Part shown: piece after piece, positions 1 to 64,000 of the stretch
Layout: each line of letters opens with the position of its first letter
Position numbering within the stretch: position 1 is the stretch's first letter
NCBI GenBank assembly: GCA_963669155.1
Contig: OZ022581.1
Location: 15,268,335-15,332,334, forward strand
Reading direction: 5' to 3'
Source: Arbacia lixula
Lineage: Eukaryota > Echinodermata > Echinoidea > Arbacioida > Arbaciidae
Length of the DNA: 64,000 bases
Notes under the pieces: generated by a model
Database searches by the model: none
The model's input: the letters and a program-made list of their open reading frames with translations, nothing else
What the model was told of the DNA's origin: nothing
Translations under genes and position numbers: made by a program

Positions 1-494
1 AGGAGAGAAAGCAGTACTATTGTTTCCTATTTGATGTAGAGATGTTTGTTTTCAGTCAAATAATTACTTAAAGAACCAGGTGATTACTTAAACTACAGGT
101 GCAAAATAGAGAAGAATTCTTGATTGATGCATGGAAGAGAAAGGAAACATTGTATGCATCTTCATCCCAAATGCTTCCTTTCATTGATATCCAGTTAAAC
201 TTCAAATGAACTTACAAATGCCAAATAATAACAAACTTTTTTGCCACTTGGTCGTTGCTATGACAATAACCAATATTTTCTTACCCAATATTGGTAACTC
301 ATAAATAACTATTAAAGCAACACAAATGTACGTTCTTGGGTCTGCTTCTTTCTTATGTACCTTTTCAATCACTTCTAATACCGATTTCAAACCCAGGGAA
401 AATTCATCAAGTTTACGTGGGTACCCAATAAATATTTATGATTTGAAACTAATGCACCATTTTTATAATGTATTCACAACTTTCCCCATAACTA
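1..494. other. AT-rich non-coding stretch
   Basis: No coding signal, no splice-flanked exon and no recognisable repeat were seen here. The open frames are short and of random composition. Confidence 0.5.
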
Positions 495-690
495 CGTAGT
501 AACGCGTTATTGCATTCACCTGTATCTAATCATTCAGAATCAATGGATGGAATGCACTTTGAATCTATAAGTTGCTGCTACTCGGACAAACCTCAGACAA
601 GCTTTCTGGTTCCCTTTCGCAACGTATTGCTTGAACGACGTGAATAAAAGTTTGCATACATAACGAAAATGATCCATTGCTGATGAACCA
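495..690 (+). repeat. Dispersed repeat, copy 1 (partner inside a TIMM21 intron)
   Basis: About 190 bp here aligns in the same orientation with 57,598-57,795. Shared blocks occur in the same order: ATTCACCTGTATCTA, then GGAATGCA, then ACCTCAGACAA, then AAGTTTGC, then a conserved ATTG-CTG end. The copies differ by many substitutions and small indels, so they are old. No terminal repeats or coding capacity were found. It is probably a non-autonomous interspersed family, but the class cannot be told from two copies. Confidence 0.7.
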
Positions 691-816
691 TTGGGAAAAC
701 ACCGCTAACAATTTAGAGAAGTTACCCCCCTCCAACCTGCCTCAATCCAACAGTGGTTAACCAGTGGTTCCCCAGGAGATGTTGGTCTGAAATGTATCTC
801 CATGAAACACAAGGTA

Positions 817-829
817 AGGTCAAAGGTCA
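817..829 (+). promoter_or_regulatory. Perfect DR1 nuclear-receptor half-site pair
   Basis: AGGTCA-A-AGGTCA is a perfect direct repeat with one-base spacing. This is the site type bound by RXR, HNF4 and COUP-TF class receptors in animals. No adjacent gene is seen, and such motifs also travel inside dispersed repeats, so function is unproven. Confidence 0.4.
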
Positions 830-1104
830 TCACGTACAGTACAAACTCGCAATCCAATGCGGTCAGTGATTACAATCAACGTGTATAAACGCGCATAGCT
901 GACTGCATTTGGCTGTAACCAATCACAGTCAGCGAATACAATCACGGAGCAGTTGTTCTCATGCTCATTGGTAGCTGCGGAAATACCATTCCCGACTTCG
1001 AGTCCCCTCATTGGCTGATGTGACCCAGCACAAGCACCAAACAGCACAAACTGCAAGTTTATTCAAGCGTGAAAAACATGCATTGTATGCTCTTTACAAC
1101 CTCA

Positions 1105-1119
1105 CCACCAGAGGGCAGC
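1105..1119 (+). promoter_or_regulatory. CTCF-like motif
   Basis: CCACCAGAGGGCAGC matches the bilaterian CTCF core (CCNNNAGRKGGCRS) at every fixed position. Similar but weaker matches lie near 11,692-11,705, 36,784-36,795 and 47,819-47,831. Binding is inferred from the motif alone. Confidence 0.4.
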
Positions 1120-1960
1120 AAATATGGCTAATGCACCAAAATTTTCGAAACTGAGGCGAGTGATCGACAGACCCAGAAATGTAATTTACAAAACTTAAAC
1201 AATTTTCTTTAATATGTAAACCTAATTAAACCACTGCAAAGACTATACCATCATTTCAATCAAAGTTAATTATGACCAAAGTTGAAGAAGATTACTGCTG
1301 TCTTCATTAGAGGTGTAAGTAACCTGCAGCATCATTGAGCCATTCAGCACTCAACACCATAGCCCAATTTTGGACAATTAGGTCCTCAATCAATGACTTG
1401 ACAAAAAGATCAGATGAACAGTATAATGTAAAGTCTAGATGGCAACACGCTACCCTTATCAGATTACCATCAACAGCAAATCTGCCAGTGCTTCATATCT
1501 GCTTCTACTCCACACATACACAATTATATATTCATAATCAATACCCACTATGGATACATTTCACAATCTACTGCTTATATAAACCAAATACCTAATGTGG
1601 ATGATACTTAGTATGTAAATCATGACATTTACTAAGCCTAGATCTGGGAAAGCCCTCTCGATAAAGCAGGCTTTGGACTGAGAGCGAATAGCATCTACAA
1701 AGGAAAAGACTTTGGATGAAATGGAAGGTAGTTGTGATGTTCATTAGGTTCTATCTGAGCTGATGAGCGATGTTTACATTAAAACATCTCACTGAGAGGA
1801 AATAACAGTTTACAATGAAGGTGGATTGAGAGAGAATGCAACAGAAAAATAGCATTGTACAGAAATTATGAAATGAAGGTGACTATAAGGAAATTATACA
1901 ATGGAGATAAATATAGAGAAATTATACGATAAACATGAATATAGAGAGGTAAATAGAAGA
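1120..1960. other. Non-coding stretch, nothing recognised
   Basis: Unique-looking AT-rich sequence leading into the GA tract. The 86-residue open frame at 1335-1595 has no domain, signal peptide or splice context that would support a gene. Confidence 0.45.
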
Positions 1961-1966
1961 GATTGG

Positions 1967-2010
1967 GAGGAGAGGGAGAGAGGGAGAGAGAGAGGGAGAG
2001 AGAGAGAGAG

Positions 2011-2096
<86 letters not shown>

Positions 2097-2105
2097 AGAG
2101 AGATT
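1967..2105 (+). repeat. (GA)n microsatellite
   Basis: Nearly pure GA/AG with a few GGA and GATA interruptions, including two AGGAGAAAGATAG blocks about 35 bp apart. The opposite strand reads as a long Ser/Leu frame, which is an artefact of CT repeats. Confidence 0.95.
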
Positions 2106-2399
2106 GAGACTGAGGAGATAAAAGTATCACATTTAAAAACTAATTTCCTTCATCTTCCAAATCAGCAGCTATTGAGAAATATTTCAAAATCAGAAAAGAG
2201 AGCTGGCAAAACCACAATTCATTGCATGAATTATCTAGATTCTTTCCCAGGCAAAAAAGAACATTGCTGTTTTCAACAAATTCCAGGAAACATAATGCAT
2301 AAACAATCATTACTAAATTTATCATACATGAATACAGAGATATAAAAAGGAAATCTAATCAGGAAAACAAAAATCAATATTTATCAAGGATGTAATGCA

Positions 2400-3669
2400 G
2401 CGTGTATCTCAGATGTAAATTTGCAAAGATAGAAAGAGAGAGAAAAAGAGAGTAACTTGGAACTAAAAAGAGAAAGAAAAAGGCAATGCGATTCTCCTGA
2501 AGATTCCTGGCTAGCAAGTCCTTGGAAAACATTACGGCATGAAAATAGTCTCAATGCCAACGCAGAGAGGGGGAAAATGAAATGTAGTTAATTACCACTC
2601 GGGCAGTAATGGGAAATAATCAAAATACAGTAAAGGAGAGAGGAAGGTAAAATATATGATGAAGAATGGAAGACAGGGCTGCAATATGGAAGACTATACA
2701 AATGCATAAACAACAAACTAGCAAGCACAGATGGAATAAAAGAAAAGGTCGGCTATGGCAACAAAAATAGATACTAGTACAACCTTTCAATATGAATGGA
2801 GATGACTACTAACATTGGGTGAGAAATTAGGAAGAACGTGAGCACGTGAGAGAAAGAGAGAAAAGAGTAAGAGAGGCAAAATGAAAGAAAGACGGGGAGA
2901 AGAGGAGGCAAAGAGAGAAATTTGGAATGGGAGATAAAGAAATATAAAAAGAAAAAGGTCACGCAGAGAGAGCGAGATGGAAAGAAAAAGAAAGAAAGAA
3001 ATGGCAGAGAAAGAGAGGAATTGGTTACAAAAAAAATGAAAAAGAGGAAATAGAGCCAGATACTAGCGCATCTATCAATATCAAGACATAAAAGTAGGAG
3101 AGATGGAGAAAAGGGAAGGAAGAGGAAACCAGAATAATCAATAAAGCAAGGACACAGGGCAAGAAATCTTGTAAGTGAGGGGAAATATATTACAAGCAGA
3201 CAGAGGACAGGACAAGGAGATTCAAAGAGATAAAAAGAAGAATGAGACATAGGATTGAGAAATAATTAGGTGAAAAGGAAGAGTGGAAAGAGAGGAGAAG
3301 CATACGGTATAGTCATATTTAAAGAACAAAATTGAGTAAAACATGATGAGATACAGAAAGACACAAACCATTTTCACACAACAGAGATAAGCAACAAGAA
3401 TGGATGAATTGATAATTACATATTTAATCTTTAAAAAAAAACCACTTAATAACAGTCAGGAGACTGAGTCAATGACTAGAAAATTGGGGAGGAAATATAC
3501 TTTCTGTAAGAAAAATGTTGAACAATCTTTTCTTCCTATGTAAACACAAAATAAAAGATGGGGGCAGAGATCTACTGAGTAAAGAGGATGAGGAAAAATC
3601 AGAAAAAGAGGAAGACAGAAAAGGAAGAATAAAACGAGGAAAAGAATGATGAAGGTGAAGAGGAGAAAG
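2400..3669 (+). repeat. Purine-rich low-complexity region
   Basis: More than 1 kb is strongly biased to A and G on the plus strand, densest at about 2,840-3,300 and 3,590-3,669. GAGA, AAAGAGAG and GGAGAA words predominate. The minus strand is open for 158 codons at 2,774-3,250, but the translation is only Ser/Leu/Phe/Pro from TCT/TTC/CCT words and is not accepted as a gene. Confidence 0.8.
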
Positions 3670-3683
3670 CCCCCCCCCCCCCC
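3670..3683 (+). repeat. Poly-C homopolymer (14 C)
   Basis: An uninterrupted C run at the border between the purine tract and unique sequence. It is one of many C/G homopolymers of 12-18 bases in the window. Confidence 0.95.
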
Positions 3684-4960
3684 AAGATAAACAAGATGAG
3701 CAAGGTGAAGACTAAGACAAACATTAATATCATGAAATACATTTTATTTTGGGCAACATGTGTCAAAGGCCAAGCTTAATCAAATAAAGTTGATGTGGAC
3801 AAAGATCAAGATGAATAATCCAAAAGCAATTTTTCAGCCACCTTACAAAGGAAATGTTACTCTGGGGTTTATGGCAATACTTCAGTGTCTGTGCAGAGAA
3901 GCGTTTGCATACCAGTTCATTGTACACAGTCAAACTTATCTAGATATTTGTACCAAGGAGGTACTAGGTGAGCTGGAGATACAACTCCTGGAAATTCTTT
4001 CTACCAGCTTCGAAGCCGCCTCGTACTAGCAGCTGCTCTCAACAATATGATGCATACGCGATTGCGTCACTTTCACCTGGATTTTATAAAACGTCATAGG
4101 CATTCTGATACATGCATGCATGTCAGCTTTTGCTGCTAAATTTTTGATTTTGTCACTAAGTGCTTGTTATGTAGTTAATAAGGACAAGCAAATACAAAAT
4201 TTTATAGGTTTTGAGATGGAAATACTAGCTTGGGCGCGGCTGGGCACGTTTTTCATGTTACTCTCTAAAAGGAAAATATCTGAAAGTAACGTTTCATGCA
4301 ATTTTTTAATGGAATATGATGCGGAATATTGTGAAATTGAGACTTTTATACAGCAACTTGATATCACGTTTAGAGCCTGTTTGCCATATTGTAACAATAT
4401 TCATCAATTGAATCTTTATAGATGCATCGTAGGTATTACATGTCACAACTGCGCAAGCATATGGGGTGAGGATATTTCCCCAAATTCTTCTGCGCATTCG
4501 ATTTTGTTTATACATCAAATCCAGGCAAAAATCATCCAGAGAACCGGCGGCTTTGAACATGGGAGATCAAAAAGAAAATCTGTGTAAAGCGTTCTTTTGT
4601 GACTAGAAGGAGAGTACAATGAATCTGCATTAATTAAACGGCAGCTGGATATCCATATACTCAAACATCCTTGCATATACCAGTACATGTATGTATCACT
4701 GGTCTTACACTTAGATGCAGATCTGACTTGAGATAAATTTACAGACAAGTGCTTAGTTTTTGAGCAGGAATAATCAAATTTCTCCTTGCACACTGCATGC
4801 TGGCAGGAGAGAGGCACTGGGTAATGGGAACGTGACTGTGATTTGGTCGGCTTTTTCCCCCCAGATTGCGTCCAAGATTGACTGCTCATGCCTGCATTGA
4901 ACAACACTGCATATTTCATGCATTTCTGTGTTTACTACCTGCTTCTGATCCGAGTCTGGG
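3684..4960. other. Unique AT-rich stretch, no gene recognised
   Basis: Contains frames of 89 residues (3,760-4,029 plus), 155 residues (4,120-4,587 plus) and 134 residues (4,515-4,919 minus). None has a recognisable domain, a transmembrane or signal pattern, or exon borders. The 155-residue frame is the longest non-repetitive one in the first half of the window, but it begins at an ATG with no recognisable context. Confidence 0.4.
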
Positions 4961-4967
4961 TGGCTTA

Positions 4968-5405
4968 AAGGGGAAGTTCACAATGAAATTATTTTGGTTT
5001 CAATAAAAAGAGACAAATGAAAGAAACATATGAGTGAAGGTTTGACGAAAATCGGTCAAAGGAAAAGAAAGTAATTTGATTTTAAAATTTTGATTTTGTG
5101 ACGTCACGTGCGAGGTGCTCTTCCATATGTTGTATACAAAATAAGTTGATTATTTTTTTAAAAATGTTTTTAATTTTTTTTTGTACAGGTATGTGTGTAA
5201 AAACATATTTCTAATAATGTATCAAATGCACAAGTAAAAGGATGCATATCTTTGTGAGAAAATGCACATTTTTCGAAAAAAAATGTACACAACATATGGG
5301 AGAACATCTCGCATGTGACGTCACAAAATCAACATTAAAATCAAATCACTTTCTTTTCCTTTGACCGATTTTCGTCAAACCTTCACTCATATGTTTATTT
5401 CATTG
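4968..5405. mobile_element. Foldback (MITE-like) element with about 107-bp inverted arms
   Basis: The left arm at 5,027-5,134 and right arm at 5,289-5,394 are reverse complements over about 107 bp with few mismatches. The arms start at CATATGAGTGAAGGTTTGACG and meet around an AT-rich loop. Each arm carries the palindrome TGACGTCA (5,099-5,106 and 5,316-5,323). The left flank from 4,968 (AAAGGGGAAGTTCACAATG) has no inverted partner on the right, so the right terminus is eroded or the element is incomplete. It has no coding capacity. Non-autonomous elements of this style are common in marine invertebrate genomes; the superfamily is not determined. Confidence 0.75.
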
Positions 5406-5994
5406 ACATTTTCCTACAGTATTATTGATTTGTATCTGTGTCATTTTATAGTTTTTATAGTTTGTTCTCACCATGTATTGCTATACACTTGTAATTCCAC
5501 GAGTAATTTCGCGTATGTCACAATTTTTTTTTTGCACATTGAATAACCCAAGATTGAATTGAATTGAATTGAACTTTAGGATTCGACATTTGTGCATAAC
5601 AACCGTGAGACGACATGTAAGTTAGCCCTTTCTATCCCAGCAAGCCTCCTGTTTTTGCCAGGCCTGCAACTAATCCTGGCAAAGGGCCTGTGTATAACAT
5701 AGAAACATCTAATAATTCTGTCAAACTCAAAGTTCAGTCAGACTTTGAACCTGGCATTTCTCTCTCCGAGGACTGTCCGATTTCTGCTCTGCCCGGGAAT
5801 AAGACGATGTTGCGGGTTGCGGAGGGCAATGTAAACACGTCTTTGGATGAGTGCATTTGTGGTGTATCAGTGCTGAGATCAATCTTTGTCAGACCGTGAG
5901 GTATTCAATCTATCGCGCATCGATCACTGCCCTTTGTTGCCACTAGTTTAGCCATCGCCTTCCACTTGAAGACACCATTCAATTATAACTGCTA
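5406..5994. other. Non-coding stretch with a short (GAATT)n run
   Basis: Holds a short ATTGAATTGAATTGAATT run near 5,555. A more GC-balanced 200 bp at 5,640-5,900 contains a 69-codon frame of unknown nature. Confidence 0.4.
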
Positions 5995-6345
5995 TTCTGG
6001 GAACACCACTCTCTTCTTCCTCTCTGCTCCTTCTGTCTGTCCTGTTCTGGATTTCTCTATCTTTCTCTCTATCTCTTTCTCCCCCCCTTTCCCCCTCTAT
6101 CTGTCTATCCTTCTCTATCTCACCCCCACCTCTCCCCCCTCTCTTTCTATAATATATACAGCTCTCTCTTTCTCACCATTTATTTGTCCTGTATCCTTGC
6201 TTGCCTGTTCTCTGTGTTACCTATTTTCTCTTATCCATATTTCTATCTGTTCTTACATACCTCCTTTTCTCTTTCTATCACTGTTTTCACCCTCTCTCTC
6301 CTTCCTCCCCCCTCTCTCTCTCTATCTTCCTTGTTGTGTCTCTTG
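5995..6345 (-). repeat. CT-rich low-complexity tract
   Basis: About 350 bp dominated by CTCT, TTTCTC and CCCC words. It gives Ser/Leu/Phe/Pro-rich plus-strand frames (5,966-6,427) that reflect composition, not a protein. Confidence 0.85.
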
Positions 6346-6469
6346 TGTTCTTGTGAGAGTACAAATCAAAGCTACTGGTAGCTCTTCTTTCACAGATTAT
6401 AATTCTGATCTTCCTTTTTGTTCTTAAAAAACGCAGTAAATAGTTCTTTGATGATTAATCTTGATCATG

Positions 6470-7300
6470 CTCCATAGGCTGATCCACAATATGATTGGAT
6501 TTAGCTTGACCTTTGACCTAACCTTGGCTACAAATACATGTATATTCCATAAATCATGACTGAATTCAGTCTTGAGTTAGATGTATAGAATACCGAAGTG
6601 TGACATAATTTGAGCAATATTTTGACAAGACAAATGGTGCTAAACTATCAGGGTAGAGCAAGCAGCGGTGATCACAGTGGGGACTCCAATTGGAACTGCC
6701 TGACACAAGCCCACTAGACAATACCGGACTGGTAAACCTGAAGTGATGTTGTTTAGAACTAGTTGTCTTGACAATATGCTCAAATGTCCGTACTCTAATC
6801 AGAGACATTTCAGGATCAAACACTTCCACCTTTGACCTGCACAGCCTAAAATCTAACCAATCATCTATCCAGTCATATATTGTCATCGTGTCACATTTTT
6901 TTCTTAATTTGCTCAAACATGCGGTGAGTATCCGCATAAACAGTAAAATGTTGGAATTTCATCCAAGTCTTTGACCTACTCTGTCTCAGAATCTAAGTAT
7001 TATAATTGAACAAAGTTTGGTACAATTTGGTCAAACAGTTCTAGACTTATCTTATTAACTGTGATTGTTTTTTTTATGTAACCTATCTACCTGCCCAAAA
7101 CCATCAATTGTCCAGTCACAAATTATTATTGGACCAAGTTTTATGAAATTTGCTCCAGTAACCTGAAAACGAGCTCCAGGCTGAACGGACGGACAACCTG
7201 GATATAGGATGCCGCCGGCCACTTGATGCAATGGAGCTACATAATTACACCATACCCAGAAGAGAACTAGGGTGCCCAAATGAGAACTTAGGACCCCTAA
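6470..7300. repeat. Dispersed-repeat patch with inverted segments and a DR1 motif
   Basis: 6,606-6,633 is inverted relative to 6,763-6,787 (TTGTCTTGACAATATGCTCAAAT type). The following 7,005-7,260 has phrases typical of widespread marine invertebrate repeats: AAGTTTGGTACAATTTGGTC, and a GGACGGACAACC block followed by ATGCCGCCGG. A perfect DR1, TGACCT-T-TGACCT, lies at 6,507-6,519. It appears to be a mosaic of old interspersed repeats; borders and family are uncertain. Confidence 0.5.
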
Positions 7301-7839
7301 AATCTAGGCAATTAAACAGGTACCCTTTACACAAAGACCCTGAAAAGGACGTCTAGACCTTCTTGAAAAAAGGGTAATAGCACAAATGTACATGTACGTT
7401 GGTTTCAAACCAGTCACATTGTATAATCTTGCCATAACTTTTGCACATGGCATTCAAATGACATGCTAAGAGGGGGAAAAAAACTGTTTCACAATTTCAA
7501 TCCTTTCTAGGAAAGACTATGACAAGATTTAGATTTTAGTATTGACGCTGATATATAAAAATCGTTGGAATGACAGTTAAACGTTTGGCAGAATAGACTC
7601 TAACACACTTATGTCAACGCTGTCTACCCATGGTATAACACTATGGACGGTCGTACCAACATTATCCGGAGAGCAATAATTCATTTTAACTTCTCCACAG
7701 AAGATCGATCGAGCTCTCACCTTTCCAATTAAACGACATCAAAGCCAGGTATCGGGAAACGCTTACGGGGTGGACACAATTATGTTCGTTAACCGTTCAT
7801 ACACAACCAGATCAAATCATAACAACAAGCTCATGGGTG
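7301..7839. other. Non-coding stretch, nothing recognised
   Basis: Unique sequence of normal composition before the large purine tract. A donor-like minus-strand site near 7,722 has no matching acceptor. Confidence 0.4.
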
Positions 7840-8414
7840 GGTGAGTTACGACAGCGTCATCAGGAGAGACAAGGCCTGGGATGCAGAGAATGGACAAGAG
7901 AGAAAAGAAAAAGGAGGGAAGAGAGCGTAGAGGAGAGAAAGTGGGAGAGAGAGAGAGAGAGAGATGAGGGGAGACAAAGGGACAGAGAAAAGGACAGAGG
8001 GGGGGGGGGGTGGAGAAAGAGGGACAGAGGACAGAGGGAAAGAACAAAATGAAAAAGAGAGAAAGGGAGGGAGAGAGGAAAAGAGAGGAGAAGAGAAAGA
8101 GACAGAGACATAAAAAGAAACAACGATATACAGGTAAGATAACAACCAGAGGGGGCAAAGAGAGACAGAGACAAATAGTGTGAGAGGGAGTGGAAGATGG
8201 GCTGAAGGAAAAGAAAGAGAGAATGAGAAAAAGAGGGAGGGAAAGGAGAGAGAAAGAGAAAGAGAAAGAAGAAGAAAGCAATACAAAGATAGCCAAGGAA
8301 AGACAAAGTAAGAGAGGGGGGGGGGAGGGAGGCACCCCAAAATGGAAGAGAGTGATGTTCGATGGAGAGAGAGAGGGCGAGAGAGGGTGAGAAAACAAAA
8401 CAAAGTAGAGAGAG
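7840..8414 (+). repeat. Purine-rich low-complexity region
   Basis: About 575 bp of GAGA/GGGA/AAAGA words with G homopolymers near 8,000 and 8,320. Together with the minisatellite that follows, it leaves all three minus-strand frames open for 267-310 codons. This is an effect of stop-poor CT sequence and not a gene. Confidence 0.9.
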
Positions 8415-8715
8415 GTCGAGAGCACAAGAAAAGGGAGAGAGAGTGCGAGAGAGCAAGAAAAGGGAGAGAGAGAGGGTGAGAGGACAAGAAAAGTGAGAGA
8501 GAAGGTGAGAGAACAAGAAAAGTGAGAGAGAAGGTGAAGGGACAAGAAAAGTGAGAGAGAAGGTGAGAGGACAAGAAAAGTGAGAGAGAGTGTGAGAGGA
8601 CAAGAAAAGGGAGAGAGAAGGTGAGAGGACAAGAAAAGTGAGAGAGAGAGAGCGAGAGAACAAGAAAAGTGAGAGAGAAGGTGAGAGGACAAGAAAAGTG
8701 AGAGAGAGTGTGAGA
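8415..8715 (+). repeat. 29-31 bp minisatellite, about 10 copies
   Basis: Tandem units of the type GTGAGAGGACAAGAAAAGTG followed by AGAGAGAAG. The central copies are 29 bp and the first ones 30-31 bp. Variants alternate between GGACAAG and GAACAAG, and between AAGTGAG and AAGGGAG. The array probably expanded out of the surrounding GA tract. On the minus strand it reads as a repeated Leu/Ser/Phe peptide, which is not accepted as coding. Confidence 0.9.
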
Positions 8716-10615
8716 GACCGAGAGAGGAGTGAACTGCTGGAGGAGGTGGGGGGATCCTGTGACTCTTGTTTCAGCCAAACAAAATTAGGAGTTTCGATCG
8801 GGGGCAGAGAGAAACGTAAGAAGGTGGTGCTGCGGGGGGACAGGGGTAATTAAATGCCAGTGAATACATGATTCTGGGAGGCATCATCCACCGCTAATGA
8901 GATCAAACACAAAAACTCGGGGCCAGATCGGGGACAGAATTACAGATGCTCCCAACAACTATCTTGTCAAAACACAAAAACAGAGTTCTCGTCATGAAAC
9001 ATGCCCCCCACCAAATACATCATATCCATGTTTCCTCTGCGGCGATGTTAACCGTTTTTATTCTGCACGCACGATACAAAGGAAAGCCAAATTAACATCG
9101 GTCATGAATCCAATGTCAGATAAACGACGCGACACATTGCACAGGAGTCTATCTGTGGGATGTGGGTTAGGTTGAAACCAGGAGTTTGCTGACCAATGAA
9201 ACCAATGCTCCAAAAAATGTTCACCCAAACCCTCAAGGACATAATGCGGAGACAATAGAAGGATAGGCTTGTTCTGCATACACTAAAACACAACACTATT
9301 AACACTGTGTTAATACACACAAATCCCATAGAGCACCATAATGTCAGCCACACACACGGTTAAGGCTGCTTCCTCATCCCACTTTACGGCTAAAATCATG
9401 ATTTTTGCCTCAAAGAATGGGGACGAGCTTGAAATATATTTGATAGCGAAATGTTTTTTAATCTACTTAATTTTTGGGAGGGTGGGGGGAGGGGGGTAGG
9501 AGGGTGTGTTTTTAATTGAAGGTTTGTTACTATTTGGACTAGCCATTTTGGTCTACCCCACATTTTGTCTTGTCGCAAGACATTGAAATTATCCTCACCT
9601 TAAAGCTGAACTTTATACAAACTTAATCCCAACTAAACTTTCAACTGTATCATAAACCTTTAATAAACCATAAATTTAACCCCAACCTGATGCTCCATGA
9701 GCCAAGTTTTAAGAGTCAGGTTGTACAGTTTGTGACTACTGACTCTATAACAGCGTGTAGGTTACTTGCAGGTAGAGCAAAGTTAGCAATTGCACAATAT
9801 ATTCATACAAATATGAAATAAATTGAACAGACAACAGCATTAATAACGCGTAAGTGGACTGCTCACAGCTTGTAATGCCCAGACAAAGACCGTAAACCCC
9901 AGGACTCATTTCTCTTCAAAATGTAAACATCTTGTTCAAATATTAGCATGCCAGAAGTTGTTGTTGAAGTTGAAGTTGAAGTTGTTTAGTTGTAACTGGC
10001 AAGCACTTTCAGAGTGTTTCCAAGCAATTCATATTTTTAAATAGAAAGTGCTGCATCTTTATTTAACATAAAACTGTGTTTGTCAATGGAATACAAGCAA
10101 GTAGTGCACACAATGAAAAACATTACACATTACTGTATCAAATCAGGAAAGCAAAGATGAATGACATGATACAGAACAATTCAGGTAGAAATGTTTTTAC
10201 AAAAATGAAAATGTAAATGAAAGCTACACATGATGGTAAAAAAAGTTAAAGGCATTACAAGCTACATGAATCCAAAATAATATTAATATAAACACACATG
10301 AGGGAGGCATTTCTCATCAAAGAAATTATAAATAAAGTGTGCTTTGTCAAAAGATAACAAACATGTTTTTAATCTTGGCAACTTTTTTTTTCTTACAAAG
10401 CATCAACTCCCGATCATTTTCTGTGCCATGTCAGTTTGCAGTACCTCAGAAGAAAAAAAAGATTCCCACCCTTTCATCATTTTCCCATCACAAATCAAAA
10501 TATCAAAATAAACTTCAGGAGAAAAATGTCTATCTAATCACTGCCCTGAGCGAAGACACTTTCTACTTGTTTTCATTCTGCATGCTGCCTGGCCCTCCCA
10601 GACACAAAGGAATTA
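8716..10615. other. Unique non-coding stretch
   Basis: No supported gene. It holds a G-rich run near 9,476-9,500, a short GAAGTT repeat near 9,965-9,985 and AT-rich DNA. The frame at 8,897-9,175 (92 codons) lacks domain or splice evidence. Confidence 0.4.
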
Positions 10616-13109
10616 TAAACTTACTCTCTCTTCTCTCTCTCCTCTCTCTCCCTCCTTTCCTTCCCCCTCTCTGTTCCTCTCTGAACAGAAAGGACAAAAA
10701 AAGGGATCCTCTCCGATTTCAGCTTTGCTCCTTTTGAAAGATGTAACCATATTATGGGTATCAAATTCTTTTTGATGATAAACAAGTGGCGCTGTAGGAA
10801 AAACTTTAGAATTAGAAGGAAATCTGTCAGCAAGATTTGATACATGCAATTTGTAAATGCCTACCAGATGTGTGGAGTATGGGAGGTATGGAGAAATCCA
10901 ACCCTGTTCACACCACACCCTACACCACAACCCGTTCACACTACACCCGTATCCGTGATTGGAATGGATCTTGTCCGCTACTGAAGCTTTCAGACTACAT
11001 CCACTCTCATACAGGAGCAGTTTGTAGCTGCTGCTTATTATCCTCTTATGTTTTGCATGCTATCATTAGGGTTTAAACTGCAGAGTTTCATGACTTTTGT
11101 AAAAAAAGGGGCACACTAACTTTAACACGTTCTTCAAGAGCCACATATTTACGGGCTGGCTTTTTTGTCACTCAAGTACTGAGCAGCACAACTCCTGCAT
11201 AATCTGCTGTATGGACAATAGCCAAGAGGCCATGAATAAATTTCAAATTCCTTGGAGGTAAATTTTGAAATGGTAATTAGACTAGGGTTCCTGAAACCTT
11301 AAAATCTCACCATGAACTAGCGACGGGCTAAAGAAGATATGTGCACTCTTGATCGCAAGCTCCTTCTACTCTGTCTCATCAATCTGACCAAAGCACTGTT
11401 CACACTGCTGTCACAACATGGTTAGCACCGATCAACATTCTCAGATGTTTCAAACTGTGTTGTGCTGTATTTGATATGGGTCTGACGTAGAACAGCTCGC
11501 ATGATAGCAAACTACTGCCATTCTACAGAGTGGTGTCATCTCTCACACACACTCTTTCACATCAAAGTGTTACACATACTTGGTAAGGCTCATTAGCATG
11601 AAAGCACTTTGTTGATGTTGGTCGCCATAGATGTCAATTTTCCTGCTCATACCAGAGAAAGAATATGGCTCAAAGTATGATTTTTGAACACAACAGAGGG
11701 CAGCCACTGTACTGGGGAAAGGAAGGACTGTGTGAATGGTACCATGCGATTTCAGAGCTGCCAACCTCTGAACGTCAAAATTAGTATTCTGCACCTCCAA
11801 AATTTGTATTTTTCCTTCAAAATTTGTATTTTTAAAAGAGGCTAGTCGCTTTTTTGCGGTTCTGCAAAAGGCGCTCGAGTATGCATATAATAATACATTA
11901 CTTTATTTTGCAAGCGATGTCGCGAGTGTGATCGAACGCCTGTTTGCGTTGCAATATACCACGTGTATTAATATTAGCTAACTACAATGCAGCTTTCGTC
12001 CTTTTCTTTTTATTATTTCATTTTGCTGTGAATTGATATTCTTTGGATGCGCTTTTGTGCTTTCGTATTCTCTTTCGATTTTCATAACAAAAACATTTTT
12101 TTTGGTTGGCAGCTATGGGATTGGTATTGTGGTAATCAGCCGTTACATGGCTTGACTCAAACAAAGAAGTAATGCCTTCTATGGATGCACCATTTTCCAT
12201 TCCTTTATTATGTGATCTAGTTTTTTGGATGAGTACCTCACCAAATTTCTATGTCACCTCATACTTGTTCCGTATATTTGTTTCTTTACTGGTTGCTTAT
12301 CTATATGCCATCATTTTATGATTGTACATCCTTCTCATTTTTCTTGTACAGAGCAGTGCATGATAACAAGAAAGCAGCCACATCCTATGAAAAGATAAAA
12401 AATATTAATATGAATGTTGTCTATTAAGAAATATGATATCATGCAGGCATAAAGAGTCTAATGGTTTATTAGTGTTTTCTGCTCTGATTCAAATAAATAA
12501 TGAGCATGCACTGATCCACATTCAGAGGACATTTGTTTTTCTCCCTTTAAAATGTTACAAAGAGATATCATTGGCTTTAATATCCCCATCTCAGATACTG
12601 CTCACATAATGTAAAGAAATGTAAATGTTGATAATTGGAACAAAACTGGATTGGAACAAAAAAAAGTCCTTTTCTTGTTTATTTACTGCCTTCCAGAGAG
12701 TGGAATCATGAATGAGCTGTTTGAGGGCAATCAGGTGTAGGATCTTGTCTTTGAGTACACCATTCTTTTAGGGGGGTTTCGTGTTGCCCGATCAGCTTTT
12801 ACACATTCAGCGCAGAAACCAAACCCTTGGACAGATTATCGGGATAAGCCACAAACGGCTTGTGAATGTTCGCGATATGTTTCAAGATTTATCCTGCGCG
12901 TCTCCTGTTACAATCACTGCCACACATCTCGGGTTTGGCTGCTCCCCGTAGCGTAGCAAGCCAGACACATCTTCTTGTCTTCTAGGGGATTACAGGCAAT
13001 CAAGTCAACGCAACGATGTCTGGAAGTGTTTCCATCTAATGCTTTCTGAGCTAGTTTTAACTTATTCAAGACCAAGCTCCTTTCAGGGCAAAAATTATCA
13101 CTATATGGC
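10616..13109. other. Unique non-coding stretch with short CT run
   Basis: A CT run of about 60 bp lies at 10,622-10,680. A weak CTCF-like word is near 11,692-11,705. A CpG-richer patch at 12,770-13,020 stands out from the AT-rich surroundings and could be a regulatory element. No exon or RNA gene was recognised. Confidence 0.4.
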
Positions 13110-13285
13110 TTTCAAATTTGCAACCATTTTCTTTCAAAACCCAGATTTTTTCCCAAAACATGGAATGTACATTCCATGGTAAATTCATATAATTTGCAAA
13201 TTTCAAATTTGCAACCGTTTTCTTTCAAAAGCCAGATTTTCCCCAAAAAATATGGAACGTACATTCCATTGTAAATTCACATAAC
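13110..13285 (+). repeat. Tandem duplication, unit about 91 bp, two copies
   Basis: Copy 1 starts at 13,111 and copy 2 at 13,202. Both run through TTCAAATTTGCAACC, TTTTCTTTCAAAA, CCAGATTTT and ACATTCCAT-GTAAATTCA. Each unit contains a near-palindromic GGAATGTACATTCC core. They differ at roughly one base in ten, so the duplication is not recent. Confidence 0.85.
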
Positions 13286-13590
13286 GTCCAACAAATACAT
13301 TTTACAGCAATACCTGCAGTTGTACCTATTTGACCATTTAATAAACATTTGTCCTTTGACCTTAGACCATTTTACTTTGAAAGACGATTACAAATATGAT
13401 ACATATCAGTAAAAGAACAAGAATGGATTCATCTTGTGCAATGAATTGTATACAATGCCTTTTCAGAGTTTTAATTCTTGATATGAGACTGTTATAGACC
13501 TAAACCATATATGTGTTGTACTTGGTCCTGAATGGTTATCATCTCTTCTGAATGGCCACTTCCCAAACCAAGGAAAGAAAGGGTGGGGGA

Positions 13591-13605
13591 GGGGGGGGGG
13601 GGGGG
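13591..13605 (+). repeat. Poly-G homopolymer (15 G)
   Basis: A pure G run preceded by GGGTGGGGGA. The wider 13,581-13,605 segment could form a G-quadruplex on the plus strand. Confidence 0.9.
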
Positions 13606-13989
13606 TAAGGTGTGCCTACTGCGCCCTTACCATAGCTTTCATTTAAGGCCTCACCAATTTCACAACAACAAAAAGGAGGCATAGACGGCAGATATATCAC
13701 ATTGGATCTATGATATTTAGGGTCCACAAATAATTCTACTGGAATTTTCTTTTTCAATATATGGGTTATGAATGCCAAAAAGACAAATAATGTATTCAGA
13801 CAAAAGAATCCATGCATCAATTTCCTGTCTGGCGAGTGAGAAGTATGTCATTTTAACCGCTTTGCTTGTATATTTCATCGAAACACCTCTCTCACCGAAT
13901 AATTTTCACAAACTCTTCCTCTCGTGACCAAAAACTGGGGAGTCAAACGCATAAAAACAAGAAAGCCCTTCAATTATCATGACTATTTA

Positions 13990-14265
13990 AAGTTTGCCAA
14001 CCCAAACCGCGGAGCAGAAACCTCAGCGACCGCGAGCCCGCGCTGTTCCCCGGGATCTTATCTGCGTGTATTTAGGTCAGGGGGTCAGCCTGATATGAAA
14101 GTCAATGTTTGTCTTAGCCTCGGATAACGCTGCCAGCCTGGCTACTTGAGGCCTGCGTGCTGAATTAAGCACCACTTTGTGAATAAAACAACAGCGATTG
14201 CGACGGTTATTGCCTGGTTTGCCATGAAAACCAAGATAAGTAGACAAACTAACTACGGCCGGGCC
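13990..14265. promoter_or_regulatory. CpG-rich patch, possible regulatory element
   Basis: This stretch contains several CpG clusters (CCGCGGAG, GCGACCGCGAGCCCGCG, CGGATAACG, TTGCGACGG) in an otherwise AT-rich region. No TATA box or exon is convincing. An unmethylated regulatory element or a non-coding exon are possibilities; this is an inference from composition only. Confidence 0.25.
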
Positions 14266-14841
14266 AGAGCTAAAACAAGTGTGAAATGGAAAAATATGCA
14301 GGTAAAGACATTGCAAGAGTTTTGCCTTTCAATCCGTGGCATTTGCATTTTCCAAGTGTGATTTTACAAGAGCAAGATATGTGTGAAAATGTTTCATTTA
14401 ATGATGAAATTACGCATAGCAGACGGATTTCAAATTTACATTGATTAAACATGAGAATTGGAATCTTTACATTTATCAAAGTGTAGACAAGTTTTCTTTA
14501 AATGGATTGACTGATTACATGCAAAGTAATAAAGAATGTAAAGAAATACGAGTATTTAGAAATATTAGAACAAAAGAAAAATGGCGAAAAACTAAGAAGT
14601 ATTTCTTGCCATCTTATTGACGATATGATAATGACAGCATGAGGATACAAAAGTTAAACATAAATTTAAAAATAAACTGAAAAGTAATGAATGTCAATGA
14701 TTGATATCAAATAACCAAGTATTTTTTGTACATTACATGCTGCACAACTATTTTGATGTGTGCTTTCTAGAAACCATCCAGAAATCCTTAATGATACTGC
14801 ATTCCCCTTTGCCCCCACCTCAATCTTAAAGTTGCAACATA

Positions 14842-15312
14842 AACCCCGTTCATATACACCGCCATCCGTGAAAAAGGCGAAACATTTGCGGCAATTTTGC
14901 CGCAAATTTTGCCGATGCTTTACCGATAGCTGCGTATATGAATGGGAATAACTCAAATAATGTGGTATTTGCTTCTTCTTTTTTTGCGCTTATTTTGCGG
15001 CTTTTTCGTGGATAGAGACCTAGAGATAATACTGCCATATTGCGGTAAGCGAATCTTATAAACTGCGTCTGCAGAATAGCCGTAAATGTTGCGCCTTGTG
15101 CATCACACTATGGCATGTAGGTTGCTAATCCCACCGCTCGTATGGCTGAGCGGAACATGTCACCATCTATTTGAAGAGAGTCCAGCTGTCCAAAACATCA
15201 CAACATTATGACTTTTGGGGTGTATATGAACGGTGCTTTTGCGGCTTGCTGGGAACTTGCTTACCGAGGTGCATCGGTAATAATAGCGCTATATGGTATG
15301 TGAATGGGGCTA
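14842..15312. mobile_element. Possible non-autonomous element with short inverted ends
   Basis: The left end CCCCGTTCATATACACCGC resembles the reverse complement of the right end (GGTATGTGAATGGGG, 15,294-15,308). A second GTATATGAACGGTGCTTTTGCGG block lies internally near 15,222. Inside are repeated words GCGGC, TTGCGG and TTTGCCGC, unusual for the neighbourhood. There is no coding region, and a clean target duplication was not found, so the call is tentative. Confidence 0.4.
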
Positions 15313-16220
15313 TAGACCTCTTATTCCAATATGGCTTTCTTTAGTTTTAGGTATGTCACAGGTTAGGAGGACTCCTCGGTCCAAAGTAGAATGTTAAAGC
15401 AGTGTTATGGCACAGGGTCAGTGTTATTGGGTGGATCTTTTTTCAAATGTGAAATGGTCCACGCTTTGTTGTGGACTCCTTGGTCTTGGTCCAATGTAAA
15501 TCATACATGGTTATAAGAAGGAGACCATTTTTTATGTGAGGACAAATACAAAATGTGTCAACATGATAGCTATAGTGTCATTGGTAAAATGTTGAGAGTA
15601 TGAGTAGTATGAAAGGTTCTGTGTTTCTTGATATGGAGTTGTTCCAGAATTCATACCTATATTTTCATCAGATATGAAAGTGCCTGAGAGCTAAGCATAC
15701 CTGAGCTGACATTAGCAATTCTAGTTTGATGACTAAGTGGTGACAGATGAATGGTCAAGTTTCAATATTCTTACCTGCGAACTCATCGACAGACCCTTTC
15801 ACACTGGAAGATGACTCATGACTAATCCCATGAATAAATAACCACGCACATACTCATGTTGTATTCTAAATATCATGAGTGTGACATCAAAACATTTTTT
15901 TTTGAGTGAAAGGACTTTCTGGGGTAATTTCAATTTTAAAAAAATACACTGCTGACATAGAACCAGTCATAAGGAAAGCGTGCTCCATCCTGTGAAGAGT
16001 TGCTCTGAAAATTGTGCTCTTTATTCAGTTTCCAGGACAAGAATATGGTTGAACAAATTCATATAAGCTCACTTTAAAAATGTTTTCTTTTTGTCTTTCA
16101 AATAGAATAGCAGGAGAAGTAATTGGAAATTGAAAAATGAGAAATATGTGTTTGAATGCATGCAAATTAAAACAGGAATGTTTGGAAGTGTACAAAAGGT
16201 ATTATTTATGCCTTTGTCAT
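15313..16220. other. Non-coding stretch
   Basis: Includes a possible short inverted-end element at about 15,793-15,920, with ends CCTTTCACACT and GAGTGAAAGGA. Otherwise it is unique AT-rich sequence. Confidence 0.35.
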
Positions 16221-16221
16221 C

Positions 16222-16282
16222 CACAAACACACAAACATATGTGTATACACACACACACACACACACACACACAAGCATATGT

Positions 16283-16337
<55 letters not shown>

Positions 16338-16345
16338 TACACCCA
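16222..16345 (+). repeat. (CA)n microsatellite
   Basis: An interrupted CA array with two ATATGTGTA-type interruptions. The His/Thr-rich and Cys/Val-rich frames across it are repeat artefacts. Confidence 0.95.
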
Positions 16346-18080
16346 CAAACAAAAATGCATGACAACACACAAAGCAATTCATACAAAAACAGATGCAGGA
16401 ACAGAGTCAACAGATGAACACACAATTAAAACAATTTTATAACAAAGATAAAAATGATAAAAAAGATTGAAAAAAACATGTAAACAGATACACGAAAGGC
16501 AAGGTAAAACTCTTAATTCATGGCTGTTTGATATCAAAATATGGTAAAGTTTTTTTTAAATAATTTGACAGGTAGATTTCTGAATAAATTAGTACCACAT
16601 GTGACTGCAGTTACATATATCAATACAAATACAAAGAACAACAAGACTACATTGTTTATGCCAACTCTGATGGGAATAATATGAATTTGAATTATGCATC
16701 CTGTGGCAAAGCAAGTTAATGAAGTGCTTAGAACAAGTCCCCTCATACATGCAAAATTCAGAAAATTATTTTTCTAGACTGCGTCATGCACATAAATAAT
16801 CAGCGAAATAAAACACTTGATGCGCATGCATGATTCACAATTCCTGTTGAAATAAGAAGTGATTATATAAAAAACAAAAGTACATGATATATTCACCATA
16901 TGGATGGATATTTCTGTGTAACATGTACATGTGTGTGTGTGTGTACATCAGTGCATGTGTGTGTATGTATTTTATGTGTCTTTATGTGTGAAATTGCAAT
17001 ATTGTAAGCTTTTAGTGATTGAACAATGAAATCAATTTAAAGTTAAATGGAGTTAAAGAGTACACAAAGAATGTATGGTGAGGTGAAATTCCCAATAATT
17101 ATTAACACAACCATATAAAGAAGAAATTAAGTCTGAAGAAGCTCCTCTAACTGATTATAAGCAAGAAACATGCAGACAAGCGAGACCTTACCTCGACCGA
17201 AATCCTCTGTGCAATCTGCAGCATGAAACAAAGACAAAAGAGAGAGGCGGTTTGTGTGGAGAAAATGTGAGAGTGAAAAAGAGAGAGGAGAAAGGATGAG
17301 AAAGAGAAGAGAATGAAGAAGTGAGAGGGGAGAGAGAGAGAGAGAGAAAACTTTACTAATATCTCTGACACAGTTGCATTTTGATGATGCATACCACATC
17401 AAATAAAGTACATGTTTCACAACTGCCCATTTGATAATAGATTTTGACTTGTTTTGGATCGAAGACAAGTCAAAGATGAACTGTGCCTTCCTGAGGATGT
17501 ATCTGGTCATGGTTTTCTTTCCTTCAAGATGTAAATATGCTGAGAAAGTGAGAGATGCATTTCTTTAAGAAAAAATACACTCCACTTTATATTGTGCTCA
17601 GCATTTCAGAATAAAAACTTCAAGAGGATTCTACGCAAATATGATAAAAAGGAGAAATATTGAAACAGCCACCTCCCCTCGTTCTATCACATCATGCTAC
17701 AAAAATACATTATCCATATCAACATGAAGCTCTTGGCTGCCGGAACAATGTGCCTGAACCCCACAAAAAGTGCATGTCAACATGTACTTTTGATGATAAA
17801 AACTAGGTTGAGACTTGTCATTTTTTCCTGTTTGTTTTGGGTTTGTGACATTTGGAGGGAGAAGACGGCAGCGAGTATCAAGTGTTTCTGGCAAATGTCA
17901 ACCCAGAGGTAACATCACTTTTCACAAGCGATATTACGAGGTTCAGCTTGATGGTGCTGACTTTGGGGGACGGGGGTGATGGGGATTCAAGGAGGGAGAG
18001 CTAGTGCCCCTTGCTGTCAAAAGGTTTCAACTCAATTTGGGCATCCATTTGTACAACAATATGTTTTAGCCATACACAGT
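16346..18080. other. Non-coding stretch
   Basis: Short TG runs near 16,930-16,945 and a GA run at 17,320-17,350. No gene is supported apart from the exon-like segment listed separately. Confidence 0.4.
17192..17215 (-). other. Exon-like 24-bp segment (possible microexon)
   Basis: On the minus strand a pyrimidine-rich tract (CTCTCTCTTTTGTCTTTG...) ends in a CTGCAG acceptor. A 24-base segment follows, then a strong GTAAGG donor. The length is a multiple of three and one frame reads IAQRISVE without a stop. Nothing else of a gene is visible near it on this strand, so it could equally be chance splice-site pairing. If real, it would be a microexon of a long minus-strand gene whose other exons lie outside the window or are unrecognised. 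Confidence 0.2.
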
Positions 18081-21756
<3,676 letters not shown>

Positions 21757-21929
21757 CTTACATGTACCAGTATCACATTTTCCAGCTCTGTTGGCTATTT
21801 TTCATAATTTCATAATTTTGTAATTGTTGCATTGCTGAAAGTCTTACCTATCAAATCTGTAATTCATGGTACAGGTCATTATTTAGGCTTCTTACATGTA
21901 CCAGTATCACATTTTCCAGCTCTGTTGGC
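21757..21929 (+). repeat. A-B-A local duplication
   Basis: A 39-bp segment (CTTACATGTACCAGTATCAC, then ATTTTCCAGCTCTGTTGGC) occurs at 21,757-21,795 and again at 21,891-21,929, identical or nearly so. Between them is segment B (TTTTTCATAATTT ... GGTACAGGTCATTATTTAGG). A diverged copy of B recurs at 22,822-22,912. The near-identity of the two A copies points to a recent event. Confidence 0.9.
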
Positions 21930-22267
21930 AAATACTAATTACGCAAGTATATTATTACTTCATCATGCCTGATGCATTAAAAAAAACTCTTTGATCCTGC
22001 TGTACATTATCATACCCTATGAAGGAAATACTAATGTCACAGAGGCTCTTATGTATGGGGGCCTTTTATCTTTATTTTAGCTCCACATCTTTTACATTTT
22101 TGTGTGTGTGGAAGAGGAGGAGGGGGGGGGGGGAATTAAAGGCCCAGAGCCCCCATGTACTTATGTGACTAGCAGTACTGGAATGAGAACATGCTGGCCT
22201 GATTCAGCTCCACAGTGGGAACAGATCAGTAGCCATGAATGAATGATAGGGAGACAGAGACATCAGG

Positions 22268-22475
22268 CTTTATGTAGCAGAGAGACAGAGGGGCAGAGAG
22301 GCAGAGAGGAAGAGAGGAAGAGAGGAAGAGAGGAAGAGAGGTAGAGAGGAAGAGAGGAAGAGAGGAACAGAGACAGAGGGGCAGAGAGGCAGAGAGACAG
22401 AGAGACAGAGAGGCAGAGAGGAAGAGAGGAAGAGAGGCAGAGAGGAAGAGATGTAGAGAGGTAGAAGGGCAGGAG
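22268..22475 (+). repeat. Purine minisatellite with about 9-bp period
   Basis: Around 20 units of GAGAGGAAG, GAGAGGCAG and GAGAGACAG. The reverse strand reads Leu-Pro-Leu-Phe-Leu-Ser repeats for 91 codons, which is not taken as a gene. Confidence 0.9.
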
Positions 22476-22821
22476 GGTGAGACCAGGGATCAGACCAGGG
22501 ATTCTGGGACATGGTATTAGTTGATCCAGAAAAGAGTGACATCAACTGATCAAAGTTTTAATCCTCCATAGACTCAGAATCACAAAAGAGGAATTTATCA
22601 GTCGCTTTGCCGCCTTAGTATCCATGTCTCTACTGAGACCCTGTGTGTGTAATGAACGTCTGGTGAAGCGTTAAAGGATACCTAGGCCTGGTTTCATTGT
22701 GAAAGTAACAATAACGTGGATTGAACATTATTACAAGTGCAGTAAATATTCATTAGGGACAGTCCCCAGAGATTTCTCTTTATTGGTTAGAACAATCTCC
22801 TGGTTTTCTTACCAAGTATAA

Positions 22822-22912
22822 CTATTTTTCATAATTTTGTCATTGTTTCATTGCTGAAAGTCTTACCTATCGAATCTATAATTCATGGTACAGGTCATTA
22901 CTTGGGCTTCTT
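22822..22912 (+). repeat. Second copy of segment B of the 21.8-kb duplication
   Basis: Matches 21,796-21,891 over about 90 bp, including TTGCTGAAAGTCTTACCTAT and AATTCATGGTACAGGTCATTA. It differs by scattered substitutions and one short deletion. The two lie about 1 kb apart in the same orientation. Confidence 0.85.
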
Positions 22913-23236
22913 TCATTCTCAGCCTGTTTGATGAGATTGTTATTTGTCATAACTGTGAAAAGAAAACAAACATCACTCTCAGAACTGTTTTTTTGTAATG
23001 ACAGTTGATTTTTGGCAATAAACCTGCATGAATTGAACCAATTTTGGCATCCATCTACATTCTTAATTGCCCCTCTTCGTCCCAAATGCAATATACTATG
23101 TTGTAATTGACATGGGACCTGATTGGCTGGTACCAAGAGGGTTAATAGCATGCATCTGTTAGGCACCCAGCTACCAACATGAAAAGACATGTAGATAGAT
23201 AAATACATAAATTATAAATATGTAGCTGGATAGATA

Positions 23237-24335
23237 CAGTTGGCAGCAAAATTATTCAACCCCCCTCTAATTTTTGACATTCTGTCATAATGAATAATAT
23301 TGCAGCAGCAGATTGCTACTAAACCATTAAGATGGTTAGCAGACAGTTAATTACTAAAGAATACCAGAGAAAAAAATCAAATTTTACTGCATAGGTCATC
23401 TGAAATTGCAATTTGCGCCCAAAAAGCATGTTGCAAAATTATTCAACCCCCTATTTTACACACAAGAAACGAATGTACAAATAATGACAATTTAAAAGCC
23501 AGTGCATATATTCTGAGGTGAATGCTGATTTTATTTATCCTCCACCTGAAACTGGAACCTTTATATGCACAACTAACAAGTTGTAACATTATTCAACCCA
23601 GATGGGTGTGTCTGTTAGTACTTTGTGCAGCATCCATATGCTGCAATGACCTCCTGCAGATGAGATGAATAGCCTCCCACAAGCTTCTCACAACGCTCCT
23701 TGGTGATGTTAGCCCATTCCTCTTGTGCAATGGTCTTAAGGTAATCGATGCATGTAGGTCTACATGCTGCAACAGCTTTCTTCAGATCCCACCACAAATT
23801 CTCTTTGGGGTTTAGGTCTGGAGACTGCGATGGTCACTCAAGGTGCGCAAGAGGAATGGGCCAACACCCCCAAGGATCATTGTTAGAAGCTTGTGAGAGG
23901 CTATTCATCTCGTCTGCACTAGGTCATTGCAGCAAATGGATGCTGCACAAAGTACTAAAAGACACACCCATCTGGGTTAAATCATGTTACAACTTATTAG
24001 TTGTGCATAAAGGTTCCAGTTTCAGGTGAAGGATAAATAAAATCAGCATTCACCTCAGAATATATGCACTGGCTTTTAAATTGTCATTATTTGTGCATTC
24101 GTTTCATGTGTGTAAAATAGGGGGTTGAATAATTTTGCAACATGCTTTTTGGGCGCAAATTGCAATTTCAGATGACCTATGCAGTAAAATTTGATTTTTT
24201 TTCTCCGGTATTCTTTAGTAATTAACTGTCTGCTAACTATCTTAATGGTTTAGTAGCAATCTGCTGCTGCAATATTATTCATTATGACAGAATGTCAAAA
24301 ATAAGAGGGGGGTTGAATAATTTTGCTGCCAACTG
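23237..24335. mobile_element. Palindromic Tc1/mariner-derived foldback element
   Basis: A 1.1-kb element is flanked by TA on both sides, the usual Tc1/mariner target duplication. It begins CAGTTGGCAGCAAAATTATT and ends with the reverse complement. The inverted match is not limited to short termini: about 490 bp at the left (to about 23,733) pairs with about 490 bp at the right (from about 23,846), leaving a loop of only about 110 bp. Each arm contains a second internal TTATTCAACCCCCTATTTTA-type box and the end of a transposase gene, so the element consists of two 3' ends of one transposon joined head to head. It cannot encode an active transposase. It could still be moved in trans by a full-length relative, as is known for other foldback Tc1 derivatives. 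Confidence 0.9.
23615..23838 (-). pseudogene. Tc1-like transposase, C-terminal fragment only
   Basis: Read on the minus strand, the fragment runs from SPDLNPKENLWWDLKKAVA through IAQEEWANI and YSSHLQEVIAAYG to a stop after CCTKY. This is the C-terminal end of a Tc1-family DDE transposase. The E in NPKEN is the third catalytic acidic residue of the DD34E triad. The two aspartates and the N-terminal DNA-binding domain are missing, so it is a remnant of about 75 residues out of about 340. A mirrored, more decayed copy sits in the right arm (23,846-23,965). Confidence 0.85.
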
Positions 24336-24900
24336 TAAATGAACAGACGGATAGCATTCAATACGTATATGGGAATAAAATATGTAGATGGGTACCAGTA
24401 GCTAGATGAATAGAAATAAAGATGGATAGCCTGTAATATGTAATTGCATAAATACCCTGTCCCAATAGTAAAATATATAAATATTTTGAGCAGCATGTGT
24501 GTCATGACATTTGGTTTAATCATGTGATAAATCACTTAGGCATACCATGTAGTACCATTAATCGTTCATGTGATATAAAGCAAGGAATATACTCTTTTGA
24601 AAGGATTTTTGCTGAGCCGTGACCATGAAATAGAAGGACTGAAAGAGAAATACAAGTCGGTCAAGATTTGACGTCAGCTTGTAGGACTCTGTGGGCAGCG
24701 ACACGATCAAGCTGCTTCCTCTGGCTACTGGCACAGACGTGATGATGTAGTAACCCTAAACCTCAGGCTGTCGTTCTGCAGCTTGTCAATATTCTCGAAA
24801 CATTTGTAGAAACATTTGTTCTACTGGGAAGTCATGAATATTGACACGTCAAGAGATAGAGGATGCAAGGTATTGGTTACTGAAACATCACAGCCTTGCT
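24336..24900. other. Non-coding stretch
   Basis: AT-rich unique sequence with ATAGATGGATA-type words on both sides of the transposon insertion. Nothing else was recognised. Confidence 0.4.
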
Positions 24901-24904
24901 ACTT

Positions 24905-24990
24905 GCCATCAGTAGCCCGGTGGTTAGTGGCCATGCGCAGAGAGTGATAACATGCAGGTTCTAATCCTAACTGGGTTCTTTTCTCCACTT
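24905..24990 (+). mobile_element. tRNA-derived SINE head (candidate)
   Basis: An A-box-like TAGCCCGGTGGTTAGTGG (24,913-24,930) is followed at tRNA-like spacing by a B-box-like GGTTCTAATCC (24,957-24,967). The cloverleaf cannot be completed, so this is not a functional tRNA gene. The layout fits the internal RNA polymerase III promoter of a tRNA-derived SINE, with the body decayed into the following AT-rich DNA. Confidence 0.5.
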
Positions 24991-26480
24991 ATCTGCAAAA
25001 ATTTCTCAGCCCTGGTGAGAAAAATGCTACTTGATGCAGTGCAATCAAATCTACTTTTTAATTCTATTTTAATTAGGATTATTCTCATCTAAAAATGAAA
25101 GGTAATAAAAATCAAAATAGATCAAATGGTCAAATCCTATTTCTTTTCAATTTCCATTAACCTACAGTTGATCTAAAGGAACATCAACATGAAAAGAAAG
25201 TAAACACATAAACAACCATACTGCGCTACATGAAATATTGATTTGCGTTGTTTACTAGTGGATACATGCACAATTGTCACATAATTTTTTATGGATAAAA
25301 CCATATTTCCCATCAAGAAGAAGGATTAAGACAGAGGCAAGGAACAACTACATAGATAAAGAACATAATCCACTTTCTTCATCTTCTCATCATGTTCTCC
25401 TCAATTAAGCCCAGATCTCTTCCCAACCGCCCTCCATCTTTCTCTTCTGCCCCGATATCTATCGGCAGCTCACAGGGAATGTTGGGCCATTCATGAAAGT
25501 TATTCCAATTAAGCAAACACCATTCATGAGTTTATTTAAAACCACTTTCGCTGATTATCTCTCATTCATTCAATTACATGGGGCTAAACGAAGGAAAATC
25601 GACAGGGATGGTTTCAAGAGATTTATCTCCCCTCTCCTCGCTTTCTTTTTTTCCTTTTTTTATCTATATATCTTGATAATTTTCAAGTTCAGTAGCGACT
25701 TCATTAGGCTAATGGCTGATGGGCGAATCTAGGGGTACTCTGCCTCCATTTCCGATTGGCTAGCATCCTGACGAGGGGGGAGAAATGACAGGAAATCACA
25801 AGACAAGAACGCAGTAGAACGGGGAAGAAAGGTCAGCCTTTTACCTCCAATTGAGGCAGATGTACCTCCCACTTTAGACAATAAAAATGAGGGTCGAATG
25901 AGGGAAGAGTTGATGTAGAGGAATGACATATACACATGTATAGATTTGTTTCCTTGGTTGTAAAGCAAACATAAAATAAATGTATCCTTTCAGTCAGGGT
26001 GAAGTCAAAACGAAGTTCAATTCCTCTCATAAAGACTTGAACATTTACCTTCTCCGAACCCTGCAGACAGATGTGAAAGCGATAGCATTTAAGATGTTCT
26101 TACCTCATTCGTCAAACAGAATCATTACAATATCCTCTTTCCTGTTCTATTTTATTTTTTTTTGCATTGCAGTTGTTTTAAATCAGTGAAATGTGATGTT
26201 ATATTTCACTAAAAAAAGCATTGTCACCTCTAAACAAAAATTTAGAAGTTAGATTTTTGCTTAGGATCACACTTAATACAAGCAAATTAGACAAATTTAT
26301 TGAGGTTCTATGGTGATCAGAATATAAAAAAGAACAATATTCGATGTACAATAGATAGTACTTAATTAATTCATGGAAATGGAAATCATCCTAATAAAAT
26401 AAATCAAAGAGACCTTGGTACAAGGTTAAATCTACCAAGTTCATTACACCTCCTTTCATGCAGGCATTAACATTGTTGTA
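24991..26480. other. Unique non-coding stretch
   Basis: Nothing recognisable. A minus-strand GTAAGAAC donor-like site near 26,105 is followed only by stop-rich sequence. Frames are under 80 codons. Confidence 0.4.
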
Positions 26481-26489
26481 ACTGGGTGT

Positions 26490-26678
26490 GTCTCAGAAAG
26501 AGAAAACAGGAAGAGGGTGAGAAAGACAGAAGGATAAAACAATACAAACAGAAAGAATGAACGAGAGATGGGAAAGAGAGAAAGCAAGATAGAGATAGGG
26601 ATGAGAAAGAGAGAAAGTGGGAAAGAGAGATGGGTAGCAGAGAAAGCAAGACACAGAGAAAGAGGAAGGGAAAGAGAA

Positions 26679-26716
<38 letters not shown>

Positions 26717-26760
26717 AAATGAGAGAGAAAGAGAGAAAGAGAGATGAAAAGAGATACAGG
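26490..26760 (+). repeat. GA-rich tract with pure (GA)n core
   Basis: AAAGAGAGAAAG-type sequence with a pure GA run at about 26,680-26,714. The reverse-strand Ser/Leu frame is an artefact. Confidence 0.9.
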
Positions 26761-26929
26761 TGCTGTATATTAAAAATAGAAAGTGGCAGATAATCTCAGA
26801 AAGGAAAACAAAGCAGACTAGAAATTAAACAAGAAAGGAAATTCCCCCCCTGAGGTTCTGTTCTTCTCTGCTCTTCTCAAATGGTGGATTTTTATCACAT
26901 AGACCTACTCATACAAACATACAACTCAC

Positions 26930-26951
26930 TCCCCCCCCCCAAACATACACT

Positions 26952-26982
<31 letters not shown>

Positions 26983-27055
26983 ACAAACACACAAGCATAC
27001 ACACGTACACAAGCACCCACACCCACACTCACACTCACATTTACACATACACTGA
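26930..27055 (+). repeat. C run followed by (CA)n microsatellite
   Basis: A CCCCCCCCCC run near 26,931-26,940 leads into an interrupted CACACA array ending near 27,055. Confidence 0.9.
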
Positions 27056-27537
27056 GTTCTCAGGCTCCTTTGAGCATGACAATGATATTAATCCTGACCT
27101 CAATCCAGCCGAGCCTCCTCCATACTCAATCCATGAGAAGGCCAGCGCTTTCTCTTCCTCTTTCTGTTTGTACCTCGCCGGCATTATTACGGCCTTCAAC
27201 ATCTAACACTCTGTGTAATCAAAATAATTTGGGGAGCTGTTATTGAACTTCACGTGGTCGTGCGGGTCAGTTTGCGGGCAGGGCAAAGCTGAGGTGATGA
27301 TGGGCCGCTAGATTCATCAGCTCCAGGCTACTTGTGTATCACACGCCTTGCAAATTGCAGGGTATAACTAACAGCACTTTACATGCAATGGACATAATGT
27401 CAGATTATGTATGTGAGTGTGACATTCCATCTTAAGAGACAGTATCCACATGCAATGGACAGAGCAGGGGACTTTCACACAAGATACCGGTAACGAGAGA
27501 TCCTGACCAAGGTTGAAATCTCGCCAAGTCTTTTATA

Positions 27538-27812
27538 GTGCATTCACACACAGGTTGAAAAAATCTCCATAGCCAGAAAGCGCTTGCGTACCTTAACTGC
27601 AAATTTATACAAAAATATGTGTGCATTCACTAAAATTGCACTAGTCAGAAAGCGATGCGATCTAAGTACCCTCATTCCTCAAAGATTGCAACTGTTTAAC
27701 AAAAATCATACTATTACTTTATTTTTGCATTCACACAACAAAAGTGAGAGAGATTTAAACCAAGGTTGAAAGATCAATGTTTTAATCTCACTCATTTTGG
27801 AGTGTGTGAATG
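27538..27812. mobile_element. Possible short inverted-end element
   Basis: GCATTCACACAC near 27,541 is inverted relative to GTGTGTGAATGC near 27,802. CCAAGGTTGAAA occurs just outside the left end and again inside near 27,760, and further GCATTCAC words lie inside. Length and ends suggest a MITE, but no target duplication was found. Confidence 0.3.
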
Positions 27813-29225
27813 CCTCTAGTTATGTGATGCGTATTGTGAAGGATGTACACATAATATATTTTATGTCACATTCCTTAATGTTTAATACACAACACAGAAC
27901 TTGCAAAACTTTACATGCAAAGGGCATACATGAAGTGTCCTATTGTGAGATTCCAGTCTATTTCATTTCAGTAAATAACACATCAAAGCAACTCAATTTA
28001 CAAGGGTCGTAAATCGTTTCAGAGCTTTTCCTTTTTTTTCTTCTGTTTTTGCACATAAACTACATGTTTGTAAAAACATTGGAGACAGCTTGATCTTTGT
28101 AAAATGTTGCTGAAAATGTTTTTCAAGAATGACATGATAACTATAACCACATCATAACAAGTTCAGAGCCCTTTTTGTCAAAAGAGAAAATGTGCAAGAA
28201 AAAAATCTGCCTTTACAAAACACTCTTTGATTGGGATATAAGCAAATACTGAATAGATTTACAGCATTTACCATTTATATTACAACTCGATTGAGTGCCG
28301 ATGAGCTAAATTGCTACAAAATGCAACAAGAATATTTTGCAACAAAATTTGTTCATTCATCGATCATTCTACTTGGAGCTCTCTCAGCCTTGCCTCTCAT
28401 CTTGTTGTGAGCATTGTGTGATGTTAACACAACATGCATGCATTAGATATGATGAATGTACATTTAATGTCTGCGTCTGTTTTTTCTTCAAGTCTGTGTG
28501 TGCGTGCCGTCCTTGCACATCGATGAATCCATGCGTATAGAAATCATGTGAAGAGCATGGCCAATCCTGCCATAAAATTAGACTGAGTTGTAGGCTCATT
28601 CGTGCGAATAATTGAAGTGTATAATTACTGACCTACTTTGCCCTCTCTGTTTCCACCATCTCCCTTCTATTTTTTCCCAATTTCCTCATTATTTCCAATT
28701 TTTTCCTCCCCTGCTAGCTCTGAGTGCATCTCCTGAAAAGTAATTAGACTTTGGCCGACGATGATTCAGCGTTCCACTTGCCATGAATTCAAGTTGCTTG
28801 GTGGAGCGTGAAAATGGGATCGGGGCGCGTTCTGTATGCGCAGGGCATCGCCACATCTCTGTGCTGCGTGTCTCTGTAAATGATAACGGGCCAAAGGGTG
28901 AGCGACCAGTGCAAGTGGTCGTTACGGTAATTTACAAGTATCGCAGGCACGTCCAGCGAAATGACATAATTATGGATACGTGACATGCAGGCATTCATAC
29001 CACGGGAGTCAGGATTGCGGCTCAACCTCGTTCACATGGCAACGCAACATCTCTTTCTCTCTGTCCACCCTAACACTTCCTGCTTCACCACTCACACCGA
29101 GGCAACTTGTAAATTTTGGCGCCAAAACCACACTAAATGTGATAAGAAACCTGTAAAGGAATTCCCTTATCACCGATTTTAAGCTGGTATGTCATGGTTA
29201 TTTCGTCTGGTATTAATTTACAACT
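27813..29225. other. Unique stretch with a GC-richer patch
   Basis: Mostly AT-rich. 28,740-29,000 is CpG-richer and contains TAATTAGA and AATAATTGAA homeodomain-type words upstream (28,570-28,750). It could be a cis-regulatory element. No exon was recognised. Confidence 0.3.
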
Positions 29226-29462
29226 TTGGTTCAATCAAACATTTCAGTCCATCTATGCCAGATAAAATGCTACTCTATGGGATTTGTGTGTATTGCTTAT
29301 GAACACCCTCCCCCCACCTTCCCATCCTCCCCCCCCCCCCCCCCCCTTTGGTTCAATCAAACATTTCAGTCCGTCTAATCCAGATAAAATGCTACTCTAA
29401 GGGATTTGTGTGTATTGCTAACAAACGCCCTCCCCCCTCCCCCCTTCCCCCCCCCCCCTCCA
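29226..29462 (+). repeat. Tandem duplication, unit about 119 bp, separated by poly-C
   Basis: TTTGGTTCAATCAAACATTTCAGTCC starts at 29,226 and again at 29,347. Each copy continues through CAGATAAAATGCTACTCTA and GGGATTTGTGTGTATTGCT into a C-rich end. The C run of the first unit is 18 C (29,329-29,346). Copies differ at few positions, so the event is fairly recent and the C run is part of the unit. Confidence 0.9.
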
Positions 29463-29635
29463 TCCCATGCACACAAATTGTTAAATGAAACATACACAGC
29501 GCCCTTAGAACTGTCCTGTCGCTTTGTAATACGCATCCATACATGTATGTAAATGTGTGTAGAGAAACCTTGGTGGGAAACAAGAAGGCAAATCAGAGAG
29601 GAGTGCATGCAGGTAGTTGTTTAAAGAGTAATGGG

Positions 29636-29690
29636 AGAGAGAGGAGGAGGAGGAGGAGGAGGAGGAGGAGGGGAGGGGGAGGGAAATGTT
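29636..29690 (+). repeat. (GGA)n microsatellite
   Basis: AGGAGGAGG repeated about twelve times, then GGGGAGGGGGAGGG. Confidence 0.9.
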
Positions 29691-29819
29691 GTGTGTGTAT
29701 GCATACACATACAACAGATAGGACAAATAGACAATTATATAAATCCATAAAATTGAGAGATGAATGGAAAAAAAGAGAAATGCATATAGAAAGGATGACA
29801 GGTACAAAATGATAAAGAT

Positions 29820-30094
29820 TAAGAGATAGATGGGGCCAAGAGAGAGGGAACCACAGAGAGGGAACCACGGAGAAGACATAGAGACAGAGACTTTCAGAGA
29901 GAGTGAGAGAGGGGGGAGAGAGAGAGAGGAGAGGGACAGAGAGTGAGTAATGAGGAATAGAAAGAGATAAGGAGAGGAAAAGAAGGAAGAGACGGGGGAA
30001 AAAAAGGGGGCAGGGATGGGAGAGACAGACACAGAGAGTGAGAGAGAGAGAGGGGGGGGGAGAGAGTGAAAGAGAAAGAGGATGAGTGAATGGC

Positions 30095-30164
<70 letters not shown>

Positions 30165-30168
30165 GAGA
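29820..30168 (+). repeat. Purine tract with (GA)n core
   Basis: A GAGA/GGGA-rich region with a pure GA array at 30,099-30,156. Two minus-strand frames of more than 230 codons are open across it and are artefacts of the CT repeat. Confidence 0.9.
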
Positions 30169-31105
30169 AGCACTCTTGTATAAGCAAAGCAATAACAACA
30201 AGTCAACGCTTTTATCGTAATGGCTAAAAATTAACCTCCATCTTACATTAGCGGGATTACAGGTAATCACTGATTGAGGCAGGAAAAGAGAAGTGATGCT
30301 TTTAAAAGCTAATGACGCTAATTCACTGCAAAATGATAAATCATAGGCTCTAATTGACACTTGGTCAACAGACAGGAACTGGGTTTTGGCCTCGTAGCTT
30401 TCAGATTAATCACGTTTTAGTGATATCTATTTGTTTACGCTTTGTAAAGTTTCTGGCGTGGATGTTTAAACAAATACAAAACAAAATGTTGAGGTTCAGT
30501 GCAAGGTGGCTGAAGTGTAGTGTGTTTGCATACAAGAATTCTGACCGTTTTTCTGCTTTTGTCATGGTGCAAGGAACACAATGTTGTGATAAATTTATAG
30601 CCTCAATATGAGATAATTCTAATTACTAGAAAAAAAAAGACAGATAAATATGTTACATTTTCCTTTTTCTTTTTCCCCCCATTCTCTGTTGGAATTGTAA
30701 ATGTTCTGCTTTTATCACAGTGCTTTGATGAAAAGAAGATTTTAATGCACATCCCTCTATGTAATGTGCATATTGCTTTCATTGTGATTGGCAATTGATA
30801 AAATGTTTCAAAAAATAGATATAAGAACTATTAAAAGAAAAATCCCTTCAGTTCCCCTCACATTCCGATTAGGAAAAATAGCTTTTTTTCTTAAAAACAT
30901 TGAAATAAAGTAAAACACAAGTACAATATTATATTATAATAAAATACAATAAAATTATTATATATTTTTGCATAGAAGTTTTTCATGCAATACTGTTCTA
31001 CAATATGAGTAAAATGTGTATCTAACTGTCCCAATAAATAGAAAACTAACCTAAATGTTAATACTGTTGATAGTATTTCAAGCAACAAATAAGATGATTA
31101 CCTAC
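30169..31105. other. Unique non-coding stretch
   Basis: 30,200-30,360 has TAATGACGCTAATTC, AATTGACA and TCTAATTGA words that resemble homeodomain-binding clusters. This is a weak hint of an enhancer. The rest is AT-rich with no recognised feature. Confidence 0.3.
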
Positions 31106-31205
31106 CTGTGTCCTGGGTTCGGCCAATCAGTCAGTGTTGTAGAGTACAATCAGACCACGGCAAGCAGGACAATGGGAGCTCCGGAGCTGTGTCTTTAAGT
31201 GATTC
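31106..31205 (-). other. Exon-like 100-bp segment, possibly a non-coding or terminal exon
   Basis: On the minus strand a T-rich tract ends in TTTTTTTCTGTAG. A GC-balanced 100-base segment follows, ending CACAG, then a strong GTAGGTAATC donor. The segment stands out from its AT-rich surroundings. All three frames contain a stop. The longest is open for 25 codons (NHLKTQ ... SSHCPACRG ... NTD) and then stops. A 5' UTR exon, a long-noncoding RNA exon or a stop-containing alternative exon would fit. No partner exon was identified. Confidence 0.3.
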
Positions 31206-32714
31206 CTACAGAAAAAAATAAATAAAAGTAAGGAAATATAAAAAAAAATGTAAATTCACACAAATGATATACTGATACTAGAGTTACATACTGGCATACA
31301 AAAAAAATATAAATACTACAACCTAAAAAGACAACATAAAAAAAAAATAATGATACACGCTTGTGAGAAACAGACAGAAAAATTACTTCTCACGTACTAG
31401 TATCATTTGATTTAAATTCACAGAATGAATCCTGTGTTACTTATTAGAATGAAAGAACAAAAATCACAGACACTAGGAGGTGAAGGCTAGTGAGTGAGCC
31501 ATTGGTGTTTTGAAATTGTGACGCTCAACCCTGACATTTTTCATTGCTTCTTTTTCTTCTCTACGTACATGTAAGTCATGCATTCAAGTTTATTGTTCTC
31601 AAGGGAAATGACAATGACTTCTCTTTCACTTGAAGAGGGGGGGAAATAGGCAACTATGGTGCAAACACGTCAAGACAAGCCCACAAAATAAAAACAAATG
31701 GCTACAAATCATTGTGACAAGAATCCTGGGACTGTTCATTAAAGGGTATCTTTAGAAGATGTGAACATGTTGTCCACATCAGAATTGACATCACCCCCCC
31801 CCCCCTCACCCCACTTCCTCACACACAAGATTATTTCTGCAACCCAAATCTTTATTGGTTCAACAAAAGCGGAAACATTCAACAAAGTAATATAGTACTG
31901 GATAATATAATAAATATGTGTATAAAAAAAAATTATTCACAGCTTGAATTTTTTTTTTGTGCATTGGGCAGGGGTATAGACCAATTAGTAGACTGGTAAA
32001 CAAACAACAATAAAGATTGTATGCAACAGGGTTTCACACGGTTTGAACAAATCCTATTTGTATCATGTCCATGTTCTATGCAAAATTCCTATGAAATACA
32101 CACAACAATCTACCCCTGATGTGAACATAGCAACAACAACAAAAAACAGTATGTCAATATTTCGCTCTTGATGGTGGCTTCTTCAGAGATACATTGACTT
32201 ACAAAAATGGCTTCACACCAAAAACCTATAAAATATTTAATCAAATATGAGGAATATGCTTGAAACATACATGTATGTTATCACATAAAGAGGGCATTTA
32301 ACTATATAAGTATAATACACCTAAAGAAAAGTAATTGATTACTGAGATGACAAGGCATAAAATAGAATCAAATTGATTATATGCATTTATTCACTAGCAC
32401 ATCAAAATGATGACTAAAATGTGATTAAAAACAACCTCTAATTGCGATTAATCTCATAAGTATGAGCTATCATTTTTTAATGAGCCTCTCTTTCACTCAT
32501 TTCACGCCTGGCAGCTTGAAGGCTTTGTGTACATGTAGGTTGAGCATGCATGCTCCGCAGGGCTTTCCACGTACATGAACAACGCCGTCTGAAAGCTAAG
32601 CAGGCATGAAATGGAGTACAAAGAAAACTGGGTTATTCCGCATGTTCTCACATGTATGTATTTTATCATTAAAATCAGGATAAAGCAATTTCATCTTTTC
32701 AAGGTTTGTTGGCG
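31206..32714. other. Unique AT-rich stretch
   Basis: A C run (31,794-31,805) and short A/T homopolymers. No gene or transposon ends were recognised. Confidence 0.4.
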
Positions 32715-32715
32715 A

Positions 32716-32850
32716 TAGAGTGTGTGCCGTGGTCTAACAATTAGAAGGTTCTGGTTTCGAGCCCAGGCACAGTGCTGATGTCCTTTAGCAAGGCATTCCA
32801 TCAACATTGCTGCTCTCAACCCGGGTGTATAATTGAGTACCTGATAGAAA
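32716..32850 (+). mobile_element. tRNA-derived SINE, degenerate
   Basis: A tRNA-like head carries a B-box GGTTTCGAGCC (32,753-32,763) after a GTGCCGTGGTCTAAC A-box-like start. A body follows with AGCAAGGCATT, CATTGCTGCTCTCAACCC and GAGTACCTGATAG. The same body words, in the same order, recur at 60,660-60,715, so this is an interspersed family with at least two copies in the window. The strong B-box and body identify it as a SINE instead of a tRNA gene. Confidence 0.75.
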
Positions 32851-34059
32851 GAAACTGAAGCATACACAGTATGGCTCTATAAACTTAAACAATGTTAAGA
32901 TAGAAACTCCAGCTAGTGACCATAATTGATCAAATTCATAACTTATTTTATGGACAAAATCAAGTTAGTGCACATCTAGCTTTATTCAACTTTATGCCCC
33001 CTTCTTATTTGACCTTTGACCCACAATCTTGCAGACTGTACCAAGTGTGCTCATCATATCTCACTTAAATGATTATCAAAATATATTCTCCGTACTGTAA
33101 ATTGGAATGATTGCTGCAACTATATGGTAAATAAAGGATAGATGGGAACTTAAATGAGATTTTCTCAGAAACTTCCAATTTTCTCTGTTCTTCTCATAAC
33201 CAAATCAAAACAAGGCCATTGTATGCCATTAAAAATAATGAATTGCACAATCAAGATTCCAAAGCCTTTACTGAGTTTGTGCAATCCCTCTTTTCTCTGC
33301 TTTCCTTGTACATGACAGTACTTAGGCTGAAAGGCATGAAGTCCAATTAACGTAATTGGAGTTTGAAGTGATTGTCCTAGAAAATAATGAACGGAGAAAG
33401 TGATGTCAGGCACAATAATCACAGTCACGTTGGGGAACATAATGTTGAGGGGTTCTCGGGAATAAATGAATAGAAAAAAAAAAACTATTTATAAGCTATT
33501 GTTAATGATTGTAAAAACATTTCTCTGTGTAAGGTCATAATTATCACTGACACGTATGGTGCAGAGTTGAGTGCTTGCTATGGTGTATATAACACACATG
33601 CTTAGATTTTTTTTTATTTCAGGTGCTTATATCTTTGAACACTGAAGAGCTTTCCTGATATATCACCGCAGAAACATATTCATGTTAGTGGCCTAAGTAC
33701 AAAGCATGCTCATAGCTGTATGACTAGCCCGGTTACTTTTCCATGTCCATGACATTAAAACTATCCCACATTTTTAGCAATCTATTTTAGTAACATACAT
33801 TTGTGTGCAGAAACCAATCAATGATGCTGATGCAAATCAGGCCTTTCTGTAGCAAGGAGTTTATTAACACTGGATGTATCATGGATGTATTTGTGCACGA
33901 TGAATACACTTAAATCCCATAGAACAGCAATTCTCCCAACACAGAAAGGGCTAAACAACATTGCACAAACCAATCCTGGGGAGAGGTTTCACATTATCAA
34001 CCAAAATAAATTGGATTTTTAGCCACACATTTATCCCCATTTGCTTGCTCAACTCCCGG
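32851..34059. other. Unique non-coding stretch
   Basis: Includes a near-perfect DR1 word TGACCT-T-TGACCC at 33,010-33,022. No exon was recognised. Confidence 0.4.
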
Positions 34060-34490
34060 CTCATTGCTGCATCCCTGCCTCTCCCTCTCCCTCTCCCTCT
34101 CCGTCCTCGCTGCCCGTCCTCACGTCGCCTTCGCGAGGTGGGATCCTGACCTATATATAGCCGGAGGAGAAGCAGTCGTTCATTTATCATTTATGGGTCT
34201 GACACAATCAGATTTGTGCATGTAACACCGTTAGGCTGGCAGCAGAGAGGCAAATCGTTGGGACATCCTTGTCCGCAAGGGGGATAGGGATGATGCTCCC
34301 GTCGATCGACAGCCGATCTCCTCCGTACTTTCTCCCCCGCCCCGACCCACAGCGGGCCGTGTTCGCATCGCGCTCCTCTACGGGAGGACAAGGCATGTCC
34401 TACTTTCATCAAGGGAACCATTGCCAGGAGGCGGTGATGATTTGTTGGTTATCACCGTGTTTTGGGGGGTTTACCCTCTCAATGTAAGAC
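34060..34490. promoter_or_regulatory. CpG-rich island with TATA-like box, candidate promoter or exon
   Basis: About 400 bp of markedly GC- and CpG-rich DNA, including CGTCCTCGCTGCCCGTCC, CACGTCGCCTTCGCGAGG and CCGTCGATCGACAGCCG. A TATATATAG box at about 34,152-34,160 is followed 20-30 bp later by an AGTCGTTCATT initiator-like region. Downstream on the plus strand a frame from the ATG at about 34,287 runs to 34,487 (starting MMLPSIDSRSPPYFLP) and overlaps a possible donor, AATGTAAGAC, near 34,481. On the minus strand a 76-codon frame (34,191-34,421) ends in a Cys-rich GQGCPNDLPLCC stretch. Neither product is recognised, and the strand of any real transcript cannot be decided. Confidence 0.35.
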
Positions 34491-35405
34491 ACAATACTAC
34501 TCATTGTGATCTATGTGAGTGATTGGTGCAGAAATGCAGTACTGGGGTGTAAAGAGTTAAGACAGAGCTCTCCCTCTTTTGTGGTTTTGAGGGAGAAGTA
34601 CCCATGCCCCAGTAAAGGGGGTACAAGTGTTTGGACTAGAAAAGGAGGCGATAGTCCGATTTGAATTAAATGTCACATCCTAGACCCAGTTCTTAACAAG
34701 GGTTGTTTCTCGTTCAGGGTAAGGAGATATGGAGTTGTTATTTCTCGCATTGTGGCTAACAAGTGTTTGAGCAGTATGACGCATTGCGGTAAGATGATCA
34801 TAGTGATCCGTTACGGGGCACCGTCCAGCGCCCGCCGCATTCAAATTGCATGAGCTTACGATATCTGTCACATCGCCCAAACGCCCGTTTATGTTTCAAA
34901 GCTCATTTTCGCGCCGTGGTAACGAGCCGATATGTAAATTCCACGGTAAACATTGACTCTCCTTGTGCGATCGCTTTCTTGGATTGAATTGCTCCTTGTC
35001 GCATAAAAAGGAGGTGAAATAACTGAAATTTGATGGACTCCTGACACGCAATACTAGGTACACAGTTACTTCTTTACAAACAGCATGTTACTATTTGCTC
35101 AACGCAAGATCATTTCACTGCTGAAACAAGCTTCTAGAGAGGCTGATCTATTGAAACTAGAGCATGCAACTCAAACACGACTTCCATCTGCAGCCCAAAC
35201 TCTGCTCTATCTCTGCAAACAAATTTACTCAACAAAACCAAATTTCTCTCCTAGAAAATATCTTTTCAGAGGAGAGATGGAGTGAAGTAAAAAAAAAAAA
35301 GATAGAAGGAAAGAACAGCAGAGTCTCTTGATGGAATTACCAGGGACAACATTCTATGATATTTGGGGGCAATATATGGAGACTCTGGATAAACTAATCA
35401 CAGAT
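34491..35405. other. Unique non-coding stretch
   Basis: Moderately CpG-rich at 34,790-34,990, AT-rich after. No gene was recognised. Confidence 0.35.
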
Positions 35406-35409
35406 TCAA

Positions 35410-35525
35410 AATCTGAGAGTGGAGAGAGAGGGAAGAGGAGGAGGGGGAGAAAGAGAGAGGGAAGAGGGGGAGAAAGAGAGAGGGAAAAGGAGGAGGGGGA
35501 TAAGGAGAGAGGAAAGAGGGGCGAC
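35410..35525 (+). repeat. GA/GGA purine tract
   Basis: GGGGAGAAAGAGAGAGGGAA units, about 26-28 bp apart, occur three times. The frames over both strands are artefacts. Confidence 0.85.
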
Positions 35526-38500
35526 ATAAATAGAAACTTCCTGTGGTACTCGAGGGTACTAATTGCAGCGCTGGGATGCAGTACTCTCTGCAGGATTGAA
35601 AACAACTTCTCAGAAAGGTCTTTGGCAATGAGTTATTCAATGGTAACTGCTTTTAAGTGTCTTAAGTGATGTTACAGCCTAGTGAAGTACTTGCCTAATG
35701 GCACAATCCGTCTTCACCCACCAAGTAGCTATCGGGTCATTCTTACTTCCTCTTAAAGGGGCAGCCTGCTTGTTTTGACAAGGACGGAATATCATATACA
35801 AACAATATTCAAACATCTTGACATTTCAGGCATGCACATTATTATCATAAAACAACTACCCCCTTCCTTCAAAAGCTTTTTCTAACACTATATGTGCTGT
35901 AGCTGTATCTACAACAGCAATGTAACATGCCACACTCTACTGTCATATGCATTCACATTTACACAATATTTTACTTTGTGAATAAATTACATGTTTCATA
36001 TAACTGTATATTACATATTTCTTCAACAATACATCAACCAAACATATCATCTGCTTAATTATGCTACACTTCTTTTTTTTTTTTAAATGTAACAATTATA
36101 CTTCAATCCTGTCTATTTGGCAAAAAGAACACAGAACATGTTCATACATAATGTAAAATTGTACATACAACTGTTTATAACATACATGTAGTTTTGTGAT
36201 TTCAAATTTAAAGAATGTTTTTTAAAAAATATAATGGCAATAAGGGGGATACCATACATGTAGAATGTGCAAGAAATGTGCATGAAACTGGGAGAGTCAC
36301 ATGGATGCAGATACACAGAGGTACATCAGTACATGCATCAGTCAGCCATGTACACTGCACTGACACTCGGCCTTGGCCAGTAAGTGTCTTAAGACCAGAT
36401 CATTTCCATACCTTGGCCTTGGCCTTTAATAAGACATAGGGCTTTCACTACAACATGGTATGTGCAGTAGAATACTGTTAATGTATTTTAAAGGTAACAT
36501 GGATTATCAGTATTCTGCTTGAAACTGAGATGAAGAGTTGTGGGAATGTACATTAATGCAAGTCACCAAATTTGTTTAAAATGCCAGTTGTACTGACTTC
36601 ATTGTTACTTACTTCCTAAATCTTTCTCACACAAGCATACAGGAGTTTTTGCTTTGTCTTCTTTGTGCGTTTTGGTTGCAAGAAATATATGGTGTCTCAA
36701 ATTCAAAGTTTGTTTTATAATCACCCTGTCATAAGATGGCAAGAGCATCTACAGTGAACCAGTATAATACATGTGCCTTTATGTATCTATAGGGGGCAGT
36801 ATTCTGGTTTAATGTGAGGGTTTGAAACTGACTACAATGAACACAACCACAGTGTAGTTGAATCTTCTATGGGTCTAAAGTGAACAAAATAAACAGTGGC
36901 AGGGGCTAAGGGCACAGACATGTATCCCATGCAATGCCCCCCCCCCTTTTAAAAACATAAAGAACAGAAGACTCTCTGTGAAATAGTATTTTTTCGTCAT
37001 AGTGAAAAATGCACATCATGGTTCAAGGTGTCTGTTTCATGACATCAGTCTTGACAAGAAGCCCACCCCAAAATATTTTTTTATTTTTGCGTAGATTTGG
37101 GGCTCAAATATTGTTGGATAAAAGTTACATTAAGCCACATCCTGTGATCATGAATCTTCATGAAATTGTGCTCACCATATATGTACCAAGGATCAATGAA
37201 TCTTTTTCAACATTTATTTCAAATGTTTTCTTTTCTTGTGCCGAGAACCAATAATTTACATGGGGTAACTCATTATTTTAAGTGTGCAGTACTGATTAAA
37301 ATGACGGGGAAAACCCTAACTAGAACAACTGTATTTGTAATATGCTCTGTTCATTTTACATTCAAATATGTATTACGATTGTGGATTTGTACTTTACCTT
37401 GCAATACTGATGGGTATTTATTTTCATTGAGTAGCAAACACATACTACTAACAAAATCAACTGATATCAAAATATTTGTTCTTTAGAATCATATGTATTA
37501 CTATGCTTATTCAAACCACCTGCTTATAAATACTGCATTGATTGTTTCCCTGGAGTGCTATAGACTGGGTTTACTGTACCATATTACCATCATTAGCAGT
37601 GTTTCATATAATTGAAAATGAATCATTTTATCAGACTGCTAACTCAAACAGACAAGTTATACTTCTAGAGGATTATGGACGGATGATGGGGAAGACATGA
37701 CGGTGAGATGTTTCTTATTTTCTTTCACAAATACCCTCTGAAGGGTAAAACTAGCCATTACCCCACAGGGACCATGCATACAGATCATCAACATTCAAGA
37801 GGTATTTGCCCCCATGTAAATGAATGCAGCTCTCTTAAAACATCTCAACAGCATCACTCTATCAAATCTCAAAAACCTGTTAAAGTCTTAACCAAAAATG
37901 GAGCAACATATCTGTCATTTGAAAATGCAAACAGCTGCGGTTTTTCCCCTTATCATTCTTTGATAAAATCACAATGAGATAAGATCAGAGATTGATTATC
38001 TAGTCAAATATTCCACACATTACGCCACAAAACTGCTACGCTATAGATGAGTCACGGCTCACAGTCGCAATTAATGAATCTGAAATGAGCCGATTTGTTC
38101 CGACAATCGTCAGACATCAATTGGAAACACTTCAAAATACGGCCGGCTGTGTGGCGCCACACCTCAACACTTCAAAGTCTACCTTTTCACACCTCTCCCG
38201 CGTTCCGAGCGGTTTGCGAACAAAAATGTTTTCATAGAATTCCCACATGGTCCTCTACATGTTAATTTGATACTTTAAAGGAAGAGCCAAGCTTGTTTTC
38301 TTGTTGCTCCTATTGTTGTTTAATTTGCAAACATACCCATGCACCCAGCAGAGATGCACAACTCTTTAATAATTTACATTTGCAAAATTGAAAGAGTGAG
38401 GTAATGTGAAAGAGTCTTTGAGAGAACGGATTTAAAAAATAAAAAGCAAATTAATTTGCTCGTTTAACCATAGAGACCTCTATATTTAACAAAAAATGTG

Positions 38501-39689
38501 TAGTGTTTTAAGAAAGTGATTTAGTGAATTTGCAAATTAATTTTAAATATCTGGCCTGATCCAACAAATTACAATCATGACTTTTAAGTACTCTGACTCC
38601 CAAAATAAAATCTCCCGGAAATGACAAGAAACCAAAATGGCTAACTGGTCCATCATTTCAATAGTTTTTCCCCTATATACATCATTGTTGAACTTTACAC
38701 TGTTACTGAAGTGGATGAGTTTAGTCTGTGTTTAGGCAGAGAACACTGTCACTTTATTGAACTGTAATAGACACATCTCTATGTGTTCCAATAACCACTA
38801 CTTAGATTTCTTTTGTGAAACAAATTTTAGGCACACACCCAGTAGTAATAAGAACAGCATGCTCTATCCTGTAAATGAATTAAATAATCAATAAATCAAG
38901 TTTTTTTCCCTTTCATTTTGTTATTTCTCTCCTTGCTGTCTCTCAGTTTATACATGTATGCAAAAGGAACGTTTCGTAAGAACATACATGTAAATAGATA
39001 AAAAGAGTCAAAGATAATGTAAATAAATGATTTAATGAGCAGCTTAAGTAAATTAAATTATTTATTAAATACAAAGACACATTCCTGGTACATTCTAAGT
39101 AGAATATAATTAGATGAAAACCTTAAAATTCACAACTCCAAATTTCTGTAATAACTGCATTCTTATAAATTGCTTCATAGCTATAAACAAGTTTGATAAG
39201 TAACTTACTGTCATGTATGGACAACTTGGATGGATGGTGTTCAGTCATGGTTTTACTTTGTTGGGGTACTAAACCTGCCAAATAGTTGTAACTTCTATTC
39301 TGAAAAAATACTGATTGGTTTGAAAGCATGTTTGACAATCAAGTAGTTTTTAATAGCTATCGTATGTATACCTCACTACCAGACTTTAAAGTTTTAGAAT
39401 GAGATAAGAAAGGGATGAAAAAACAAATCGTTTCCTTTAACCACATTTTTCTTGTCCTTCCTTTCCACTCCTGTTTTTACTCCTCTCCTCGCCTATGACT
39501 TCCCGATCAGAAATTCAGAGCTGACATTTTAGCTGGACATCAACACGAGCTCTTCAAAAATAAAGATGGTAATTTGCACGGGCGGAAAGAATAAGATTGA
39601 CACCACTCCAACAACTCTGAGGCCAATCCGCTCAACGGAGAAAACGCTTGGACAGGCTACCGTTTCTCCCATGGAGGATCCTTGTAGAA
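35526..39689. other. Long AT-rich stretch without recognised genes
   Basis: About 4 kb with many TACATGTA words, a short C run near 36,941 and a CpG-richer patch at about 38,010-38,210 (ATGAGTCACGG, CGGCCGGCTG) that may be regulatory. Frames at 37,009-37,254, 37,160-37,486 and 37,708-37,977 are random in composition. No exon borders or transposon termini were found. Confidence 0.4.
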
Positions 39690-40800
39690 ATCAGCAATTC
39701 TAATCTCTTTCCCTCTCTCTATGTCTTTTTGTCTTCTGTCCATCTCTTTGTCCATCTCATCTTTCTCTTTCTCTACGCTCATTCTCTCTTTCCCCTCTTT
39801 TTTTTATCTTCTCTTCACCTTTGTCTTAAACCAATCTCGCCCTTTCTCTCATTCGCTTTCAACTCCCTCTCCATGTGTTTCTTCCCTCCTACTTCTCTCT
39901 ACCTTCTTGTCTTACACCAATCTCTGTCTTTTCTCTCATTCTCTTTCAATTCTCTCTCTAGGTTTTTCTTCGCTCCCATTTCTCTGACTCAATTTCACCT
40001 CTCTTCCTTTCCTCTCCTTCTCTTTTAACCATCTCTTCATGTTTTCCTTCCCTCCCATTTCTCTGACTGTTTTTCCTACTCAAGGCTCTCTCTCTCTCTT
40101 TCTCTCCTTCTCTTCCAACCGTCTCCCCATGTTTTTCTACCCTCCCACTTCTCTCTGCTTCTTTGTCTTAAATCAATCTCTCTCTCTCTCTCTTTTTTCT
40201 CCTCTTCCAACTTGCCGTCTATGTTTTCCTAACCTTATCTTCATCCACTTTCTTGCCTTTTATTTCCATTCTCCATTCTCATTGTCTCTCTCCAATTTCC
40301 CTCTCTTCTCTTTATCAAAGCTTTATCTTTGCTTGTATATCTCTTTCTTCACACATTTTCTCTTTCCATTTCTCCTCTCTATTCTTAGTTTCAATCACAT
40401 CTCTCTCCAATATCTTCCTCTCTATAAAGCCCTTGCATATTTTTCCTGTATTGTTCTTCTTCAATTTTCTCTCTATTTCTCCTCCCCCTTCTTTGGCTCC
40501 ATCTCCTTCTCTCACTCCCTCTTTTTAAGTACCCTTTACAAGTTGTTTTCTACATCCCTCTCCTTCCAAATTTCCAATCTACATTCTTGTCAATTTCTCC
40601 ATCTCCTTTTGTTTTGAGCTTTCTCTGCTCTCTGTACATGAACCTCTCTTTTCTTTCACTCCCAAATTTCACCTTTTACTTCCTTTTCTCCTTCCTGGCC
40701 CTCATAACTATCTCTTTTTCTCAATTTGTTCAGTTTCTCTCACTTTATCTCTCATTACCACCTCCATTTTGATCTCTCGGCCCCATTCTTCTTCTTCATC
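39690..40800 (-). repeat. 1.1-kb polypyrimidine (CT-rich) tract
   Basis: Over 1.1 kb is strongly T/C-biased on the plus strand, with recurring words TCTCTCTC, TTCTCTC, CCATGTTTTTC and CCCATTTCTCTGACT. The last two recur at about 100-bp intervals, so an ancient higher-order tandem unit may underlie it. Plus-strand frames of 126 and 192 codons are Ser/Leu/Phe-only and not genes. Confidence 0.85.
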
Positions 40801-43800
40801 CCAACATGCTATCCCGTCTTTTTCTACACTTACACCATTTGCATTCTTTTCTGTTCATGTCTAGAATGTGTGTATGTCTGTGTGCGTGTGTGTGTGAGTG
40901 TGCATTTGCCAGTACTTCCTACTGAATTTATATATATCTCTTCCCATGCAAAAATGATATCAGTTTATCAGAAATCATTGCAAGAAGCAAAAATCCTCCC
41001 CCCCCCAAAAAAAATTGTAATACTTTCCCTTGCCTTTTTCACCAAAAGGGCAAAAATCCACAAGTTTGCGCCTTTTTTTTCCCGTCGTGGGTGCTTTTCT
41101 GGGCAGCCACCGTCAGCGCTAAACCATGTTGAGGTTCTACACCCACTCCAGACCCATCTTGAGAGAATTCAAGGATCACCGTGTTGTCTTAGTCTCTCCC
41201 GATTTAAAAGTCAGAGAGGTCATTATGGCTATCATCTGACAGTGAGCGATCCCACGGAATTAAGATCACCGGGACAAGCACACAAGGGGATGGGGAGAGA
41301 GGGAGGAGAGACAGAGAGGGAAAGGGGGAGAGAGTGATATAGAAGAAAGGAAAGTACTTCAGGAAAGGAATGGAGATGGATTGCAACCCACACACGCCAG
41401 TAAAATTGTTTAGAATAAATAGAATGAATATTATGAGGGCTGGATCGTGTGTCAGAATGCCGTCTAGAATGATGAAGAAGTTGGCGGGAGAAAGTGGGGC
41501 TAATATTTCTAAAACAACAGAGCCCATCAGATGTTGGGGATTACGTCTGGCCAAGCCCATGAATCAGGATCAGCAAACCTGCTCTGACCAACACAATCAA
41601 TCCACAGTAACAATAGTTCACATAGGAATAAGAAATGGACCACAAAAAGTGCATGCTTATCTCTACACTGTAAATGTATGTGTATGCAGATAAAAATGAA
41701 AGTAAATACTGCTTCTGGTGCCAAAAAGTAAAGATTTCTGCATCTATAACAGAATGATCCTTATGAGAATGATTGCTTCATCAAACAAAGGGAAGCAGAG
41801 GGCAGAAGTTCTAACAAACAAGTTATAAACATAAAGAACTATTTTAACATCTGTACTTGTTAAAATATGATTTGTTTGTTTCTGGTTCTGTAGATTAAAG
41901 ATAATTCTAAAATGCGAAATTCTAAAATGATTGAGAGAAAGAATGTTGTTAGCACTATTGAATTTTGCATCATATTCTTTGAAACAAATTTCAAAAATCA
42001 AATTAGAATAAAGGTAATTTTTAATTCAATATACTAAAATGATTCAAAGGATATTGTTTGCATTATTCAATTTGACATTCAATTATCAGAAAACAAATTC
42101 TAATAGGAAACAAAATTTGTTTACATGGAAGAAGATGACAACACTAAAAAGAATGTATATTTGCAGAAGATTCAATCTTAACAGCCATATTCGTAAGGCA
42201 CCAATATAAACAGAATGAGGAATGTTACATTTAATTCAATATTCCCATCAATTTGTGACAGCAATTCAAGTTTCAATGCAACCCCATTTCTTACAAAATA
42301 GTCAAGAACAGAACCCATTTCAGAAGTCTCGCTTTTATTGCACATATATTTGATGATACACATTCTATACATGCATGTCAGTGTATGAGAGCCTACACAT
42401 TATTCTAGATCCCCAAATCAAATCCTCCAATTTCAGTTTGTTATTTTGGGTTTTACATTGTAGTATGGACTTGGGATGTTTCTTCAAGAAATTACTTTTA
42501 AATCTCCTATTCTTCAAGAACTAGCATTTCACTTTGGTATAAGGTATACTGGTATGTATTCCTTCCTACTCAATGTATTCATATGCACAATTACAAAACA
42601 GCATTCATTAAATCAATTGGTCAGGAGAGAGAAAAGAAAGTAACAGTTATCATTTTCAGTATGATTATACATGTATGTTAAGTGTTGTATGATGCACAAT
42701 TGAACTACAATATAAAGTGTATGGCATGTAGTACTAAGTACAAAATTCTCAGCTTTGAAAATCTTTGAGAAAATAAGTGACTTAAAGTTAACGTAGAAAG
42801 TGACACATTGGTATGGTAAAAAAAAAAGGGGGGATTTTTAAACAAACTAGTGTAAATCAATTGAAATTTTAAGAAAATCAAAATTGAACGATAAAGTTTA
42901 GAATATCAGAGTTTCATTTTTTTAGCATTCCAACAAACACATATTTGCTAATGTCACCTGTCTGCTGCTAAGATAGGGAAAAAGTAAAGTGAAAAGTAAG
43001 ATTTGTGGGGTCTGTTTTAAATCCTGTTGTTATTAAACAATTATATGAAGATAAATAACATGTCATAGGGGCTCTTATGTTACTTTGTGACTTGCGAGAC
43101 GTGAGCGTTAAATCGCCCCGAGGAAAGTTGTGCCCTGGGAAGGTATTGGAGCTATATCTTGTTTATGGATTGCGCATACAAATATACAAGTGCACTTTAA
43201 ATTCAATTGATGGCAATGCAAATTTCCCCCCCCCCCCCCCCTTTCCCTGACCAACATGAAGTGACATTTCGTTACAGAGATAACAAACCCTTTTAATGAC
43301 TATAATGAACCCTGTTAGAGTGACAGAACATCATTCACCACTCGTGAGCAAATTCAAATCATAATAGAGTTGTTCAGAGATGACCTTGGTAGCACACAGC
43401 TATCAGCACAATAATCAAAGTCTGTAGAATACATAGTCATGTATGTACACATACTGTATTATAAAACATATTGAGATTGAGAAAGAAGAAAAAGAGAAAG
43501 GAGGGAGAAAGATAGAGAAACACATTATTGTGGCCTGCTTTGTGTACATGCGGATAATTGCATGGATTGTACATTGCCCGTTCATCAAGTGCCGCAACAT
43601 TGTCCACCAGTTATACTACGAGGACTTGTTAATTTGTGAAAACGCGCTACTTTGGGGGCAACTCTCTCAAATCCCAAATGTATTAAAAAACTGTAACAAT
43701 ACATTTTTAAATGCTACATGCGTGAGAGGGAGACCTACATGCTCTGTAGCTGAAAAGAAATTAAGAAAGGTCCTTTAAGATAGAACTGTAAACGACATTT

Positions 43801-44449
43801 CTTTACAATAATTGTTGTGCCTTCATTATCCATGATACAAAGAGATGTAAATATTGTTTTCACAGAATTTCTTTCAGATAAAAAACTATCCATAATACCT
43901 CAGTCTCCTTCCTGCTCCATTTTCTAGTTTGTATTTACTTCACGTGCATATCTCCATGAGGAATGTTTAAAAGTTTGTACAGCAATTGGCAGCATTATTC
44001 AGTAAGTCAGGATTACTGAGCAGTCCATTAACCCCCTTGCTGGCTTCTTACCTCTTTCTTCACCTTCACATCAATCTTTGTGGAGAAGCTTTCATCTTAA
44101 AACCAGAAAACCTTTCAAATCTTAGACCTAAACTGGGAGGAGATTTATTTCATATTGCAACAAAATCCTTTAAAATATTTGAAGCACGAGAAATTCAGGG
44201 AATCAAATGAATTTTGTTTTAGTAGCATGCCTGCACTAGAAACCCCCTAATGGCTTTCCCCCATTAATAAACTTTTGCATTTTCATTACGCTCTCCATTA
44301 TGGCACAGAATTTTACCAAGGCCTGATCAAAAACATTGACAAGGGGTTCCAATTTGCAATGCCATTTGCAGTCCCCACCACAATCTCCCTCCTTCCGGAC
44401 GGAACAATATCTTGTTCATTTAGCCAATTCATTCAGATTTTCCCCTTTT
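40801..44449. other. Long stretch without recognised genes
   Basis: Contains a 17-C run at 43,226-43,242, short TG runs near 40,880 and AT-rich DNA. 41,070-41,340 is GC-richer and includes a purine run. The 111-codon frame at 43,443-43,778 and the 107-codon frame at 41,370-41,693 have no domain or splice support. Confidence 0.4.
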
Positions 44450-44708
44450 CTTTTTCAATTTGCCATCTCTTTATTTCTCTCTGTATCGCTCCCCCCAATC
44501 TCTCTCTCCCTCAATATGTATTTATACGTAGATGTATGTACCCTCTCTCTCCTTCCATGTATATGCTATGTACAGTGTATCTTACTTCTGCTGATGTGCA
44601 GTATGTATGCATATTTACATCCCTTCCCCCACTCTCTCTCTCTCCAAATTCCTATTTACTCCATCCTCTCTATATATCCTCCCCATCTCTTTCCCTCACT
44701 ACCTCCCC

Positions 44709-44756
<48 letters not shown>

Positions 44757-44815
44757 CCACTCCTCCTCCTCAAATCTCTGCCCCCCCCCCCCCCTCCCTC
44801 TCTCTCTTTCCTATG
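44450..44815 (-). repeat. CT-rich tract with (CT)n core and poly-C
   Basis: A pure CT run at about 44,712-44,754, then CTCCTCCTCC, then 14 C at 44,781-44,794. Overlapping plus-strand Ser/Leu/Pro frames of about 210 codons are artefacts. Confidence 0.9.
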
Positions 44816-46342
44816 ACATGGTCTCATTTGTTTATCATCTCTTCGGGGGCCATCTTAGAATTGGTAATTGTGTCACATGCAATTTGTCTCTGCATTAATC
44901 ATCATCTCCCTCAGAATCACAGCCCAGGTTTGTGTCTACCTTTCTACTTTATTCATTACAAATATAAGTAAATCAAATCTAATACGTTAATACCCCCTTG
45001 ATGCAAGGAAGTTAAGTGTATTTCTCATTAATTGCTATTAGCTCTGAGGCAAGCTAAATGAACAGTAATAATCCATTAACTATCCTCATTTACCAAACTC
45101 TTATTGAATAATTTAGATTGCACTTTCATGGTTAATTTGATGAAAGGAATTTGATTTGGTTGTTGATGATATTATCTTAAAATAATTTCATACAATTACA
45201 ATTTAATACAATTACAATGTAAGTGAAGTACAATTCAGAACAAAATTATCATTGATCTACATTAGACAATGTGCAATTCAATATATTCATTACTGTTATC
45301 AATTTAACCATGTGGTTACATACAGTATACATTCTATTGCAGAGACTACAAACAGTATGTTCGGAAAGTTGATCACGTGAAGATGATTTTCAGGCGGGCA
45401 TTTTTTTATTATTTAATTTGGAAATGAGCCCTGAATCACTGATCAATTTGATTCAACTCCTTTTGTTCTTGCTTAAATAATGGTCCTCTCTTTACTGTTA
45501 ATGCTATGCAATGTTATGCATTTAATGATTTGTCATTAATGAGAATAACATAACTGATGTTTGAGAGAGTTAGTATGCTTTTCTTCCTTTACGTGATGCT
45601 TGACAAACTATACTTGTAATACAATGGATATTGTTTGTGCACATACATTTTGAAAAATGGATTTGAGCACAGCAGAAAAGACTTCACAGTAGTTGGCACA
45701 TAAAAAACTAAGTTTATAACATATGCTATGTATTGTGAGATCTTCACATGTACTAGTATTTTACATTGAACATTACTAGAAAACACTTAGTTTTAATAAT
45801 TTACTATTTTTGCATGCATAGTAGAAGAGGATATCAATTAATAAGAGAGAACTGCTCAGATGTTTGTGAATACATACTAGCACCAGTATCAGATCTAAAC
45901 ATAATTTTTAACAGTAATTTGGATTTGAAAGAAAAAATATACTGAACAGAAGGAGCTGGGAGATTTAGCTTTGCTTTGAATCAACAAGGAATACCAAGTA
46001 CATACTTTCTTCTTGATTCCCCATCAAAATATACACTCTACCTGAACTCACTTTGTAGGAATGACAATACCCTGGGTACCGAGTTACTTGAATGACATCA
46101 TTTGTACAGGTCATCTTTTGCTCTTTTAAAAAAAAAACATTGTTCAAGTTTTATTTACATGAACACATGATCCCAGCTCATAAGTTGTTTCTTTAGGGTC
46201 CAAACCAACCATTATATTCTTATTCTATCACACTCAAGATCACCATCCCCAGACTCAACCTCAGTCTCAGTCTGAGACGAAGACATGGACTCTCACTATC
46301 AATGCAATCATAAACTTTAAGAACCATTAAGAAGTAAAAAAT
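44816..46342. other. Unique AT-rich stretch, possible enhancer words at start
   Basis: 44,990-45,100 contains TTAATTGCTATTAG, TCTAATACG and CCATTAACTA, AT-core words of the homeodomain type next to normal-complexity sequence. The remainder has nothing recognised. A CAGTCTCAGTCTGAGAC near-palindrome is near 46,265. Confidence 0.3.
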
Positions 46343-47071
46343 ACAAAACAAAACAAGTCCCCCCCCCCCCCCCCCTAAGCAAAAAAGCATAACTTTTGAT
46401 TGAAAATGTTTTAAGCAAAACAATTTTGCAGGATTGTTTCTTAACTTATTGACTAATTTCTATGTGAAAATCAGATTAATGCAATCAGTCATGCTTGAGT
46501 GCGCATACATTAGAGGCAAAGTTGTCACTTTTCAAAAGTCAGAAGGGTGATTGCTTATGCTGTTTTAACAGTACATTTTGGCATTTCTTGTGCAATCTTT
46601 TAAGTGTATTCACTCAACTATGACACAAAATTGACTTCTTATATTCAAATAAAATATCTTGTTTTATTTTTTTCACAAAAATAAAGGGTTTTCCCTCAAG
46701 ATGGATGAGTACTTTTTAAACAGTGCTCACTCAACCAGAATAATGGATTAAATATCGGGATAGGTGTTGGTGCATCCAGAGATGGATGATAAACAATGAA
46801 AGGACATAAATTATGCACCACAAATGGAATTCATTAAAAATTCATATGACGGAATTTTAAAATTACCCTTGTGACGTTTGAAAAGTGACAATTTTGCGTT
46901 TAATGTGTGCTTACTCATGCATGACTAGGTTGATTAATGCGATTTTCACACGGAAGTTGTTCAATAAGTTAAAGAACATTCCTGCCACATTTTATTGCCC
47001 AAAACCTTTTTGATCAAAAGTTATATAATTTTGCTTGGGGGGGGGGGGGACTTACTTTTTTGTTGTGTTTA
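46343..47071. mobile_element. Foldback element with about 200-bp arms and a poly-C/poly-G tract in each arm
   Basis: The left arm (46,343-46,552) and right arm (46,865-47,071) are reverse complements over about 200 bp. Matching blocks include ACAA-AAGT-CCCC at the ends, AATCAAAAGTTAT next to TTTTGCTTAG, TCAATAAGTTAA, GATTTTCACA, GCATGACT and GAAAAGTGACAA. The homopolymer (17 C left, 13 G right) sits near each tip at the same place, so it belongs to the element. The 310-bp centre is AT-rich with no frame. A target duplication could not be fixed. Arm divergence looks like 15-20 percent, so it is old. Confidence 0.85.
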
Positions 47072-48035
47072 GAAAGCTACCCCTACACTTACACTCTAAC
47101 TTGGATTGACTTGGAGTTAGCCTTGTTAAGAAAATTTTAAAAAGTTGCTCTCAGTAATGACTCAGAACAGTAAAAGTGACAGTCAACAATTGTATTCAAT
47201 CTATTAAAACAGTACTAAGATGTGTCGCGCTCCTTATTTCTCTTTGAACGAGCAAATCCTCTCTTACCATAAAAGTTATTTGAAATTACCCCCTTGTTCG
47301 ATACTAGTCCTTTTTTCAGAGCAAAATCATTCTAAAAACCTTCATTAAGGTCATGCATGTACTATCAAGTGACTTTAACCATGGTGAGGGTATATCAATA
47401 AATAATATTTAGAAAATTGTGAAACTGTTGATAATACCATGTGGTCATATTCATGATGTTTGACCCACTAATAGAGTGAGAAAGGGAAAGGAAAGAATGA
47501 AAGATGATTGTATTTGCAACTCTTAAACAAGACTGTTTGCTTTAGTTTTGGTGTTTAAATTGCTATACATGTACACAAATGTGATTCTATTTCATTTTTG
47601 GATAGGTTTAGAGCTGACAACAGCCCTGGCTATCATGCCCTTCAACTCAGTGCCTCAACTCCAAGCAGAGTATGGATGACGATGTTGCGATAGAAGCAGA
47701 GAGCATTGCTATCACTGATGCCAGCTTCCCTCGGATGTCAATCATTGTCATTGCGTCACACATTGCCTTGGCATCATTGCTATTGTGCCCGTGGTTGTTT
47801 TTCAGTTGTAAATGCACAGGCAGAGGGCAGTGCAGCAGGCATGGAATGATCCATGGAGATGGAGACAATAGAGTATGGGACTATTGTCCTGCTTCCAACC
47901 CGCAGTCACAAATAAGAGATACAATATGAAGAGTACATGTAGGGCGAACTCTTGTGCATGTTGGCTTGTCGTTTTGTGGAGAGTGATTGTATTTCTCCAA
48001 CCTGCTCTGAAATGTTGTATTGTAACAGTGTAAGG
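47072..48035. other. Unique stretch with one small hydrophobic open frame
   Basis: 47,672-47,929 plus opens for 85 codons from an ATG, with a hydrophobic run (IIVIASHIALASLLLCPWLF) of membrane-segment type followed by a Cys/His-containing tail. There is no homologue that I recognise, no splice context, and a shadow frame lies on the other strand. It is listed only as a possible microprotein. Confidence 0.2.
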
Positions 48036-48058
48036 AAAAAAAAAAAAAAAAAAAAAAA
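48036..48058 (+). repeat. Poly-A run (23 A)
   Basis: A pure A run after GTAAGG. It could mark the tail of an old retroposed sequence, but no body or flanking direct repeat was identified. Confidence 0.9.
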
Positions 48059-49385
48059 CGGGAGCCCTAAGTTTGACTCAAAATTTCTCAAACTTGAAGA
48101 AAGAAAAATAATTGCATGATAAGTTATTGATAACACAATTATTTCACTTCCATTTGGTGCATTGTTCATTCAGTTTTGACCATTAATGGTTACAGTCAAG
48201 TCAATTTGTCCAAGTTTGTGTTGTTTGTGCTGCATGATGGTATATATTTGTGGGTGCTTTCATAACAAAGCGACAATTCTCACTGCATTATGACCTATGA
48301 CAAAGGAATTTAAATAAGATGTACATGGCTGTTTGATCACTTGATGCTAAGTTGAGCAAATGATACAAAATAATTATGCAGCTTGCAACAGAGCAAAGGG
48401 TGAAGAATTCTGGTCACTTAAGACAAGGTAGCCCATCTGCAAAGTCATGAAACTCAACAGGAATCAGAAGTATACCCTACCTTTAACGTGTATGAAATTT
48501 CGCAGCCTTTTCAGGCAAAGTGAAAAGCTATCCCTGATTACGTTTGAAACATACTAACATAGCGAACATGGCCTGCATTTAATACCATAATGCACCACTT
48601 GCCTCAGCGCATCAAGGTGTGGTGTGAAATGCTGTGACTATTGCGGTCGCTGGTGTCTAGGCTATAGGTTTCAGACCACCTATCCAAAACCTTCTCAAAA
48701 TCTAGCAAAATAAATCTATTCAAAGTTTCCTGGGGCCATATTCATGAAACTTTACAAAGCCTAGTAAGCTACTAAAAGGCCTGAATTTGATTAGCTTAGC
48801 TAGTTCCTTTTGGGTATTCATGAAACCTTACTAGCAGTAGTGACTTTCACAGTTAGTTGCAAAACTGACTAAAGTTCTCACATCTTTAACACACTAAAAA
48901 AATATATTTTTTTACTAGATTCTATCAAATAAACTTTGGGTCACATTTTATATGTTTTGCAAATTAAATGCATACATGTTCTAATGTCAATGCATTTGTT
49001 TGATTGAGTAGATAATTGTTGTGATGTAATATGAGACATTGTATTTTAACCATGTCCTCTGAGATCACTTCTTTATAAATTTCTTTGAAAATTGTGTTGT
49101 ATTTATCTATCAAAATCTACATTTATTATGTTAAAAGTATGATGTTACTATATTAATATCATTATTATGGTAAAATGCATAATAATTATATGATTTTGTT
49201 ATAGGTCAAATCAAATACCCTCAAAAATATTAATTATTATTGTTGATAGGGTTTTCATCCTGACGCTTTGCATCTATTTTTTTTTTTGACTTGTCAAACT
49301 TGTCTGCCAAAAAGATATTCACTTCATGGGATAGTTTATCTGTTGGTGGCTTAGTTTCAAGTCTGTAGAGTGCACAGACACAACT
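48059..49385. other. AT-rich non-coding stretch
   Basis: 48,735-48,840 has two related CATATTCATGAAACTTTAC and GTATTCATGAAACCTTAC words about 80 bp apart, reminiscent of a dispersed repeat edge. Nothing else was recognised. Confidence 0.35.
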
Positions 49386-49510
49386 CAGTGTGTAAAAATC
49401 TAAATCTGGCAGTAAGGACTAAGCCTTCTGCCCTGCCTGCTCTCTGCAAGGGGAAAGACAGGGCAGAGGGTTTAGTCTTTTTCGCCAGACGTCAATGTTT
49501 ACACACTCTG
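49386..49510. mobile_element. Hairpin-type miniature repeat
   Basis: Arms 49,386-49,435 and 49,459-49,510 pair over about 50 bp (CAGTGTGTAAA ... TCTGGC ... GACTAA-CC-TCTGCCCTG) with a 23-base loop CCTGCTCTCTGCAAGGGGAAAGA. There is no coding content. The regular stem resembles a miniature inverted-repeat element. A structured RNA is possible, but the mismatched arms lack the conserved-arm look of a microRNA precursor. Confidence 0.7.
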
Positions 49511-51570
49511 ACATGTACTCCACAGCCTAGAAGGTATAGGCTAGTGTTTTGGTCCATGTTCAAAAGTCAAAAATATTTGCTGTGCATTAGCTACAGAACT
49601 ATGTTTACACATAGCCCTGTTCATATTGTTCATGCAGTGATGAACATGATTCTGCATGCATTGCTTTAACAATGTCATTGTCAAAACACATCTAGTTTGT
49701 AAGTGAACTGTCCTAGTCAGAAAGTTGGGAGCAATGTTTCTTAGTGAGGTTTCGTGAAAAACAATTTAGTTGGCTGCACTTTGTAAGCTTTCTTCGTATT
49801 CAAGCTACCAACAAGTTCTTTGTTTTCTCAGAATTTGATTGCCACTATTATGTAACTTTTCTATTCAACCCATGGACAACCTATGAATACTAAAGAAAAA
49901 TGATCCTACTTCCCTTGCAAAAAAATTATTGTTGAAACTTGAGAGAATAAACAAAATGAAAATTCATTCTTTCATCTGTTATTACAACAAGAGAAAAATG
50001 TCATTGCATGTTCATCTCAACCACACGTCTGTGATTATACATCTTTTTCTTTCTTTGAATTCTGATCATAATTCACAATGGCATGTAAACACTAATCTCA
50101 CTATGCTGCCTGCCCGCATTCATTTGCATCTTCACCCACACAATGTCTGGCTTCTTTTACTTGCATGTGGCAGAAACTCATACATTAGCAGGGCTGGATC
50201 CAGGATTTGTAAAAAAGGGGGATGGAAACCAGCTTCCCTTCCTGTTGAGACTTTAAAAAAAAAATGGTTCCACTTCCATACAGTTCTGCGGGCCTTATTT
50301 TTACTATTGCATATTTGCCTATTGCACACCACCAACTTCACTGCACTCTGCCCAGCACTAACACAACATCGCCAACCGTTCCTTCAGATATTTAAAAGTC
50401 TTAACTCTCCCTCCACATCCACCTCCTCCTACATCAGCCCACGACTATCCTCTGTAGAACAGAGGAAGAAGAACAAGAAGAAGATTTGGCTTTGGTCCGC
50501 CAGCGTGGCCTGATCAGGATATGACTTGAGCATTATCTGATTATGAATTAATATGATTTTTTTTCTTTTAAAGCCTGAAATGGGGAATGGGGCAGCCGCG
50601 GCCCATTCCGCTAACCCTGGCCTAAACCTGTCTTGGCCTTGGACATGGACACCTGTATATTTTATTTTTTTTTTTAAAAATATGCCTCGATCAGACCATC
50701 TCTAACATGTCTAATGAGTATATTAAGTTGCATGTGTACATTTATTTCATTTTGGGTGGCTGTCCCCAAGAGGAACTCTTCCCTCAACTGCAAAACTAAA
50801 AATTAGGAGTGAATTGTCATTCATATGTCTCATGATGGGTTTAAAGACAAAGTCAAGACTATAAGAACTTTAAGTCTTAGTGTAAAAAATAGTCTTAGAA
50901 GTTAATTTTTTTCTACAGTTTAGTCTGAAGACAGTTTTAAAATTTGACATTTTTTTTACACACACAAACAAATCATTGCTGAGGTTGAACAACCGTGTAT
51001 CCCTGTTTTAATATGTACGACCACTGTATTTTTCTTTAATGCACATTCACAGATTGCAAATCACAATTCAATGTGACCGACTTTGCCATGCACATTAGTG
51101 ATCATAGGCACGTATAAAATTGACCGGTAATTGCGACTTCCTAGGACATGGTGGGGAGATCGGGGATTAAAACGTCAATTCCAGAGAGAAATAACAGTGT
51201 TGACAAGTCATAGAGGGTACCTAGTACAAATTACAATCACACTATACACAAAAAATAATTCTGCACAATTCTGGATGTATTATTGGGAACATACTTACAC
51301 AGTTTGGTTGACAATTAGAACAAAAGGTCCGTCCAATGAAATCCTAACTGAACCAAGTGCTTAAATTAGCGATTTAGGACTATACACTCAAACTGCTAAT
51401 TTATAAGCATAAGATGTAATTAATTAAAATTAGTGTAAAATACATAAAAACATTACAGATCTTAACACATATTATTTATGATATTTCTTTTCTTTGGGTG
51501 CTAATGATAAATACACTGTATATAATTTTGAAAAATAGTCCCTACCTACTCAACTCACTAGATTGTGCGG
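49511..51570. other. Non-coding stretch upstream of TIMM21
   Basis: No recognised gene. The 194-codon frame at 49,929-50,513 is the longest non-repetitive frame in this part. It has no recognisable domain and contains a low-quality Lys-rich end from GAAGAAGAAC repeats. It is left unassigned. Confidence 0.35.
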
Positions 51571-51574
51571 AGAT

Positions 51575-51790
51575 TCAAGGCTAGTAGCTCAGCCTCCACT
51601 GGCCAAGCTGCGCTTTCCCGTGTGAAGAAGGGCGACCCTGGATGTGCGTGCTGCCACTGTCTTCCTCGGTGTTTCTACCCGGCTGCCTATGGGCAGCTCT
51701 GAGAGCCCAAGCCGTAGCTAGCTAGCAGTGCCTGGCCCTTGGCTGACTGATGTCCGATGACAACGCAAGGGCGGAGCTGAGCAACTACTT
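51575..51790. other. GC-rich island of unknown nature
   Basis: About 215 bp well above the local GC level, abruptly bounded by AT-rich DNA. It contains GCTAGTAGCTCAGCC at one end, a GAGAGCCCAAGCC and GCTAGCTAGC stretch, and CAACGCAAGGGCGGAGCTGAG at the other end. No frame is convincing across it. The GTAGCTCAG start recalls an RNA polymerase III A box, but no B box is placed to match. It could be a structured RNA, a SINE, a non-coding exon or a distal promoter. Confidence 0.3.
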
Positions 51791-52159
51791 GTTTAGTCTG
51801 AGTTTTATCATTTTCAGAACCGGCCGATACGCGAATCAAGGTATTTTGGGGAACTGAGAGAAGATAGCCTTAGTCTTGGATTATAGACTAAAAATTATAA
51901 CACGAATGTAATTGATAATCCCTCGATTTGTTCTTGTGTAAGCTTTTGACTGTGTTGATCTTGGTAATGTGGATGGGGGCTGGGCCCGGGGCAGGCTGAG
52001 GGGCTCAATATTCTTTTATATGCATTTGACTTGGGCTGATTTACACATGAATGCTATTTTGAGCATAACATTTAGACTCTAGGCTTACACTTAGACTTAG
52101 CTCTTTGGTGACAAAATTTGAAAAAGGACAAAACTGTCAAAATATTGTAAAGCACTCAT

Positions 52160-52695
52160 TATTCCAAAGGTTCGAATAATCCGAAGGCTCGTTATTCCGA
52201 AGGTTCACTATTCCGAAGGTTCGTTATTCCGAAGGCTTGTTTACTTCGTTAGTCCGAAAAAGAAATAAGGTCCGTTATTCCGAAAAAGAAATACTGTAAG
52301 GTGCATTATACCAAAGGTTCGCTTGTCCGAAAACGTAAAAAGGTTCATTAGTGCGAAAACATAAGGTTCGTAAGTTCTAAAACGTCTTCCCGGTTTTCCC
52401 GGCTTAGCTACAGATTATTTCAGTTTCAGACTAATGAACTTGTTTCGTTTTCGGATTAACGCACCTTCTAAGTATTGTACCTTATTTCGTTTTCGGATTA
52501 ACGAACCTTCGGAATAGCGACCACCATGTTATTTTCATATTAACGAACATTCGGAATAACGAACCCTACTTTATTTTCGGATTAACGGATCTTCAGAACA
52601 GCGAACCTTTGGAATAACGCCGCACATGCTCGGATTAATAACGCACCCTCTTTCGTTTTCGGAAAGCAAACCTCCGGAATAATGAACCTTCAGAA
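52160..52695. repeat. Inverted array of about 18-bp GTTCGTTATTCCGAAG units
   Basis: From 52,160 to about 52,380 the strand reads units of GGTTCGTTATTCCGAA and related TTCGTTAGTCCGAAAA words. From about 52,430 to 52,695 it reads the reverse complements (TTCGGATTAACGAACCTTCGGAATAACGAA). The two blocks face each other around a unit-free centre. Units vary a lot, so the array is old or shuffled, and each unit is partly self-complementary (TTCGGAATAACGAA). There is no coding content. The class is unknown to me. Confidence 0.9.
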
Positions 52696-53411
52696 TATTG
52701 AACTGTAACCAATCACCTCTCTTCCCGTGCCAGCAGAAAAGCGTATTAGATAACCAAAGGCTGCATGCCCGCTTGGTGACTGTTTTGATCACCAACTTAG
52801 GGAGACCGGGTGAGAAGGGCCACTCACAGTATTTGAGCCTGAGGGCTGAGGGCAACAGATACCATGCCAATGCTGACAATAGCAAAAATGTTGTGTGAAT
52901 CACTGTCTATACTCACATATATTCACATAAAAAAAATAGGGTGACTGAATACATATTTAATATGCACTACTGATATTATTTCAATAAAATTAAAACTATA
53001 GCTTTATAGTTTCAAAATGGATAAGCATCATTACCAACATAGTCTATTAAAAGAAACAAAAACATCAACAATGTATTTTAAGTTATGTGCTCAGCTTTCC
53101 TTTTGATTGTCATATTTCTATCAAGCTACTCTTAGCTTCACAGATTTTTCAGCTTCTATTGAGACTTGAGAGTATGCAACTTATTTTTGACTAGAGTTCT
53201 GCTTGAACACTGTAAATAAGATTGAGAAATACAAGTGCAAAATTTCATCACACATGGAGCAAACATACAATTTATCAACCAATATCTCCTGCCATGCACC
53301 AGGTTCTTCACTATGCTGAGGGAGATGTGCAGGATTGGCAGAGACAGAGCGTTTCTGCCTAACTCTGATGTCCTCTCCCAGCACACACCACGGTGCCTGC
53401 CTGTCGTGACG

Positions 53412-53501
53412 ATGGCAATCCCCAGGCAAGATGCATGTTCAGTGAGACGAACAGTTACTTGCCTAACTCTTCGTCCATTTGGGCATTTGTCAACTGTTCA
53501 G
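53412..53501 (+). CDS. TIMM21: TIMM21 exon 1 (inferred presequence exon)
   Basis: Encodes MAIPRQDACSVRRTV and ends HLSTVQ at a strong CAG/GTGAGG donor, phase 0. It matches exon 2, which opens in phase 0 after an intron of about 1.6 kb. Arg-rich with few acids downstream of the start, as expected of a matrix-targeting sequence. An upstream in-frame ATG at 53,313 would extend it to 63 codons with a second Arg-rich start (MLREMCRIGRDRAF). No homology supports this exon, since presequences are not conserved. Confidence 0.5.
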
Positions 53502-56500
53502 GTGAGGAAGGCTTTATCCACATTCTTTATATTTGATTTGAGACATATCGTGACTTGTCTAACTCTTTGTCCTTTCAGGTGAGAAGTGCTTTATTTGTAT
53601 GAGATTTACAAGAACTTTCCTAACTCTTTGTTATGGCATTTGTCAGCTGTTCACTCAAGTTCCTAGGATTTATTGAATAAAGCTTATTCATGTCTGCTTT
53701 ATATGAGAACTGAGGTTGATCGTTTACATCACCCATACTCCAACCAAGATAAGTTGGACTTAACATATTAATGTTCTGAAGATAATTGACAAACAAATTG
53801 GAAATAAACAGTAAAATTTGTCATGAGTGTGTGGAGGAGGTACATGTAGCAAATGCTGCTTTTACAGTTTCATACCAGAGTGGTGTAAAAATAGAGTACC
53901 TGTTGGATGCAATTAAGATGTAGTGCTACAGAAGGCTTGTGGGGATGTCCTGTAAAGAGGATGTTAAAATGACTCCTAATTAATCTTGGTACAAAGGTAA
54001 CCACTGTGTGGAATAATGGAGAGGCAAAAATGCACATCATAAGGAGAAAGAGTGGGGGAAAGAAACAAATATTGTAGAGATCAATTCAAGAAAAATGTGG
54101 AAGAGGCCTTGCACAGGAGCTGTGTCTTGGAGGGGTGATATGAAGAGTCTGACTGAAGGAAGGATGACAGGTGCGACCCACTTGCCAAAGAACAGAGTTC
54201 AATGGTGTGCTCTTCTGAAGACCACAACAATCTCTGAAACTGTACTAGCTAAGGATGATGATCATGAAGACCATAGTGGTACACTGGTACTTATGGCACT
54301 CAATCTGAATGCTCAAAACAACTACTTAGAAAAAAGAAAAAGATCAAGTACAGTACAAGAAACCTGAAGCTGAGGTCATTGGATCATCAAGAAAGATAGA
54401 CACAATCACAGTGGTTGTGTCTACAGTTCACATTACACTTCAAGCATATCGTATAGCTTTCTGGGCCGTATGTCAGCCAGTGTGGCACGCTGTGCACCTG
54501 GAGTGCCCTGTACGTACACCACTCCACACACTGGACCAGCTCCGGGAAATACGGCCCTCTGGGGGAAACAAGCGGGACGATTTGTGGCGGAGCTCGCTCT
54601 CTCTTGACCGATATGCAGTACCTGCTCAGAACTGAGAGTGGAGTGCTCTAGCTAATAGCTGTACACAGGGGTCATAGATTTTTTGTGTGCATGTTTTGAA
54701 GGAACGTGATGAATTATTTGTATATTCAGTCACTTTCATATATGGGGGTACGATCATATGTAAAGTTCTGATCATCAATGTGATGCGTGGTGCATACTAC
54801 AAAAACTAGAATGTTTAAACTGTGCCCCAAGTAAAATAATCAATATCTGCATTAGTCCAAAGGGTTGATTGTAGACTGTAATGGGTAATTGTAAGTTCTG
54901 TAGAGTGAGAGAGATTTGTATCAAAACAACCTGTAATGTTCTTAAACTTGACTTACCTTTTTGTCTGCTTATTCACTACTTAAACATCCTTTGGAGAATA
55001 GAATATCGAGTTTGGATTACAGTCATAACTTTGCCCCAAGAAATGTATGCTTGATATTTTTGTCATTTCACAATTCTGCATATTAATTCAGACTACTTAA
55101 GTAATGATATTTCTTGTTTTGACTGCAGGCACTGGGCTCCTCCCAGACCACGGGCCACCTAGTCTTCCCATTTCAGCTCTCACATTGCCTTCAGAGGCAT
55201 CTAAAAACTAACGAGGCCAGCTTCCCTTTACCGGGATTCTGCATCAGAACAGTGTCAACGTCATGTGGGGGAGCATTGCAGAAAAAGAAAGCTGTGGCTG
55301 AGAGGAAGACTAGCTCAGATGGACAGGAGGTGACAATAGGAAAGGAAGGTAGCTATAGCTTAAAATGGATTCTCGTATATTGGCAAATCCCTGATAAAAC
55401 AGCCCATAGCTTAAGTACACATCCTGAATGTAGATGATGATGAGTATGTCTTTTTATGCTTCCACCATCAAGTGGCTGGTGGCGTTATCATTTACTACAT
55501 GTATTCTGACTCTAGTGGGTTTGTTATGCAGTTCCTTTCTTCAAGTCCTGATCTTCCCTGCTTTGTTGTACCCAGCATCACTCTTCTGCTATTGCCTTTC
55601 ATTCTTTCTTTCAGAAGTGTGTCGGTCATCTTTATTTGTATAGTGATAGCGTATGTCCTTTGGGGAGAGTAACTCTTCAAGGTTCAAGGTAACATAGAAG
55701 GTGTGAAGTCAAATTAAATGTAATGAGACTCACCATATCAAGCCCTTTAAAAAAGGAACATTAAATAGTTTAAGCCAGCAAATTGCTCCTAGCTAGCATT
55801 GTCAAGTAGTTTTATATGTAACATTTCTTACTATTGGCTTGAATTTTTATGTTATTGAACTTTAGTGTAATCTAACATATTTAGAGCATGTAACTATCGT
55901 TACTCAAGCTTTCCTCTTTATGAGTGGGAAATGTTTGCTGCAATAAAAGTTTTAATGTTACTATTTGATGAAAGCCACTTTTCTTTTATCCACCATAGTT
56001 GCCCAGACGTCCAAAACTGCATCCTATGCTGGCATCATCCTGTTAGGGTTTGGGCTTATAGGTGAGTCATTTAGGACTTGTGTATGTGTAACTTCTCATA
56101 TTATAGGTGATCGCAATCATGCATACCTTTTATGAATTTTATTTAAACAGAATATAAGTTACTCTTTAAGTAAGGAAAAGAATCATTCATTCTTCAATTG
56201 TGCATTGCCAAGTTTACTTGTTCACTAAGATGATACTCTGGGCATGCACGTGTAGAAAAAACTTATAACCTAGTTTCCTCTTAATCCTAAATATGTTACT
56301 CATTGCGTATAAATCGCTAGTGATAATTGTTTATATCACAATGTATGGTCAACAAGGGATCTAAGATTACAAAGTTTCGTGCACCACTGCATCACTTCGT
56401 CAGGTGTGATACAAAAAGGTTTCCTCTTTATAGACCGTTACAGATGGAACACCCTTCTTGCAGGCCTAACCAATAAATTTGATAACATATGTTTATAGAA

Positions 56501-59500
56501 GCACATGAAAACTATCACTGAGATTTAAAATTTAATATGCATTTGACAAAGAACCCAAACCTTTTAAGCAAACTCAAAAGGAGTTTGTTTTAATGCATTA
56601 ATTGTATCCTAAAAGACTGTTCAGTTTTAAATTCCACAAACTGTTCTTTTTGTAAATGAATGTTTTTTTTTTACACAATTTGGTAATGTTAGCAAAAGAC
56701 ATACACAACCTTAAAAACATAAATAAAGAAGTGAGTATCTCATTTACCTGGAGACTAGTTCGTAAGCTAGTAAAAACAAAGTCTCTGTGACTGTGATGTC
56801 TCCTGGTGACTACCTTTGACTTTGAGGAGTTGCAGGAAATTCATTTTTTTTTTGCAATTGTTTTCTAAAGACTTTTCCAATCTCCAGCTGGTCCTAATGT
56901 TCGTGCCAATTATGAAAAAGTTCTGGTCTTCTTTCATTTTCTGAATTAACCTGTTCTTTTCGGAGCCTGCATATTTATGCGAGCTTGCTTTCCTCTAGTC
57001 AGATACTAAGCTATGCTTCACCCGTGTAATCTGCTTTACAGACATTAGACGACAAACTTACAGTACTATATAGATCACAATTAAACCACAACCCTAACCC
57101 TTTGGTTACTGAATTTCCATGGGAAATTTAGACGTCCTAACTGGACCAGGATTTCATAAGCCCTAAAATCTTACTGTGAGCAACGTAGGATCTATTAGTT
57201 TAAATGGTGAGTTGCGGCAACCTTCTTTTTTGTTCTCTTTTAACAGGCCTGATGTTCTACACAGTTGGGCAAGAGCTTTTTTCATCCAACAGTCCAAATG
57301 GCATCTACACAAAAGCCTTCAAGCTATGCAAGAATAATCTTGAGGTATGTAGGGATCACTGAAGAATAACACGAAAGGAGATGAAACCTAATAATAAGTT
57401 GAATTTAATACAATTAGAAAAATATTAGAAACAGACTGGATAAAAATTAAGAGCAATGAGATGTTGTATTCTCCTGTGATTTGGTGCACTTCCTTGCAAT
57501 AAAGCTCCTTACAATGGGTAACTGAGAGTATTGCTGAGTTTCATGTTGCTTGATAAAAATCAATTGATTTTATAATGTATACACTGCTCTCACCATGGTT
57601 ATGTAGTTGGTACATTCACCTGTATCTAGTGTCACTATCTGTATCACTTTCAAAGGGTGGAATGCATCCTGCATCTATGGGTTGTTGCTAGTTGGGTAAA
57701 CCTCAGACAATTTATGGTTTCCATGAGTAAGTCATTGCTGTGACAGGCATGAATGAAGTTTGCTTACGTATCGAAAGTAGTCTATTGTGCTGCATAAACA
57801 TTCATGTGGCGGAAGGAATGATAGCATTGTGGTCATGTTGATATACAATGGAGCGCATAAGTTTGGAAAGTGGCAAACTTGTTGTGGCCAATTTCACTTC
57901 AATAAGCAAAAAGTAATAGGTATCTTCCCTGTTTCTGAGTCTTGCCTGCTAACGCTTTACGCTATCATCTCCAACTCGAGTGGAGTGTATAAATCTAGAA
58001 GCCCCTGTTCATGCTTTCATGTGCATGTAGATTCAAGACAGCCTGGGAACCCCGATCAAGGGCTATGGAGAGATGACTAGGAGGAAGAGAAGGAGGCACG
58101 TCAGGTAAGATGGGGGATTTGTATGCGCCATTGAGGCATTTCAACACTAGTTTTACCTACCATTCCCATAGAGCAGTATTGAGTCTGGCAGAGAAGGAGT
58201 TAATATGTGGAGCCTGCCATCTACAGTATGTATATATTTGTTCAAATTGGTTGGGTACTTGTATGTAGTTATTATCTACGGTTCAATGTTTGAACGTCTG
58301 TTCTGGTATGTGAGTGAGTATGTAAGTGAGGGTTTGTTTATGTCCAAATCCTACTATAATTTGTATTTTTAAATTATACAAAGGTACTAGACATGAACCA
58401 GTGTATCGTTTATATGTTCTTGCATAAAAACTTAAATCGATGGAATGGAATTTAAAAGAAATGAGAGTTAGACGTTGATTAACACAATATGAACATACTC
58501 ATGTGAAATATTGTGACTTTGTGATTTTTTTTGTTGTTGTATTAATTTTGTTTTTGACAGTCATCTGGAGTATTCTCAAGGAGGAGTCAATTTCATGAGG
58601 ATGAAGTTTTACTTGGAAGGACCTGAAAGGAAGGCTACAGTTCATTTAGAGATGAAGGAGGTGAGAATTGTACTGTTGGCGCTGACCTGGTCTTTTATGT
58701 GGGAAAAGGCTCTTAGAGTATATGACATAGAAATGCCAAACCGGTTACTTAGCATTATTATGATGATCCACATTCTGTAGCTGCCATTTAATGAATAATT
58801 AATAACAGGACTAAAAACTGTCAAGATTTTATGTTGCTGACATGCAGAAATTTTCATCTTCCAAGCATTTGTCACACAGATTACTGTCTCATCTTTCATC
58901 AAGTCCTACTTCAATCCAGAAAAATTTGCCACAAACTCATCTTTGCTATAACATGAAGAAAGGATAGTCTGTTACAAAATAGTAATTATTCTTCTTCAGT
59001 TTGTATTGTTGATTCCATTTTAGATTTACCTGAGGAAATTAAATGTCCACACTTTAAATCCTGATGATTGCTGCTTCCATTGGTATTTCCATGACTGGGA
59101 GCAACACCTGAAAAAAATTAAAACTCAATATTTATATTTGAGCACCATCATGGGGCAGGAGTGTTGAGCTATTTCACCTTTGACAACTTGTACAATTGTT
59201 TGGAGTAGATTGTATGTTTTCACACCACTGCAAGGCACTGCTGAAAACAACCTGATAAAAACATGAATCTGGATTTGTGTTATTATAAACATATAAAACA
59301 CAGCAAGATGCACAAGAATGTAACAGCCAGGAAAGAGAAAACTTGAAATGTGCTGAATCAGACATATCAATTATTTTAACATTTGAGAAGATTTAAAATG
59401 AAATCATTAGCTTAAAGGTCGTCCATCCCTTTTGCAGACCTAATTCTGAAAGTTCCCTGACTTTGTCACCATTTTTCAGAGAGAGTGGCTATCTAACCTT

Positions 59501-59870
59501 TCCCTGGAATCGACAAAGCGTGATATTTGGTTTTGAGGAAATAATCTTCGATAATTGGTTAAGCTTTCTTTTTTCCTACCCTGAAAATAGTTAATTCTCA
59601 TTGAAAACTAGTTAGATTTCCATTTATTCTACAGGAGTTGTAGTACCTTTCAGCTTAAAATTTCACAGTTGGTATCCCAAAGATACGTGCTAAATATGTG
59701 CAAACTTTCATGAAGTTTGCAGATGGGCCATCCTTAACCCCAGGACTACTCCTCCCATTCTTCCAACCTGTCCTTTGCAGAATGAGAGTGGGCGGTACGA
59801 GTACCGGTATCTGTTCGTGGAGCTGGATGGGTACCCTCAGCGCACCATCATCTTGGAAGACAACAGATAA
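53412..59870 (+). CDS. TIMM21: TIMM21, Tim21 subunit of the mitochondrial TIM23 translocase (7 exons)
   Basis: Tim21 is an inner-membrane protein that contacts the TOM complex from the intermembrane space and links it to the TIM23 presequence translocase. In animals it also helps hand over respiratory-chain subunits. Exons joined: 53,412-53,501, 55,129-55,348, 55,999-56,061, 57,247-57,344, 58,031-58,104, 58,561-58,660 and 59,781-59,870. All have AG/GT borders, and phases agree through every junction, giving 244 residues (human about 248). Residues 1-103 are basic and presequence-like. One membrane segment spans about 113-131 (IILLGFGLIGLMF). The family signature follows: QELFSSNSP (133-141), IKGYGEMTRR (166-175), VNFMRMKFYLEG (191-202), RYEYRYLFVELDGYP (220-234) and the LEDNR end. 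Exons 3-7 are certain by family match. Exon 1 is inferred from a CAG/GTGAGG donor in the right phase. The ATG at 53,412 has a strong context (GACGATGG); an in-frame ATG at 53,313 would add 33 residues. Confidence 0.9.
53456..53662 (+). repeat. Degenerate triplicate around the TIMM21 exon 1 splice donor
   Basis: CTTGCCTAACTCTTCGTCC ... GTTCAGGTGAGGAAGGCTTTAT (53,458-53,516) is followed by CTTGTCTAACTCTTTGTCC-TTTCAGGTGAGAAGTGCTTTAT (53,552-53,594). A third copy has CTTTCCTAACTCTTTG ... GTCAGCTGTTCACTCAAG (53,615-53,660). Copies 1 and 2 both carry the CAGGTGAG donor. The second donor would leave the wrong phase for exon 2, so only the first fits the gene model. Confidence 0.75.
54450..54645. other. 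GC-rich patch in the first TIMM21 intron
   Basis: About 190 bp with short inverted words (CCAGTGTGGCAC and CACTCCACACACTGG flanking TGTACGTACA) and a 45-codon frame from an ATG near 54,471. It could be an alternative first exon or a small inverted repeat element. The only phase-0 donor in it (TTTGTGGCG) is weak. Confidence 0.25.
55129..55348 (+). CDS. TIMM21: TIMM21 exon 2
   Basis: Opens after GACTGCAG and ends at AAGGAAG/GTAGCT, phase 1. It encodes about 73 residues of poorly conserved linker, including LVFPFQLSHC and a Lys/Arg-rich KKKAVAERKTSS. In human Tim21 the same position before the membrane segment is also basic and variable. The frame is fully open and in phase with exon 3, which supports it. 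Confidence 0.7.
55999..56061 (+). CDS. TIMM21: TIMM21 exon 3 (membrane segment)
   Basis: 63 bp between ACCATAG and GTGAGT, phase 1 on both sides. It encodes VAQTSKTASYAG and the hydrophobic IILLGFGLIG that starts the single transmembrane helix. Confidence 0.9.
57247..57344 (+). CDS. TIMM21: TIMM21 exon 4
   Basis: 98 bp after TTTTAACAG and before GTATGT. It completes the membrane helix (LMFYTVGQELF) and encodes the start of the intermembrane-space domain (SSNSPNGIYTKAFKLC), closely matching the family's ELFSS-SP-IY-KA-C pattern. Confidence 0.95.
57598..57795 (+). repeat. Dispersed repeat, copy 2, in TIMM21 intron 4
   Basis: Same orientation and block order as 495-690. It lies between exons 4 and 5 and does not touch splice sites. 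About three quarters of aligned bases agree by eye. Confidence 0.7.
58031..58104 (+). CDS. TIMM21: TIMM21 exon 5
   Basis: 74 bp between ATGTAG and GTAAGA, encoding IQDSLGTPIKGYGEMTRRKR and RRHV. The IKGYGE-TRR-RR-HV motif is the most conserved core of Tim21. Spacing from the Cys in exon 4 to this core equals that of the human protein. Confidence 0.95.
58561..58660 (+). CDS. TIMM21: TIMM21 exon 6
   Basis: 100 bp after TTTTGACAG and before GTGAGA. It encodes SHLEYSQGGVNFMRMKFYL and EGPERKATVHLEMKE, the central beta-sheet of the domain. It corresponds to human VRFTEYVKDG-KH-C-VKFYIEG. Confidence 0.95.
59781..59870 (+). CDS. TIMM21: TIMM21 exon 7, C-terminal exon with stop
   Basis: Starts after CCTTTGCAG and encodes NESGRYEYRYLFVELDGYP, then QRTIILEDNR and TAA. 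The last five codons plus stop are also the first unit of a 25-bp minisatellite. The human protein continues four residues past EDNR, so this one ends slightly early. Confidence 0.95.
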   Translation, partial: NESGRYEYRYLFVELDGYPQRTIILEDNR

Positions 59871-60275
59871 TCTCATCCTAGAAGACAACAGATAATCTCA
59901 TCCTTGAAGGCAACAGATAATCTCATCATTGAAGACAACAGATAATCTCATCCTAGGAAGACAACAGATAATCTCATCCTAGAAGATTACAGATGATCTC
60001 ATCCTTGAAGACAAGAGATAATCTTATCCTTGAAAACAACACATAATCTCATCCTTGAAGGCAACAAATAATCTTATCCTGGAAGACAGCATATAATCTC
60101 ATCCTAGAAGACAACATATAATCTCATCCTTCAAGACACCATATAATCTTATCCTGGAAGACAACAGATAATCTCATCTTACAAGACAATAGATAATCTC
60201 ATTCTGGAAGACAACAAATAATTGCATCCTTGAAGGCAACATATACCCATAATCAGATTGGAAGACAACACCATT
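59853..60275 (+). repeat. 25-bp minisatellite starting inside the TIMM21 stop region
   Basis: About 16 tandem units of 25 bp (one of 26), each GAAGACAACAGATAA followed by TCTCATCCTT or a variant, and a final partial unit. Unit 1 (from 59,856) is coding: GAA GAC AAC AGA TAA is the conserved E-D-N-R-stop of Tim21. The rest is 3' UTR. Later units diverge mostly in ACAGAT (ACATAT, ACAAAT) and decay near 60,240. Because unit 1 is fixed by protein homology, it is the likely ancestral copy from which the array grew. Confidence 0.95.
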
Positions 60276-60400
60276 CATTTTTTAACGCTTCTTGTACTAC
60301 AGCAAGATGAAGATTAAATACCATTTGATACTGGTATTCAGATGTTGTATCATTGTCCTTTGTTAATCAAAGAAAGAAAATTATGTTGCTAACTTGCATG

Positions 60401-60406
60401 AATAAA
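60401..60406 (+). terminator. Candidate TIMM21 polyadenylation signal
   Basis: AATAAA about 530 bp after the stop, just past the minisatellite and before the SINE. Further AATAAA words near 60,905 and 61,022 are alternatives. Confidence 0.4.
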
Positions 60407-60519
60407 TACCTATCTTTCCATTTTAAAATGTTTTGGCCAAACAACGTTGGATAGAAGTGCCATAGATGAAGCACACCTGATGCCAAACTGTTATACCAGC
60501 TTGACACCAGATAGACTGG

Positions 60520-60730
60520 GTAGAGAGTGTGTGCTACTCCAAATATTATACTATTTGTGGAGGGGTCTTGGTATGGAGGTCATCCCTCGAGGATAAGATG
60601 AAGGTTGCAGCCTTTGTAGTTTTGAACCATGATAAGACCTTTGTGTCCATCAGAACAAAACGCATTATCCACATTGCTGCTCTCCACCCAGGAGTACAAA
60701 TACCTGGTAGGATGTACATTGCAATATGTG
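60520..60730 (+). mobile_element. Degenerate SINE, second family copy
   Basis: AGAGAGTGTGTGCTAC matches the head start near 32,716. ACGCATTATCCACATTGCTG, CTCTCCACCCAGGAGTA and ATACCTGGTAGGA match the body at 32,790-32,850. The internal B box is not clear, and an extra segment separates head and body. Confidence 0.6.
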
Positions 60731-61230
60731 TGAGCTTGACCAAGTGGCAGTGAATGCTTATGAGTTAGAAATGTACCCTAGAAGAGGAGATGGTGAACAT
60801 TATATGTGCACAACTGTTTCTGGTTGCTATGAGTAGGGCTCTTGTCTGTTAAAACATATCATCAGTCTGTTATCAGACTTTCATTGGATAGACCACTACA
60901 TCAATAAAAATTAAATAAAAAAAAAGAAACTCATTATTCCAATTGGTGTTTGAGATCAAGTGAATCACCACTCTACTTAAATTGTTTTTTTAATGTCAAT
61001 CATGTGTTTTCCATATCTTTGAATAAACCATGTATTTGTTGGAGAGAATCTGATGCTGACATTTTGAGGGACTTTTCAAATCTTCCTTTTTTCCTTCCAA
61101 AGCATTGAGTCCTGATATTCTTGGAATGATTCTAGGAGTAATTTTGGTGTAATCGTCAAAAATGCAGATGGACACTCACATAAATGTCAGGGGAAAATGA
61201 ACAAGAAGTTTGGAATGCTGCATATCTTCC
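60731..61230. other. Non-coding spacer between TIMM21 and the retroelement
   Basis: AT-rich, with an A-rich run near 60,918 and no recognised feature. Confidence 0.4.
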
Positions 61231-61234
61231 AGTG

Positions 61235-64000
61235 TTAAGTTGTATGCAATCTAAAAAAATACTTCAAACTCAATGTGTGAAGTAAGATGCATTTATTGTG
61301 AAAAACTGGTGTTGGGGACCATACATCTTGGCAGTGTTCTTCCTCAGAAAGTTGTCTCACCCACTGTTGCCAAATCTCCTGTTCGCCATCTGGAATTAGG
61401 TCATCCCATCCTAACTTTTTTGCCGTCAATCTTTGCATCAAATGCTTAGCTTTCAAGATGAAGGGATTCAGGAAACCAAGCGGGTCATAAATGCTTGACA
61501 CAATGCTAAGCAATCCTCTCCTTATCAAAGGTTTGTCCTTTACCAACGTCCTGTACATCCCAGTTGATCCCCAAGGCTCTTTCAACTGGAAGTGGCTCCT
61601 TGTTTAAGGTTTAACCTTTAACTTGCTTAGCCCTCTCTTCCACTGGGATGGATTGAAGAACTTTGGATCGGTTGCTAATCCACTTTGTTACTGTAATCTG
61701 AAGCCTCCTTTCGCTAACAGACTCCTCAACTCAGCTGCTATTCTGATTGCAACATCTTCATCAGGCACACCAACCAAGCAATCATCCACATAGAACTTTT
61801 GCTTCACGATTCCAGTGACATCAGGGCTGAATTCAGATTCAAAGTCGTCGGCTGTCCTGCGGAGTGCATAACTGCATACACTGGGGCTCCAAGTTCCCCC
61901 GAACAAATGCACACACATTCTATAGATACGAGGGTCTTCTTTTCTGTTGCCTGTTGGCCACCACAAAATCTCAATACATCTTGGTCTGTGGCAGGCACAC
62001 GAACTTGGTGAAACATGGCTTCAATGTCGGCCACCAAAGCCACTGGAGCTGATGGAAACCTCAATAGCACCCTAATCAACCTGTTGGTAAGATCTGGTCC
62101 CTGATAAACCACATTGTTCAGTGACAAGCCTTTCCATTCTGATGCACAGTTGAAAACAGTCCTCACTTTACCAGGTTTCTGGGGATGGAATACGGGGTGG
62201 TGTGGCAAATACCACTCACATTCATTCGTTTTGTCCTGTTTACTAACCTCCTCAGCATAACCTTTTTCCATGAGTTCTACCATGCCATCTGCATACTTCT
62301 GAAGGAGGCCTTCACTCTCGGTTAGCTTTCTCCCAAGACTTTGGAGTCTCCTCTGCGCCATCCATGTGTTATTCTGGAGATCTGGAGGTCTCTTCTTGAA
62401 GGGAATAGGGAACTGATAATGACCATCCTCCATGCAGATACCGTGTTCTGATTCTGCTAGGGCCTTTACATTATTCCTTGACATTCCTCTTTCCTCCTTA
62501 AGAGGATCAAGTGTCTCAAGCTTCCAGAACCTCTCTAGCTGTCTCTCGAGACACAGATCTCCTCTGATGAATGTGTTTGTTACATATACCAGATTGTCCT
62601 CTCTACCAGCTGTGCTGAGTGCACCATGGAGTGACCATCTGGGGCACGTTCTGATTGCGTATGGTCCTATCACTCCTCATCTAATTTCTAGAGGCAGCAA
62701 AGCTTCTGGCACATGTTGACCAATAACCAAACCCACATTCTCTTCAGTGGCTAAAGGGACGTCATTCCCTTTTAGGTGGGTTAGTCCTCTTATGTCATCA
62801 ACCATGGCCATGTGCACACGTTTGATGTTGATATTGTCCCTTGTATACACACATGGCATCTTTATCTTTGTGCTGTTGTCTCCACTGTCCACAATCGGAC
62901 TCTGTGTAGCTTCTGGGTAGACAACACTTTCTTTACGTACAAGGGTTGTGAGCAACAGCTTCTCCTTAACTCCCTTGGCTCCAAGTCTCCTCGCTATTAA
63001 AGCTTGTCAAGCAAAACGTAGTTGTTGAACCGGAGTCCAGTAATGTGCAAGTCCACAGCATTTTCTGGCAGCCTTCCGCTTTCGCTCACACAGGCGCCAT
63101 AGGAAGCAAACTCTTTCTGCTGGCCCCTGTGGAACTACAAGAGGCTTCTGATTCCACACTGCTATTGTGTGTGTCACCCTCAGTCTTCTGGTCACCAGCT
63201 GGTTCTGAGATATGCAATAACTTGTTGTGTTTCCATGAGCAACCATCAACAGATCCAGTCCTATTGTTCTTACATGCTCCTATCATGTGACCTGTTCTCA
63301 AACAGTTGAGACATAGACCCTTCTTTCTGGCAAGCCATGGTCTATCTTTAGGAGTCAAGTCCTTAAACTGTTTACAGTCCCATAGCTTGTGGTTACCCTT
63401 GCACTGGAAACACCCTGGTTCAGCGGGCTGAGTGCTGGACGAAGTGGAGAAGGAGCCTCTGGTTTCTCCACTGCTGGAAGGTTTGCTTTGATCGCTCTTA
63501 CCACACATCAGTCCTCTGAAAACTGGGTCATTCATCTCGTCTGCAACTGCCCGCACAAAACATATCATGTCTTCAAACCCAGGGATTCTCCGCTGACGCC
63601 GAATTCTTAGACGTTCAGCAATTGGGAGAAGAACCTTCCGAGGTGAAAGTTCATGTTCAAACCCCATGGCTTGAAAGGACATCAAACACACACTCATGTC
63701 ATCTGCAAGCGCTCTCAAAGCACCTCTTTTTTGAGGGCCTATGTTCTTCCCACAAGTGATCTTTTCACAACTGGATCTCCATACCTCTCCTGCAACAGGT
63801 GCTTCGCCGTGGAGTATCCCTGCTTTGCTGGCATTAACAAGCATGGACTTATCAACCTCTTGGGCTCTCCTTTACAGTCGTGCAGGAGTCTAGTCAGCTT
63901 CGTTCTATCCTCAATTGGCGTAGTGTCCAGGCTATCTTCAAAGCTTCGCCAAAACTTCCAAAATCCCAATGGCTCTCCTTCATAGCAAGTCAATTCATTC
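61235..64000 (-). mobile_element. BEL/Pao-type LTR retroelement fossil (partial, runs off the window)
   Basis: Minus-strand element, gag first at the right edge. Recognisable parts in order: a gag domain and two CCHC zinc knuckles (about 63.1-64.0 kb), the end of the protease region with the family-typical IGQHVPEALLPLEIR (about 62.7-62.95 kb), reverse transcriptase with the FYVDD catalytic box (about 61.7-62.7 kb), and the Pao A17 region (SSIYDPLGFLNPF, about 61.2-61.6 kb). This order and these signatures are those of BEL/Pao elements. No integrase part and no LTR were seen in the window. It is broken, with several breaks, yet long stretches remain readable, so it is probably a relatively young insertion. 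The 5' end lies beyond the window. Confidence 0.9.

Follow-up and report, generated by a model that had tools for sequence, protein, structure and literature searches.

A 25-bp minisatellite at the stop codon of TIMM21 in Arbacia lixula, most likely grown from the end of the coding sequence

Minisatellites have units of roughly 7–100 bp, and some lie within genes, such as the VNTR in the 3' UTR of human SLC6A3 and the one in the last exon of CEL; many minisatellites have no readable beginning. Two further kinds of array invite comparison with the present locus: frameshifting tandem repeats in the coding sequence of human genes (PMC1273636), and tandem repeats derived from other sequences such as transposons (PMC6947457, PMC3389668). 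Among the papers listed for tandem repeats that overlap a stop codon, for the origin of such repeats, for TIMM21 together with tandem repeats and for VNTRs of last exons, none described an array of this kind, judged by titles and abstract openings, and a case in print is possible; no paper on the C-terminus of Tim21 in echinoderms was found. The array described here lies in a stretch of 64,000 nucleotides of the Arbacia lixula genome (contig OZ022581.1, positions 15,268,335 to 15,332,334; hereafter the window, to which all coordinates refer). As a minisatellite it is of an ordinary kind, but its location is uncommon and its likely seed can be named. In the reading that we prefer, to which we assign a probability of about 0.75, it is a mostly neutral minisatellite of the 3' UTR, seeded when the final coding bases of the mitochondrial import gene TIMM21 were duplicated in tandem together with the stop codon.

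TRF called head-to-tail units with a period of 25, 15.9 copies, 83% matches, and a score of 521 (59848–60245). Read in register, the array comprises 16 units (59848–60248) and a degenerate seventeenth that reaches to about 60270, in agreement with the "about 15 further units" of the initial annotation. Self-match at a lag of 25 was 0.785 within the array, as compared to 0.275 in the left and 0.242 in the right flank. The left edge is sharp, the match to the consensus being 23/25 at 59848 and 4/25 one register upstream, and it falls inside the last TIMM21 coding exon. The TRF call, the self-match and the sharp left edge confirm that a 25-bp tandem array is present at the TIMM21 stop; however, the start at 59853 proposed initially is not exact, as this position is located 5 bp inside unit 1. 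Variants of columns 8 and 19 of the unit are common to distant copies, a distribution which exchange or slippage would produce.

The consensus unit, searched with up to three mismatches in the 607-Mb assembly (590 contigs, the window being part of contig 6), was found in ten places, all ten of them in the array, while the reversed-pattern control gave 0 matches; these genome-wide counts are lower bounds. The remaining six units of the array (units 5, 6, 10, 14, 15, and 16) differ from the consensus by four to five bases or, in the case of unit 5, by an inserted base. A search of one assembly with the 423-bp stretch returned a single place, the array itself. The array is real and, as far as these searches reach, confined to a single locus. 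Since the unit was found only at TIMM21, it is not derived from a dispersed repeat. In the contig of the assembly that carries COX1 (15,740 bases), this gene uses 12 TGA codons for tryptophan and two AAA codons for asparagine at sites conserved as asparagine. ARAGORN placed tRNA-Arg and tRNA-Lys downstream of COX1; as judged by eye, a stretch resembling large rRNA lies ahead of this gene, and frames resembling ND4L and COX2 are found next to the two tRNAs and in the space that separates them. Such a code and gene order are typical of echinoderms of the sea-urchin or sea-cucumber type.

Other repeats also occur in the window. Remains of a retroelement are situated on the minus strand about 1 kb downstream of the array (61235–63871). 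Among the five open frames scanned in this region, the frame at 61238–61603 matched PF05380, the peptidase of Pao retrotransposons, with E 1.2e-15, and that at 61691–62020 gave a match to reverse transcriptase (PF00078) that is weak, falling short of the curated cut-off with E 5e-5; the other three frames had no match at E up to 0.01. Short tandem repeats with periods of 16, 32, 26, 23, and 42 are located at 52155–52607 and are built, as judged by eye, from a common motif (CGTTATTCCGAAGG) in both orientations. A GA-rich array of 29-bp units (11.5 copies), for which a period of 147 bp was likewise called, extends over 8379–8716.

Table 1. Positions in the window of the modelled TIMM21 gene, the repeat units and the features downstream
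Feature	Position	Strand	Remarks
TIMM21 gene, six exons modelled	55129..59870	+	AG/GT borders picked by eye; one open frame; Pfam TIM21
TIMM21 exons 1–3 (modelled)	55129–55348, 55999–56061, 57247–57344	+	
TIMM21 exons 4–6 (modelled)	58031–58104, 58561–58660, 59781–59870	+	
TIMM21 last coding exon	59781..59870	+	NESGRYEYRYLFVELDGYPQRTIILEDNR-stop
Unit 1	59848..59872	+	codes ILEDNR; TAA stop at 59868–59870, then TC
Units 2–16	59873..60248	+	within predicted 3' UTR
Unit 5	59948–59973	+	26 bp from one extra G
Unit 17	60249..60270	+	degenerate
Right flank	60271..60317	+	from GAAGACAAC of unit 17 open for 15 codons: EDN-TIHFLTLLVLQQDED-stop; TAA at 60315–60317
First AATAAA after the stop	60401..60406	+	likely poly(A) signal

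The spliced six-exon model of TIMM21 (Table 1) codes for 214 residues in a single frame through all joins; its first exon follows an AG and has no ATG at its start, and the 5' end of the model is therefore putative. The Pfam profile TIM21 (PF08294) matched the model with 149.5 bits (E 8.1e-44; curated cut-off 24.1), residues 74–214 aligning with profile positions 2–145 of 145 and thus covering the whole domain. The final arginine of the model sits on the last profile position (145/145). Truncation before IILEDNR lowered the score from 150.6 to 141.1 bits, a loss of 9.5 bits, and the alignment then ended at profile position 136. These values support both the assignment of the gene to TIMM21 and the statement of the initial annotation that unit 1 encodes a family-conserved EDNR-stop. 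They indicate that the ILEDNR end is an inherited feature of the family, the unit overlapping coding sequence that is conserved beyond this genome. Because IILEDNR belongs to the TIM21 family, and unit 1 is coding, the array most likely grew from the coding end of TIMM21, as had been proposed.

A sequence search of the PDB (E up to 1) yielded nine distinct sequences, five of which are Tim21 or Tim21 fusions (best E 0.0091); their alignments reach residues 135–204 at most and stop short of the C-terminus. The other four matches are unrelated to Tim21. Retrocopies of TIMM21 were not found in its own genome, where PF08294 matched only two exons of TIMM21 itself (three candidates scored). In addition, residues 89–201 of the spliced model, a part of the TIM21 domain, weakly matched the Pfam family Coa1 (PF08695) with E 5.6e-4 and 20.1 bits, short of the cut-off of 22.

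Among 13 hexamers scanned, the array holds only AATAGA (60188), and ATTAAA occurs at 60313. If the transcript ends at the likely poly(A) signal listed in Table 1, the array makes up about 70% of a predicted 3' UTR of about 550 bases (own arithmetic), consistent with the initial claim that it sets the length of this region.

The differences from the consensus in units 1 to 16 number 2, 1, 1, 1, 1, 4, 1, 3, 2, 4, 2, 3, 2, 4, 4, and 5, respectively. Units lying farther from the gene are more divergent (rho 0.71, p 0.002), and this also holds when only units 1–15 (rho 0.65, p 0.009) or units 2–15 (rho 0.70, p 0.005) are considered; here and below, p values for the array treat the units as independent, which they are not. 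The two differences of unit 1 jointly keep a leucine codon (TTG for CTT). The T6 and G8 of this codon are absent from units 2–5, and unit 1 is therefore not visible as a recent donor, contrary to the initial suggestion that the direction of growth can be read as outward copying from unit 1. Units 2 and 5 differ by a single inserted base. Closeness within the array does not clearly go with similarity of sequence (Mantel r 0.10, p 0.21), and no higher-order period stands out, mean distances ranging from 3.9 to 4.4 at lags 1–8. The gradient points to units that spread recently on the side of the gene and decayed on the other side, but it does not point to recent copying from unit 1.

Unit 1 had also been expected to be basal in a tree of the units, its nesting inside later copies being named beforehand as evidence against the proposed origin. 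In a FastTree phylogeny with midpoint rooting, unit 1 is indeed nested, within a clade of units 1, 8, 10, 13, 15, and 17 (support 0.915). This unrooted tree, however, is built on 25 sites (13 for unit 17) without an outgroup, and for that reason it is uninformative as to which unit is basal, even though the nesting is literally the outcome that had been named.

To assess the effect of the array on the protein, unit 1 was cut at each of its 25 positions and joined in silico to units 2–16, in register only and with all cuts weighted alike. The 375 simulated exchanges gave 26 distinct C-terminal ends, all with a stop within 11 residues (wild type, 7). The length of seven residues was kept in 343 products; 167 of the 375 ended in exactly IILEDNR and 208 differed, which means that the array could in principle do harm. 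The longest end, IILGRQQIISS, results from the extra base of unit 5 (nine products), and the other 23 lengthened products stem from unit 16, in which TAC replaces the stop and the frame closes two codons later. Exchange in register thus swaps the last residues of TIMM21 and moves the stop by four residues at most. Of the two effects on the protein that had been attributed to exchange with unit 1, a change of the C-terminus is borne out by the 208 altered products, but a real shift of the stop is not, given that most products keep their length and none exceeds 11 residues. Seven of the 25 altered ends were scored against the TIM21 profile, and each was cheaper than the loss of IILEDNR: the costs amounted to 0.1 bits for K, 0.6 for T, 1.3 for I, 1.4 for ENNT, 2.0 for EGNR, 2.4 for EDYR, and 3.4 for QDTI. 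Removal of the final R alone cost 1.6 bits.

The initial annotation had ascribed the inability of the array to extend the protein to a unit length that is not a multiple of three. This reason is wrong; extra units cannot extend TIMM21 because they are located after a stop. Division of 25 by 3 leaves a remainder of 1, so that successive units present the stop in successive frames. When unit 1 is entered in the two other frames, it reads SSWKTTDNLILEDNR-stop and HLGRQQIISS-stop, and across 45 entries (units 1–15 in three frames each) runs average 10.5 residues and reach 36 at most, with nine of the 45 ending in EDNR. The early stops in all three frames follow from the unit length, without sign of selection.

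All of units 2–15 carry a stop in the matching position (14/14; 13 TAA and one TGA). Under evenly strewn differences, such retention has a p value of 0.035, and p is 0.13 when columns 8 and 19, picked after seeing the data, are left out. The retained stops thus argue weakly against complete neutrality, and convincing selection on the repeated stops of units 2–15 was not found. The differences in units 2–16 comprise 12 synonymous and 20 nonsynonymous ones (expected synonymous fraction 0.19). Coding constraint on the later units was considered and dropped, as eight of the 12 synonymous differences fall in the hypervariable column 8.

The present stop codon might itself have been made by the birth of the array, although we regard this as unlikely. 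The older protein would then have read EDN and continued through the right flank (TIHFLTLLVLQQDED-stop), until the duplication junction supplied AGATAA, shortened the protein, and stranded the old tail about 400 bp downstream; a repeat would thereby have re-set the end of a housekeeping protein. The sequence TTGGAAGACAACA, located at 60258–60270 in unit 17, occurs on the plus strand of the window elsewhere only in unit 1 (59853). Its restriction to the two edge units fits such a history and would be expected, we infer, if homogenisation affected the interior of the array and left an older state at its edges. Similarity at the right edge ends abruptly after GACAACA, with CCATTCA in place of GATAATC, but a deletion cutting the end of the array would give the same picture. 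The tail at 60243–60330 scores 28 against the coding end (1 of 2000 letter shuffles as good), 22 against the consensus (10 of 2000), and 27 against the best stretch of the array; the comparison of 28 with 27 does not decide, and the same letters would arise if an ordinary unit lost 2 bp. The right flank is open for 15 codons in the frame of unit 17, as would happen by chance in about one case in two with even codon use (own arithmetic). At the last position the TIM21 model prefers R (150.6 bits) over T (150.0 bits), albeit by a small margin. Because the human TIMM21 protein ends in EDNRSQDD, the final R is probably ancestral.

Similarly improbable is a regulatory role of the array, with repeated protein-binding sites or an enhancer-like cluster of AGATAATCT, the copy number of which would tune TIMM21 output. 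Variation is far from even across the columns of the unit (0 of 20,000 permutations reach the observed value), a pattern which could reflect constraint and which is dominated by the hypervariable columns 8 and 19. In units 2–15, columns 20–25 together with columns 1–4 (ATAATCTCAT) form the least variable block of ten columns, with 5 of the 33 differences; AGATAA is presumably similar to the sites of GATA factors, and TAATCT to those of the Otx type. However, the unevenness was not significant when distinct variants were counted once (p 0.09 to 0.48), the quiet blocks giving p values of 0.48, 0.09, and 0.45 at widths of 8, 10, and 12, respectively. Predicted RNA structure does not favour a regulatory role either: 78 of 100 shuffled sequences folded as well as the array or better (z +1.0), and Rfam gave 0 matches at E up to 0.1 for 59500–61000. 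That the array came first and the C-terminus of TIMM21 was converted to match it is barely credible: unit 1 resembles the array (23/25 to the consensus) and tract exchange may run either way, but IILEDNR fits the end of the TIM21 model (9.5 bits), so the peptide very probably predates a lineage-specific array.

If the array was seeded by the coding end of TIMM21, as we prefer to assume, the first step would have been slippage or a short tandem duplication of some 25 bp spanning ILEDNR-TAA. Additional slippage, together with unequal exchange, would then have raised the number to about 16 copies and mixed variants between non-neighbouring units. As computed, gain or loss of a unit would leave the protein unchanged, the copies being located after the stop, and in-register exchange with unit 1 would leave it unchanged or alter its last few residues. 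The 5' edge may be preserved by purifying selection acting on unit 1, whereas decay proceeds at the 3' edge. The phenotype expected of such an array would be a variable length of the 3' UTR and an occasional substitution of a C-terminal residue.

The likely seed can be named because it belongs to the coding sequence of a conserved family, so that selection presumably maintains one edge of the array and the other is left to decay. This makes the TIMM21 array a natural case for the study of how arrays start and age. An array that overlaps a stop codon might also persist, as internal exchange costs at most a few end residues.

Like the VNTRs of SLC6A3 and CEL, the TIMM21 array consists of presumably transcribed units of tens of bases with spread variants, and its copy number is expected to be variable. 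In contrast to them, its first unit contains the final codons of a conserved housekeeping gene along with the stop, units 2–15 carry stops, and the seed can be named. With the frameshifting coding repeats of human genes (PMC1273636), the array shares a unit that is not a multiple of three and that touches coding sequence, but all of its units except the first lie after the stop, and its copy number changes without a shift of frame. Like the transposon-derived tandem repeats, as outlined in the corresponding titles and abstract openings (PMC6947457, PMC3389668), it has a recognisable source sequence; that source, however, is most likely the end of a protein-coding gene and not a transposable element.
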